From Gordius sp. MW1 (lineage: Eukaryota > Nematomorpha > Gordioida > Gordea > Gordiidae): 64,000 nt of DNA. The notes beneath the pieces were generated by a model. It saw only the letters and a program-made list of their open reading frames with translations, searched no databases and had not been told where the DNA came from. Positions 1 to 64,000 of the stretch are shown one piece after another (the stretch's first letter is position 1; the number at the start of each line of letters is the position of its first letter). The stretch lies in assembly GCA_964036665.1 (NCBI GenBank), contig OZ038531.1:4030001-4094000 (forward strand), read 5' to 3'. The position numbers were made by a program, and so were the translations under genes.

Positions 1-213
1 ATGATACAGATTAGAATTTGAATATGACCGTGCTATAGCCTCTAGTGCAGTCTATAACATCTCCTACCTCCTTCATTTATTCCATATCTTTCTACATGTT
101 TTCGGATTCGTGTTGATCGCCGGACAGTTATTTCGGGTGAAGGTATAGGTGATTCCGGCGAGTCCGTAAGCTGGGGTAGGGATGAGAGGGGGGGTGTGAT
201 GGAAACTGGTATA

Positions 214-690
214 TTATCGCTGGCTCATCATGAGGCAGATTAAGCTGTTGCGGAATGGTGGCGTCAAGTAAATCACTGGGTTCATTTTGTGGCAAGTTAA
301 CCGATATTGCGTTCGAAATGTCAGCCCTAGTTTTTCATTGTTCTGTTTGTCTGCGTTATCTAAATACTTCCTAATGTGATCACCATGTCTCTTCCATAAT
401 GCACCATTATCCATTTCGACCATGTACGATACTGGGCCTACAATTTTTGCTATTTTTCCTGGCACCCATAAGTTTTTATTAGCTGTAAAAGTTCTAACCA
501 ACACTTCATCTCCAATTATGAATTTCCGTTTGATTGGTGCCAACTCATCTTTGTCAAGCCCTGAAACATGTGGTTTGAGTAAGTTTAACGGACCGATTGG
601 TTGTATCTTGATTAATAGATTAGCAAGAGTTAATCCAGCTGTTGGGTGAATGTAGTGTGGTAAAAACGGCTGGCTGGTTTTTCCCAGCGT
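214..690 (-). mobile_element. Ty3/gypsy-type retrotransposon pol, C-terminal (integrase end) fragment
   Basis: The minus-strand frame reads through a segment resembling the integrase C-terminal region of gypsy-class retroelements: a stretch with HPTAG...NLL...LNLLKP, followed by an SH3-like part with GDEVLVR, WVPGKI, GPVSYMV and a final WKRHGDHIRK. That order is typical just before the 3' LTR of such elements. Only the end of the polyprotein is inside the window, and similarity fades upstream of about 690. No gag, protease or reverse transcriptase is present, so this is a dead fragment. The flank at 1-213 may be LTR or host; I could not define LTR ends. Confidence 0.7.
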
Positions 691-744
691 ATTGCCAATC
701 CTGGTAATTGGTGTATAAATTAGGCCTAACCCTTGCAGTGTTAG

Positions 745-975
745 GTGATTTTTTTTAATTCATCCTTGGTGTTTGGCGCTTTTTACACCCATACACCAAG
801 AGTGTGTGGGTGAAATTTTTTGGTTGACCTTTGGCGTTTTGGCGTTTTTGTTAAAAAACACCCAAAGGGTGTTGGGTGAATTATTTTGATCGACCTTTGG
901 CGTTTGGCGTTTTTCACACCCAAACACCCAGGGTGTTTAGGTGAATTATTTTGGTAACCTTTTGGTTTGGTTTTG
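745..975. repeat. Short tandem array, about 65-bp unit
   Basis: Roughly three imperfect units, each containing GACCTTTGGCGTTTTGGCG, then ACACCCAAA...GGGTGT (a small inverted repeat around the unit centre), then GGTGAATTATTTTG. It lies just inside the gypsy-like fragment and looks like a local minisatellite with no coding content. Confidence 0.6.
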
Positions 976-1194
976 GTCGTTTTGGGTTGTGTATGGAAAT
1001 ATGTGAAGTTTTTACATTTTTTGTATTTGATAGTTATATATTTTTGTAATGAACTTTTATTGATGGGAAATATGAAATGACGTCACTAAGTGGAAAGTAT
1101 CATACTTGCTAGTTATAATCAACCTATAATTTGTTCCAATTGGTATGCGATGCATCATTCATGCAGATCATTAAAGGTGTATTATGAAAATATT

Positions 1195-1526
1195 TTTTTA
1201 CCTTTTTATGGTGAAACAGGTGACAAATGTCAAAATCTTTAATATCTATTGAAATGAATATTTTTTTTGGAAATTAGTTCATTATAGACTAAAACAAGTT
1301 TTAAACTCGAAAATAATATTTTTCACCTGTTCAATGTGAAAACAGGTACAAATTCCAAAATCTTTAATATCTATTGAAATGAATATTTTTTTTGGAAATT
1401 GGTTCATTATATGACTAAAACAAGTTTTAAACTCGAAAATAATATTTTTCACCTGTTCAATGTGTAACTGGTGACAAATTCCAAAATCTTTAATATCTAA
1501 TGAAATGAATATTATTTTTAGAAATT
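1195..1526. repeat. Tandem repeat, about 125-bp unit, 2.6 copies
   Basis: The phrase CAAAATCTTTAATATCTATT recurs at about 1231, 1356 and 1482, giving a period of 125-126 bp. Each unit also holds TTTCACCTGTTCAATGTG and AAGTTTTAAACTCGAAAAT. The array stops exactly where LINE-like coding sequence begins at about 1530, so the LINE may have inserted at or beside it. Confidence 0.8.
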
Positions 1527-2654
1527 GGATGGTATAGCTGTGGCACAATGCGAAAAGTGGGACGACAAATATTAGGTGAAAGCAAGCCCACCAAAAGTAT
1601 TCTCAAGAAGACGTGGTGGTGGAATGAAGAAGTGCAAAACTGTATCAAAGAAAAGAAGATAATGTACAAAGTTTGGTATAAGAGCAAGGATGGTAATGAT
1701 AAGCAAGCTGACCAAGTAGCTAAAAGATCGGCTAAAAAATTCGTAGCCAAAGCTAAAAACAAGGCGTACGACGATATAAATGTAAAACTAAACTTAAAGG
1801 AAGGAGATAGATTGATCTACAAAATCGCAAAGTCAAGGGCCCGAAATTCTAATGATTACGTAGAATGCCGGCTAATCAAGGGACAAAAGGGAAAAATACT
1901 CACACACGACAGCCATATACTACAAGTAAGATACGACTATTATAGGGATTTATCAATTTAAAAGGGGCCTGTAGTCGAAGACATTAACCAGGAAAATACA
2001 ATAGGAGAATTAAACACAGCGGACTGGATCACGGAAATGGAAGTCAAAGTTGGTATTGGTAAACTAAAGTCAGGAAAAGCTCTTGGACTACACAATATAC
2101 CAATCGAGAGCTTTAAAGCGTTAGGCAATCCTGGTGCACAATTCCTCGCCAAACTTTTCAACAATATCTTGAAAACGGGTAAAATGCCTAACGTAACGAG
2201 TGGAGGGATAGCTATATGATACCGATATACAAGATGAAAGGGACATCAGGATTGTAACAATTACAGAGGGATTAAGCTTATGGGTCACACTTTTAAGGTG
2301 TGGGAAAAAGTGATAGAAAAACGGTTTCGAGTTTAGTTTAAATTCGAGATAACCAATTCAAATTTATGCCGGACAGGTCCACAGCAAACGCCCTAAACAG
2401 TGTTAGAATATTGATGGAGCGGTTTAGAAAAGGGAGGAGGATTTGCACATGTGTTTCATCGATCTAGAAAAAAGCGTTCGATAAAGTTCCTCGTACTTTA
2501 GTGTGGAAATGTCTTAAAGAAAACAATGTAGAATTTTACGTCAGAGCAATAAAAGAAATGTTATAAGGCAAATAAAACGTACGTTAGAACAACGGTGTGG
2601 ACTACAAAGGGCTTTGCCATTAACACTGGAGTCCATCAAGGTTTAGCTCTTAGC

Positions 2655-4082
2655 TAGAGCCCTGCACGGGTGACCCGAACCCGACCCGACCTTGGTTAAA
2701 AATTTTAAAAAACATTCGGGTTCGGGTTAAAAAATGTTAAACTCGAGTCGGGTCCGGGTCGGGTTGAAGGTTATGAATTTTATGTTGCATAATTGCCATG
2801 TCTTTTAAATTATTCCCATTATATATAATATTTTATAATTAATATCGAAATGTATGATTAATTTATCTCATACATTCATTTTAATTAATTTCTTTAAGTT
2901 ATATCTGAATTTTGGAATTGCACAATTTTGAACTCAGAAAGGTAGAATATCTTGATTGATGCTATAAATTATGATAAACATGTAATTGATATCATAAAAC
3001 TTTTGATTTTCTTAACTTCCATTCTTCCTCCTTAAAATATTAATGTCTCAACTTGTTAAATCGCCTAACATATACACTAGAATAAAATTAATTTATCATG
3101 ATTATTTATTAAACGAATGATTAAATTGCATATACACTAGAATGAAATTAATTTATCATGATTTTTAAACGAATGATTAAAATGCATATACACTAGAATT
3201 AAATTAATTTATCATAATTATTTATTAAACGAATGATTAAAATGTATAAAAAAAACATTATTTTACAAACATGATTTAAAAAATAAGAGTTTTTGAAATA
3301 ATATCAAATTTTCTCCTTTCATTTTCGCACAATATTGCCACAACCATTATTGGCCTTAAAATCAAAATTGCTCGATAATACGGACAGACTCATTTTAATT
3401 GGAATATCAGCATTTTATATGTGAAATAATTGCAGGTTTTTTAATATTTTGAAGACGATAATAATAACCACATTTAGGAGTGCCGCAATTAACTTAAAGT
3501 ATACTCTAATAAGGGCCATTTATAAGGGAATTTTAATTAGAGACTAATTTGATTTTATTATTATATATACCCATGGGCGTAGCCAGGTTTTGGATTAGGT
3601 AGGGGGGGGGGGCGAAACGTTCAAAAGCTTAATTAGGGAGGGGGAAAACATAATTTTTTTAATTTTAAAGAGTTTTTGCATTGAGATTATTTTTTGTCAT
3701 TTAGAAGGGAGGCGGCCGCCCCCCCCCCATGCCTTCGCCCATGTATATTCCTATCTTTTTTAGCATGTGACCCGAAAATGATAGACATATAACGTTTTGC
3801 CTTTTTTTGACAGATAATATTTTATTGCCATTTAAAACCATTTAACTAAGTTTTATAATATTAACCTTTTTTTTACTTTCGGGTCGGGTCGAGTCGGATT
3901 CGGCTTAAAAAGCTTTCGGGCCGGGTCGGGTTCGGGTTGAAAAATTTAAAAAGCTTTCGGGTCGGGTCGGGTTTGGGTTGAAAAATTTAAAACGCATTCG
4001 GGCCTGGACGGGTTCGGGTTGAAAAAATTTGAATGCTTTCGGGTCGGGTTCGGGTTGAAAAAAGTGACTTTGCAGGGCTCTA
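2655..4082. mobile_element. hAT-type non-autonomous element (family A), complete, perfect 8-bp TSD
   Basis: The element begins TAGAGCCCTGCA and ends TGCAGGGCTCTA, a perfect 12-bp terminal inverted repeat. It is flanked by CTCTTAGC at 2647-2654 and 4083-4090; 8-bp target duplications are the hallmark of hAT transposons. Removing it restores the LINE reading frame across GVHQG and LSPFLF. Subterminal arms are runs of ACCCGACCCGAA and its complement. Inside are three tandem units of about 60 bp (about 3066-3245, each with CATATACACTAGAAT) and a GGGCGTAGCC-type MITE (3572-3742). No transposase coding is visible. Confidence 0.9.
3572..3742. mobile_element. GGGCGTAGCC-type MITE nested in the hAT element
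   Basis: Starts CATGGGCGTAGCCAGG and ends with a degraded complement, GCCTTCGCCCATG. The interior has a G-rich left side (GTAGGGGGGGGGG), an AT centre and a C-rich right side, giving a fold-back structure. It is one of about a dozen relatives in the window. Confidence 0.8.
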
Positions 4083-4965
4083 CTCTTAGCCCCTTCCTAT
4101 TCATAATGATAATGAATATTATTGCCAAGAATTTGGGCGAGGAAGCTCCTTGGGCAATGACCTTTGCAGACCATATAATCCTCTGTGCCAAAATTAAACA
4201 AAATTGGCTAATACTGTAAATAGATGGGGAAATGCAATAAAAGAAAGTGGTCTTAGGGTAAATCGAAAGAAAACAGAATACATGAAGACAAAGTTTAAAT
4301 CAGATGAAAATCAGCTAAGTGCATCTCTTACTTTAGGCGATTGGCAACTTACAAGCGTGGATTCCTTCAAATATTTCGGATCAACACTTCAATCGGATGG
4401 TGGAATGGATAAAGATATTCAAGCAGGGATAAATTCCGGATGGCTCAAATGGAGGGACTTGACAGGCTTTTGTGTGACGAAAACATCCCTAAAAGACTAA
4501 AATAAAACTGTATAAATCCATCATACAGCCAACAGTCCTGTATAGCTTGGAATCATGAGCTGTACTTAAAAGGGAAGGACATCGTTTTGCGGCCATGAAG
4601 ATGCGAATGCTAAGATGCGTGTTGGGAGTAAGCAAAAAGGAACATAAGCCAAATGAAGAAATAAGAAGTATTTTGGGTATTACAACTATTACGACAAAGC
4701 TTCTAACAAACAGACTAAGATGGTATAGCCATGTCGAAAGAATTAACGATATCTACGTCGGAAAAAAAATCGAGATGATAAATTTCGCAGAAAATCGAAG
4801 GAGAGGAAGACCTTAGCTTACCTGGATCCATAAAATACGGCACGATATGGAAGTCCACAAGATATAGAAAGTTCTATGTAAATATAGAGACAAATAAAAA
4901 CGAATGCTGAAAGGACTGACCACCAGCCTAGGTGACAAGTCATAGAAAGAAGAAGAAGAAGTATA

Positions 4966-6113
4966 ATATATGAAAAAATTGAAAACCTCCCCATTTTAAG
5001 AATCCTGCTTATGCCACTAAATACAACAATATAATTGATAAATGAAAAGTATAGAATCTTAATAAAAGTTATATTTTACAAGAATGTGCACGCTACAAGA
5101 TTTATAGGCATCGTGGGAAGCTTTTCAATGCTGCCATTATATTGAATTAGTTTATTTTCTGCCTGTGGCGTATTGTTTTAGTAACTTCAAAGTTTACTTT
5201 CCAAAAGTCGACAGGGTTGATGGGCTATGGAAGCTAGGATTGTGGTTGTTGAGTTCTCTGTATCTAATTATTTTAAAATGAACTCGTGTGTTATGGTTGA
5301 ATAGGTAGAAAATATCTTTTTAGGTGAATTCTCAAGAGAAGTAGGAACCTAGATTCTATGGAAGTATCATCCGGACATTTGGTGTGCTGTAAAAAGTAGC
5401 CCGCATAACAATATATTATTGACCGCAGTGTGGTGCAAGAACCTGGATTTATTTCTGTTATAGTTCTGGCCCTGATGACCTTGAAGATACTTTGGCCTGT
5501 CAGAGGGTACATTTATGCCCTATAAAACAATATTGAGGTCTAGACGAAGCCTTGCTGAGATTTAAAACACTTGGTTTGAAAGGAATTTTCATTTTTTCTG
5601 GACGCTTCAAGCCATTCTTGTCAGGCATTGAATAGAAGTCTCTTAAGGCTGGGAGGTCACTGATATGGGATCTGGAAAGGAGGTAGAGCGCTTTTTATCA
5701 GTTGTTAATGGTTCGCTTTTTGTGATTTGTGTTTAAAAATGGTGTCTAGAGTTCCACTTTGTTCAGATGTAAGCAACGTTGATTAGAGGATTTTTCTATA
5801 GTAAACCACAGCCAATCTGGGTTGACAATGACGACTAGAAAGGCTGCTTGAGCGACATAAAGCGGCAGACCTATGCCCATGCTACCCTCTCTGGATGCAT
5901 TTTATATTATAATGCGGAAGATTATATCAAATCTACCTAAAACAATAATTTGCAGACAAGGGTTGTGAATAAAGAACTGAAATGAGAAAGAAATTTAAGC
6001 AAGGCTAGGAGAGTAAAGTTAATTTTCAAAACCATAATTGATGACCCTTTGTCTGGCAAAACCTATATGTGTAAAAACATTTACAATTTTTGAATTACTG
6101 AATATATAGTTTT
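4966..6113. other. No recognisable feature
   Basis: AT-moderate unique-looking sequence between two LINEs. A minus-strand open frame at 5291-5512 has no recognisable motif. I see no gene, repeat family member or RNA here. Confidence 0.5.
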
Positions 6114-6131
6114 AATAGATTTAATGTTATT
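6114..6131. repeat. Left target-site duplication of RTE-like LINE
   Basis: AATAGATTTAATGTTATT here is repeated exactly at 9156-9173, immediately after the LINE's GAA-rich tail. It marks a target-primed reverse transcription insertion. Confidence 0.9.
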
Positions 6132-9100
6132 AACACTACCTACGACGGTACCAAGTCCGTGTGCAAAAAGTGGAGGGTTGGCGTCAGGTCGGAAACCGGC
6201 TATAAAAACCAACTCCAAAATTATGATAGTTTCAAACAAGATTTTACAAGAAAAGGCTAGGGCGTCCTCCACAAACGACGCTCACTGCATACCCCGCCCG
6301 TGCAATGTGAAAAATACACTAGGGTTACTGCTTAACTCACAACGAAGGTGGTTAAGGAAATTAGTTGTTGAAAGAATGCGAATAACGTGCTGGAATGTGG
6401 GAACTTTGACGAGGAAGAGCATCAAGGTCGCACAAATGCTAAAAAGAAGAAAGGTACACATCGCCTGCTTACAAGAGACGAGGTGGAACGGAACAAAAGC
6501 TAGGGAATTAGGAGAAGGATACAAGCTTTTTTACAGTGGGTCACCAAATCCTAGAAACGGGGTCGGTATCGTCTAAGCGAATCATTCAAAGACAAGGTGG
6601 TGGAAGTCAAGCGTTGTTCCGACAGGCTAATGTGGGTGAAGATTGCAGATCAAGGGGGCCTCCTAACCGTTATGTGCGCGTATGCTCCCCAAATTGGGTG
6701 TTCGGAATCAGATAAAGACATATTCTTCGATTCATGGGGAAAGGAACTACAAGGAATAGGACAGGAAGAAAGGCTAATAATTGGGGCAGATTTCAATGCT
6801 CACGTAGGGAAAGATCGTCTCGGGCATGAACGCAATCATGGAGGCTATGGGTATGGTCTGAAAAACAAAGAAGGGGAAAAACTTTTTTAATTATCCCAAG
6901 CATATGACATGGCGATCGTTAACACCTATTTTCAAAAACGCGAAGATCATATTGTGACCTAAAGAAGTGGGAAGCATTTTAGTTAAATTGACTATTGCTT
7001 ATACGGCGAAAGGACTTATGGAGTATAAAGGATTGTAAAGTAATACCGTGAGAAGAAATCGCCAGGCAACATCGTCCCCTTGTTATGGATCTTGACAGAA
7101 GAGTATTTCCCGAAAGAAGAAAGGTCTATGAACCTCGAATTCGATACGAATGGCTAAAGGATACGTCGACGAACGAAGAATACCATCAAAAAGCCTCCTC
7201 ACTCTTGGGAGCAAGTAAGTTGCAAAGGGACGTAGACGACGATTGGGAAACGCTATCTAAGGACATTAAGGGAACAGCGATTCGTGTTCTAGGACAGACC
7301 AAAGGAGGCAAAGCTATGAATAGGGAACTATGGTGGTGGGATCAAACGGTTAAAGATTTCATCGAAAGAAAGAAAAATCTATATAGACGGTGGCATAAAT
7401 CAAAAAAGTCGGAGGATTATCAAGAATATAGGGAAGAGGGCCGCAAAAAATGCCGTTGCAAAAGCGATAAATGTCGCGTACACCGAGATGGCAAACAAAC
7501 TGGTTCATAAAGGGGGCGATAGGCTTTTGGTCAAGATAAGGGACAAGAAAAGTCGCGATGTCGGAGTTCTTAAAATAGTCAAAAACGAGAAGGGTCAAAC
7601 CTTATTCAAGCGGAAAGAAGTGATGGAATGGTGGAAAGGATATTTTAAGAAACTTATGAATATTGCAAATGACAAGGATTCTCTTCCCAAAATTGAGCCA
7701 AATATAAGCATGGTCGAACTCTTTCAGGAGGATGAAGTTAGGACACAAATGAACAAGATGCAATAAGGAAAAGCAAATCGCCCAGATGGAATACCTATGG
7801 AAGCTTTGCTTGGATGTCGGAAGTCAGAGTCACCACCATGACGAACGTCCTTAACAAGATACTGGCAGAAGAGCGAATTCCTAATCAATGGAGAGCAAGC
7901 ACGATTATACCCTTATTTAAAGGCAAAGGAGACCCTCCGCACTGTGGCAATTACAAAGGGATCAAGCTAACTTGCGACTCCTCGAAGCTTATGGGAAGGA
8001 TCTTAGTAACAAGCCTGAAAAACGAGGTGGAAATATCGGCTAATCAATTCGGATTTGTGGCCGGCAAATCCACAATCGACCCAATCTTCGCCTTAAGACA
8101 AATGATGGATAAGTATGGTGAAAAGAGGAAAGACCTACATATGGTTTTTATCGACTTGGAGAAAGCTTATGACACGATCCCCCGCGATTTAATATGGTGG
8201 TGCCGGAAAAATCAAAATATCCCTGACGCATATATACGGCTTATGAAAAATATTTATGAAGCCTCAAACTCTTGCGTTAGGACGACAGTTGGAGACTCTA
8301 AACCTTTCCGGGTTAATATTGGATTACAGCAAGTCTCTGCTTTAAGTCCCTTTTTATTTAATATAATTATAGACACGATAACGAGGGACATTCAAAAGCC
8401 ATCGCCATGGTGTATGCTATATGCCGATAAAGTACTATGCTAGGAAACAAGGAAGAAATTATTCGATGAAGCCGAAAAGTGGTCAAAGCGCTTAGCTGGA
8501 TATGGTTTGACGGTCAACGATGGAAAACCGGTAAACATGGAAATGAACGTTACAGGCACCCCATCACTGGATGACCATCTACCCAAAAGTAGACAGATTT
8601 AGAGGGAGGTTGCGCAACGAAGTCAATGCCCGGATCCAAAAAGGATGGCTTAAATGGCGAATTATATCTGGTTTAATGTGCGACAAGAAGATGCCAATAT
8701 GGTTGAAGAGCACAGCTTTCAAATCCATCGTAAGACCGGTGTTACTATATGGAAGTGAAACATGGGCATTAAACACCACGGAAGGAAAGCTATTACAAGC
8801 CGCAGAGATGAGAATGATACGGTGGAGCTTGGGGTATACTAAGCTCGACCATATGACGAATGACTTTCTCATGACAAAAATGGGTATTCAACCTATGGCG
8901 GACATGATTAAAGAAAATCGGCTTAGGTGGTATGGGCATATACTAAGAAGGGACACGGATGACGTAAATCGAAAATTACTGGACGTGGAGGTACCAGGGA
9001 AGAGAGGAAAAGGACGACACCGTGTCACGTGGAAAGGGCAAGTCAATAAAGCTATGGAGATTAGTCAAGATATGGCACTCACTCCGTCAAGAGAAGAAAC

Positions 9101-9155
9101 TTATCAAAACAAACCCCACGAATGTGGGACCAAATAACTGATAAAGAAGAAGAAG
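6132..9155 (+). mobile_element. RTE-like LINE, full-length insertion with inactivating mutations
   Basis: A 3.0-kb non-LTR retrotransposon bounded by an 18-bp duplication. An endonuclease domain is read in frames at 6124-6576 and 6597-6890 (MRITCWNVGTL, CLQETRWNG and IIGADFNAHVGKDRLG are APE-type motifs). The linker is at 7085-7766. Reverse transcriptase is at 7814-8443 (FKGKGDP..CGNYKGI, NQFGF..GKSTIDPIFALRQ, VFIDLEKAYDTIPR, LSPFLFNIIID), and the C-terminal segment is at 8571-9137. The catalytic YADD motif reads YADK at about 8430, and at least five frameshifts or stops separate the frames, so it is defective. Length, single-ORF layout and GAAGAAGAAGAA tail fit RTE-type LINEs, whose proteins are often mis-annotated as 'craniofacial development protein 2'. 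Confidence 0.88.
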
Positions 9156-9173
9156 AATAGATTTAATGTTATT

Positions 9174-9588
9174 GAAAGCTGTCATATATGTTAAAGCCTC
9201 CTTTTTGGGGCAAATTAAGTTCGTTTTACATCTAGTGTTGTGTTGGAGCGCTTCATTTTTGACCAGCGCTTTAAAAAGAGTAACAGACTAAGTAATATCA
9301 CCATTATAAGGGCATCATGAGATGCGCTTCCCTAGTGTAAGGTTCCTTTTTTTACTAATTCCCTTCCCCATGGTCCTAAATGGCAGATAAAATTACTATG
9401 GGGCGAGCACTTTTGTTTTTATAGAACCGCCATATGTGCCATATTTTCGAGTTACATTAACCATCACACTGATGAAAGTAATACGGTAGTATGGGAGGGG
9501 ATACTTTGTACTATTTATGTTCTTTAACATAAAATAGCAACACTGTGGATAAATAGGATAAATAAATGTTTTTTAATTTATATTTAAA
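9174..9588. other. No recognisable feature
   Basis: Short unique-looking interval between the LINE duplication and the Helitron end. No open frame or repeat was recognised. Confidence 0.4.
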
Positions 9589-12500
9589 CTAGCTGTGCCC
9601 GGCGAAGCGTTGCTTTGGCTTTGGCTAAATAATTGGTACTCATCAATAGGAAATATATGAAAAAATTTGGGTCAGCTGAAAGAGAGTTTCTGATGTAAAA
9701 GAATATTTTGTTATATTATGCAATTAAATATTAACTTAATAGGAAAAGGCATTTATTATTAATTATATAGATTTATAACAGTTTGTTACATATTAGGGAG
9801 CGATGTTTAGTGATAATATGCATAATTGGGTGACAAAAGTGTTTAAAAATCACTAATATGCAAAAGTCAATGATAATGCAGAAAAATATTTTAGTACAGC
9901 GGGTAGAGTAGTTTATTGTCATAGCTTAAAATCTACAGTAATAAAATGAAGAGATAGTAGAAAAGCACCTTCAAATTTGATTTAATGAAGTCTTTTACAA
10001 TCTATGCAAACCCCTGCTATCCGAGTGCCTTTTAAAGTCTCTTATTGGCGCTTCGCCAGAGGATCCAGCGCTTAGGAGCTTAGCTCCATGCTCAGGTCAC
10101 GAATGGCCCGGAGCTTTCCCAAGTAACCACGGTCTACTCTTAACCAACAACGATATCCGCATGGCTGTAGGCCTAAGATTAGGATAAAATATAGTTGATG
10201 AACAAATTTCTTTACTCTGCAATAATTCCCTAAAATTGAATGGCCATCGGCCTACACTGTAACGCAACAAATCCCGGTATCTATGACATACCGCGGTTAA
10301 CAAACTCATACATAACTGTTTTACGAAAGCTGGTATCCCCTCTATTCTTAAACCCACAGGCCTCTGTGAAGATAGCAACGAACCGATGCCCAAACTATAG
10401 GCGCTAGGGAAAAATTTTTAGCATGGGACTATACATGTACTGACGTATTTGTCCCATTTTATTAAAACAAAGATCCCCTGTCTTCAGCCGAGTCTCGGAA
10501 ATTTTCAATTACTCTGATTATAACAATACCATAATTTTTTGTCCCATTGCGACAACCACCCTAATAACCTTTGGCCCCAAGCCTTACAAATTATTAAGAA
10601 AATGGGAAAGAAATCTCTTTACTATTCAATGATAATCGCAAATAGTTTATAAGACAGAAAATCGGCATAATATCTATAAATTCAATTCATTAGTCATAGC
10701 GGAATGTTTTCAGATATTTACAATTCTTAACTTTTTTATTTATTTATCGTTTCTTCACAAAATTTGTTTTTTATAAAAAAAAAAATGATGAGTATATTTG
10801 GTGGAAATTAGAATTAACTGGAAATATTACAAATTTCTGCGAGTATAGCGAAAGCAAAAAGTTATATATGATAAAAAATTAGCAGCAGCAAAATCAGATC
10901 GTAAATGGCTTTTTGTTGCAGCGTTAGCTTTGGAACATTAGATCACACATAAGATAAAAGATCACGCCAGTTGTAACTTTGTTTACGGTGTAAGTCTACA
11001 TCAAGTAGAGCCGCAGATTTGGTGCAGGCATACCCAATTGAGTCAAAACTTTGTTTCAATTTTTAAGCCTATATCTTCAAGAAGAATTAATGTTTTTTGT
11101 AGTGTTTTAGCAATTGGTCTATGTTAATATTAGGATGTGCATAACTAATCCGATAAATGACATCTTCTGTCATGTCTGCCTCATATTTATTCCATAAATT
11201 GGTGGGGCCTGAGAGCAGGAGATCAATAAAACACGAATTTATTTTGAATGTAATTATAGCACCTTCATACCAATGATTATTATCCTCTAATAAATGCATG
11301 GCTTGGCATGCACTGCGGAAAGTGGAATGTGCAACGCCGTTGACCACTTTTAACGGCTGGAAACACGTTGGACCAGGGACGTCATGTTAACCCCGCGTTC
11401 ATGATGACGCGCGAAGCGAAAAAAAGCGAAATGAAGTTTTAAGCTAATTTATCAAATTTTTCATTTTTTTACTTAATATCTTATATTCATCGTGAATTTT
11501 ATCATATATCACGAAAATAACAATTGTAAATATGAGGTGTTCATTGTGAAACCGCAGACGATTATTTTCGTTTGCGGCAAAAAGCGAACGAAAAATAAGA
11601 TACAAATCATTTTTTACTTTTCGCGCAATGGTTAAAAAATTATTTTCGTTCGCTTTTTGCCGCGGGCGAAAATAATCGTCTGCGGTTTCGCTATGAACAC
11701 CTCATATTTACAATTGTTATTTTCGTGATATATGATAAAATTCACGATGAATATAAGATATTAAGAAAAATAATGAATAGTTTGATAAATTAGCACAAAA
11801 ATTCACTTCGCTTTTTTTCGCTTCGCGCGTCATCACGAACGCTGCCTAAGAGAGAAACATTCATCCTTTTGTTGATCTTCTTTAGTACAAATGAGATCCA
11901 TTGCCTATTGTGTTGCATACTAAGCCTCGAGGATATCGCTTTGAGCCTTTACCATATATCATGCATAGCGATTTCGGATTAAGTGTTCCCCAAAAGTCGT
12001 ATTCCATATTTTTCGTAACAATTTTGCAAAAATACTTATCTAGTTTAAGATCAGGTATTTCAGCACATATTACATCGTCGATTTAGTTTGGTGATCTAAT
12101 TATATAGCCATATGTGGGTTTGGTCATGCAGTAAACCTCTCTTTGCCATTCCACAGAGTACATCCACCAACGCACAGAGCCAAAGACCTTATGCTTAACA
12201 ATGAGATTAATCATTGATTTAAGTTTCTGGCAGAAAGCAGGTGCTGCGATGTTATGCCTATCGACTGGTGATTGGCCATAAAATAAAAGCTCATGGGCAT
12301 TGCGCCAGGCAGGATTGCATGTAAATGTAATGAATAGGTCCGGACGACCGTAGCTAGCAACATACGCAATCGAGTCTTGGACGTAATGCATATGATGTGG
12401 ACAAAATGATTTCTAACGTTAATTGTATTAGCGTCGTTAATGCATCTTGCAACTGAACATATTCTTCTGAGCGAAGTTTGGTCGGATTTAAACGGATATA

Positions 12501-13089
12501 GAGCAGACGTTCCGATTCAATTTTGGCATACATATCTACGATGTATTGATGAAATAGTTCGCGGCATTTTAAAATATGATTTTCTTAATAGCTCATAGCA
12601 CTGCATTATAAGTTTGTTGGTTTTGTCTGCATTTATTATCGTAACGTTAAAGTAATGTTTTTGTACTTGCAATATTAATAACCAAACTTTGTAAAAATAC
12701 GAAAAAAGAACGCAACGTGAGAATGTTTGCAAAAGCGCGCGTTGTTTTTATTTAAGAAAATGGTGATGTTTTAGGGTACAGGCTTATATATTGTCAAAAA
12801 AACGGACGTAGTTGAGTAAAAAATTAAGATGCAAACGACAAAGCAATTGTGGAAAAGCTTTTAAGGCAATAAGTAGTACCATGACGATAAATAATTTTAT
12901 AAACGTTGTATCTCTTGTCCGCTAGATGGCTGTAGTTGTCGCAGGTCGATAAAAAGTATTTATAAACCATCTAGGATGCTAAGGTAATGATCTGGCTAAA
13001 TTTGGTGGCAATCGGTCGAGAACTTTAGGAGTTATTAGAGAACAAAGAAAACGGAGTTACATATATATATGCCGGAAATGAAACAAGGA
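9589..13089 (-). mobile_element. Helitron, decayed autonomous copy
   Basis: On the minus strand the 3' end is ...CGGGCACAGCTAG at 9589, followed by host T, a classic Helitron CTAG-type terminus. The minus strand codes for the Helitron-like N domain and Rep (about 12600-11850: CRELFHQYIVDMYAKIESER, RLLYIRLNPTKLRSEEY, HYVQDSIAYV, YGRPDLFITFTCNPAW, IVTKNMEYDFWG, GKGSKRYPRG) and, after a gap, part of the linker to the helicase (11347-11087: LLEDNNHWYEGA, PTNLWNKYEADMTED). The 5' end lies at about 13060-13089 (candidate TC at 13089, host A before it). The HUH region is frameshifted and most of the helicase is deleted, so it is inactive. Confidence 0.85.
11395..11842. mobile_element. Near-perfect 448-bp palindrome inserted in the Helitron
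   Basis: The left arm begins GCGTTCATGATGACGCGCG and the right arm ends CGCGCGTCATCACGAACGC. The arms stay complementary for about 200 bp each (for example ATATTTACAATTG and its complement), with a short centre near 11600-11630. It sits between the Rep-coding and helicase-linker segments of the Helitron. No coding capacity. It fits a fold-back MITE; I saw no clear target duplication. Confidence 0.8.
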
Positions 13090-13914
13090 TAAATATTAAT
13101 GAGTTTAAAAAATAATTACCAAATAAGGATACCGCGCAATCTGTTGAGAAATAATTTCATAAAAACGCTAGTCTCAACAGTTATCCGAATGTAGTGTCCG
13201 GTACCTTTTATTGTGAACATCTTAGTAAATATTCGCCTAAAAAGGTGTTATTAATTACAGATTTAGAACCTTAAATGTTAATCTACACCTATCATAGGCA
13301 TTAAATGCTGTCAAGTTAATAAGGGGAAAGAATTTTAAAGAGGAAATTCATGTTTTTTAAAGGCGGGTATTTATTATCGAGATAATTTGGGTTTTTAATT
13401 TAGTAAGACTTTAGGTCAACATAATGTATGGTGTTAAATTTTTTTAACATAAATTAGCTTTTTGTATTCTCATCTTCTTTACATTAGCCTCAATAGAATG
13501 TAAAATTTAAATTTGGCTGTACAAACTCACATGCAACTTTATGTATATAAATGTTCAATCAAATTGCAAAAAAATTTTTATGAAATTTATTTGATATTTG
13601 AAGAAATGAAAATCCCCTTAAAAATAAAATCTTGAACACGCCGCTAGCTTAATTGTTATAAGTTGAGTAAAAGTTCAAAGTCCGGTACCTTCTATTGTAT
13701 AAACAAAGTCTTACTTAATATCAGTTTACACTTTACAGATAGCTTAAATTATTATAGTTGACTACACGCATAGCACACATCGTGTTGATGATAATAACAA
13801 CTAGCTTGAATTCCCTAAGCATATATCTAAGGTTTATCAAGGGGGGAAAAATACACTAGTGGTGCACTGAATGTCTTTACAAGAAAAGGAGACTAAGAAA
13901 GTGTGTGGCTTTTT
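13090..13914. other. No recognisable feature
   Basis: AT-rich interval. A short phrase, GTCCGGTACCTT, occurs twice (about 13197 and 13680) in similar context, suggesting a very old repeat. No gene seen. Confidence 0.4.
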
Positions 13915-14460
13915 TTAGTCAAATTAGTCTCTAATTTAAAATGTGTCCTAGATGGCATATAAATTAGAGTTATTCTTATTTGATTCGCGGTTACCACCTG
14001 TCGTAAATCGGGCCCTCTTTATAAAAACCCGAACCGAAATCGCATTATAAATCTTTATTTTAACAAAATTCCATAACAAATATTATTTACGCCACAATTA
14101 CGGTGGGTTAATGAGTTTTATCCTTAAACACCGTAAACGTGAACTCAATCTAATTTGGCCTTATATATAGCTATCTCGATTACTATGTGACTAGAAAATT
14201 ATCTATGGCATACTGATGAGGTCCAATAAGAGCGAAAACGTTATATGTCTGTTTTCATTTTCAAGTCACATTCTAATAGAGATATGGATAATTTAGTCAA
14301 ATTAGTCTCTAATCTAAAACGTTTCCTAGATGGCATATAAATTAGAGTCATTCTTATTTATTCGCGGTTACCACCCGTCGTAAATTGGGCCCTCTTTACA
14401 AAACCCGAACCGGAATCGTATTATAAATCTTTATTTCAACAAAATTCCATAGCTTCTAAA
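13915..14460. repeat. Degenerate hAT family A fragments forming a 165-bp direct repeat
   Basis: The segment 13915-14080 (TTTAGTCAAATTAGTCTCTAA ... CCCGAACC ... AAATTCCATA) recurs at 14293-14457. The intervening stretch (ACGTTATATGTCTGT...CAAGTCACAT) matches the interior of the hAT family A copy at 25705-25790. These are therefore arms of old family A elements lying directly upstream of the putative CENP-C start. Confidence 0.6.
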
Positions 14461-14504
14461 GTACCTTACCGCATTTCTCATACAAAGCCATAAACAGCTG
14501 TTAA

Positions 14505-17500
14505 ATGTTTTTGCGGTACAATTTAAATTTAGATTCGTCGTCTGAGGAAGACAGAAGTAAATCCATTCAAAAGAACAAACGTCAAGACAAAAGAAAATTC
14601 TCACAAAGTAAATGCAATTATTTCAATAAACAAATTTTTATTAGCTTTTATTAAGGATAATATTTCTGATGCAAGAAATAAAAAAGTCATGTCAGCTAGC
14701 ATTAAAAATAGGTATGCTTCATATAAACGTATATGTTTCGAATGTTTGTTTAATTATATCTAATAATTGATAAATGGAATGCATACATGCTTTGGCTCAT
14801 AATCCTTTTTAATTTAGCAAATTAAAATCAAACTCAAAAAGTAGTTTGGATTTGACAAATGGGCAACAATCCTCTAAGCAGCAAAAATGTAAATTATATT
14901 TTTAGCTTTATAAGTTATGGAATTAGGTAATGGAAAACTTGATTTTGAAGGATCAAATATTAGTGACCATGATTATTTATATCAGAATATAAACAAATTT
15001 CCAAGTAAAAATTTAATAAGCGCAACATCTTTAATATTATATGTTTAAATTATCTATACGTATGTATAAATTTAATCAAGTTTCCGATGAAGATAGCCTG
15101 CGTACAAGAAATTCTATGATAGATCACAAAATAGATTCATTTTTGAATGCTATTGGATCCAACAGGTTTTTTTTGTTTTAAAGCTTATGCATATATACAT
15201 TTTTTTAATTATTAGCAACCATAAACAAATGAAAACACGTTCTAGTGAACAATTAATTAAAAAGATGGATATTGATCCATATACATTTAATTTATCTCAA
15301 TCTTTACCCAAAAATTTGTTGTCAAACAAAAAGACAAAGAAAAATAGCAATGAAATGAAAGTTGTAGAAGAAAAAAGAAACAGCATTAAAACCCATAAAC
15401 TTCAAATTTCTCCTAACAGCCTTAGTAATACTTTTGTAATAAATAAGTCATTTGTGAAGAGATGTTTAACCTTTTAAATTTTAACATTTTGTTTTATGAT
15501 CTATTTATTATTATGCCAAAAGTATATAATACTGTGTTTAAGAAATTTTAAGTAAATTTAATTAAAGGAATATTTTATAATCTTAGATGGTAAATCTAAG
15601 ATTAAGAGCCCAGAGAAGTTGCTGAAACAACCAACTAGAAAATCCACTAGGACCATTATTCCTCGAGTTTGTGTTAGAACAGGACTTATACCAATATATG
15701 GTCGGGATGAAATGGGTAACAACCATTTTTGCCCCTAAATTTTGTTTATATATAATTATTCACAAAAATGAAAGTTAATATATTTTTAAATATTAATATT
15801 TAAGATTAGAAATACGCTAAGTTAACATTGTGGCATAATTCCACTCCTATAAGTATTGTAATTGATAAAAGTTACACTTATTACTAATTTTGTAAAACTT
15901 TAAATGTATACTAATTTGAGGGGCAGTATTGAAATAATTTTCTAAATTTAACCCTACCACTTGACCATTGTTTAATTGTCACAATTACTGTTCATGTTAT
16001 AATCATTGACTAACAGTTCATTGGACTGGCGAACAGCCATCTTATTATGGCATTACAATATATTTCGTAACTTAATACGCTAATTAAATGAGAAGTTTTA
16101 TTGCAATCGTAAAGAAAATACATTATAGATGACGCTAGTGTTACTATTAGCGATAATAGCATTATAAAATTTTTGATTTTTAAATTGCATTATTATAAAA
16201 AACGACCGGATGTTATTTGGTCGACTTCCCTTTAGCCAACACCAACGGTCGACTCTGGTCGGTTTTTTCAAATTTCGACTCGGCCTAGAAGTCGACTAAA
16301 CATAAACTGGCCAAAAACCTTTCGTCAATTTATGTTTAGTCGACTAAAATTAAAGGTCGACCGAACAAAACCCAGCCGTTTTTACATCACTATTAAGTAG
16401 AGTTGTTAAATTGCTTACTTGCGCCAAAATCTAGACGCGAGCACGCACGCTGAGTTGCTTAATATGCGCGTTAGCACAATGTGTGCTCGCTGTTCGGCGC
16501 AGTAGGCAGAACAGTAGCATATAAAAATGCTCGAGGCCCGAGCAGGAACTCGAGCAGATGGTGGTAGCTGGAGTTGAAGCAATTTTTTGTTTGAATTTCA
16601 TCAAGTTTTCTCTTATTACGGGGATATAATAGGTAACAGGAAGTTCCTCGGGGTGAGTGATACCTACGCTGACCACATCAAACCGAACAAAATATCCACC
16701 TCGTTTCAAACATTTAAAGCAAATGGTAAATGCGTTTTTTGTTTTCTAAGTAAAAAATTTGAAATTTCTATCGGATAAGTTGCCTGCAATAAAATTTCTC
16801 TCCTTATTATAGCTAAAATATAAATTTGATAAAATACAGAGGGCCTTATGAAAGATATAGTGCCTCGGAGAAATAGTAAAGGAGCTAAGGGGAAGGCTAA
16901 GGAATTAAGAATAAATAAAAAGATTGTGTCTTCCCACCCAATTAAAGATCTTGCTGGAAATGATATATCTGACATAGTTGACGAAACCTACGACAACCAA
17001 ACATCGAGCCTAGCAATTGCACCCACTTCATTCAACGGCAAAAGTAATTTCGAATATCGATATTAGTGTTGTAAAAACGGCGGGGTTTTGTTTGGCCGAC
17101 CTTTAACTAGGACTAACGGTTGACTATGTAAGGTCTGTTTTTCACATTTCGGCTAAGCCGAATGGTCGACTCAGAAAAATAGACCAAAAAAGCGTTGGTT
17201 TATTTATGCTTAGTCGACTAAAACCAAAGGGCAACCAAGCAAAACCCTGCCGTTTTACACTAATTGATATATATGAACAACTGATTGAAAGTCGTATAAT
17301 TCATGAAATAATATTATATTGGCAAGTTGACCATTAAAATTTTATTCGTTCCCTTTCTTAATATGGACTTAAAATGTTTGCTTTTGGTGTATCAATGTTT
17401 AAAATATTAAAAGTATATGTGGTCATGGGCGTAGCCAGCATTGGAATTAGAGGGGGGTGGCAATAATGATTTAGGGAGGGGCAAAATGATTATTTTTTGA

Positions 17501-20500
17501 AATTTTAGCCATAATTTAAATAAATTTCAACAAATTTCTACGTCCATTTATGTGGTGTTATTTTAAAGGTATTAATTTGTTAATTTTAGAGGTGACAAAA
17601 TTTAAAAGAGGTCTCGTGCCCATTTTTATGGAAGGCAAGAAGGATTCCGTCGTTTACGAACGTAAGTTTGCTGTTAAAACTATCTTAATACTTTATGGGG
17701 TCAATATGACCCCAAATTACGCAGCTTTTTAAACATTTACTTTGTGATTCTGTTAGAGACCTGCTCTGGATATGTCGGGTCGTTTGGGTTGAAAATTTTT
17801 TAGGGTCGGATTTGGGTTGAAACAAAGTGACTGCAGTTTTCTAGATTCTATCCCGTTCTGTCAAATAATTATTATGGATAGAGAATTTAACGTTGAGGAA
17901 TAGGATGCTTTTAGTTTTTTCCCCTCAAAATCATCTCCAAATTTTGGGACCAATGAGGTTAAAGGTGTAAAAAATGGCCTTTTTAACGTTTTTTGCAGCT
18001 AAATTTCCGCACATTTTTAATTTAATCTCATTAATAGTTATATAATCCTATAGATCATTCATTAATTTATGGAGCTACAAAATTATTTTTTGTTTCACTT
18101 TTATATTTTTAAATTTATCGGGGTTAACCTCAACCATTTCCCCTCGTTAAAATTGCTCAGAGTAGTGTTGTAAAAAGGGCTGGGTTTTGTTTGGTCGACC
18201 CTTGGTTTTAGTCGACTAAGCGTAAACAGACCAATGGTTTTGACCAAAAAATCTTTAGTCTATGTTATGAGACTAAGTGAAGTAGATTAAAAAATATGGG
18301 AACCGGTCAAAAGAGCTCATCAGAACTCATCAGAAAAGGAGCACACTGCTCAGGATGAATTTAACAAATTGTCTTAGCACATAATATTTTATATTAACAT
18401 GTCCTAGTGATATCATAACAAGTAAATATATGGGTTAGGGTAAGTATTAGGGCCAGGGTAAGGGTTTGGGTTATAATAACAAAGTGTGCTCCTTTCCTGA
18501 TGTGCTCCTTTGACCCCCCACTCAAAAATATTTGCTCTGTTTCTGTTAAGTCGACTCTCCTAAGTGGGTTGACCAAACAAAACCCAGCCATTTTTACAAA
18601 ACTACCTCTCAGTATGTCTGGGCAATAGAATGTTTTTCTTGTCAACCTTTGTGTTATCGAAGAGTGATACTATCTTTAAGATGATTTTGTGGGTTTTTAT
18701 AAAATTTGCAATTATTTCAAATCGAGGTATTATCACAACCAAAATTCTATTAGAAATATGCGTTGGCTCGGTTTCGGGAATCAGTTTTGATTATAAACTC
18801 GTCACAACTTGATTTAAAAATCCTATATATAAAAATGAAACTATGTGTGTATGTATGTATGCCGCCACCAATTTTGGAAAACTACCAGACCGATTTGGCT
18901 CAAAATTTCACAGTTTATTCCTGACACTCCGTAGCATGTTTTAAGATTTGTTCGAGCCATATCGGTCCAGTAGTTTTCGAGTATTCGTACGCGTTGCACT
19001 GTATATACGTAAATAGAACATATAGACATCAAACTTTGTTTTTACTTCAATAACCGCTTTATCATCATATATGCCCTAAAATTCCAACATACCCGGGTAA
19101 ATGACAAAACAACGTTTGCCGGGTTCATCTAGTATGTAATAAAATGATTAGCTTATGCTCTCACTTTTGGGCGCAGGTTTTTAATATATAAGTAAAAATT
19201 TATATATCTAACCACATTCATTTGTTTTGCATCTTGGGGGCTGTATTTGTTAAAACATAATATTAATATCTATTTGTAAGTTTAACTCCTCTTTCACATC
19301 ACGTTATAAAGTAATGTCTCACTAAGCTTAACTCATTTCAAATAACTAATAAATTTATTATAGAAGCCTTAACATTAAATATAATGTTGCAAGGATTATA
19401 TGAACAAGATTTTTTATAAAAATAAACGTATTTTTAGCATGTGGCTATATTGAATTTTGCGAATTTTTGAGGAATAACTTTATAGAGAGACACATACATG
19501 TCCAAAATATTAAGGGTGACGTTGAACAAATTAAATTTTTAAAACATGTGTGTGTTGCATTGTAAAAATTCTTTTTGATGCTCAGGCATTCATTTTAATA
19601 ACTAGCAATCAAGTCCAAAAAATTTCATGGAAGATCCCTTTTTTGAACACACTCAAAAAATAAAGTTTTGAAATTAATAATAAAGAACTTAATTAAATCA
19701 AGGGTTTTCTAATGAAGCACATTTACGAAACAAGGCTGCTGCCAAATAAATATAGAAGCAACTTCTTCTTTTATTAAACACCTTACATAGTGTGTTAGTG
19801 GTGGGAAGGGAAAGTCAAATTGTCAAAGGAGGTTGCAATAAAATATTTGTTGAATTCTTATTGATCAGGCCTGAGTGGAACTCTATATTAAAACTTTGGT
19901 TAGCACTCTGCCTGCAGTTTAGGTGGGGTCATGATGACCCCAAGCCGTTTAAAAATGTTGTACAAAGCAAGTTAGCGATTTTTATGGTTTTATTATTGCA
20001 GTAGCTTAATAAAATTTATCCGAGTAAGTCTTTGCAAAATTTGGCTTATTTTTAACAAACAGTTTTTAAGATTCAGAGTGTTTTAAGATGCCTGGGGTTT
20101 TCTAAGACCCTACCTTCTACAATAATGAAACAAGTAAAAAATTTCAACATTTTTAAATATATTATTAAAACTTATTATTCAATTTATTTATAAATAAATT
20201 TTTTATACACATCTCCTTTCATCTGAGATATTTAAACTTAGATTTTAGTATGTTTATTTTTACTCGTAGTATTTTAAAGTGCTTATTTGCTTAAATTTTT
20301 CTGCGCACATTCATATTTTAACATGTCTAACTTATAAACTTCTATATCTTCTCATTTGCCTGAAGATGGTATATAAATATAACAAAATTATACCAAGTGG
20401 TTCCAAATAAACATTAAAAATTAGTATGAGGAATTTTTGCTTTATAGATAATTTTTTAAAGCTAAGGAATTTAATAGATAAAAAATCAAAAATAATGTTA

Positions 20501-23500
20501 CTAATGTCTGTATGAAGTAAATTTATTACAACTTTCTTCTTAATTTTAAAACAAATCAAATTTGATTATAATAAATGTGTAGGAAATGTCTTTTTTTACA
20601 CAAAATTTACTAAGCCCCATATAATGTCTGTTTTAAGATATTACAAGTAGATTTTTTTCATATTCTCAAATCTAACCTATAATGTATTTCTATTAACACT
20701 CCGTAGGTTAAGTGGGGTCATAAGGACCCCAAGCGGTTTGTAAATGTTGTACAAAATAAGTTAGGTTATAATTTCATTGTTACAGTAGCTTAATAAAATT
20801 TATCCTAGAATATCTCTGCAAAATTTGGCTTGTTTTTATCTAATAGTTTTAAAGATACAGCGTGTTTTAGATGCCCGGGGTTTTCCAGGACCACCTTCCA
20901 CAATATGAAAAAAAAATCTCAATTTTTTTTTTGAAATTTTTATCATAAATCATTATTTTTAACCTATCTGTAAAGAAATTTTTAGACATTTCCTTTTATT
21001 TGAGATATCTAACTTTTAAACTCAGATTTTAACATGTTAATTTTTCCTCATGGTATTTAAAAGTGCTCGTTTGCGTAAATTTTCCTGTGTATTTTGATAT
21101 CTTAACATGTCTAACATTAATAGGTGCTATATATTTGATATTTTTTGTCTGAAGATGGTATATAAATATAAAAAATACAATTTTATCAAGTGGTCCCAAA
21201 TAAATAAACATTAAAAATTAGTTTGAGGAGTTTATACTTTATAGTTAATATTAAAATAGCTTAGGATTTAATAGACTAAAAAATCATATTAATAAACCTA
21301 TATATTATAAGGTAACTGAATTAAAACTTTCTTGATAATTTAAAACAAATTAAATTTGATATTAAATGTGTAGAAAGCCTCATTTTTTACAAAATTGACT
21401 GTTTTTATAGCCTTATATGATGTATGTTGTAAGATATTACATGAAGATTACTTTCATATTCTCAAATTCAACCTTACATGATGTATTTCTATTGTAAAAA
21501 AACTTAAACTAAGTTGAACAATAACAATAGAAAAATTTCTGTCTCAAAAAAAAGTCAAAACTTCCTTAAGTTTGGACAACTCTATTTTTTTGTTTTGATG
21601 TTTTTTTATGCCAAATTTACAAAAACCAGGAGCTTATATTACCATTGTTTAATTATAAACTGACTATTTGAAACTTTACATTTTCAATCTAAAAAATTTA
21701 AACTTTAGACTAAGAAAACTTGTAGGAAATCTTATTTTTTACACAAAGTGTACTATTTTTAGAGCCTCATATTTGTTATAAGATTTTATTAAAATTTTTT
21801 CCCTATTCTTAATTCTAACCTTCTATAATGTATTTCTATTAAAAAAAATAAGTTGAAGTTCAAAAATTAGAAAAATAATGGCTAAGAACAATAGTAACTT
21901 TTTTACTTTAAAAAACACAGGGCCAAAAATTCCCTAATTTTGGACATCTTTTTTTTTTGTTTTTAGGGTTTTTTATGCCATATTTTCTATAATTATAGTT
22001 CCAACCTTATTTTATATGATCTTATAAATTAAATTATAAAATTAGGGGAGAAAAATTGTTATAAATAAATAAAGTCACATAGGGGGAAATTTTGGGGGTC
22101 CCACTATTTGTAATTATAAAATTATAACCACTTGTTCAAATACCTAAAGTAATATATCAATTTACAGATAAGAGTTGTAGTATTATGCTTTTAAAAGTTT
22201 TATAATACAACAAAGTTATAGCTATTTGCCATCATGACCCCCTTTACCATCCGTGTTAGGATTTTGACCTGACCAACGGAGGGTTAAAAAAATTTAAAAA
22301 TTATTTTTAAAATGGATTAAGAATGATAGAAACTTTTCTGTCACAAAAAAATAAAGAGTCAATCCTTAAGTTTGGACAGCCCCATTTTTTTAATTTGGCC
22401 AAATTTTACATTTATAGTTCCAACCTTATTTTATAAAGAAGTTATTTTTGTTATGAGCCATATTAGTCACATAGGGGAGAATATTGGGGGTCGTACTAAT
22501 TGTGGATATAAAATTATAACCACTTGATCAAATTACCACAATAGTATATTAATTTACTGATAAAAGTTAAAGTATTATGCTTTCAAAATTTGAAAAGTGT
22601 ACATTATAATACAACCAAGTTATAGCTACTTAAAGTTTGGGATCATCATGAGCCCCTTTACCATCAGTGTTAAAATTTTTTCCTGACCAATGGAAGGTAA
22701 AAAAATGAATTAGATTAACAAAGGATGTGTAAATTGATTTTATACTATTACAAACATATTTTCTCACAAACAAACTCTACACATATATTAGGACAAACCT
22801 ATAAAGAAAATTATTTAATTATGTTGTTTTTTTATGATATAAATTCATTTATTAGATATATTTTTATAAAACACAAATTTTGTGAAGATGAGAATGTTAC
22901 TTCTTTTTTGTCCAACTTGTACATAGACTGTGTCCACTACGCTAAAGACAACAAAAATTCCCTAGGCCCCAACAGAATAACTACTTCCATAAATGATCCC
23001 TTCACCTTAAACAACATTTTTGATACCACAAAGTATGTGGTAGGAGAAATTAGGTTAAGATCTATGCAAACAAAACCTCCAGTCATTTCCCAAAGTCACG
23101 TAGTAAGAATTTATTTTACTTCACATCCAGAGAATAAATTTTTATAAATGTATGTAGTATGTATGTTTAAGATAATTAACTTTAAGGTCTAAGTGACAAA
23201 AAGTTACGCCACAAAATTAACAAAAATGAAATAATTAATTTGAAAGATTTATATACATACATGTTATAAAACTTTTTTATTGCTATACGTATAAAAACAT
23301 TTGACAGATACTATCCATTACTAAAGGCCATGTTATATTGGCAATCAATGACAATCCTACTATAGTTGAGAAAGGAGATGTAATCAAAATTCCCCTCGGT
23401 AATTATTATCTTAATAATTCAATTAATTTAAATTCAGGCAACAAGTATGCGATACAAAATCTCAAAAAAACAGAAGCCCACCTACTATACACACTTATTA

Positions 23501-23505
23501 TATAA
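14505..23505 (+). CDS. CENPC: Putative CENP-C (Mif2/HCP-4) centromere protein, 12 exons, 479 aa
   Basis: CENP-C binds CENP-A nucleosomes and organises the inner kinetochore. Proposed exons: 14505-14607, 14645-14711, 14818-14888, 14927-15004, 15081-15165, 15216-15424, 15587-15715, 16606-16725, 16840-17043, 22888-23102, 23308-23398 and 23438-23505. Every junction has GT/AG and keeps frame, and an in-frame TAA precedes the ATG. The C-terminus (about residues 400-479) reads as the CENP-C cupin: VVGEIRL, ITKGHVILAIND, GDVIKIPLGNKYAIQNL, then a short end. Upstream, HPIKDLAGNDISDIVDETYD resembles the conserved stretch before the cupin. RKSTRT..P with Y and GR (residues 222-244) looks like a degenerate CENP-C motif. 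The N-terminal 200 residues are Lys/Ser-rich and unrecognised. The cupin exons are the firm part. The splice to 22888 across a 5.8-kb TE-filled intron, and exons 8-9, are less certain. A stop at 15738 would end a separate 254-aa protein if exon 7 were not spliced. An AATAAA lies at 23615. Confidence 0.68.
16196..16391. mobile_element. CGGCTGGG-type palindromic MITE (TA family), in CENP-C intron
   Basis: Fold-back element with GGTCGAC and AGTCGACTAAA subterminal repeats, ending CAAAACCCAGCCGTTTTTAC. The left terminus is eroded. Confidence 0.75.
17066..17260. mobile_element. CGGCTGGG-type palindromic MITE (TA family)
   Basis: Begins GTGTTGTAAAAACGGC and ends GCCGTTTTACAC, flanked by TA on both sides (17064-17065 and 17261-17262). 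It starts only 22 nt after the proposed donor of CENP-C exon 9. Confidence 0.85.
17424..17553. mobile_element. GGGCGTAGCC-type MITE
   Basis: Starts CATGGGCGTAGCCAGC, continues with TTGGAATTAGAGGGGGG and AATGATTTAGGGAGGGGC, and fades at a degraded right end (ACGTCCATTTATG). Confidence 0.7.
17865..18160. repeat. Dispersed repeat also present at 27150-27430
   Basis: Shares TAGAGAATTT, TTTTTAGTTTTTTCCCCT..., GAGGTT..AAGGTG..AAAAATG.CC, and CATTAATTT..G with 27150-27430 over about 280 bp. The upstream 17757-17845 carries GGGTCG..TTGGGTTGAAA, a fragment of a hAT family A arm. No coding seen. Confidence 0.6.
18165..18602. mobile_element. TA-family MITE interrupted by a second TIR element
   Basis: Outer termini are GTGTTGTAAAAAG...GGGTTTTGTTTGGTCGAC and GTTGACCAAACAAAACCCAG...TTTTTACAAAAC. 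The interior at about 18310-18525 is a different element with inverted ends CATCAGAAAAGGAGCACAC and GTGTGCTCCTTTCCTGATG. Its interior contains a GGGTTAGGG-like run. Confidence 0.75.
18821..19132 (+). mobile_element. Short non-autonomous Helitron-type element, 312 bp
   Basis: Starts TCCTATATATAAAAATG and ends CATCTAG, placed precisely between host A (18820) and host T (19133), as Helitrons require. The 5' block reading ...AACTACCAGACCGATTTGGCT is typical of Helitron 5' ends in invertebrates. The end contains TTTGCCGGGTTCATCTAG. No coding. Confidence 0.8.
19900..22697. mobile_element. piggyBac-type non-autonomous element, outer copy, split
   Basis: The left arm (19900-20696, from TTAGCACTCTGCCTGCAG, then GTGGGGTCATGATGACCCC) and right arm (22284-22697, ending GACCAATGGAAGGTAA) belong to one element whose interior TTAA site received a second copy. 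The sequence flanking the insertion (GTATTTCTATTAA | TTAAAAAAATTT) matches the uninterrupted equivalent inside the inner copy near 21485. No transposase is visible. Confidence 0.8.
20697..22283. mobile_element. piggyBac-type non-autonomous element, inner copy, TTAA-flanked
   Basis: Flanked by TTAA at 20693-20696 and 22284-22287. The left end reads CACTCCGTAGGTTAAGTGGG and the right end, on the complement, CCCTCCGTTGGTCAGG. Subterminal GGGGTCATAAGGACCCC is an inverted motif also present in the outer copy. The 1.59-kb interior is AT-rich and non-coding. Confidence 0.85.
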
Positions 23506-23961
23506 AAATGTATTAATTTGTTTCATGACAAATATTTATTTGTAAAAACTTTTAAGTATCATTTATATGTATGTATATACAATATAAATATTTATGCAAA
23601 AATGTGATTTATCTAATAAATTACACTCCATAATTTAAGATATGAAATTTATTGAATTAAAAGATATCATTATTAAATAATATAAAATTGGTTTTAACAA
23701 ATGGCACACATAGAGAAAGTCATTGAAGTCTAAAACATAAAAAAGTGAAATGTACAAAAGCATGTAACAACTGTTTAAAATGTATTATAAAGTGTATTAA
23801 CAGTTTAAAATGTAAATTAGTTACTGATGGTCCTTTTGTTTTTGAACATTTTGTGTCACATGCTTTTGTGTCATGAGATGTTCTATTCAAAAATTACATT
23901 ATAAAACATTTCAAATGTATTTGTAAATAATATACATTTGTATAAAAATTGTTAAATAAAT
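23506..23961. other. Convergent 3' intergenic region of CENP-C and ZFAND2-like gene
   Basis: AT-rich. The plus strand carries AATAAA at 23615-23620, suitable for CENP-C. No repeat recognised apart from a local duplication around 23770-23820 (CAGTTTAAAATGTA). Confidence 0.6.
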
Positions 23962-24595
23962 TTACTTTTTAGTTTTTTTATAACTTTCCAAATTATTTAA
24001 ATAGTTTGCTTTCTTATGAAGTTTGTGGCAATTATGATCAAAGGGTAATCTGTGAGTTATACAAAATTTCTTGTAACAGTCATTACAAGAGAAAGGAATA
24101 AGTTCAATCTGCTTGCATTTGATGAATGAACATTTGTTTGAACCCTAAATTTGATTTAACAATAATGAAACTATGTTAAATACATTCAATTGTCGCAATT
24201 TTTTATCAGACACTATTGCAACATCTGAAAGGCAATTGTTTTCAATGTGACGGTTTATAATATAGTCAAAAGAAGAAGAACCCATAGGTACCAAAATAGG
24301 TTGATCACATATTGGGCAACTTGGAACTTTGTTATCCTCATTTAATATAATATATAGTCATTTTGCAATTACTTTGATATAGGCTTCAGGGCATTGATGA
24401 TTTGTATATGTATAATGCTCTTTGCTAAATAATTTATATTACAAAAAACTACAAATTTTACCAATATATTTGATTACAAGCATCACATTTAAATGGTAAA
24501 AAGTCTATTAAAATTATATCACTGCAGTAAAATATCAAACCTAATTGATTACAGGACGAATAATTACAATTCTCGCCAAGAGTGTGAAATTCCAT
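23962..24595 (-). CDS. ZFAND2: AN1-type zinc finger protein, ZFAND2-like, 5 exons, 161 aa
   Basis: ZFAND2/AIRAP-type proteins act with the proteasome and p97 in protein quality control. Exons on the minus strand: 24541-24595, 24462-24504, 24373-24424, 24184-24336 and 23962-24144. Introns are 36, 37, 36 and 39 nt. The protein starts MEFHTLGENC. AN1 finger 1 has all ligands: C-x4-C, then QLDFLPFKCDAC, C-x2-H, H-x-C. Next comes a CPICDQPI segment and a YIINRHIENNC stretch like the family's 'VVGDHIDRDC' region. AN1 finger 2 is also complete (C-x4-C...FSCNDCYKKFC-x2-H...FDHNC). It ends in a Lys-rich tail without the ubiquitin-interacting motifs of ZFAND2B. Intron 1 is a multiple of three and stopless, so unspliced reading adds 12 false residues. 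Total coding length is 486 nt, in frame at every junction. Confidence 0.9.
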
Positions 24596-25512
24596 TGTTG
24601 ATATATTTTCGAGAAAAAAATTAACTAATCATATGAAATTACGCCTATCGGTGTTCGACCAAAGTTTAACTGACCAAATATCTATGAATGTCTATGAATA
24701 TTTAACGAAAATGCTCCTTGAGAGGGGTTTACAGAGACGAAAACGTTAAGGTTAGTGTTTTAGGTCGGGGTTTTAGGTTAGGGTTTGGGTTAGGATTAGA
24801 TGCACACATTTTAATCGACAAATGCATTTTCGTAGACATTTATTTGTTATTTGCTCTTTGGTCAATTGCAACCGAATCGAAATTACGTACCATGCTACTA
24901 ATCCAAAATGATGTATTTTTTAAATGTTAAGAGTAGGCCTTTATTTAATTGGCCAGCTGCTAATTAAAAGACTATGTTGAATACTTAAACGCTGTCAATT
25001 AAGTAATTTTCTTTACATTTTGAAACTACAGAACTTATCAAGGTCGCAGGTTAATTGAATTTTACTCTATATTTAGTAGCGTATATATTGCTGTTTGCAT
25101 ATTATTCCTATGTGTAGCTCTAACAAATAACTATTACATATAACTGAACAAGAATTTTAATTTATTGGTATATACAGTCTCAAACTATGACGTAAAATTA
25201 TCTAGTGCTTGATATTAATTTATGATGGCATCAATTAGCATAGAGAAAAAGTGTTTCTGCTTAATTTTTTGAGTGGATAAGGCGAAAAATTATAAAGCAC
25301 ATTAGCATGTCGTTTTAAATGCCCTTAGACATCATTTGAGTTATAATAATATAAAAAAAAATTATGCATTTTTAATTAAATACAAATAACTATCATTTAA
25401 ATTTCTTATTTTTAAGGAAGTAAGAGCAACGATTCCTAATGTATATTTTAAGTTTAATTGATATTGCCATGCAAACCATAAATCTATTTAAATTTTAATA
25501 TATACATTTATC
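24596..25512. other. Upstream of ZFAND2-like gene; no gene recognised
   Basis: Contains a run at about 24747-24800 of TTAGGTTAGGGTTTGGGTTAGG type, resembling telomeric repeats but too short and degenerate. Otherwise AT-rich unique-looking sequence. The first 200 bp is the probable promoter region of the minus-strand gene. Confidence 0.5.
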
Positions 25513-26519
25513 TTGCAAAGTCACTTTTTGCAATCCGGACCCGACCCGAAAGCTTTTAAAATTTTTCAACCCAAACCCGACCCGAATGCGTTTTAAATTT
25601 TTTAACCCGCCTCTACTCAAAAGCGTTTTAAACCGAACCCGACCCGAAAGTAAAAAAAGTTATTACTGTAAAACTGATTTTTTAAATGGCAACAAAGTAT
25701 TATCTCCCAAACGTTATATGTCTATCATTCTCAGGTCACATGCTAAAAAAGATAGGGATATATGTAAAGTCAAATTAGTCTCTAATTCAAACTGCCTATA
25801 GATGGCCCTAATTAGAGTATATGTACATACTTTTAAGTTAATTACGGCACTCCTACATGTGGTTATTATCTCCTTCAAAATATGAATAAACCCTCAATTT
25901 ATTAATTAATTTCACATATAAGATGCAGATATTCTCATTGAAATGAGTCTGTCTGTATTATTAAGCAATTTTGATTTTAAGGCTAATAATGGTTGTGGAA
26001 TTGTGCGGAAATGAAAGGAGAAATGTTGATCATGTTTTCAAAAACACTAATTTTTTAAATCATGTTTGTAAAATAATGTTTTTTATACATTTTATTTAAT
26101 CATTCGTTTAATAAATAATCATGATAATTTTATTTACAAGTTAAAACACTAATATTTAAAAAAGAAAAATGGAAGTTAAGAATATCATAAGTTTTGTGAA
26201 ATCAATTATATGTTTATTATAATTTATAGCATCCATCAAGATATTTTACCTTTCTGAGTTCGAAATTGCGCAATTTCAAAATTCAGATATAACTTAAAAG
26301 AAATTAATTTAAATGAATGTATGAGTTAAATTAACATTTCAATATTAATTATAAAATATTATATAGAATGGCATTAACCTTTAACCCGACCTGTACCGAG
26401 TTTAAAATTTTTCAACCGGAATCCAACCCAACCCGAAAGTTTTTTTAAATTGTCAACCAAACCCCCAACCGATGGCATTTTAAAATTTTTAATTGCGGGT
26501 CACCCATGCAGGGCTCTAT
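25513..26519. mobile_element. hAT-type family A element, reverse orientation
   Basis: Reads as the complement of the 2655-4082 element. The left end is TTGCAAAGTCACTTTT and the right end GGGTCACCCATGCAGGGCTCTA. It shares CCCGACCCGAAAG arms, ACGTTATATGTCT, TAATTACGGCACTCCTACAT and the AAACGAATGATTAAA block. It lacks the nested MITE, supporting later insertion of that MITE in the other copy. Left terminus eroded. Confidence 0.8.
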
Positions 26520-26889
26520 TATAAGCCCAAAATTATTGACTTTTTCTAGGCAATTAAATAATCCATAACACCTTGAGATATTTATTATTCACTAGATCAG
26601 TAAGCATTGTTTACAATTTAGTTTTACTACATCCCAGCAACGTAACAGTTTAAATGAACACAGTCCTGCCGATATTAAAATAACTTTTGCCAAACAAATC
26701 AATAAAATGTCGTATTGTAAACAATTTTATATAATGTGTTATTTAATTACCTGTTCCACATAAAATAAGCTTTAAAATGTTTAAAAAAATTAACTTAATA
26801 AATTTTTTGTAAACTTATAACTGTTAAAGTTTTGTAGCATGGCAAATTTTTTACATCAGCTCTTAATATTTCGATCGATGTAGGTTGTT

Positions 26890-27010
26890 TTATCGGATAT
26901 AGGTAGAGCTATGGAAATATCTTTTCATCCGAGCTCGGCCCTATATATCAAATCAGAGTTCGACCCGAAATCGTATTTTAATTTGACCCGACCCTAGCTG
27001 TAGTCCTGCC
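26890..27010. repeat. hAT family A-like fragment
   Basis: GAGCTCGGCCCTATATATC...GAGTTCGACCCGAAATC...TTTGACCCGACCC resembles family A arm sequence but is short and degenerate. Confidence 0.4.
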
Positions 27011-27149
27011 CTTCTATTTAAATGGCAGCTTTTAGGCAAATTTTACATTTGAAAATTATTTTAAAATGCTGCTAATATTATAAAATCGTAGTTTAATACA
27101 CAGCTCTACAAATTTGACTTTGTGATCACATCCCGCAATCCGACCAATA

Positions 27150-27430
27150 ATTCTGATAGAGAATTTTGAGCTGAAAAATAATCTGTTTTTAGTTTTTTTT
27201 CTACAATTACTAGTTTTTACATATACGAGGTTGAAGGTGCCAAAAATGCCCTTTTTACGCCTTTTTGAGGCTATATTGCCACTGTATTTTTAATATTTAG
27301 TGAAAAATAGTAATATATTCATGTAGATTAAAGTTTCATCTATAGGTCCATTAATTTTTTTTTGTTATACCTCTATATTTAAATTTATTGGAGTTTTTGT
27401 GAACCCCTTCCCCTTGTCAAAATTCGTCCC
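27150..27430. repeat. Dispersed repeat, second copy of 17865-18160
   Basis: Aligned by eye over about 280 bp with 17865-18160. AT-rich, non-coding. Confidence 0.6.
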
Positions 27431-27435
27431 ACTAA

Positions 27436-27591
27436 GTCTGGAAAAAGGAGTACATAAGAGTACATTCTACACACGTGCATGGGGGCGGGAGTGGAGGAGA
27501 AAGAGAGGAGAGTAGGTGAAGGGAGAGAGATATGTGTTAGTAAACATCGCGTACTTAGTATGCACTCTAATGTACCCCGTTTACCAGACAT
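27436..27591. mobile_element. Small TIR element, about 155 bp
   Basis: Begins GTCTGGAAAAAGGAGTACAT and ends ATGTACCCCGTTTACCAGAC; the ends are imperfect inverted repeats. The centre is purine-rich (GGAGGAGAAAGAGAGGAGAG). A minus-strand open frame covering it is a by-product. Confidence 0.6.
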
Positions 27592-28415
27592 CGTGGGACG
27601 AAAACTAATTTTTTAATATAGGGGGGGGGGGGTGGCTTTTATAAGGCGAAATTATGTTCCCTTCATGAACATTCTATTTTTTATATATATATATATACGG
27701 ATTAATTAAAATGATTTAACATATCATTTGCTAGATTTGCATCGGCCAGGGCTTAGACCATGCCAAATTTTATTGATATACGATCCCGGCCTATATCTCC
27801 CTCGAGGCTGATTAAATCCGGCCTCGGGCCGCTCGTGCAAGACTATATATATATGCTTATTCCTAATAATGAACACTTTACTTTATATATTATAATTCAT
27901 TATATTGCCCCCTAAAACAAAAAGAAAAGGAACGACAAACACATGTACTATTCTAGTTATAAAGTGTTGCAAAAAAATGTCTGACAAATAAGCTAAAAAT
28001 TAGACTTCACCAGTTTTACTAATTTGTTATCGCTCTTTGAAGTAATCTAAAAAATTTAAAAGAAAATTAACTCCGCTATTACACAGGCTTAATTTGTAAC
28101 AAAAATTGGTTGTCATATCTTTATACATCGTTCATTAGGTATTTAAAATGAATAAAACATATTACTTATTAACTTAATGTCTTTTATCTGTGCCAGTAAG
28201 CATATTTGTTTTTAAAAATAACGATAATTATATAGACAATCTTACTTGTAGAAATTTATTGAAGTGGTCAAAAATTACACCCCATGTTTATAAAAGTCTT
28301 ATGTTTTATTTATAATACATTTTGTTCAACAATAATATATAACTATAGATGATGGATTATTCTTATATGATCTATCCGCTATAAAAATAAAGCCTTTAAT
28401 GAGATTCTCAAATAA
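27592..28415. other. 3' flank of serpin; no feature recognised
   Basis: AT-rich with a G run (about 27620) and a TATATATATA microsatellite (about 27680). A segment at 27790-27835 has CGGCCTCGGGCCGCTCG, possibly a hAT-like repeat scrap. Confidence 0.4.
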
Positions 28416-29863
28416 TTAAGATTTTATATCTGGAATATCAACAGGATCTTTATAGATTCCCCATATTGGAATTGTTCCTGAATTTTCTTGATATATCATA
28501 TATAAGAAAGGTTTATCAGCTATAAACGCCTTAGCTAAAGATTTAGTTTTGACAATCTTGGATAAACTTGAACGATGTACTGTCTCTTCACTACCTTCTT
28601 CTCCAAGTTTGAAAACTATCTTCTGCAAAACATTCGGCATTTCAACCGACTTATTTGATACTATGTGAGTAAACCTTTGGCTAAAATGTGATTAATTATA
28701 ATTAGCACTTTAAAAATTATAATGTAAGAATGTAAAAGTTAAATTATTAATTATAACTTGTTTTACTCTTTAAGGCATGCGAATTTTGGTCCGAGCAGTA
28801 ATTCATTTTTAGTCATAGTCTGTTTGATGTGGATTCTGGGCATTGTTACATTTAGTGTAGACATTGTTCCCGAGCTTGTTAAAGTGACTATGAAGTCATT
28901 TAGTTTGCTTGATATTAATGCCTCAACAGTTTTCAATGAAATGTCGGCGTTCGGTAATATGATTGCCATTTTAAAATCGTTCAATTTAAAATTTTTAATT
29001 ATGATGCGCGATTGAAACTCTTTAGCATCTATATCTTTAACTTCGAATATTCCGCTCATCATCGTTATGTGTTTTTTGTATCTGCTGTTCATCTTAAAAC
29101 TACGATAACTCGTATGTCTGTGTTAGGCAAAAATAAAAATAATTAAAAAAAAGTCTAATTTTTTGCAAAAATTAAAATATTTTGTATGACCTTACCTTCG
29201 GTCAAAGACATCTGCCCAAAGAGCATTCCAATACAATATGTTTGTGTGAAGCAATTGTGTTGTGGGATTGAGATTTTGGGGGTAGATAGTTGTGGTAAGA
29301 AGTTTTTTGGTGTCACTCTTAATCTGAGTATCGATCTTTTTCCGCGTTTCGGGTAACTTTGTAAAATTCATTTTAACGCACTGATATTTTAAAAGGTTTG
29401 ATATATCGCTGTAAGTCGAGCTAATCTCAAGGGAAGGATGGTGGAAGAAATAATTAAGATTATAAAGTATCATGCCGTTGTATGGTTCATTTAGGTTTTG
29501 AAAGGTGTCCAAATAATCTTTCAAAGTCTCCAACACCATCGTCAATCTTTTCAAACTTATCGCCTTTTTTAGTTCGGTGGATTCATCGTGGTCGGGATTA
29601 ATGAGATTGACTAAGTCTGGATAGCAAGTGTGCTCAGTTTGGAGATCCATTAACATTGAGGTTAGTAGGACTTGTAACTGTACAGGTGATACTAACCTGT
29701 TCCTAGGCATGCCCCGGTCAGAATTAGCTAATCTTGCATCCATATCGAGAGCTAACCTTAATTGATAACTCATTAAGGTATTAAGGTCATGCGAAGGTCT
29801 AATTACTAAATTAAACCCTGGCGCATAGAACGAGAATAGAATTATAAATACAAAAATCGGCAT
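28416..29863 (-). CDS. Secreted serpin, 3 exons, 427 aa, probably non-inhibitory
   Basis: Exons on the minus strand are 29196-29863, 28767-29117 and 28416-28680, with introns of 78 and 86 nt. All junctions are GT/AG and the 1284-nt model is in frame. A hydrophobic N-terminus (MPIFVFIILFSFYAPG) is a likely signal peptide. Serpin landmarks in order are RLVSPVQLQVLL near residue 55, NGMILYNLNYFF, KKIDTQIK, the strand region LHTNILYWNALW, FKMAIILPNADIS, VTMPRIHI, and the C-terminal FIADKPFLYMIYQENSGTIP (residues 392-411). The reactive-loop hinge is EEGSEETVH (367-375): the GSE at P15-P13 is usual, but P12-P9 are E-T-V-H instead of small residues. Inhibitory serpins need alanine-like residues there for loop insertion, so I infer a substrate-like or non-inhibitory role. 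The scissile bond is probably near I382-K384. Confidence 0.9.
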
Positions 29864-30447
29864 ACAAAAATGAAATTATGATAAAAACTGAAAATAACTT
29901 TCAATTTATTTACCCATTGCTTCCAAGCAAACATTGCCGTAATCAAATAATTTATCCAGATTCCGGTAATATAAGGTAATCAAGCCAAACATAATATATG
30001 ACGCGATACAAATATGTCTATTTACTTAAGTCCGATAGACCGTTAATGATTGAAAGAGACAACGTCAATTCTTGTTTACCTTACTGCACACGTCATTTAA
30101 CTAGTTCAAGTGTATACATATGAAGGGCGTAATTTAGGGAAAGTGGTGCATGCGTTATCGAATTGAACAAATATTGGAATCGGATTAGGGTTAAGATCGA
30201 GTTTTTCGCACGACCCTGCCAAGTATATTTTAAATTTTTTTAATAAATTGTTCAAAAATAGCAGTCAAAGTAAATTAATGAATTAATGCTGTTAGATTTA
30301 ACGAGATTCTCGTTCTAATATTTACTTTTTGGCGATTTGAAAGCAACGGGTATGGGTTAAAATTTTTAGTCCGGTCGGGTTAATTTCAAGAAAATCGATT
30401 TAAAAGGCCTTATGTTTGTATCCTATCAATGTTCGTCGCTGCACCGA
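29864..30447. other. Serpin upstream region
   Basis: Probable promoter and 5' UTR of the minus-strand serpin. A stretch at about 30180-30400 (CGAGTTTTTCGCACGACCCTGCC ... CCGGTCGGGTTAATTTC) resembles an eroded family A hAT element. No other feature. Confidence 0.45.
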
Positions 30448-32096
30448 CTAAGGTCGTGTCTTAATATCAGATTTTGCTGCTCAGCAAAAATCATCATACG
30501 GGTTTTAACATAGCCGTGTCTTAATATCCGATTTACAGCAGATTTCAATTTTAGACGCATAACATAACAGCGATTTTATAAGATGCAAAATTTTTCGTAA
30601 GCTTAAATGTTGTATAAATTTTAAGTTTTTCAAAAGCGTTGAAAATAATAAAATTAATGGTATGACCAAGAAAATCATTTAAATAAGTTTTAGATGAAAA
30701 AATAATGGGATAATTTAGCCAAAGATTGTAATATGCCTGGTATTTAAACATTAAGTTATATATAGTTGTTTATGCAAGTCAAGTGACGTGATGTTTATGG
30801 AAGGTTTTTGATGCTCCCACCACAAGCACCGTAGATGATCTTGGTAAAGAAAACAGACCCTGTAAAAAAAGAACTCTATTTGCTGATCAATTTAATAGAT
30901 TAATTGATATAGAAAAGGCAAAGTTTAAAAGAAGATTTAGATTTTTAATCTCTTAAATAATGGCAATGGCAAAACACAAATGCAAGGAATTTATTATGTA
31001 AATTGTGTTTACATTGTAATGCTATAAAACTATTGTTATATATAATTAGCTAATAATGTTATTAAAGTTTTCAAAATTCAGGTCTTATTTAATATTATGC
31101 ATAATATTTAAAATTAATAGTAGACAACATAAATTTTATTTAAATCATAAAAAAAATCATATCCAAGGCAATACATTGTGATAATTGAATTGAAAAAGTT
31201 TGAATATAAATTTCTAATTTCCTGGCTTGGAGTTTTCAATAAATCAGGAAAGTGATCTTGCCTTATGTAAAGGGGTGCAACCTATTTGATCCTTATCAAT
31301 AAGTATATTGTGTAGGATGCCCCTAATACAATTTTCTCTGATTTTTCAGGTCGAGCCCTAATGGGTCTATTAAATATATCAAATTTGGCAGTGAGTATGC
31401 CAAATGAGCATTCAACAATTTCTAGCCTTAAATAATTTTTTATTGAATCATTTATCTTATCATCCAATGTTCTGGAAGAATAGGGTTTTAGCAAAAAGTT
31501 AGATAATTAAAGTGCTTCATCTGCAAGGAATACATAGTAGGCTTTAATCTGGTTACCAGGAAAGTAACTAGCTGAAGGTAAAAATGTATCATCTCTTTGA
31601 ACTCTTTTGTATAATGAGGTTTGCTTTCAAACACCTCCATTTTGATGTCCCAATGCATCAATATCAACATAAATGAATTTATAATTCCATCTTTTGAAAA
31701 ACTCTTCAGATATCTAAATGGAAATACCATAATATAAATTATTATACTCTAATCCAATCTAACATTTTTAATTGTATAAATGTCCTTACCTTAAGGTTAA
31801 CATAAGTCTTTCTGCTGGAGGTATAGAAATAACTTTGGATTTATGATGCTCTATATCTTTAACAATTTTACTTATAAGTAATAGAATGTTGAAGGATACA
31901 TTCAAATGTATTCAAAAATGTTATGCTCATTACTACCAATTTTTTTCTTTCTACTACTTGTTTTTAATAAAAGGATGAGTAAAATTAAGAATAATATTTG
32001 AGTTCAAAGCATGAACTTGAATACGATATATGGACAAAAAAAATCGCGCGTTTCGAATCTGAATCCGATATTAAAACAAGCCCTTAGGGAAGAGTA
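30448..32096 (-). mobile_element. PIF/Harbinger transposon remnant
   Basis: The termini are similar inverted repeats: left CTAAGGTCGTGTCTTAATATC, right (complement) CTAAGGGCTTGTTTTAATATC. The minus strand at 31264-31760 reads, across frameshifts, the end of a Harbinger nuclease: YVDIDALGHQNGGVFE, ASYFPGNQIKAYYVFLADEA, LKPYSSRTLDDKI, ECSFGILTAKFDIFNRPI and PEKSEKIVLG. On the plus strand a 48-codon open segment at 30810-30956 (KENRPCKKRTLF, ending RRFRFLIS) may be the tail of the accessory Myb/MADF protein that such elements encode divergently. Stops and frameshifts make it inactive. Confidence 0.8.
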
Positions 32097-32258
32097 GCCA
32101 TATTCGAGAATTCAACTTTAATATCTAAACTTCTTAAAATTAGTTAGGCATCTTTGACTTTTATAATATCAATTTTGTTACGATAACGAGATTAGAATTT
32201 ATTGCAACCGAAATATTTAAAACATACGTTAACAAACACGCGATAGGAAAGCGTTTTG

Positions 32259-33410
32259 CTCAACTGGTCTATCGCTCACGGAATCTACAACTAATCAAAA
32301 TGTAGTTCAAATTTGCAAAGCATGCTTATAACTAATTAATTTTATATTTATTCATGTTATAAACGCTTTAAAAGGTTGCAAAAACATATATTAAGCATAT
32401 AATATATGAAGATTAACTTTTTTATTGCTGCATATATATTTTCTTTCATATTAAGCATATATTATATGAAGTTCAAATTTTTTATTGCTGCCTAAATATT
32501 TTTTTTCATAGGTTAGATTAAATGTATAATAAGTTAAAATGCATTTACAATATTTTATATTGTTATATTGTAAGAAAGACTACTTTAATAAAATGGAATT
32601 ATGATTTAGAGTTTAAGGATTAGTTAATGAATAAGGGTTACGTTATTAGGATTAAATTTATTGATATTTTCTTACCTTATAATTTATTTATGTCTCATGA
32701 ATTTATCCTTTATTTCAATTAGAATTATGCCTAAAACCGCGCGAATTAGCGAAGCGTAATTATATTATATCTGATCGGAAAAGAGAAAAATGTGTATCAA
32801 GCGCGGATTGACATCATATGATTAATATGAACAAAAGAATCCAATAAAGAAAAGAAACGCGTTTGTATTACTACGCGTCTATAAATAAATCCGAGCTACG
32901 CGTATACAATAAGACGCGTATATTTTAATAAATAAGAGAGAGATGATGAGGGGGGGTTTGTGTGTGTGTGTGAGTTCACAGAATCAATGCCCCGTACTAG
33001 GCGTAATTAATCGTTGAGATCCATCGTGTAGTACACAACTACAACATATATATAATAGATATATCGGGAAGTAAATACCAAAGAATAAAGTAATATATAC
33101 TTTATTATAATTAAAGTCAAACGTTTGCGAGAAAAGTAAGTTAGTAAGTGGTGAAGAAGTGTTTTAAACGCCTTTATATAATCGCGAATTGAATAATTCC
33201 ATTACAATTAGTGGTGAACCGCGAGGTATATGTGATTGGTCAATTAACGTCGCGAAATAGTAAGGTAATGTAAATTGAGTCAATTAAGTTTCAAGACACA
33301 AGTAATATGCCGCGAGCAAAGTAGTAATTGACGCAACAGATATACTTATATAATAATGCTTAAATTATAATTTTTGTGCATTATATTAATTGTGCATTAG
33401 ACCAGTTGAG
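32259..33410. mobile_element. CTCAACTGGTC-type MITE, split by a putative solo LTR
   Basis: Terminal inverted repeat CTCAACTGGTCTA / TAGACCAGTTGAG. The interior has two AAGCATATA..ATATGAAG..TTTTTTATTGCTGC units. It matches, in reverse orientation, the intact 386-bp copy at 38641-39026, which lacks the 770-bp block at 32569-33338. Confidence 0.8.
32569..33338. mobile_element. Putative solo LTR, 770 bp
   Basis: The insertion is defined by comparison with the uninterrupted MITE at 38641-39026. It starts TGTAAGAAAG and ends CGCAACA, flanked by TATAT and GATAT (an imperfect 5-bp duplication). It has distinctive CGCG-containing motifs (CCGCGCGAATTAGCG, ACGCGTCTATAAATAAATC) and a GT microsatellite. 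It has no coding capacity. An LTR left by recombination explains the TG...CA ends, but the retroelement type is unknown. Confidence 0.55.
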
Positions 33411-33942
33411 TATAAATCGAAGAAAAAACAAAAATATATGATCACGTGGTGTTTCCTTTCTTACTCCACAAGCAGCATAGGACTTTAACGTACATTCCAC
33501 ATCGTTAGTTATCCTCTACATATTTCACACGGGTGATTATTACTCTAGAAATTTGTATGGTTTTGCAATTTACCAAAAGGCTAGTTACTATTGTTTGACA
33601 TCGGTAGTATACACTATACATATCACAAATAGGTATTTCACTTTCACTCCGGACAGGTAAAAGCTAATAAGTAATGAGGTTGATTCCTTTGACCTTTTGT
33701 AATTTATTTAAGCTAATGGCATGTTTGGCCAATATAATTGCAGATGATAGTGTTATTTAATTTGCTAAACATTGGTATACGAGAAAAATTAATCCCGATT
33801 AAAGCTGTCAAATTTTTCCAACAATAAAACTGATTCAAGTTCATCGTTCCGTACCTCAACAGTTTTAAGTTCTAACAATTTAAAAAAAACGAAATTAAAT
33901 TACAGTTTCTTAAAAAACGTTACTTTTCAAATATTATATAGG

Positions 33943-34260
33943 GGAGCCCTGGGCTATATGTTTACCGAGGTCACACACGTCCTAATTAATTTTGTCATTT
34001 ATATTTATATTCAGTTAAATTATAATCATAAATGTACTATTTGGACACAAAAAATTGGGTTAATTCTTAGTAAAAATTATGCGGAAAGTTAAGGCTAACG
34101 CAACTTTTTTTTTGTATTTTGTAAATCACTTCTTGAATGGACTTTTTCATAAAATTTATATGTAAATGTATAGTTTTTAAGAATTTAATCATCTTTGAAC
34201 ACAACATATAGTGCTATGATGACTTTGGGGCTATGGCGTTTAGGACCATCATTTCCTTTT
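33943..34260 (+). repeat. GGGGAGACC-type element fragment
   Basis: AGGGGAGCCCTGGGCTATAT start, then TTGGGTTAATTCTTAGTAAAAATTATG, matching 45619-45980. Right end not found. Confidence 0.55.
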
Positions 34261-36370
34261 CACCCATTTACTGTTGAAAGACTAACTTTGTATCCTGTAA
34301 ACAAACAAATTTTAGTCAGTACAATTAAAATGTATAGCAAAAATGATCATTCAAAAAATTTAGTTACATAATGTTAAAATCTTTGGTACGAATTCACTAA
34401 AAACAAATAAATACTAATTTATATATCCTTTATCTCCAAACATTAATAAACTAAAAAGCCTTTCTGAATTAATGTCATTAGAAAAAATTTATTATAGTCA
34501 TAGATTTCTAATAGTATCTAGATCAAAAATTCCTAACTCCAAAAGAAGCTTTGCTATGACTTTTCTTGCGACTGGAGTATCTACAAATATCTATTCTTTT
34601 TATTACCTAAAAGATTAAATTGCTATCTCCCTGTCTTTTACTAACTTCTAATTCTTAGTTAAACTAATACTACCTCACTCAAGAAGGGATGCGTTGGGAA
34701 TTATCTAGTATATTTTAGGGATAAGGATGTGCTTTTATCAATAGGCCTGAAGTGATGTTAAGACTCACGCCCTTAATTATATAGGAAGGATCAATAAACA
34801 CACCTTAAATTATGTACTTTATCATTTATAATAAACTATATCTAACCTTGAAAAAAATTTTTAACCAAAAAAATTAACCCTAACATTATCTCTAGAATAC
34901 TAAGAGGAGCTAGACTTTCCATCCAACAATTTACTAAATTTTTTCGTATTATTAAAAACTCTTGTAACATAACTAATTGGGACAAACTTTCAATATTCGT
35001 TAAGTGACCTAAGGAACATAATTTATTTAATCTTATTAAGGAATCCCTTATGTGTTTTAATTGTGATATTCCCATTACATGCGCATGTCAAACAAAACTC
35101 TTTCCACTCAAATCCTCAATAAACCTGCAAAGCATATCTAAAAATCTATAACTTCAACCCAAAAAGCGCCCTTAAAGCTTTTTATGATCCAGACTCGTAT
35201 AGAAAGCTAAATCAAAAAGAATCACCTGTATTCTCAGCCAGTAAATATCCTGCATATTGATCATCGCTAGTGGACAACCGTAAATCCTTAACTCATTTAC
35301 TCTGGAATCCGCAACCGGATTTGGCCGATTAGCCCCGGTATACCTACAAGATTTGCTAACTTAAATAATTTAAACACCTAACCTCTTTTTAATTTCTTTA
35401 CTTTTTTATGTAAATTGTGAATGGAAAATTTACTCATGACCTATTTTATTCTATGCGAAACTTATCGCCATCAAAAAGTGGATAATACATTTAGACTCAT
35501 TGCCATTGGAAATCTTTTTCGCCGAATTTTATCTTAAAAACTGTGCAAACACATGAAAGCCTCCTTATCCGCCAATATTCCTACCGCCTGCTTCTTAAAA
35601 TTAGATTTTTTCAATGCCTTTTAACACCGTTCGTAGCTAAACCATTATAAATTCATTTTATATGAAGTCCCACAATTTGAAATTTCATTAAGCTATGGCT
35701 TTACAAACAAGCTTAGATTAAGCAAATACGTCATAGACTCGTCCGAAGGTATCCAACAAGGAGATCCATTAGGTCCTCCTTTATTTTGTCTAGCCATTCA
35801 CAATATAGCCAAGGCAATATTATCTCAGTGTAGCCTCGATTTGAATGTTGGTATCTCGACGACGCTACCTATGTGGCCGCTTGAAGGAAATTAGTCAAGG
35901 TATCAAAATCATCCATAATTTTGAACCCAATCTCAATTGCAAATCAAACTGGAAAAAATGTGAGATTTTTCAGGGCTCCCAACACACTTTTTTAATCATA
36001 GAGAGAGAAAATTTACTCCTTTTGGAATGAACCATTGGCGGTGAAAAATGTCTTTAAAAATTTCTTCATTAAAATCTGGAAATTTATAAATGCAAAACGG
36101 AACTTTTAAAATGCTTGTCCGCACATCACTCTTTTTATCTAATAAAAACTATCTTACCATTTTAAAAATTAATCATTGTTTTCGCACCCGTGCGTTTTGT
36201 ACATCCAGATTATTAAAGTCGTACAAAGGCTATTTTATAATTTATAATAGAAAATTCTACATTTAAAATTTAACACTAACAATTGGATCCACGTTTTTTT
36301 ACCAGCAAAATCAGGAGGATTAGGAATCTGTGCCCCTGGCAGCATATCGCTAGTTGGTTTAAAGAATCAT

Positions 36371-37473
36371 GGTTGAGGCAGCACAATCGTCACAAAAAGC
36401 AGCAGAAAATTAGGTTCGTATTTTAGAGATTACCTAGCTACTATCGTTTGCATATTGTTACATGGCATTTGTGCAAGAATTTAGAAATTAGCGAAAGGTA
36501 AGTGTAATTATATAGGCTGTACATATTTTTTAGAATTTACGAAGTCAGCAAGAAATGGTCAGGTGTTGACTTATGGCCGATACTCCTATACCAAAGCAAA
36601 GATAGGAAAAAACCCAGGAATTTATTACCAAGTAATTTAAACCTAACCCTAACCCAATAATCACATAGAAGGATTCCACAACAAATTAAAACACATGATA
36701 AAACAATCCCACCCTAACATCTACGAGTTCATAGATCACATTAAAGCAATACAACAAGAAAGTGACTCAAACATCAAAAAGATAAATCAAGGGAAAATGA
36801 TCAATCTTATATAATACATATTGTTCACCGAATTTTAATAAATATTGTATACATGTGAATTAATAAAATTTTGGTTCTCATTTTATAAAATCTTTCAGAT
36901 ATAGATGATGACAAATTATTAAATAATTACCTACATATAGCTAAGATATATACTTTAACCCACTTCTGTGCAAAATGTAATATAGGCAAGGGTTAGATTT
37001 AGTAACTTATTTGATAATATGTATTTATTTATAAAATAGTATTATACATTTTGATATACCTTATTTTGTTTTAATTAACCATTATAGTATCCTTTTATTA
37101 AGTATAATTACATATTATAATTTCACCATTTTATAAATAATTACCTACATATAGCTAAGATCTAAGATATATACTTACTTCTGTGCAAAATGTAATATAG
37201 GCAAGGGTTAGGGTTAGATTTAGTGATTTATTTGATAATATGTATTTATTTATAAAATAGTATTATACATTTTGATATACCTTATTTTGTTTTAATTAAC
37301 AATTATTGTATCCTTTTATTAAGTATAATTACATATTATTATTTCACCATTTTATAAATCTGATGCCCAGATTCACTTTCACCATATCAATTTTCATATG
37401 GTTTTCGTGACGGGAGTAACGAAATGTGATGATCGTGACGAGTTTTAGCTCCTTTTTCTGTGCTGCCTCAACC
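36371..37473. mobile_element. TIR element GGTTGAGGCAGCACA, with internal duplication
   Basis: Starts GGTTGAGGCAGCACAATCG and ends TGTGCTGCCTCAACC, perfect 15-bp inverted termini inside the reverse transcriptase remnant. The interior has a 214-bp tandem duplication (36927-37140 and 37141-37360, starting TTACCTACATATAGCTAAG). No transposase visible and no clear target duplication. Confidence 0.75.
36927..37360. repeat. 214-bp tandem duplication
   Basis: Two adjacent copies, nearly identical, each containing CTGTGCAAAATGTAATATAGG and ending TTTCACCATTTTATAAAT. Confidence 0.85.
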
Positions 37474-38640
37474 AATTCCCGTTTAAATCTATCGAAGGTT
37501 TTAATTTTTAAACTTACAACACAAAACTCCGATCCTCTGCTAACTTAGGCCTTGGAGCTTTGGAATTTAAATGCCACACCTGAGAACATTCGACCTCAAA
37601 GTTTGAGACAAAAGGATTGGGTTATCGAACTCTGTTGATTACCTCTTATCGAGCAGCGATGATAGACAGCATTATAAACTTAGGCCCTCGCTATTGATGG
37701 TTCTGGTCACGAGTGGCTTGAAGCCTATCCCAGATAACTAGTTGGGAATGCTGCTTGACAACATTGAGCTTTCATATTTCATAGCTTTAAGGTTGAGAAC
37801 TAGTTACACTAAAGAATTTTCTTGTCGATATTGTCTTACCTAAGTAGACGAATATTCCAGGCACCCTCTAAACTGCCGCAAACAAATATAGATACGTTAG
37901 GCACAACAGGGTCAATTTATTAATGCTGTCATTAAAAAGGTAAATGTCCCTTCCATCCTTAAGCCTTCAGATCTTTCTCTAGAACATAGGATGGACCTAC
38001 TTTTCTCTAGTCCCCTGGCAAAATGGCCTACCCCTCAAATTGAATTTTACTTGTATTGACTTATTTGCTCCTTCCCGTTTTAATCACGAACCTATCGCCA
38101 CAGCAGAAGGGCGTAAAACGACAAAATATTCCACCCTTTTGGAATCCAATAATTCTATTCCTGTTGCTACCTGGTGCGCTGGTTCCAAGAAATCGGAAAA
38201 CGTTGACCAAATCTAAAATTTCTACGTCCTTTTTACTCAGGCAAAAACTTGGGATTCTTATTGTACCATGCAACTTAAATTCTTGCAGACACTTGGCCTA
38301 TTTTATACGATAATTATTTAAATCTTTATATTTTTTTTTGAAGAAAAATAATATACTTTATTTTTGATATTTATCAAATATGTCTTTTTTGTATTACGCT
38401 TATATGAGTAACTTTGTTTTCGTAAAAATAAATCCGTTGCAGATTTCTAATAGGAATAGCTAGAAATGTTGAAACATGCAAGAAAACACATGGGGAATTT
38501 AAAACACATTATACATTATTTGATGTTAATTAAATAGTATTAATTACGTACATTTATAATTCACAAATGGGTTTGCTTAAATCACACATGCTTACAATTT
38601 TTATTGTGGATCCGTAATCTTTTTCTCCAAATGATTTATA

Positions 38641-39026
38641 CTCAACTGTAATGCACAATTAATATAATGCACAAAAATTATAACTTAAGCATTATTATAT
38701 AAGTATACCTATTACATATAACAATATAAAATATTGAAAATGCATATTAACCTATTATAAAGCATTTAATCTAACCTATGAAAGAAAACATATAAGCAGC
38801 AATAAAAAATTTGAACTTCATATATTATATGCTTAATATAAAAGAAAATATATAGGCAGCAATAAAAAGTTAATCTTCATATATTATATGCTTAATATAT
38901 GTTTTGCAACCTTTTAAACCGTTTATAACGTGATTCAATATAAAATTAATTAGTTATAAACATGCTTTGCAAATTTGAACTACATTTTGATTGGTTGTAG
39001 ATTCCGTAAGCGATAGACCAGTTGAG
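38641..39026. mobile_element. CTCAACTGGTC-type MITE, intact copy in HMG-CoA synthase upstream region
   Basis: 386 bp, starts CTCAACTGTAATGCAC and ends ATAGACCAGTTGAG. It lies 86 bp before the HMG-CoA synthase start codon, so it forms the proximal upstream region of that gene. Confidence 0.8.
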
Positions 39027-39112
39027 CAAATACGCTCCAAAATCATCTGAGTGACCTCGTGTTTTTTTTTGTAATAAATTATTGAAGGTTTCTGATTAAA
39101 AATATACTCACT

Positions 39113-42100
39113 ATGCCAATCTCAGCCAATAATATCTCATCCAATAATACTTCGCACTCAGTCATGAATGGAGTCTCTTCTAATTCATTTTCTTTGAGGG
39201 AAAAACCTTGTGATGTTGGAATATTGGCCTTGGAAATATATTTTCCACGCTTGTGTGTCGATCAAGTTGACCTAGAAAAGTTTGACAATGTATCTGCAGG
39301 TAATGGAAGACATAAATTACTGATAAAAATTTTAGGAAAATATACCGTTGGCTTGGGACAAGAGAAAATGGCTTATGGAGCCGACTGTGAAGATGTATAC
39401 TCTTTTTGTCTTACAGTTGTACAGAGGTTGATAGAAAAATCTGGTTGTAATTATGCAAACATTGGGCACCTTGAAGTAGGCACCGAAACAATATTAGATA
39501 AATCTAAAAGGTACTTATAAATAATATGCCATTATTGTCTTTCTATTTTATTTAAAATAGCATAAAGTCAGTATTGATGCAATTGTTTGAAGAGAGTGGT
39601 AATTTTGATGTTGAGGGAGTAGACAATATAAATGCTTGTTATGGTGGAACTGCAGCTCTCTTTAGTTCAATTAATTGGATCAATTCTGATTCTTGGGATG
39701 GTAATAAATTATTAGTTTTACCATCATTTTTTTGTTAGGTCGTATGGCATTAGTTGTAGCAAGTGATATAGCTGTTTATGCTGAAGGACCAGCTAGACCT
39801 ACTGGTGGTGCTGGGTCCATTGCTATGCTCATAGGACCAAATGCTCCGCTTGTTCTTGAAAATGGTAATTTGCATTGTTTACAATGTTTTATAATATTTT
39901 TAGGTTAGCTGTAAGTTTTTTTTATGAATTTTAATAAGTTATAACAAAATTTATTATAAATATTGTTTAGCTAAATATTGTTAGTAAATGATACAATTAT
40001 AATATTTTTATTTTATGATTTCTGAATTAATGTACAATAACAATAATGCTTGATACTTGAATAGATAGTAAAGCATCATACGCAAGACACGTCTATGATT
40101 TTTACAAACCAAATTTGATCTCGGAGTATCCTGAAGTAGATGGAAAATTATCCATTCAATGTTACCTTCAATCTTTAGACCACTGTTATCTTTCTTACTT
40201 GAAAAAATTTGAACAATCTCACAAACTACAAAAGGGTATATGTCATTTAAATTCTTAACATTGTCATTTTTATACGCCCTAGTTTGTTTTGACTTTAATA
40301 TCACATTTTTAAATTGAGCAAATTTTACAATACCTATTGTGTCACATTGATTTTGGTATTATGGATTTGAGCTTAAATAAACCCTAATTAATTTATAATG
40401 AGCAAAGAAATAGTTTTCACATAAATTCTTGTCTCCTGTGGTGTCCCAAACTTAACCCAACCAACTACCAATATATAAAAATGATTAAATAAGTCCTATT
40501 CAAGATAAATCAATTAAATATATTTCTACACCATACATATATAATAATTTTAATTAAAATTGCAAATTTCATTTTAGTACTTATATATATCCATAGTAGC
40601 TAATAAAATTTTAAAAATATAGCGAGTAAAAATATTAAAAAGCTCTTAAACTGTTTATTAAAATTTACATGTTCACAAAGTTAGATTAATATGTCAAAGT
40701 TGAATAAGTTCAAGTAAGAGAAATTTGATTCTTTATTCGACCAAATGTTGGGCCAAATAAAAGGCATTTAGGGTTGGGCTAGGTCCAATAAATTTATTTT
40801 GCAGGGCTCTAGGTGTTTGACCTGATTATTAATTGTTATCATTAAAATTGTCATAATCAATTTTATCTGACTAAATGAAAATAGTGTAGAGATGAAACAT
40901 ATTTTGGCATATATATATATATATATATATTACACGATGATCTTCAGCTCAAAACTACAAAGATGGCCCCTGTTTGAACCTCTTCGATTACGTGTGCTTC
41001 CATTCCCCCTACTGCAAACTCGTCGAAAAATCCTATGCCCGTCTCAATTATTTGGATCAAGTGAATTCTAACCTTCACGGTAATGTCACTGAAACTCAAA
41101 ATACCTCTGCTGCCCTGCTCAAACACAAGTACTAAAATACATTTGGACAGGCATTTTATAAAATAATCAAATAAAGTGTTTTTCTCGTTGGGGAGTAATT
41201 AAGATTAAGGAATTAATTTATAAAACTTTGATAAAAATATTCATAGTAATAGCGCCATCTAGTTGTTATTTAATTTTCGTTCAACTATTTCACGAAGTAA
41301 AATTTATAACCACGCTTCTTCAATAGATTTTCTCCACGTTTTAGTGTAGGTAGAGTTACTTGGCTCATTTTGTTTACTTTTCGAATAACAATAATTGAGT
41401 GTCTATTTCAAAATGGCGGTTAGAGTTTTAAACCTATAAAATTTTGGAACAGGCTTAAAAGGCCGGCTGATACGTACTTCGACCGCGAGTTGGAGCAAGA
41501 TTACATGAAATATGCTCGAACCGGGTTCGAGAGCAAAGTTTTGCCCACCCTGAGCCTGGCCAAACAAATTGGAAACATGTACACCCCCTCCCTGTACGGC
41601 TGTCTCATCTCCCTACTCCTAAGGTAACTTATATATAAGTGATATCATCTATGCAACACACTTAGCGTATAAAATTAAGTTGACGACGGATTACGAAATT
41701 TCAGGATTTACGAGCTCCGTTTTTTTAATTTTGCTTACGGGGGTGGGGTACTCTTATATTTCTCACTTGTTGAATGTAGTGTTTTAAAAACGGCTGGGTT
41801 TTGTTTGGTCGACTAAACATCGACAGACCAAAAGTTTTTTGGTCTCAAAGATTTTTAGGTAAAAGTTTTGGTCTCTGTTGATGTTTAGTCGACTAAAACC
41901 AAACGTCGACCAAGCAAAGCCTACCCAGCCGTTTTGACAACATTAGTTTGATGGCTATCTTTTATTACGTTTAAAACTTACAGGGGGCGCGCTTAAGGTT
42001 TTAGTTAATTGCAAACTCGATATATATAAAAATTTGTAATAGTTTGTAGTAATGACAGGGTTTAAAAAGAGATGCCAAAGGCGGAGGAAGTAAGATTGTA

Positions 42101-44130
42101 AACTAAAAATAGGGGTTTTAGAGAGAGAATTTAATAGCTAAAATTATTTACTGACAATATTTTGAAAACACTTTTGTTGTTAACGAGCGGTGGATAAAAA
42201 AAAGTAGGAGGAATTGGTTTCATGCAATAAAATAAAAATTAAATATTATGCATTTCATTTTTCCCCACTCATTTTCTCAAATCCAACTAGTGTTTTAAAA
42301 ACAGCTGGGTTTGGTTTGGTGTTTTAGTCACACACAGCCATTGTTAAAGCACTAATTCAACCTCATCATTTGCTACCAACAAACATGTCTCTAAAAGCAG
42401 TATCTGCTATTCTAACTGATAGTCTCTATTTTTATGTTGTTCGAAGTAATTATTTCCCTGCCGTTTTTGTCGATGAAATACTTTGGAAATGTTTTAACTA
42501 AATGAATTTATTCTTTCATTTATTCCTTTCGTCTTCAAAAAATACGTACTTTTTAAAGATAATAAATGATTAGTATACTTCTATTATTGCAGACTATCTC
42601 AAAACGAGTCTGGCGGCACCACCACCTTGCTGGGCAGAAGGATAGCCATGTTTTCATACGGTTCCGGCTGCATAGCTACTTTCTACTCCTTCCTAATTCC
42701 CGCCCACGCCGTCCTAGCCCTGGAAACGCTATGTAAGGGCTTGCAAGACATCCCCATACGCTTAGCTAGCACCGACCCTAAATCTCCTTGGTGCCGAAGG
42801 GTTGTTGAACCAGCCGAGTTTGCTCGTACACTCAAGGAGCGCGAAGAAAATCACCTAAAAGGTTTGTTTACAATTATTTTAAGTTTATACTAGTTTAGAA
42901 AAGTTTAAATCTTGAAAGATTTTTTTATGGGGGGGGGGGGGGGGGGGAGTGTGATGGGTATGGGTGTAGCCACCCTTCTTCCACAAATTTATTGAAGATT
43001 ATTAAAATTATGGCTAAAATTTAAAAAAATGATCGTTTTGCCCCTCCCTTTATCATTATTGCCCCTCCTCTAATTCCAATCTGGCTACGCTTATGGTGAT
43101 GGGTATGGTAAATTCGATAATGGACAGGCAATTTTTCATTATGCCTTGTAAGAGCCATAGATTGCTTTTTTTCTCAATCAATTTGTTTGAAAATCTTTTA
43201 GTAGTTTTAAAAATACGAATGGAAGCAACTGATCAAAGCAAGGACTAGAAATTGTTTTTTCTCAGCGGATTTGTTTGAAAATCTTTTAGTTTTAAAAATA
43301 TAATTGGAAGAAACTCATCAAAACAAACTTCAAGCTCTGGGACCAAATACTTGATAAGGAAGAAGAAGGTGATATAAGGGGTTAAGATTATATATGAATT
43401 TTGAACATCGTATCCCACATGAAAGAGGTCTTTTATATTATGTACGGGCTTGTCTTAATAATGGATTCAGATTCAAATGCCACGAAATTGATAAATATAT
43501 CAAAGTATATTAATTTATCTTTGTCTAAATATTCGTTTCAATGAGTCAAACTTGGTTGTAATATTAATAAAAAACGTTTTTTTGTTTATTTCAACTCTTG
43601 AGATTAAATCCAAACTTTGCTGATACCTAAAAATTTAAAAACATACAACATTTAAGCTTAGGAAAAAGTTTTCATCTTACAAAATTGCTGTTATGTTAGG
43701 CGTCTCTATGTAAATATGTTTTTGCTGCGCAGTAAAACCCGATACTAAGACAAGGCCTAAGATAAGTTTGAAACAGTTAAATATTTAAACACTAAACAAA
43801 CATATGCAAAAATTTGAAGCAGCCCTGAGTTTGATGATATATTTTTAGTCGGCATATTTCTAACTTTTTTTGAAATGTATTATGGCATTTCGTGATTTAT
43901 ATCGTAAAAGTAGTAATATAATTCACCTTTTATATAATATATAGCCGCGAGATCTTGATGTTTTTATAAATTTCAGTTAAATAATTTAATTTTTATATCT
44001 AGTTTTTTCATTACATTTGATAGCTCCTTGTAAGCCAACTTTCTTAGATGAAGATTTGTATCCCGGAACCTTTTACCTAACTTGTATGGACGAAAAGTAC
44101 AGAAGATTTTATCAGCGCAAGGCTCTGTAG
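39113..44130 (+). CDS. HMGCS1: Hydroxymethylglutaryl-CoA synthase, 9 exons, 508 aa
   Basis: Condenses acetyl-CoA with acetoacetyl-CoA to HMG-CoA, the mevalonate-pathway entry step. Exons: 39113-39299, 39336-39510, 39561-39700, 39739-39864, 40065-40235, 40948-41128, 41453-41623, 42593-42861 and 44024-44130. All are GT/AG and in frame, with length close to animal HMGCS. The thiolase-fold active site is intact: E113 in [14 protein letters not shown]147 in NACYGGTAA and H285 in FHSPYCKLV. Also seen are [72 protein letters not shown] and the terminal [14 protein letters not shown]. The first 36-nt intron (39300-39335) is stopless and in phase, so unspliced reading inserts 12 residues after A62. 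The Ser/Asn-rich N-terminus has no evident mitochondrial presequence, so a cytosolic form is likely. Exons 6-8 are visibly richer in G/C-ending codons than exons 1-5. Confidence 0.95.
41779..41943. mobile_element. TA-family CGGCTGGG MITE in HMGCS intron 7
   Basis: GTTTTAAAAACGGCTGGGTT start and AGCCGTTTTGACAACAT end, TA-flanked. A second partial left end lies at 42290-42330 in the same intron. Confidence 0.8.
42960..43096. mobile_element. GGGCGTAGCC-type MITE in HMGCS intron 8
   Basis: Starts GGGTGTAGCC, passes through ATTATGGCTAAAATTT and TTTTGCCCCTCCC, and ends CTGGCTACGCTTATG. A 19-base G run at about 42928-42946 sits just before it. Confidence 0.75.
43305..43372 (+). mobile_element. RTE-like LINE 3'-end scrap
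   Basis: CATCAAAACAAAC..., GGGACCAAATACTTGATAA and GGAAGAAGAAGG match the last 60 bp of the 6132-9155 LINE. It is an extreme 5' truncation. Confidence 0.65.
43446..43757. mobile_element. PIF/Harbinger-derived MITE in HMGCS intron 8
   Basis: Left end GGGCTTGTCTTAATAATGGA; right end, on the complement, GGCCTTGTCTTAGTATCGGG. These ends match the termini of the Harbinger remnant at 30448-32096, so that family probably mobilised it. Confidence 0.7.
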
Positions 44131-45274
44131 AAAATGAATGCACTGGGATTTTCATATTAATTCGCTCACAAAAATTCTAGTCTTTTTGCCTTCAAAATTA
44201 ACACCACCGACATTTTTGTTTTTTTCCCTCGATTATTAACAATAATTATTTTGTTCATTACCTTTTACCCTTGCATTTAACCCCCAAATTTGACCAATAT
44301 TTTGCGATTTTTGTTAATTTAATGTTTTCATTGATTTATTACGATTCATTGTTGGCAATCAAAACCTTCTCTGTTTAAGTGTTGTAAAAACGGCTGGGTT
44401 TAGTGTGGTTGACTTTTGGCTTTAGTCGACCTCTAGGCTTGGTCAAAATTTGAAAAACAGACCAGAATCGACCAATAGTCTTAGTGAAATTAAAGGTCCA
44501 CCAAACAAACTCAGCCATTTTTACAACACTTTTCTGTATTAACCTGATGCGTCACCCCGAAATTCTCTTATCATTCGCGATTTGTATACGAGATTGTCGA
44601 GAAAAAATCTGAATTTTTAAACATTTTTTATAATTGCTGTTAAACTAATTATAAATACTGCGAAAGAATAAATTTTTAACTTTTGAATATGTTTTCAAAT
44701 TCATTGTATGAGAAATAAGTAAATCAATTGCGGGTTTATAGATAATAATCAGAAGTTAATAATAACCCCTTTCAGGGCGCTAATTAGGGTAAACTTTTAA
44801 GTTAATTGCGGCACTCCTGAAAGGGGTTATTATTATCTTCTGAAATTCATTGTATTTCGATGTTATTTTATTTTGAAAAATTGTTTATTTCAATGTAAGT
44901 TGGAAAAATCATACATGATTATTTATAAATGTATTTTTATTTTTTTAAATATTTTCTAGATTAAGTATAGTTTCCTATAATATCTTGAAAAATTAGGTAC
45001 TTTTGAAAGGGACTAAACTTTAGCTACAGCTTGGGGTTGTTTTATTCCATAGGTGCTTGGATTTATAGATATCTTATACCTACTCTTATTAGTGTTTCAT
45101 TTTTAATTTACTTTTTTAAGCACATTTATCAACTACATAGACTGCTCATGTCATGTATATTTCATATAATGTCTACCATTAAATCCACTATTTTTAATTT
45201 TACTGTCTCCCATGCCTTTCTGTAGTGTACTGTAGTCCATTGCAGAAAAAGTGAATTTTCCTTGCTCATTAGTT
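44131..45274. other. HMGCS 3' flank with one TA-family MITE and a palindrome
   Basis: Contains a TA-family MITE at 44379-44529 (GTGTTGTAAAAACGGCTGGG ... GCCATTTTTACAACAC) and a 90-bp hairpin at 44751-44842 (AGAAGTTAATAATAACCCC / GGGGTTATTATTATCTTCT). An open frame at 45031-45225 has no recognisable content. Confidence 0.6.
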
Positions 45275-45530
45275 GATAAATAAAATGAATGTTAATAAAA
45301 ATGATTATTTAATAAAAGGCAGATTGTGCTAAATTACTTTAATATGACATCGTAAATATCTATATTTAAATGCTCTTTTTAATGTTTAACTCGTTCAATA
45401 TTTTTGTCGTTACGGTTTAAAAACACTTTAATTTACCAAAATCACTATAATCTATATACAATTTCCGTATTTGTGCACATTTCAAAATGGCGGAAAAACG
45501 GTACACTTATTTAACGTTGATGAGCAGTCT
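45275..45530. repeat. Dispersed repeat, inverted relative to 53046-53320
   Basis: CACTATAATCTATATA and GTGCACATTTCAAAATGGCGG here correspond to the complement of 53075-53160. The AAATGATTATTTAATAAAAGG part corresponds to the complement of about 53270-53300. Confidence 0.6.
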
Positions 45531-45618
45531 ACCAAGTCTATGAGCACAAGGTTTTTTCTCTCCGCCGTGGTACCGAAATTAATATATTATTTTTTTAAAC
45601 TTTGGTAGAAATTAAATG

Positions 45619-45980
45619 ATGGGAGACCGGGGCTATATTTTTACACACGTCCTTTTTAAATGATTTTGTCTATATTTATTTTGCCTAGTTTTAAAAATGT
45701 ATTTTATTAAGGCACATGATGGGCTCAAAAAATATTTGGGTTAACTCTTATTACAAAAAATTATGCAGAAAATAAGATTTTTCCGGGCTAAAGCAACCCT
45801 TTTTAAAATTTGGAATTTTGTAAATTACTCGAGAATAACGGTTCCTTCAACTTTTAACAATGTTTTGACCAAAAATAATTGGCTTTAAGTATATAATTTT
45901 GAAGAATCTTTAAATCCTACTTATAGTGAAAGCATCACCCTGGGCTGGGGCTATTTGAGTCATTTGTCGAGAAATTAACC
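45619..45980 (+). repeat. GGGGAGACC-type element fragment
   Basis: Begins TGGGAGACCGGGGCTATATT and shares GGGTTAACTCTTA and AAATTATGCAGAAA with 33943-34260. Confidence 0.55.
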
Positions 45981-46243
45981 TATGCTATAAACAATAAACA
46001 TCATGTCCCTTTTACTTAAAAAATAATTACAGGAGAAAGGAAATCGTTGAACAAACGAATTCAAGTTCACATTTATCTTATTACAAATTAATATTATAAA
46101 ACTATAAGCTTTTCATATTCTAGCAATTTAAGCACATACACTTAAGTTGTTTACACCTTGCCTATTTTCGAGGACACCTTGACCCCAGTTATTTTTCGAA
46201 GTTATACGATTTGTCTTAAAAAATCTATTAACTGTGTTCTTTA

Positions 46244-46413
46244 GTGTTGTAAAAACGGCTGTGTTATGTTTGGTCCACCTTTGGTTTTAGTCCAATAAAC
46301 ATAAACAGACCAAAATTCTTAGTCGACCTCTAGGCTTAGTCGAAATTTGAAAAACAGACCAGAATCAATCGTTAGCCTTTCGACCAAATAAAACCCAGCC
46401 GTTTTTACAACAC
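46244..46413. mobile_element. TA-family CGGCTGGG MITE
   Basis: GTGTTGTAAAAACGGCTG to CAGCCGTTTTTACAACAC, flanked by TA on both sides. Confidence 0.85.
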
Positions 46414-46824
46414 TACTGTTGCTATAATATATTTCCCTCTAATAAACATTGTGGACAAGATCGTTTTGTGTGAAAAAAGTGTAGATGAAAATTGGTTGAA
46501 ACTTTTTTTCTAGGCCTTTTCGATATTTTAGGGTAGCGAAAGCCCAATAAAAAATATGAGAAAGATCGGGGAGGGGGTGGCTGGCCTTGCCGGGAATAGT
46601 CAAAAAATTCTCTCGATCGGGTTTAAGAAATGAACGCCCTAACTTAATTTCCCGAAAATTATCTTTATACCTAAATCTTAAATTTATTAGAGCATGCATT
46701 AAAAAACACTAAGATGGACGAAACGAAATGTGTACTATAAAAAAGACCGTCGTTTTGAAGTTAATTTTACAGCTATGCGCTTAATATTAATTTTATGTAT
46801 AAGGTAAAGATCCGCAAAATGTTA

Positions 46825-46950
46825 TATAATGTCAGGCCCCATCCCAAATTTAGATTCCCTCTTTCAGATTTTTAAAGAAAATTAGGCCCGGCCCAATTTA
46901 TAGCCCCAGCCTTAAATCTCCGGGCCGGGCTCTCGGCCACCCATGCAGAT
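46825..46950. repeat. GGCCCGGCCC-type (family B) fragment
   Basis: TTAGGCCCGGCCCAATTTAT ... CTCCGGGCCGGGCTCTCGG ... ACCCATGCAGAT; short relative of the copies at 51.7-54.9 kb. Confidence 0.55.
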
Positions 46951-47026
46951 TTCATATAAGTTGGTATTTTAACAACTCAGCACATAATTTTTAGCATATA
47001 GGTGACGTGGACAAAGTGACACTAGT

Positions 47027-47185
47027 CATGTGGGCGTAGCCAAGGGGGGGGGGCTGCCCCCCCTTTAAATCCAAAAATTTGTTGAATATTATTAAAATTA
47101 TGGCTAAAATTTTAAAAAATGTTGATTTTGCCCCTCCCCAAATCATTTTTGCCCCTCTCTAATTCCAATGCTGGCTACGCCCAAG
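47027..47185. mobile_element. GGGCGTAGCC-type MITE with target duplication
   Basis: Starts CATGTGGGCGTAGCCA and ends TGGCTACGCCCAAG. ACTAGT directly flanks it at 47021-47026 and 47186-47191 (8 bp if one mismatch is allowed), which suggests hAT-type mobilisation. Further partial relatives follow at 47277-47340 and 47682-47830. Confidence 0.75.
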
Positions 47186-47830
47186 ACTAGTTAAATTAAT
47201 TTAAAAGTCAAATTAAGATTATAATTTTCCAAATTGGTAACCTTAAATATATTTCTACAACCAAACAAGAGAAACGTGGGAGTAGCCAGGGGGTAGCAGG
47301 GAGGGGTGGCTGCCCCCTCTAAATCCTAAAACCTTTAAAAATTTATTAATTTTCTGCTTAAAATTTTTAAATGTTACGTGTTTGATTTTTCTTCTGGATT
47401 ATTTAAAAATTATAAAAAAATGCATCAGGGAAGTTTTTCATGGTAGATCGTTTCCAACAATAAGGGCTAACTATTTTATTTAAAAAATAATGCTATTTTT
47501 AATCAATTTCTCGATTTAAAAGAATATTTGATTATTTTAGGAGGAAGATTTGAATTGAAATTTAAATTGGGGTCGAGTCGGGTTTTAGTGTAAAAAAACG
47601 CATTTGCGAAACTTACAAAGGCTATAAATTATAATTAAAAATTTTTCAATAACTCATCACTTACAACAAATAAATCTGACCATGGGCGTAGGCAGGATTG
47701 AAATTAAAGGGGGAGGCAATAATGATTTAGGGAGGGACAAAATGATAATTTTTCGTAATTTTAGCCATTATCTTAATCAATTTTAAAGAATTTTTGGATT
47801 TAGAGGGGGGCAACTGCCCCTACCTAAGTC

Positions 47831-49816
<1,986 letters not shown>

Positions 49817-49904
49817 AACAACCCACAAAAACTCTCAAATTTACAATTAAAACACCGTATATGGAACAAAATGTTATATTTTTCGATTGATTTTAATAAA
49901 TATA

Positions 49905-49990
49905 GCAATAAAAACCCGTATAAGTTTCCACGGCAATTATTAAAAAATTACGAGTTGGACAGGAAAAGACGGATGGATATTAGCAATTAG
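49905..49990 (+). repeat. Dispersed repeat W, partial copy
   Basis: ATAAGTTTCCACGGCAATTA ... GAGTTGGACAGGA matches segments at 52450-52560, 54130-54250 and 63520-63620. Confidence 0.6.
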
Positions 49991-51003
49991 TAATCTTTAA
50001 TTCCAGTTCTAAAAAGTTTTTCTTTTATCAAACTAGTGAAAGTGATGCAGTTCCATTTCACGTGTTGTTTTTATTAAGGAATCTCGGAGATTTAATAGGC
50101 CTATTATTACTGCTGACATTTGGTTTTGATTAAGTATCTTTAAGCTTTGAACAAATTTTATTTAATTCGTAGCTATCAAATTCTATTAGCCAAAGTAGCG
50201 GGCCCTATTAACGATTTAAATCAATTAAATGCTTTTCTTTCCCCTATCTTCTTCCTTTCTTACTAAGCTTTAAACACATACTGAGTAGTTGTAGTTTCAG
50301 TAGTAATGTTATTTCTACAAAAGTAATTAACTTTTGAAAACACTTTCAGCAAACTTTATTAAAATCATTTTAATTTTTGCTATGCAATTTATGGGCTCGT
50401 TTTTAGTCGTCCCCCCTGTCATGTCCTGCTTGCTATTTTTACTTCACGTAATTTTTTTTTAATTTGGAATTTAAAAATGAGCTTTTTGATCTAAATTCAA
50501 TGTCGCTACAGGGTTCATGGGCGAAGTCATTTAGAAATCATTCTATAACCAATATTTATATATAAAATAATTTAAATTAATTAAAAAGGCTGTATAAATA
50601 TCTTTCAACTTTAACCTAGCTGTTTAAAAGAATTATTTTTATTTTCGGGAGAAAACTGATTTGGCCTCTAAAAATTTTAAAAGTTATAAATTATATTTTT
50701 GAATTATTTTATAAGAAAATTTTAAATGACAATTGAAAACTTTTAATTATGATCTTAGTTACAACTTTTACTAAATATAATTATTTGCAAACTTTTTATT
50801 TCCATTTAAGTAGAGGGTTAAAATTTGTAAAACTTGCTTCACGACATAGACGTGGATTTGAATGGGAAACACGTTGATAAAAAGATATTATTAATTTATT
50901 TATTTATTTAAATTTATAAAAAATTGCAATTTAGGGGTTAAATGTCTAAGATAATACATATAGAAATAGTAATTAGCCGAAATTTATTTATGTCTTGCAT
51001 TTA
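49991..51003. other. NK1 downstream region; no feature recognised
   Basis: AT-rich unique-looking sequence. No gene-like exon with conserved content was seen on either strand. Confidence 0.45.
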
Positions 51004-51202
51004 GTGTTGTAGAAACGGCTGGGTTTTGTTTAGTCGACCATTGGTTCAACTAAGTCATGGGGCCGATTTTGGTCTGTTTTTCAAATTGGACTAAGCCTAG
51101 AGGTCGACTAAAAAAAAACAGACCAAAAACTTTTGGTCTATTTATGTTCAGCTGACTAAAATTATAGGTCGACTTAACAAAACCCAGCCGTTTTTACAAC
51201 AC
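51004..51202. mobile_element. TA-family CGGCTGGG MITE, near-intact
   Basis: GTGTTGTAGAAACGGCTGGG to CCCAGCCGTTTTTACAACAC, TA on both sides, with long internal complementary arms (GGTCGACTAA, TTTTTGGTCT). Confidence 0.88.
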
Positions 51203-51544
51203 TACTTGCTCTTAACTACCTATTATTTATTTTTAATTCCTTTTATCTCTTTATAATCAAGGTTAACTTTTAGGAATTAAGAAGGACAATTTTATTAAGC
51301 TATGGCAGAGCTTTTAAACAGCTCTCAAGCAAATTTTCAATTTATTATCGAAAATATTTTATTAAAAAATTATAGAACGGACGTATATAAAATGAGCCAT
51401 AATATAATTTTTGACTAATAAATAAGTGCTAATATATCAAAATCAACATAATAAATTAATTTTTCAGGTTTAAAACATCAATTTTTTTAAAAGTTTAAAT
51501 TTTTCCATCCTAATTTATTATTTCAATAATTAAGAAAATTCATA

Positions 51545-51715
51545 CATGTGCTTAGGCAGGATTTTAATTGAAGCATGGAAAAAAGTTTAATAAATGTTTT
51601 AGAAAGGGCAAAAAATTTTATATAAAACTTTAAATAACATTATTAAGTACAAGAAACTATTTAGAGGAAGGAGGGGGGCAAATGCATCTCCTTGTTTCCC
51701 CTAGCTACTATGGAT
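51545..51715. repeat. Degenerate GGGCGTAGCC-type MITE
   Basis: TGCTTAGGCAGGATTTTAATTG left, GGAGGGGGGCAAATGCATC right; eroded relative of the family. Confidence 0.4.
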
Positions 51716-51724
51716 TACAATCCT

Positions 51725-53040
51725 GCAACGGGCCTGTTTAGGTCAGTCGGCCCGCCGTCAAAATATTAAATTATAAACCCGGGCCCGGCCCGATAATTTT
51801 TTACAAAGCCCAATCCCGGCCCGGGCCCGTTAAATATTTTTATTTTTTTTGTTTAATTTTTTTTTACCGATATGGCAAACAATATGTGTTCAAAAATGTT
51901 AATAAAAATATTGTAAAAATAATAAATTAATAATTCCCGATCAGACGAGATCTTCTATCCTTTAGGGGAAAAATTTTTTTTACAAGTGTTACTTCGGGAC
52001 ACATGAAACTACATAAGCCAAATAGACAGTGTAAAACCCTTATTTAAGGTTATAATGTTTAATAAAGTTACATGGCTTCTTTGCTTTTCCACCATTTTAA
52101 ATTTTTAAATTATTAATAAAATAAAAAACATTGATATTTACGAAAGTAATTTGAAGAAATAATTTTAAAATTTGTTTTTACATTTGTTAATGAGTATATA
52201 TATGTACATAAAGCAACGGTCATCATTAAATTGCAGGGAATTATTTAGCCAGTTTCGCAATTATCCGATATATAGGCAACCTAGACAAGTTGCCCAAAGA
52301 AAAGCAATAATATAGGTAATAATCAGTCGGGCACAAAAACAATAATGGAATTGCTCGAGCGAGTCAAAAAAAGGATAACCAATCAGCGTCATTAGCTAGT
52401 ATTTACAAAAGCAAAGTAAAAGACTTGTACAGAAGTTTTAAGTTCATAGCCATTAAAAACCCATATAGGTATCCACGGCAATTATATTGATTACAATTAC
52501 AAGTTAGACAGAACGGACGGCCGGACAACCGGACGGACAATTAAAAGCAAGCCCATAAATTGCATAGCAATTAATAATATTACATAATATTAAAACAATT
52601 CACTCAATAATGCTAGAGGGTATAAATGGGGAGGCAAGGATGGGCAGCTGCCCCCCCCCCCAAATCCAAAAATTCTTGACCCAAAAACATTTTCTGCCCT
52701 ACCTAAACTGCTTCCCTCTAATTTAAAATGGCTACGCCCATGGGATCACGTGTATAAATATCTTTAACATATATAATGCGGGTTGAGATATTGATGAATT
52801 TAATGAACTAAGATGGAAATAAAATTTAACAATTCTTGTTAAATTTATTATAAATTAGAACATTATAAAAACACTATTTTTATAATAAATCTAATTCATT
52901 TTGTAACGGGCCTTAAGTATATTTAGGCCCGGGGCGAGCCCGTTAAGTTATATTACGGCCCTCCAGGCCCGGCCCGTTGTAATATTTTTAAGTAGAAGCC
53001 CGTCCAAGCCCGGCCCGGGGGCCGGGCCCATACCTAAAGC
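51725..53040 (+). mobile_element. GGCCCGGCCC-type element (family B), copy 1
   Basis: The GC-rich left arm (GGCCCGCCGTCAAAATATTA, CCCGGGCCCGGCCCG) and right arm (GCCCGTTAAGTTATA, CCGGCCCGTTGTAATATTTT, AAGCCCGGCCCGGGGGCCGG) enclose an AT-rich body. It carries repeat W sequence (about 52205-52570) and a GGGCGTAGCC-type MITE (52612-52742). Termini resemble hAT ends. Copy 2 lies just downstream in the same orientation. Confidence 0.65.
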
Positions 53041-53045
53041 CTGTG

Positions 53046-53320
53046 TCATTCATAACTTGATAGACTGATCATGAACGTTATCCGCCATTTTGAAATGTGC
53101 ACAGATAAGGAACGGTTATATAGATTATAGTGATTTTGTTTAAGTGTTTTTAAACTAAATGAACAAAATATGGAACTAGGTAAAGATGAGACACAGCATT
53201 TTAAAATATATCATCTAGACGATTCATAAAAATAAAAATACTGTGATGATGTGATGTAAAAGCAATTTAATACCATCTGCATTTTATTAGATAATCATTT
53301 ATTAACATTCTTTTTTATTT
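53046..53320. repeat. Dispersed repeat between the two family B copies
   Basis: Inverted relative to 45275-45530; contains CCGCCATTTTGAAATGTGCAC. Confidence 0.55.
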
Positions 53321-54895
53321 AGGTCAAAATATTAAATTATAAGCCCGAGTCCGGCCCGCTAATTTTATACCCGTGAAATTTTTTTTATTTTTATTTTTTT
53401 TTTACTTTTATTTATCGATAAGGTAAACAATATGTATGTGTTAGAATGTTAATAAAAATTTTGTAAAAAAAAAATCGGTAATTCCCGGTCACTCGTGTTT
53501 TTCTATCTTTTAAGAAACGACCTACATGAAAAAAATATTTTTACAAGTGGCACTTCAGGATACATAAAACCCTATAAGGCAAATAAACTTTTAAAACCCT
53601 TATTTAAGGTTATAATGTTTTTAATTAAGTTACTTAGCCCACCATTTTAAATAATTAGGTTATTGATGTAAAATGAAAAAAACAGTGATAAAAGTAACTT
53701 GACGAAAGAAATTTTTAAATTTGTTAATGATAGTGAGTATATAAATTTTGGCTTTTGGCCGGGGTCAGATAAAGTATAGGTTAGCAACGGTCAGCATTAA
53801 TTTGCAGGGAACTACTTAGCCATTTTCGCATTTATCCGTTATAAATTAACAACCTAGACAAATTGCCAAAAAATTTCACAAAGAAGCAAATATAAATAAC
53901 AATTAACCAGAATTGTGGCCTCTGGGCGGGTCAGACAAATTAGATGTAAGCAACGGTCAGCATTAATTTGCAGGAAATTATAGGCAGTTTTGCAATTATC
54001 CGATATATAGCAACAACCTAGATAAGTTGCTTTAAAAAGTAATAGAATTCGAGCTTGGGCGAGGTCGAAAAAGTAAAGCCAATCAGCGGTCAGCATAATA
54101 AAAGTCTTTTACAGAAACATAAGTTTACAGCCATTAAAAACCCATATAAGTTTTCACGGCAATTATTGAAAAATTACAAGTTGGACAGGACAGGGTGGAC
54201 AGGACAGGACAGGATGGACAGGATAACCAAAAGAGAGCCCATAAATTGCATTGCATTTAATACAGATATTCATGGGCGTAGACGGGGCGGGGTGCAGGGC
54301 GCCCCCCTTCCTAAATTAAAAAATTTTAGTTTTTGCCCCCCCCCCCTGATTGAACTTTTAAACGTTTCGCCCCCCCCCCCTTCTAATCCTAAGCTTGGCT
54401 ACGCCCATGTAAATATTCTTAAATAATAATAAGTTAATATTGCTAAAGGGTATAAATGGGGAGGCAAGGATGGGCAGCTGCCCCCCTCCAAATAAAATTT
54501 TTGATGAAAAAAACATATTTGCCCTATCTAAATTGCCCCCCCCCATTAATTTAAATTGGCTCCGCCCATAGGATCACTTGTAAAAATTATTTTTAACATT
54601 TATAATGCGGGTTGAGATATTGATGAATTAATGAGCTAGGATTGAAACAAAATTTAACTTTCCTTGTTAATTTAATATACATAAAATAATGATAAATTAG
54701 AACATTATAAAATCACCTTCTTTTATACTAAATCTAATTAATTTTTTAACGGGCTTTTAACGGGCCTAAAGTATAACTAGGCCCGGCCCGAGCCCGTTAA
54801 GTTATACATCGGCCCGTCCAGGCCCGGCCCGTTGTTTTATTTTTAAGCAGGAGCCCGTCCAAGCCCGGCCCGCGGGCCGGGCCGTGCAGATCTCT
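53320..54895 (+). mobile_element. GGCCCGGCCC-type element (family B), copy 2
   Basis: Same order of blocks as copy 1 (GTAAACAATATGT, AATTCCCGGTCA, CTTATTTAAGGTTATAATG, repeat W, GGGGAGGCAAGGATGGGCAG, terminal arms), ending GGGCCGGGCCGTGCAGATCT at about 54890. It contains an additional GGGCGTAGCC-type MITE at 54272-54412 that is absent from copy 1, plus the shared one at 54447-54572. Confidence 0.65.
54272..54412. mobile_element. GGGCGTAGCC-type MITE inside family B copy 2
   Basis: CATGGGCGTAGACGGGGCGG start and TTGGCTACGCCCATG end, with long C runs. Inserted after copy 2 diverged from copy 1. Confidence 0.8.
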
Positions 54896-55482
54896 AGTGG
54901 CCACTGCAGAAAGATATAGGAGTTTGTCAAATTCAAAGGGGTGGATATAATGGTTCAGATTTTACCATATGAAACATATGATTCGATGGCAATTATATTG
55001 CATTTACATCAATGTTCTCCTATTTCTAGAAATTTTAAGATATAAATTACAACTTAATTTGTAAAAGATTAGCGTTAGCACAATGCTGCTCACTAATAAA
55101 GGGGTTATTGGAAAATGATTAAAAATCAAATGTTTCTATTAACTAGGATAAACAATATTTTAAAGATTTCGAAATTCAATTCCATCTTTTCAGTGTCATT
55201 GAAAAATTTATGAATAATATTTTCAAAAAAATTTTATTAAGATTTACATGAGTGGCGAAGGCAGGATTGCCCAAGAGAAGAGTGTCAGCAAATTTCGATT
55301 GAACAAAAATTGATTAAAATTGTATACATTATATTTACGATGGATTTTTGATAAAAAGTGCATTAAAAATAATTTTAATATGCATTAAATTATTTAAATT
55401 TTATGACCCAATTCCGCTTGTTGTAACTTTTAATATTTCTGAACATGCTAATCAGTGCCATTGTTTGAACTGAGATATGCAA

Positions 55483-56110
55483 GGCCCTTTTAGGCTTAAT
55501 TGGCCCACCAGTACGATAATTTTAAAAACCCGAGCCCGGCCCGGACCATCGCCTGAACCCTTCCCGATAAAAATTCTTTTCTATTTTGCTGCTTTTCAAA
55601 TCCAAATCTTTTCCTTCTATACAATTAATTCTTTATATTCTGAAAATGTTCCATAATAAAATAGTTGAAAAATCATCAGACTCGAATGGGTTTAAGCGAC
55701 CCGCCGTTAAACATTCACTGGTAGCATTTGTAGCTGCATAAGACAATTTGTGCCAAATATAACTCATCGTAAGGTTAATTTTATGTGACTAAAATGTTTT
55801 GTTCATTTTTAACCTTATCAGAAATAAAAATTCTCGTATTTAAAAATCCCAAGTCTATAAATAAACGACGAGAAAAAATTATTATTGATTATATCATTAT
55901 TGTAAAAATTAAATAATTACAAAATTTGATAAACATCACGCCATTTTTATCCACTAGCAAAAATAAAAATGTTATTTGAATGATTTTCACTAGTAGAGCC
56001 CGGCCTACTTATAGCTAGACCCGGGCCGAACACATTTGCTTACAAACAAGCCTGTCCAAGCCCGGCTTGCAATACTTTTTTCAAAAAGCCCATACATGTC
56101 AAGTATGTTC
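55483..56110. repeat. Family B element, degenerate copy
   Basis: Left CCCGAGCCCGGCCCGGACC, right CTAGACCCGGGCCGAACAC and CTGTCCAAGCCCGGCTTGC. Body unrelated or eroded. Confidence 0.5.
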
Positions 56111-56166
56111 AAATCCGCAGACCGGGATTTATAAATTAAACTTTGCTGATGCAAACTAGATTCGTA

Positions 56167-56413
56167 GTGTTGTAAAAACGTCTGGGTATTGTTTGGTCGA
56201 CCTCTTAGGTCTGTACCATTGGTCTGTTAATGTTTGGGCGACTAAAACCAAAGGTCGACCAAACAAAACCCAGCCGTCCCTAATCTGAAAGTAAGCTTTA
56301 AAAATAAATCTATAATATACAACGAGGATCATTAATTTTCAGTTAAAGTTTAATTTTGCCCCTCCCTCTATCATTAATGCCCCCCTCTAAATCCAATGCT
56401 GGCTACGCCCATG
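56167..56413. mobile_element. Truncated TA-family MITE followed by half of a GGGCGTAGCC-type MITE
   Basis: 56167-56280 starts GTGTTGTAAAAACGTCTGGG and ends CAAAACCCAGCCGTCC without its terminus. 56345-56413 carries TTTTGCCCCTCCC...CAATGCTGGCTACGCCCATG, the right half of the other family. Confidence 0.65.
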
Positions 56414-56486
56414 GAATAAGCACACTCAGTTATAAAAGAAAAGAGATTTTGTACAAAGTTTAAAAATGAAGTATGAATAGTCAGTA

Positions 56487-56663
56487 TCGGTGGATTTGGA
56501 TAGATAGCGTAGGTAGAGGGAAATGGAACGCAATATTTCTGGCCATAAAAGCCCATCATCTCCTTTTTATTTTCATTATTTTTTCCCCTGATGATGGGTT
56601 TTTATAGCCAGAAGTATCGCGTTCCATTTCCCTCAACCTACGCTATCAATCCAAATTCACCGA
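56487..56663. repeat. Fold-back hairpin, 74-bp arms, 29-bp loop
   Basis: The arm at 56487-56560 (TCGGTGGATTTGGATAGATA...CCCATCATC) is complementary to 56590-56663 (GATGATGGG...TCCAAATTCACCGA) with few mismatches. The loop is T/A/C-rich. Its small size and near-symmetry suggest a fold-back MITE or a recent inverted duplication. Confidence 0.85.
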
Positions 56664-57064
56664 ATTTACAATGACATTTATAACGGATTGAAAATTCTTG
56701 ATTACATAGACAGTGCAAACTTTGTAAAATTATCATTTACTTTGAGTATCAGTTATTTGTATAATAATGCTCTTTTCTAATTTAGTAGTATTAATACTGG
56801 CAATTGGTAAAAAAAAAGGAATTTAAAGTAAGTTTAAATAAGCGTGCTAAACGCTTAAAAAAATTAAATTATTTATTACCTTTGTCACTAAAATTTGGCT
56901 TGTATCAGCTAAATAGTCTTAGAATTAGTAGTTTATAATCTAACATAAAATCTCAAATTGTTTTTACCAGCGCATCACTAAAAAGAGTCCTAATAATATC
57001 ATTCAGTTTCTCCATATAATTCGGGAAAAAGTTTTTTATTTTTTTGTCAATCCACCTGCCTACT

Positions 57065-57335
57065 AGAAACCATAAAAACCCGGCCCGGGTGGGCTCCACA
57101 ACTAAATTTGGGCAATTAAAACTCAATTTTATTTTTAAAATAATGTGTTATTTTGTTTTCACCCTTTGATTGGATTGTAAAATGTTTGTTAATCCTAGTT
57201 CTCATTCAAAAAAATAAGAAATTTTGATAATTTATTTGAAAAATATAACGATATTAATGGTAGAACACTTTCGTGCTGAGCATTTCGGGCCGGGCGGACA
57301 CATACAAGGGTTCGGGCGGGCTCATAACAAATCTG
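57065..57335. repeat. Family B-like element, short copy
   Basis: AACCCGGCCCGGGTGGGCTC at the left and CATTTCGGGCCGGGCGGACA, TTCGGGCGGGCTC at the right, with an AT body. Confidence 0.5.
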
Positions 57336-57557
57336 ACCACTGCTGCCTATGCCATTGCATATTTTGGGGCAATAAACTATTAATTAATAAGAAAAAAATA
57401 ACTTGATTAAAATGACTTTGGGAATTTTAAATATATATATTAATTAATTATAATTTCTTATGATAATTGTGAAATCATACATTCGGATTTATGAAACTTT
57501 CAACGGAAATGAGTCCCTTTATAAAGAAATCAAATTGAATTTCAAAAATAGATATTA

Positions 57558-57669
57558 GTGTTGTTACTGGGTTTTGTTTCGTCGATCTTTGGTTTTTTCA
57601 AATTTCGACTAAGCTTAGAGGTCGATTAAGGAAAATAGAAAACCTTGGTCTGGTTCGTTTTTTCAACAC
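57558..57669. mobile_element. TA-family MITE, short degenerate copy
   Basis: GTGTTG..CTGGGTTTTGTTTCGTCGA left, GGTTCGTTTTTTCAACAC right. Confidence 0.6.
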
Positions 57670-59397
57670 TAATGAATATACACATTATTGGCTGGATCAA
57701 TTTAACTTTAAAATTAAATTATATTTTGCAAACTGTGCGACTTATATGGGATGGGCTGAACTCTTAAATATAGAATAATTTATATAGTCGAAATTGTTAG
57801 TATTCCATATGTAGTTTTATGTTTTAAAAAGTAACTAATATATTAGAGACTAATAATGTCATATGTGATTTTTTGTAGTTAAAATTCTGGAAAGTATCTT
57901 ATAATATCATAGAAAAAATTACAAGTTCAACCGTTTTAAAGTTATTTAAAAAATAAATAAAATTTTAAAACGCCTTTTAATTAGACATATCAAGTGTGCA
58001 GTGTCAATTCAGTATTCGACAACTCATAATTAAGGATAAAAAAGTTTGGAAGCATTTAAAAAATAATTAAATGGGTTTCCATATCTTCGTTCGATCTCCC
58101 AGCTATGGGGATAAAAATTAAAAATAATTACTTTTTTTTATAAATTACACACCAATCACATTGGTATGAGGGGATAAAGAGAGGGCTGAGGCGAGAGCTT
58201 ACATTATGTAACAAATATGGATTTAATAGTTATTACGAAAGTGAATGAAGCATTTATAAAAACAAATCACTTATGGAATCAAATACAAAACATTTTGACC
58301 ATATCAGAAGTTGGGACAGGGGGCGAGGGGGGTCATATAAATTTTTTTAATAACCACCACATATTAATAATACATCTCTATATACGGTGCCTGGTAAAGT
58401 CATAAAATATAATTGATATTACACACATACATACATGTAGTATACAAAGTTAGTTAGATGATGCCTCCTCTTGTGTAAGTGAGGTAGAATTGATAGATAG
58501 ATAGATAAATCTGTAGTAATGTTTTTGTTAAAGCCTTACTTAATCTATGCCATTTTAATATACATTAAAAAACGAAATTGGGGGCTAGGGAGAGAGAGGG
58601 TTAAATATGAATTGGACATTTTGTAGACTACTATACTATAATAAACCATTATTTTTGAAATCTATGATCTTTAATAGAGATTAATGCACAGGAACATAAG
58701 TTTATATATATACATGTATGTATTAGGTAGTCTCTTCTTATCTATTATATTAAAAAGCTTTGCCTATTGCAAGTGTGTGTGGGTGGGTCCTTAAACTAGA
58801 GACGACTTATTTCGCAATTTATAAATTTATTACAACGTTATGATTACATGTAATAACTACAAATTGAATGACCCTTAAATAGTATATCACTACTTAAGCC
58901 TGATCTGCCTCATAAACTCAAACGTTGTATAAGCTAGTTAGTTAATCTTTTCAATTCATTAATAACATCATTGTATCAATATGGATAGATAAAGGGTAAA
59001 TCAAAGGAGAATTATCTCATGTTGTATCCTACAAAGCTAACTAATAAATTTAAGATATAGAGACTCGTCATTATTAAAAATTAAGACTTGATTGTTAGTT
59101 CAACCCAAAATGTTTTTATTATACTAACTGAAAAATGGTCACTAGTTATTATATGCTAATTATACTGTGTCTTAAATTATATATAGAAGGAAATCAAATT
59201 TATAGATATTAAGACTCCTGACGAGCTTAAATGTATCCAAATGTGTAATACTAGTTGAATTTATATCACTTTACATATTTAGGCGAATTTTTATTTTATT
59301 TAAATAACGAGTGTAACTAGTTTTATATTTTAATTTGGTGTAATATTATATGTTTACATACTATGACAGCTTTACATAATCAATAACAATTAAGTAG
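57670..59397. other. AT-rich interval without recognised genes
   Basis: Contains microsatellites (TAGATAGATAGATA at about 58494; ACACACATACATACATG at about 58420). No conserved exon seen. Confidence 0.45.
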
Positions 59398-59552
59398 TTT
59401 TGCAAAAGGGGTTGGGTTTCGTTTGGTCGATCTTTGGTTTTAATAGACTAAACATAAATTTCCTGAGTCGACCTCTAGGCTTAGTCGAAATTTGAAAAAC
59501 AGACCAGAGCCGACCGTTACTCTTTGTTGAACCTCGACCAACCAAGCCTTAA
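59398..59552. repeat. TA-family MITE, degenerate
   Basis: GGTTGGGTTTCGTTTGGTCG, then GACCTCTAGGCTTAGTCGAA and TGAAAAACAGACCAGAGCCG, as in other copies; termini lost. Confidence 0.6.
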
Positions 59553-60334
59553 AAAACACATCGAGTACTTAAAAATTATTGAGTTATTTATTGAGTTACA
59601 ACAGAATGTTATTACTAACATACTTCATGAATCCGTAGCTGGTTATACAAAGTATATGTTTCAGGCTAAAGGCTCAAACCAAAGTACACCACTAACCTGT
59701 TAAAGTATGGTAACCTGGGGTAACCTAATATTTGTCTTCTAGAACCTGTATATGAAAGAGGTCCTGAAATAATGCGATACCATCGCGTTGGGGTCTCTTG
59801 TGTTTTAATTAATAATTTTTATATATATTTATTATAAATTCAAAATTTTAAATAATAAGATTTGCCAGTCATTTAACGCCCAATCATTAATTAATTGCAG
59901 CTACTTAGAGACAAGACATGTAAGTGTTCTAATAAATATATTCCGGTAACGTTATTTAAATAAATTACACAAAAATTATTGCGCAGTGATTTATAAATAA
60001 TGAAAAATCTAAGCTTTCATCTAGGTGGAAGCAAGGAGCAACTTAACTGCACGTTCACCATTTAAGTCAACTGTCGAATTATATGCAAATACATCATATT
60101 TCGTCAATAAATTTTCATACTTAAGTCCTTTTGATATTATCAAAGCTTAAGATGTGATTAATTTTGTGAACTAGTTTAATTATATTTGCTAATTAAATGG
60201 TTTCCTTTTTTGTTATAGAATGGACTTTTCAAAAAGTCGTGTCCGGTCTTAACGGGAGAAATTTTATGCGAGTAATAAGCTTATATAAATTTTAGTTCAC
60301 ATTTGGAAAAGGCCTTATATATTAATAAGAGCAC

Positions 60335-60480
60335 CTTGGGCGTAGCCAGCATTGGAATTAGAGGGGATCAATATGATTTAGGGACGGGCAAAATGATAGA
60401 AATGTTAGCCATAGTATTAAAGATTTTTGGATTAAGAGGGGACAGCCGCCCCTCTCTGCCTCCCTCTGGCTACGCCCACA
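60335..60480. mobile_element. GGGCGTAGCC-type MITE
   Basis: TTGGGCGTAGCCAGCATTGG to CCTCTGGCTACGCCCACA. Similar to the 17424 copy but with both ends preserved. Confidence 0.8.
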
Positions 60481-60677
60481 CTACGAAAATAAAGTGTTAC
60501 TTTAATCGTAAATAAATAGAATTTAGGGGTAAGTTGATGTGAAATGATGAAAAAGTTTATTTCCTAAATTGCTTTCATCTTTAAATTTTGCCATAAAAAT
60601 AAGTATAAGCTTTGTACATAATAAACTTCATAGCTTCAAAACTCTAGGAAATAAAACTTGTATGATGTAAGTTAGTA

Positions 60678-61565
60678 GGGGAGACCGGGGACTAAATGGC
60701 CATAAAAAATTAAATCACGTTTTAAAAAAAACTAATAAAGTTTTTTATAATTTTTTTATTGGAATACAAAAGTGCTTATAGTTTTTTCATAAATTGAGTT
60801 TAAAAAAATCAAAAATCCTAGAAATTGCAAAAGTGCCCGGGGTTAGTTATAGCTATGTTCAGGGGAGATTAACCCTGACGTTTTGACTTTTTAATAGTGT
60901 ATGCTAACTCAAATCAATAAAAATATTGCTACATTATAAAAAACATAGAAAATTTAAATGTAATATGATTGTATATTATATGATAAAAATAAAATAAGGG
61001 TAAGATGACAATGTGACTCAAGTATAATTAAAAGACAGATTCTGAAATTTAAAAAAACTTTTAGTCGTTTAAAATATAATTATAGTCTATTTCTATTCTA
61101 AATTACACTAAGTTGAATTATAAACAAGATTTTTGTTTTTTAAATTTTGTCATTTGTAAGGCCCAATGAAAAATGGCTATAACTAGCCCCTCTCCGACCA
61201 GCCCCGACCCCTATTTTTATGAACAATTCAAAATGTTATATTGCAAATAAAATTTAATCATTAGGCGGCTTTTATATAAAAAATCCCTTTATAAGATAAA
61301 ACTTAAATTACTCCAAAATGTAAAGTCAAAAAAACTTTATGTGCAAAATAGAAAATTTTGTCAAGGCTACTATTAATAGCCCCAAAAAAATGTTTTTCTT
61401 CTATAAAAACTTTAAATTTCATTTTTTCCAAACAAAAATTTTTTTACTTATACCTTATGAAAACATACACATATGGTTTAAATTTTAATCATATATCAGT
61501 ATTATTTTAAAAAATAATTACAAATATAATAGTAACCCCGGGCTAAGACTAGTCCCGGTCTCCCC
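60678..61565. mobile_element. GGGGAGACC-type TIR element, complete, 888 bp
   Basis: Starts GGGGAGACCGGGGACTA and ends TAGTCCCGGTCTCCCC, with TA on both sides. Long AT-rich interior without coding. Internal GTGCCCGGGGTTAGTTATAG is a further partial terminus-like motif. Fragments of the family occur at 33943 and 45619. Confidence 0.85.
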
Positions 61566-61566
61566 T

Positions 61567-61795
61567 ACTATAATTTTTAGTACCATTGCGACATCCACTC
61601 ACACAACCTTTGGCCCCAAGTCTTAAAAATAATTTTAAAAATAAAATTTCTTTGCTATCCTAGGATCGCGATTTTTTTTATCAGACATTTGTAAATATAA
61701 TGTCAATAGCAATATCGGAATGTTTTCCAAACATTCCTAATACTTAACCTTTTTGATTTCTTCCATTGATCTTCACAAAATATGTATTTTTACCT
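61567..61795. repeat. Dispersed repeat also at 10537-10770
   Basis: Shared ACCTTTGGCCCCAAG, CCATTGCGACA, CGGAATGTTTTC and CTTCACAAAAT blocks over about 230 bp in the same orientation. The 10537 copy is inside the Helitron. Confidence 0.6.
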
Positions 61796-61967
61796 TAATA
61801 ATTTAAAATAGAAAACATTAACTAGACAATTCATTTATTTTGATAGTTTATAACCTTTACAATTCTAAAAGAAAGCGGGGTTTTTAGAATGTTTAAAATC
61901 AAACCACCGGCCATGAAAACATGATGGTTCAATTTTACATAAAAAACCAGCTTCTCTATCAAATTTT

Positions 61968-62160
61968 TGTAGAAACGGCTGGGTTTTGTTTGGTCGACTT
62001 TTGGTTTAACTAGGACTAACGATCGACTCTAATCAATTTTTCAAATTTCGACTAAGCCTAGGTGTCGACTATGAGATAGACCAAATTTTTTGGGTCTGTT
62101 TATGTTTAGTCGACTAAAACCAAAGGCCGATCAAACAAAACCCAGCCGTTTTTACAACAC
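61968..62160. mobile_element. TA-family CGGCTGGG MITE
   Basis: GTAGAAACGGCTGGGTTTTG to CAAAACCCAGCCGTTTTTAC then AACAC. Near-intact. Confidence 0.85.
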
Positions 62161-62421
62161 TACTCTATCAAAGAGTTCGGTCTTAATTAATTGTGCGGCC
62201 CCTATTAACCAAAATTTATTATATCGCGCTAAAGATTTAAGCCACTCAAGACCCGAATTAACAAACTAACAATTTACAAGTCATTAAAAACGAATGGGAT
62301 AATATATGTCTATTGAACAGCTGTTTATTCATTTAAATAAACATTTAATATTAGCCGTTGTACTATGTCCCCCTTATGATTTTGTCTTGTTAAATGCAAA
62401 ACCAATCTTCCCCCTATACTA

Positions 62422-62796
62422 ATGTTGTGAAAACGGCTGGGTGGGTCTTGTTTGGTCGACTAAACATGTACAGACCTAAAAATGTTGGGGTCTCTTTTTC
62501 TTAGTCGACCTCGAGGCTTAATCGAGATCCGAAAAACAAACCAGATCTACCGTTAGTTTTATTTAAACCAAGTGTTGAACAAACAAACCTTGCCGTTTTT
62601 ACAACACTACAACATATACCCAATTCCCGATACGAATGTAATGTAAGTTACGGCTTTAAAAACATTGGTTTCTTGGTCTGATTTTCTTATCGACTTCTAG
62701 GCTTAGTCGAAATTTGGAGAAAAAACCCAGAGTGAACTTTAGTCTTAATTAAACAGAAGGTTGACCAAACAAAACCCAGCGATTTTTACAACACCA
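62422..62796. mobile_element. Two further TA-family MITEs in tandem
   Basis: 62422-62608 (ATGTTGTGAAAACGGCTGGG ... GCCGTTTTTACAACAC) and a left-truncated copy ending at 62796 (GACCAAACAAAACCCAGCG, TTTTTACAACACC). Confidence 0.75.
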
Positions 62797-63115
62797 CTAT
62801 TTACCCAATTACAGTTTTAAAAACCTTAAAATCTTTAATTGTAAAAAGTTTAATGAAATCCAATTCATTTTTTCGTCTCTAACTAATATTAATGATAAAC
62901 TAAATGACTGCTAAACTGTCCCTTTTAAGTTTCATCTTAAAGCTTTATAAAAAAAACTTTATAATAAAAATTGTTAATACAGAATCACTTTAAGCTATTT
63001 CATCGAATTTGAACACCTTATTTATAGGAGCTAATGAAACATGAATAGTGTAATAACACATTTGCGGTACAATATAAGTAATAAATAAATTATATATAAT
63101 TAACTATTTTTATTT

Positions 63116-63238
63116 TTAAGCAACTCTCGCTTTTTTTAAATTCTGTTTAGGCAAAGAATTCTCATCGGAATAAGAGTGTTTTGAAGGGGTGGAATGAGAT
63201 GATCCATCATTTTCGTGTTCTGACGCTCTCTTAGTTTC
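63116..63238 (-). CDS. Orphan 3'-terminal exon of an unidentified gene (41 codons incl. stop)
   Basis: On the minus strand a clean acceptor (CGCTGATATATAG) precedes an open segment of 40 residues rich in Ser, Lys and Glu, starting ETKRASEHENDGSSHS and ending QNLKKARVA then stop. An AATAAA follows shortly after the stop on that strand. Codon pattern and low-complexity charged character suggest the tail of a nuclear protein whose upstream exons lie beyond position 64000. The nearer 63300-63775 is repeat W, which would be intronic. I cannot name the gene. Confidence 0.45.
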   Translation of the reverse strand, partial: ETKRASEHENDGSSHSTPSKHSYSDENSLPKQNLKKARVA

Positions 63239-63299
63239 CTATATATCAGCGAAATTATATTAATAAACATTCAATTAATAAATTTAGTTAACAAAACAA

Positions 63300-63775
63300 G
63301 TAATTAAGCTCATAAATTGCGTAGCAATTACAAATAAGTTGCCAGCATAAAAACGAAATTCATATAAAAAGGTAATCTCAGTTGGGCACAAAAACAAAAA
63401 TGGAATTTGAGCCCTTTGTGCCCGGGCGAGGTCAAAAAAATTAAAGACAACCAGTGGTCAGTAGCTAGTCTATATGGTAAAGCAAAATAAAAGCCTATTA
63501 TCGAAGCATAAGTCCACAGCATTAAAAACTCATATAAGTCTCCACGGCAATTATTCAAAAAGCCAAGTTGGGCAAAACGGACGGATAACCAAAAACGGGC
63601 CATTGCATCGCAATTACAAAAATAAATTAACCAGAATTTTGGCCTTTGGCCGGGGTCAGACAAGATGTAAGCAACGGTCATCATTAATTTGCAGGGCATT
63701 ATTTAGCAAGTTTCGCAATTATTCGATATATAGCAACAACTTAGACAAGTTGCCCAAAGACATTCATTAGTAAAC
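63300..63775 (+). repeat. Dispersed repeat W, longest copy
   Basis: Contains TGCCCGGGCGAGGTC, CATATAAGTCTCCACGGCAA, CAAGTTGGGCAAAACGGACG, GATGTAAGCAACGGTCATCA and CAACTTAGACAAGTTGCCC. The same blocks in the same order occur in 52205-52570 and 53730-54265. Open frames on both strands here are by-products. Confidence 0.65.
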
Positions 63776-64000
63776 TTAATACGTTGGGCACGAAACCTTT
63801 CAACATTTTAATTAATTTCATTTGTCTCATAACATGATATAGATTACAAAATAAGTTAATCATTATCGTAAATCATTTTAAAAACAGGTTATTCATTGTT
63901 ATTTTTGAGGAATTTATATTTACAGTAATGGCGATAATAAACGTATGAAAAAAAGTAAAGAAGGTCTAACCAAATGCGAACGTCTGCCGGCCAAGCCCGT

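Follow-up and report, generated by a model that had tools for sequence, protein, structure and literature searches.

Does the window, a stretch of 64,000 nucleotides from the hairworm Gordius sp. MW1, encode the kinetochore protein CENP-C, which links chromosomes to the division apparatus, and do all the exons proposed for it belong to one transcript? Rebuilt exactly from the window, the gene model contains 1440 nt in 12 exons and yields 479 residues with zero internal stops. The preliminary description had listed 12 canonical junctions in a stop-free model of this length: exons, length and GT-AG borders were reproduced, whereas the junctions number 11, with phases agreeing at each. Introns range from 37 to 890 nt, except for intron 9 (5844 nt). 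The G+C content is 0.24-0.40 in exons and 0.13-0.25 in introns, apart from intron 7 (0.34) and intron 9 (0.29). The components of the model are as follows.

14505-14607, plus strand: exon 1, with a putative start ATG and an in-frame TAA directly upstream; codon score weakly positive
14645-14711, plus strand: exon 2, preceded by a 37-nt GT-AG intron; codon score slightly negative
14818-14888, plus strand: exon 3; codon score negative
14927-15004, plus strand: exon 4, with a 38-nt intron upstream; codon score slightly negative
15081-15165, plus strand: exon 5, based on the rebuilt model and codon score
15216-15424, plus strand: exon 6; codon score slightly negative
15587-15715, plus strand: exon 7, containing RKSTRTIIPRVCVRTGLIPIY, which resembles the CENP-C motif at a level not above chance
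15716-16605, plus strand: intron 7, carrying a repeat copy (16264-16382) present also in intron 9
16606-16725, plus strand: exon 8, based on the rebuilt model and codon usage
16840-17043, plus strand: exon 9, with the strongest codon signal
17044-22887, plus strand: intron 9, repeat-rich
22888-23102, plus strand: exon 10, pre-cupin region and first cupin strands, matched by Pfam CENP-C_C and by CENP-C in the PDB
23308-23398, plus strand: exon 11, cupin, matched by Pfam CENP-C_C and in the PDB
23399-23437, plus strand: intron 11, 39 nt, stop-free and in frame, adding 13 residues if retained
23438-23505, plus strand: exon 12, cupin end and stop codon, matched by Pfam CENP-C_C and in the PDB

Some borders have in-phase alternatives: two other AG acceptors lie upstream of exon 4, within the 38-nt intron, and a donor at 15464 is likewise in phase for exon 6. 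The introns of 37, 38 and 39 nt are not odd for this genome, because the CenH3 candidate described below has an intron of 34 nt and the HMG-CoA synthase gene one of 36 nt.

The identity of the gene is given by its C-terminal cupin, which is divided among three exons, with GDVIKIPLGNKYAIQNL spanning exons 11 and 12. Against Pfam CENP-C_C (PF11699, cut-off 29 bits), the exact 479-residue model scores 36.6 bits (E 5.6e-9), with residues 394-476 aligned to profile positions 1-84 of 85, and the cupin part alone 39.8 bits (E 5.6e-10), well beyond what chance would give; the hallmark of the family, a C-terminal CENP-C-type cupin, is present. A PDB search with a hand-joined protein, a few residues off the model, returned 12 distinct sequences under E 1. 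The best were CENP-C 7xhn (E 1.9e-4), Cnp3 6o2d (E 1.2e-3) and the cupin plu4264 (E 3.7e-3), followed by CENP-C 7x85, CENP-C 7by0 and Mif2 2vpv; CENP-C, Cnp3 or Mif2 thus make up five of the best six of the 12 rows, and the weaker six include non-CENP-C proteins, e.g., fibronectin and EccB3. With the spliced protein above the PF11699 cut-off and CENP-C chains among the top PDB matches, the CENP-C/Mif2 cupin originally proposed for this locus is confirmed. When the joined cupin was compared with the 211.8-Mb genome, three places were found up to E 10, every one an exon of this gene. The gene is therefore very likely a nematomorph CENP-C (Mif2/HCP-4-type), apparently in a single copy. We judge it to be an ordinary, expected orthologue of an already known family from a little-studied phylum.

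The gene had been called invisible to ORF scanning. This holds for profile searches, as a six-frame PF11699 search of the whole genome at E 0.001 missed it, but not for all of its coding parts: exon 10 is contained in a 140-aa ORF of the program-made list, and exons 11 and 12, read through the 39-nt intron that separates them, make up a single open 66-aa frame. A six-frame profile search can miss a gene built of short exons, so absence calls in such genomes need spliced searches. The further suggestion that a hidden copy matters for claims of CENP-C loss found no counterpart, since no such claim for the phylum was met in the open-licence literature; that literature yielded nothing on centromeres in Nematomorpha nor, for the kinetochore, anything on this gene.

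The closure of the model without stops, initially considered unlikely by chance, proved to be a poor argument for the gene. In 60 Markov sequences of the same dinucleotide make-up (up to 12 exons, stops arising across junctions ignored), chains of 1440 nt or more could be closed in 60/60 under free GT-AG choice, in 33/60 with GTA donors, exons of at least 65 nt and introns of at least 37 nt, and in 29/60 with GTA[AT] donors. The stop-free chain was dropped as support, as chance alone gives such chains. The longest chain in the real stretch exceeds the simulated maximum in all three settings (2511 vs 2214 for free GT-AG, 2343 vs 2034 for GTA and 2205 vs 1950 for GTA[AT]), which is a mild sign of real coding.

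Codon usage offers a more direct view of exons 1-9. The training set comprised 4713 codons, taken from 21 of 30 protein-kinase stretches of the same genome (the 9 with internal stops were excluded; 5 of the 21 fall in one long frame), with non-exonic sequence of the same region as background. Three nulls were applied: local non-exonic, antisense and Markov sequence. In this order, P was 0.0001, 0.0008 and 0.0000 for exons 1-9 and 0.0000, 0.0007 and 0.0000 for exons 7-9; exons 1-6 are weak (0.034, 0.069 and 0.0002), with individual scores below zero in exons 2, 3, 4 and 6. The test is blunt, because the certain cupin exons (0.10, 0.14 and 0.0007) do no better than exons 1-6. With another background, the intron-9 and reversed-window nulls single out exon 5 (P 0.001 against 788 intron-9 segments, 0.076 against reversed-window segments) and exon 9 (P 0.000 against 46 and 0.015 against 471 such segments, respectively). 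By codon usage, exons 1-9 look coding, 7-9 clearly and 1-6 weakly. Their translation gives nothing over the cut-off in Pfam (EBP50_C reaches 16.3 bits where 25 are needed), and no Pfam match was obtained at the model N-terminus for the region that binds the Mis12 complex, which is poorly conserved in the CENP-C family.

The second element expected of the family, the CENP-C motif by which these proteins usually hold the nucleosome, was searched with the pattern R-R/K-S/T-x-R ... P-x-x-Y-W and with a profile built from four PDB sequences (7xhn, 7by0, 4x23 and 6qld, which we take to be human, chicken, rat and budding yeast, respectively). The best 21-mer of the model scores 10.5, and when residues 1-355 were shuffled 5000 times, 1665 of the shuffles scored at least as high; a motif interrupted by an intron would escape this profile. 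The strict pattern is absent from the six unspliced frames of 13500-23200. Among four patterns, the strict one and one looser version have 0 matches, another has one (minus strand, 14418) and the loosest has seven; all eight looser-pattern matches lie outside the model, whose 479 residues include no tryptophan. Several candidates were rejected. In exon 7, RKSTRTIIPRVCVRTGLIPIY was considered as the start of a Mif2 motif, with RKSTR identical; it scores 7.0 and was discarded as evidence because two other 21-mers of the model outrank it and the top score itself is so often reached by shuffles. The alternative exon 7 donor at 15671 yields ...PRVFF..., with the motif absent. The top six-frame 21-mer of 13500-23100 (14.5, at 16995) is exon 9 run into the intron, without arginines or Y-W. 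A match to the loosest pattern, ARGPSRNSSRWW, precedes a stop at 16532 (plus strand) in intron 7, and its frame meets a stop when spliced to exon 8. The profile check recommended for the spliced protein thus succeeded for the cupin, with CENP-C_C over its cut-off, and gave nothing convincing for the CENP-C motif, with the best match at the shuffle level. So the motif is lost or diverged, or the model misses the exon that carries it or the junction that it spans.

Other kinetochore components were sought in the genome. An H3 search gave seven matches, two of which (contig C5, minus strand, 23668010-23668126 and 23668300-23668380) represent two exons of a single divergent H3 on the same contig as the CENP-C gene:

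C5:23668004-23668407, minus strand: CenH3 candidate, with histone-fold introns of 34 and 67 nt

Its joined reading is NIRKK...LVREIANELKIGGDFYRWQITALAALQEASEAF...MPKDLNLVRFIRSED, and it scores 82.8 bits against Pfam Histone (with one extra valine at the junction in the query). In an alignment by eye, the loop-1 region is three residues longer than in H3, and a WQ pair is present; we take the longer loop 1 and the WQ pair in this divergent H3 to be CenH3 traits. An upstream exon for the N-terminal tail is likely. The protein ends with FIRSED, one residue short of H3, and the hydrophobic C-terminal tail is absent unless a further exon follows. In human, CENP-C is reported to read the hydrophobic C-terminal tail of CenH3 (PMC7475651). 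The joint absence of the CenH3 tail and the CENP-C motif is suggestive only. That hairworms re-wired the contact between the two proteins, keeping the cupin and losing both the aromatic CENP-C motif and the hydrophobic CenH3 tail, is a tentative and rather doubtful idea. The genome also contains an Ndc80-like exon (Ndc80_HEC, 27.8 bits, cut-off 25.1, profile positions 80-145 of 147). A search for SANTA (KNL-2) gave no match, yet its own controls were equally silent. Another H3-like copy (C5:17052475-17052869, minus strand), about 80% identical and with stops and a frame break, is probably a histone H3 pseudogene.

Two alternatives concern the nature of the cupin. It might belong to a non-kinetochore protein that came to resemble CENP-C by convergence, given that third place in the PDB goes to plu4264 (E 0.0037), a cupin of bacterial type, and that Cupin_2 also scores, below its cut-off. 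However, CENP-C_C is over its cut-off along nearly the whole profile, two CENP-C-family chains score above every other cupin in the PDB, and the genome carries a CenH3 candidate as well as an Ndc80-like exon; convergence is very improbable. Nor is a decayed copy, with the working CENP-C located elsewhere, at all credible: it would fit the failure to find a canonical CENP-C motif in the model, but the reading frames are intact across 12 exons, and the genome search, which divergent or finely split copies could escape, found no second copy.

The remaining alternative divides the locus in two: exons 1-9 would form a gene unrelated to the cupin, and exons 10-12 a short cupin gene starting near 22725 or further upstream. 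Such a division would leave the cupin as CENP-C, so in identity it overlaps the best explanation. The length of intron 9, far outside the range of the others, the ATG at 22725 in the ORF holding exon 10, and the lack of a Pfam match over cut-off in exons 1-9 speak for it. On the other hand, the phase is kept at the junction of exons 9 and 10, and intron 9 is filled with repeats, one of which has a copy in the shorter intron 7 (16264-16382, paired with 17138-17256). The codon signal of exons 7-9 and the architecture of known CENP-C proteins, a long, weakly conserved chain ending in the cupin, also argue against two genes, which we consider unlikely. Exons 1-9 and 10-12 probably form one transcript across a 5.8-kb, repeat-swollen intron.

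As a single CENP-C gene, the locus can be compared with CENP-C/Mif2/Cnp3. Common features are the C-terminal cupin, aligned over positions 1-84 of 85 of PF11699 and placed after a long K/S/N-rich region, the one copy found and the CenH3 candidate in the genome. The hairworm model differs in that a canonical CENP-C motif was not found and in having several tiny introns and one repeat-swollen intron. By analogy with known CENP-C, the cupin would make the protein a dimer, and the N-terminal part, basic and of low complexity, would make contact with CenH3 chromatin and bring in the outer kinetochore. Dimer formation, a position at the centromere and the recruiting role are here inferred from the family.

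HCP-4 of nematodes, the sister phylum, belongs by name to the same family. In Caenorhabditis elegans, one study places the CENP-C motif of HCP-4 at the C-terminus (PMC9577544), in contrast to the hairworm protein, which ends in the cupin and in which the motif was not found. A review names CENP-C as the sole linker in Drosophila melanogaster and C. elegans (PMC9252888), and no statement on a nematode CENP-C cupin was found in the sections available from PMC5371998 and PMC7729030. If HCP-4 also lacks the cupin, then under the doubtful re-wiring idea each sister phylum would have retained a different half of the protein, and this would bear on the origin of nematode holocentricity. With CENP-C and a CenH3 candidate now recorded in Nematomorpha, the CENP-C-CenH3 pathway could be traced through the base of the nematode lineage, holocentric worms included.

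The neighbourhood of the gene is varied. A repeat occurs in two copies (13914-14075 and 14292-14451), about 377 nt apart, the second stopping 53 nt short of the exon 1 start codon; the promoter may lie in this repeat. Further upstream lie a reverse transcriptase (7742-8440, plus strand), of non-LTR type by reading, and a Helitron-like segment (12086-12412, minus strand). Just downstream, on the opposite strand, is a ZFAND2-like zinc finger exon (24148-24357, minus strand), followed by a serpin gene split into three or more parts (28419-29875, minus strand), an HMG-CoA synthase gene (39113-39517 and 42570-42890, plus strand; its 36-nt first intron is open in frame) and a homeobox gene (48949-49816, plus strand), NK1-like by reading, with an interrupted homeodomain. 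Rfam gave 0 matches at gathering scores in the whole window.

The assembly also includes mitochondrial DNA (contig C12, 14,798 bases), with genes read in invertebrate code 5. Inverted repeats within its genes have arms of 108, 95, 107, 98 and 81 nt with 99-100% complementarity, in nad1, atp6, nad6, an unassigned frame and nad2, respectively, and shorter ones occur in nad5; these gene names are our own assignments, presumed from the translations. The signature of Nematomorpha, long inverted repeats in mitochondrial protein genes, nad1, atp6 and nad5 among them, is present in this contig. Coding palindromes have been published for the phylum, the repeats in atp6, nad1 and nad5 being common to all four species studied (PMC6649704). 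Judged by these repeats, the source of the DNA is almost certainly a hairworm. Many COX1-like stretches are also found in nuclear contigs (e.g., C8:2829490-2830827), one of them scoring 408.2 bits vs 410.5 for the mitochondrial gene; they look like recent nuclear copies of mitochondrial DNA or assembly joins.
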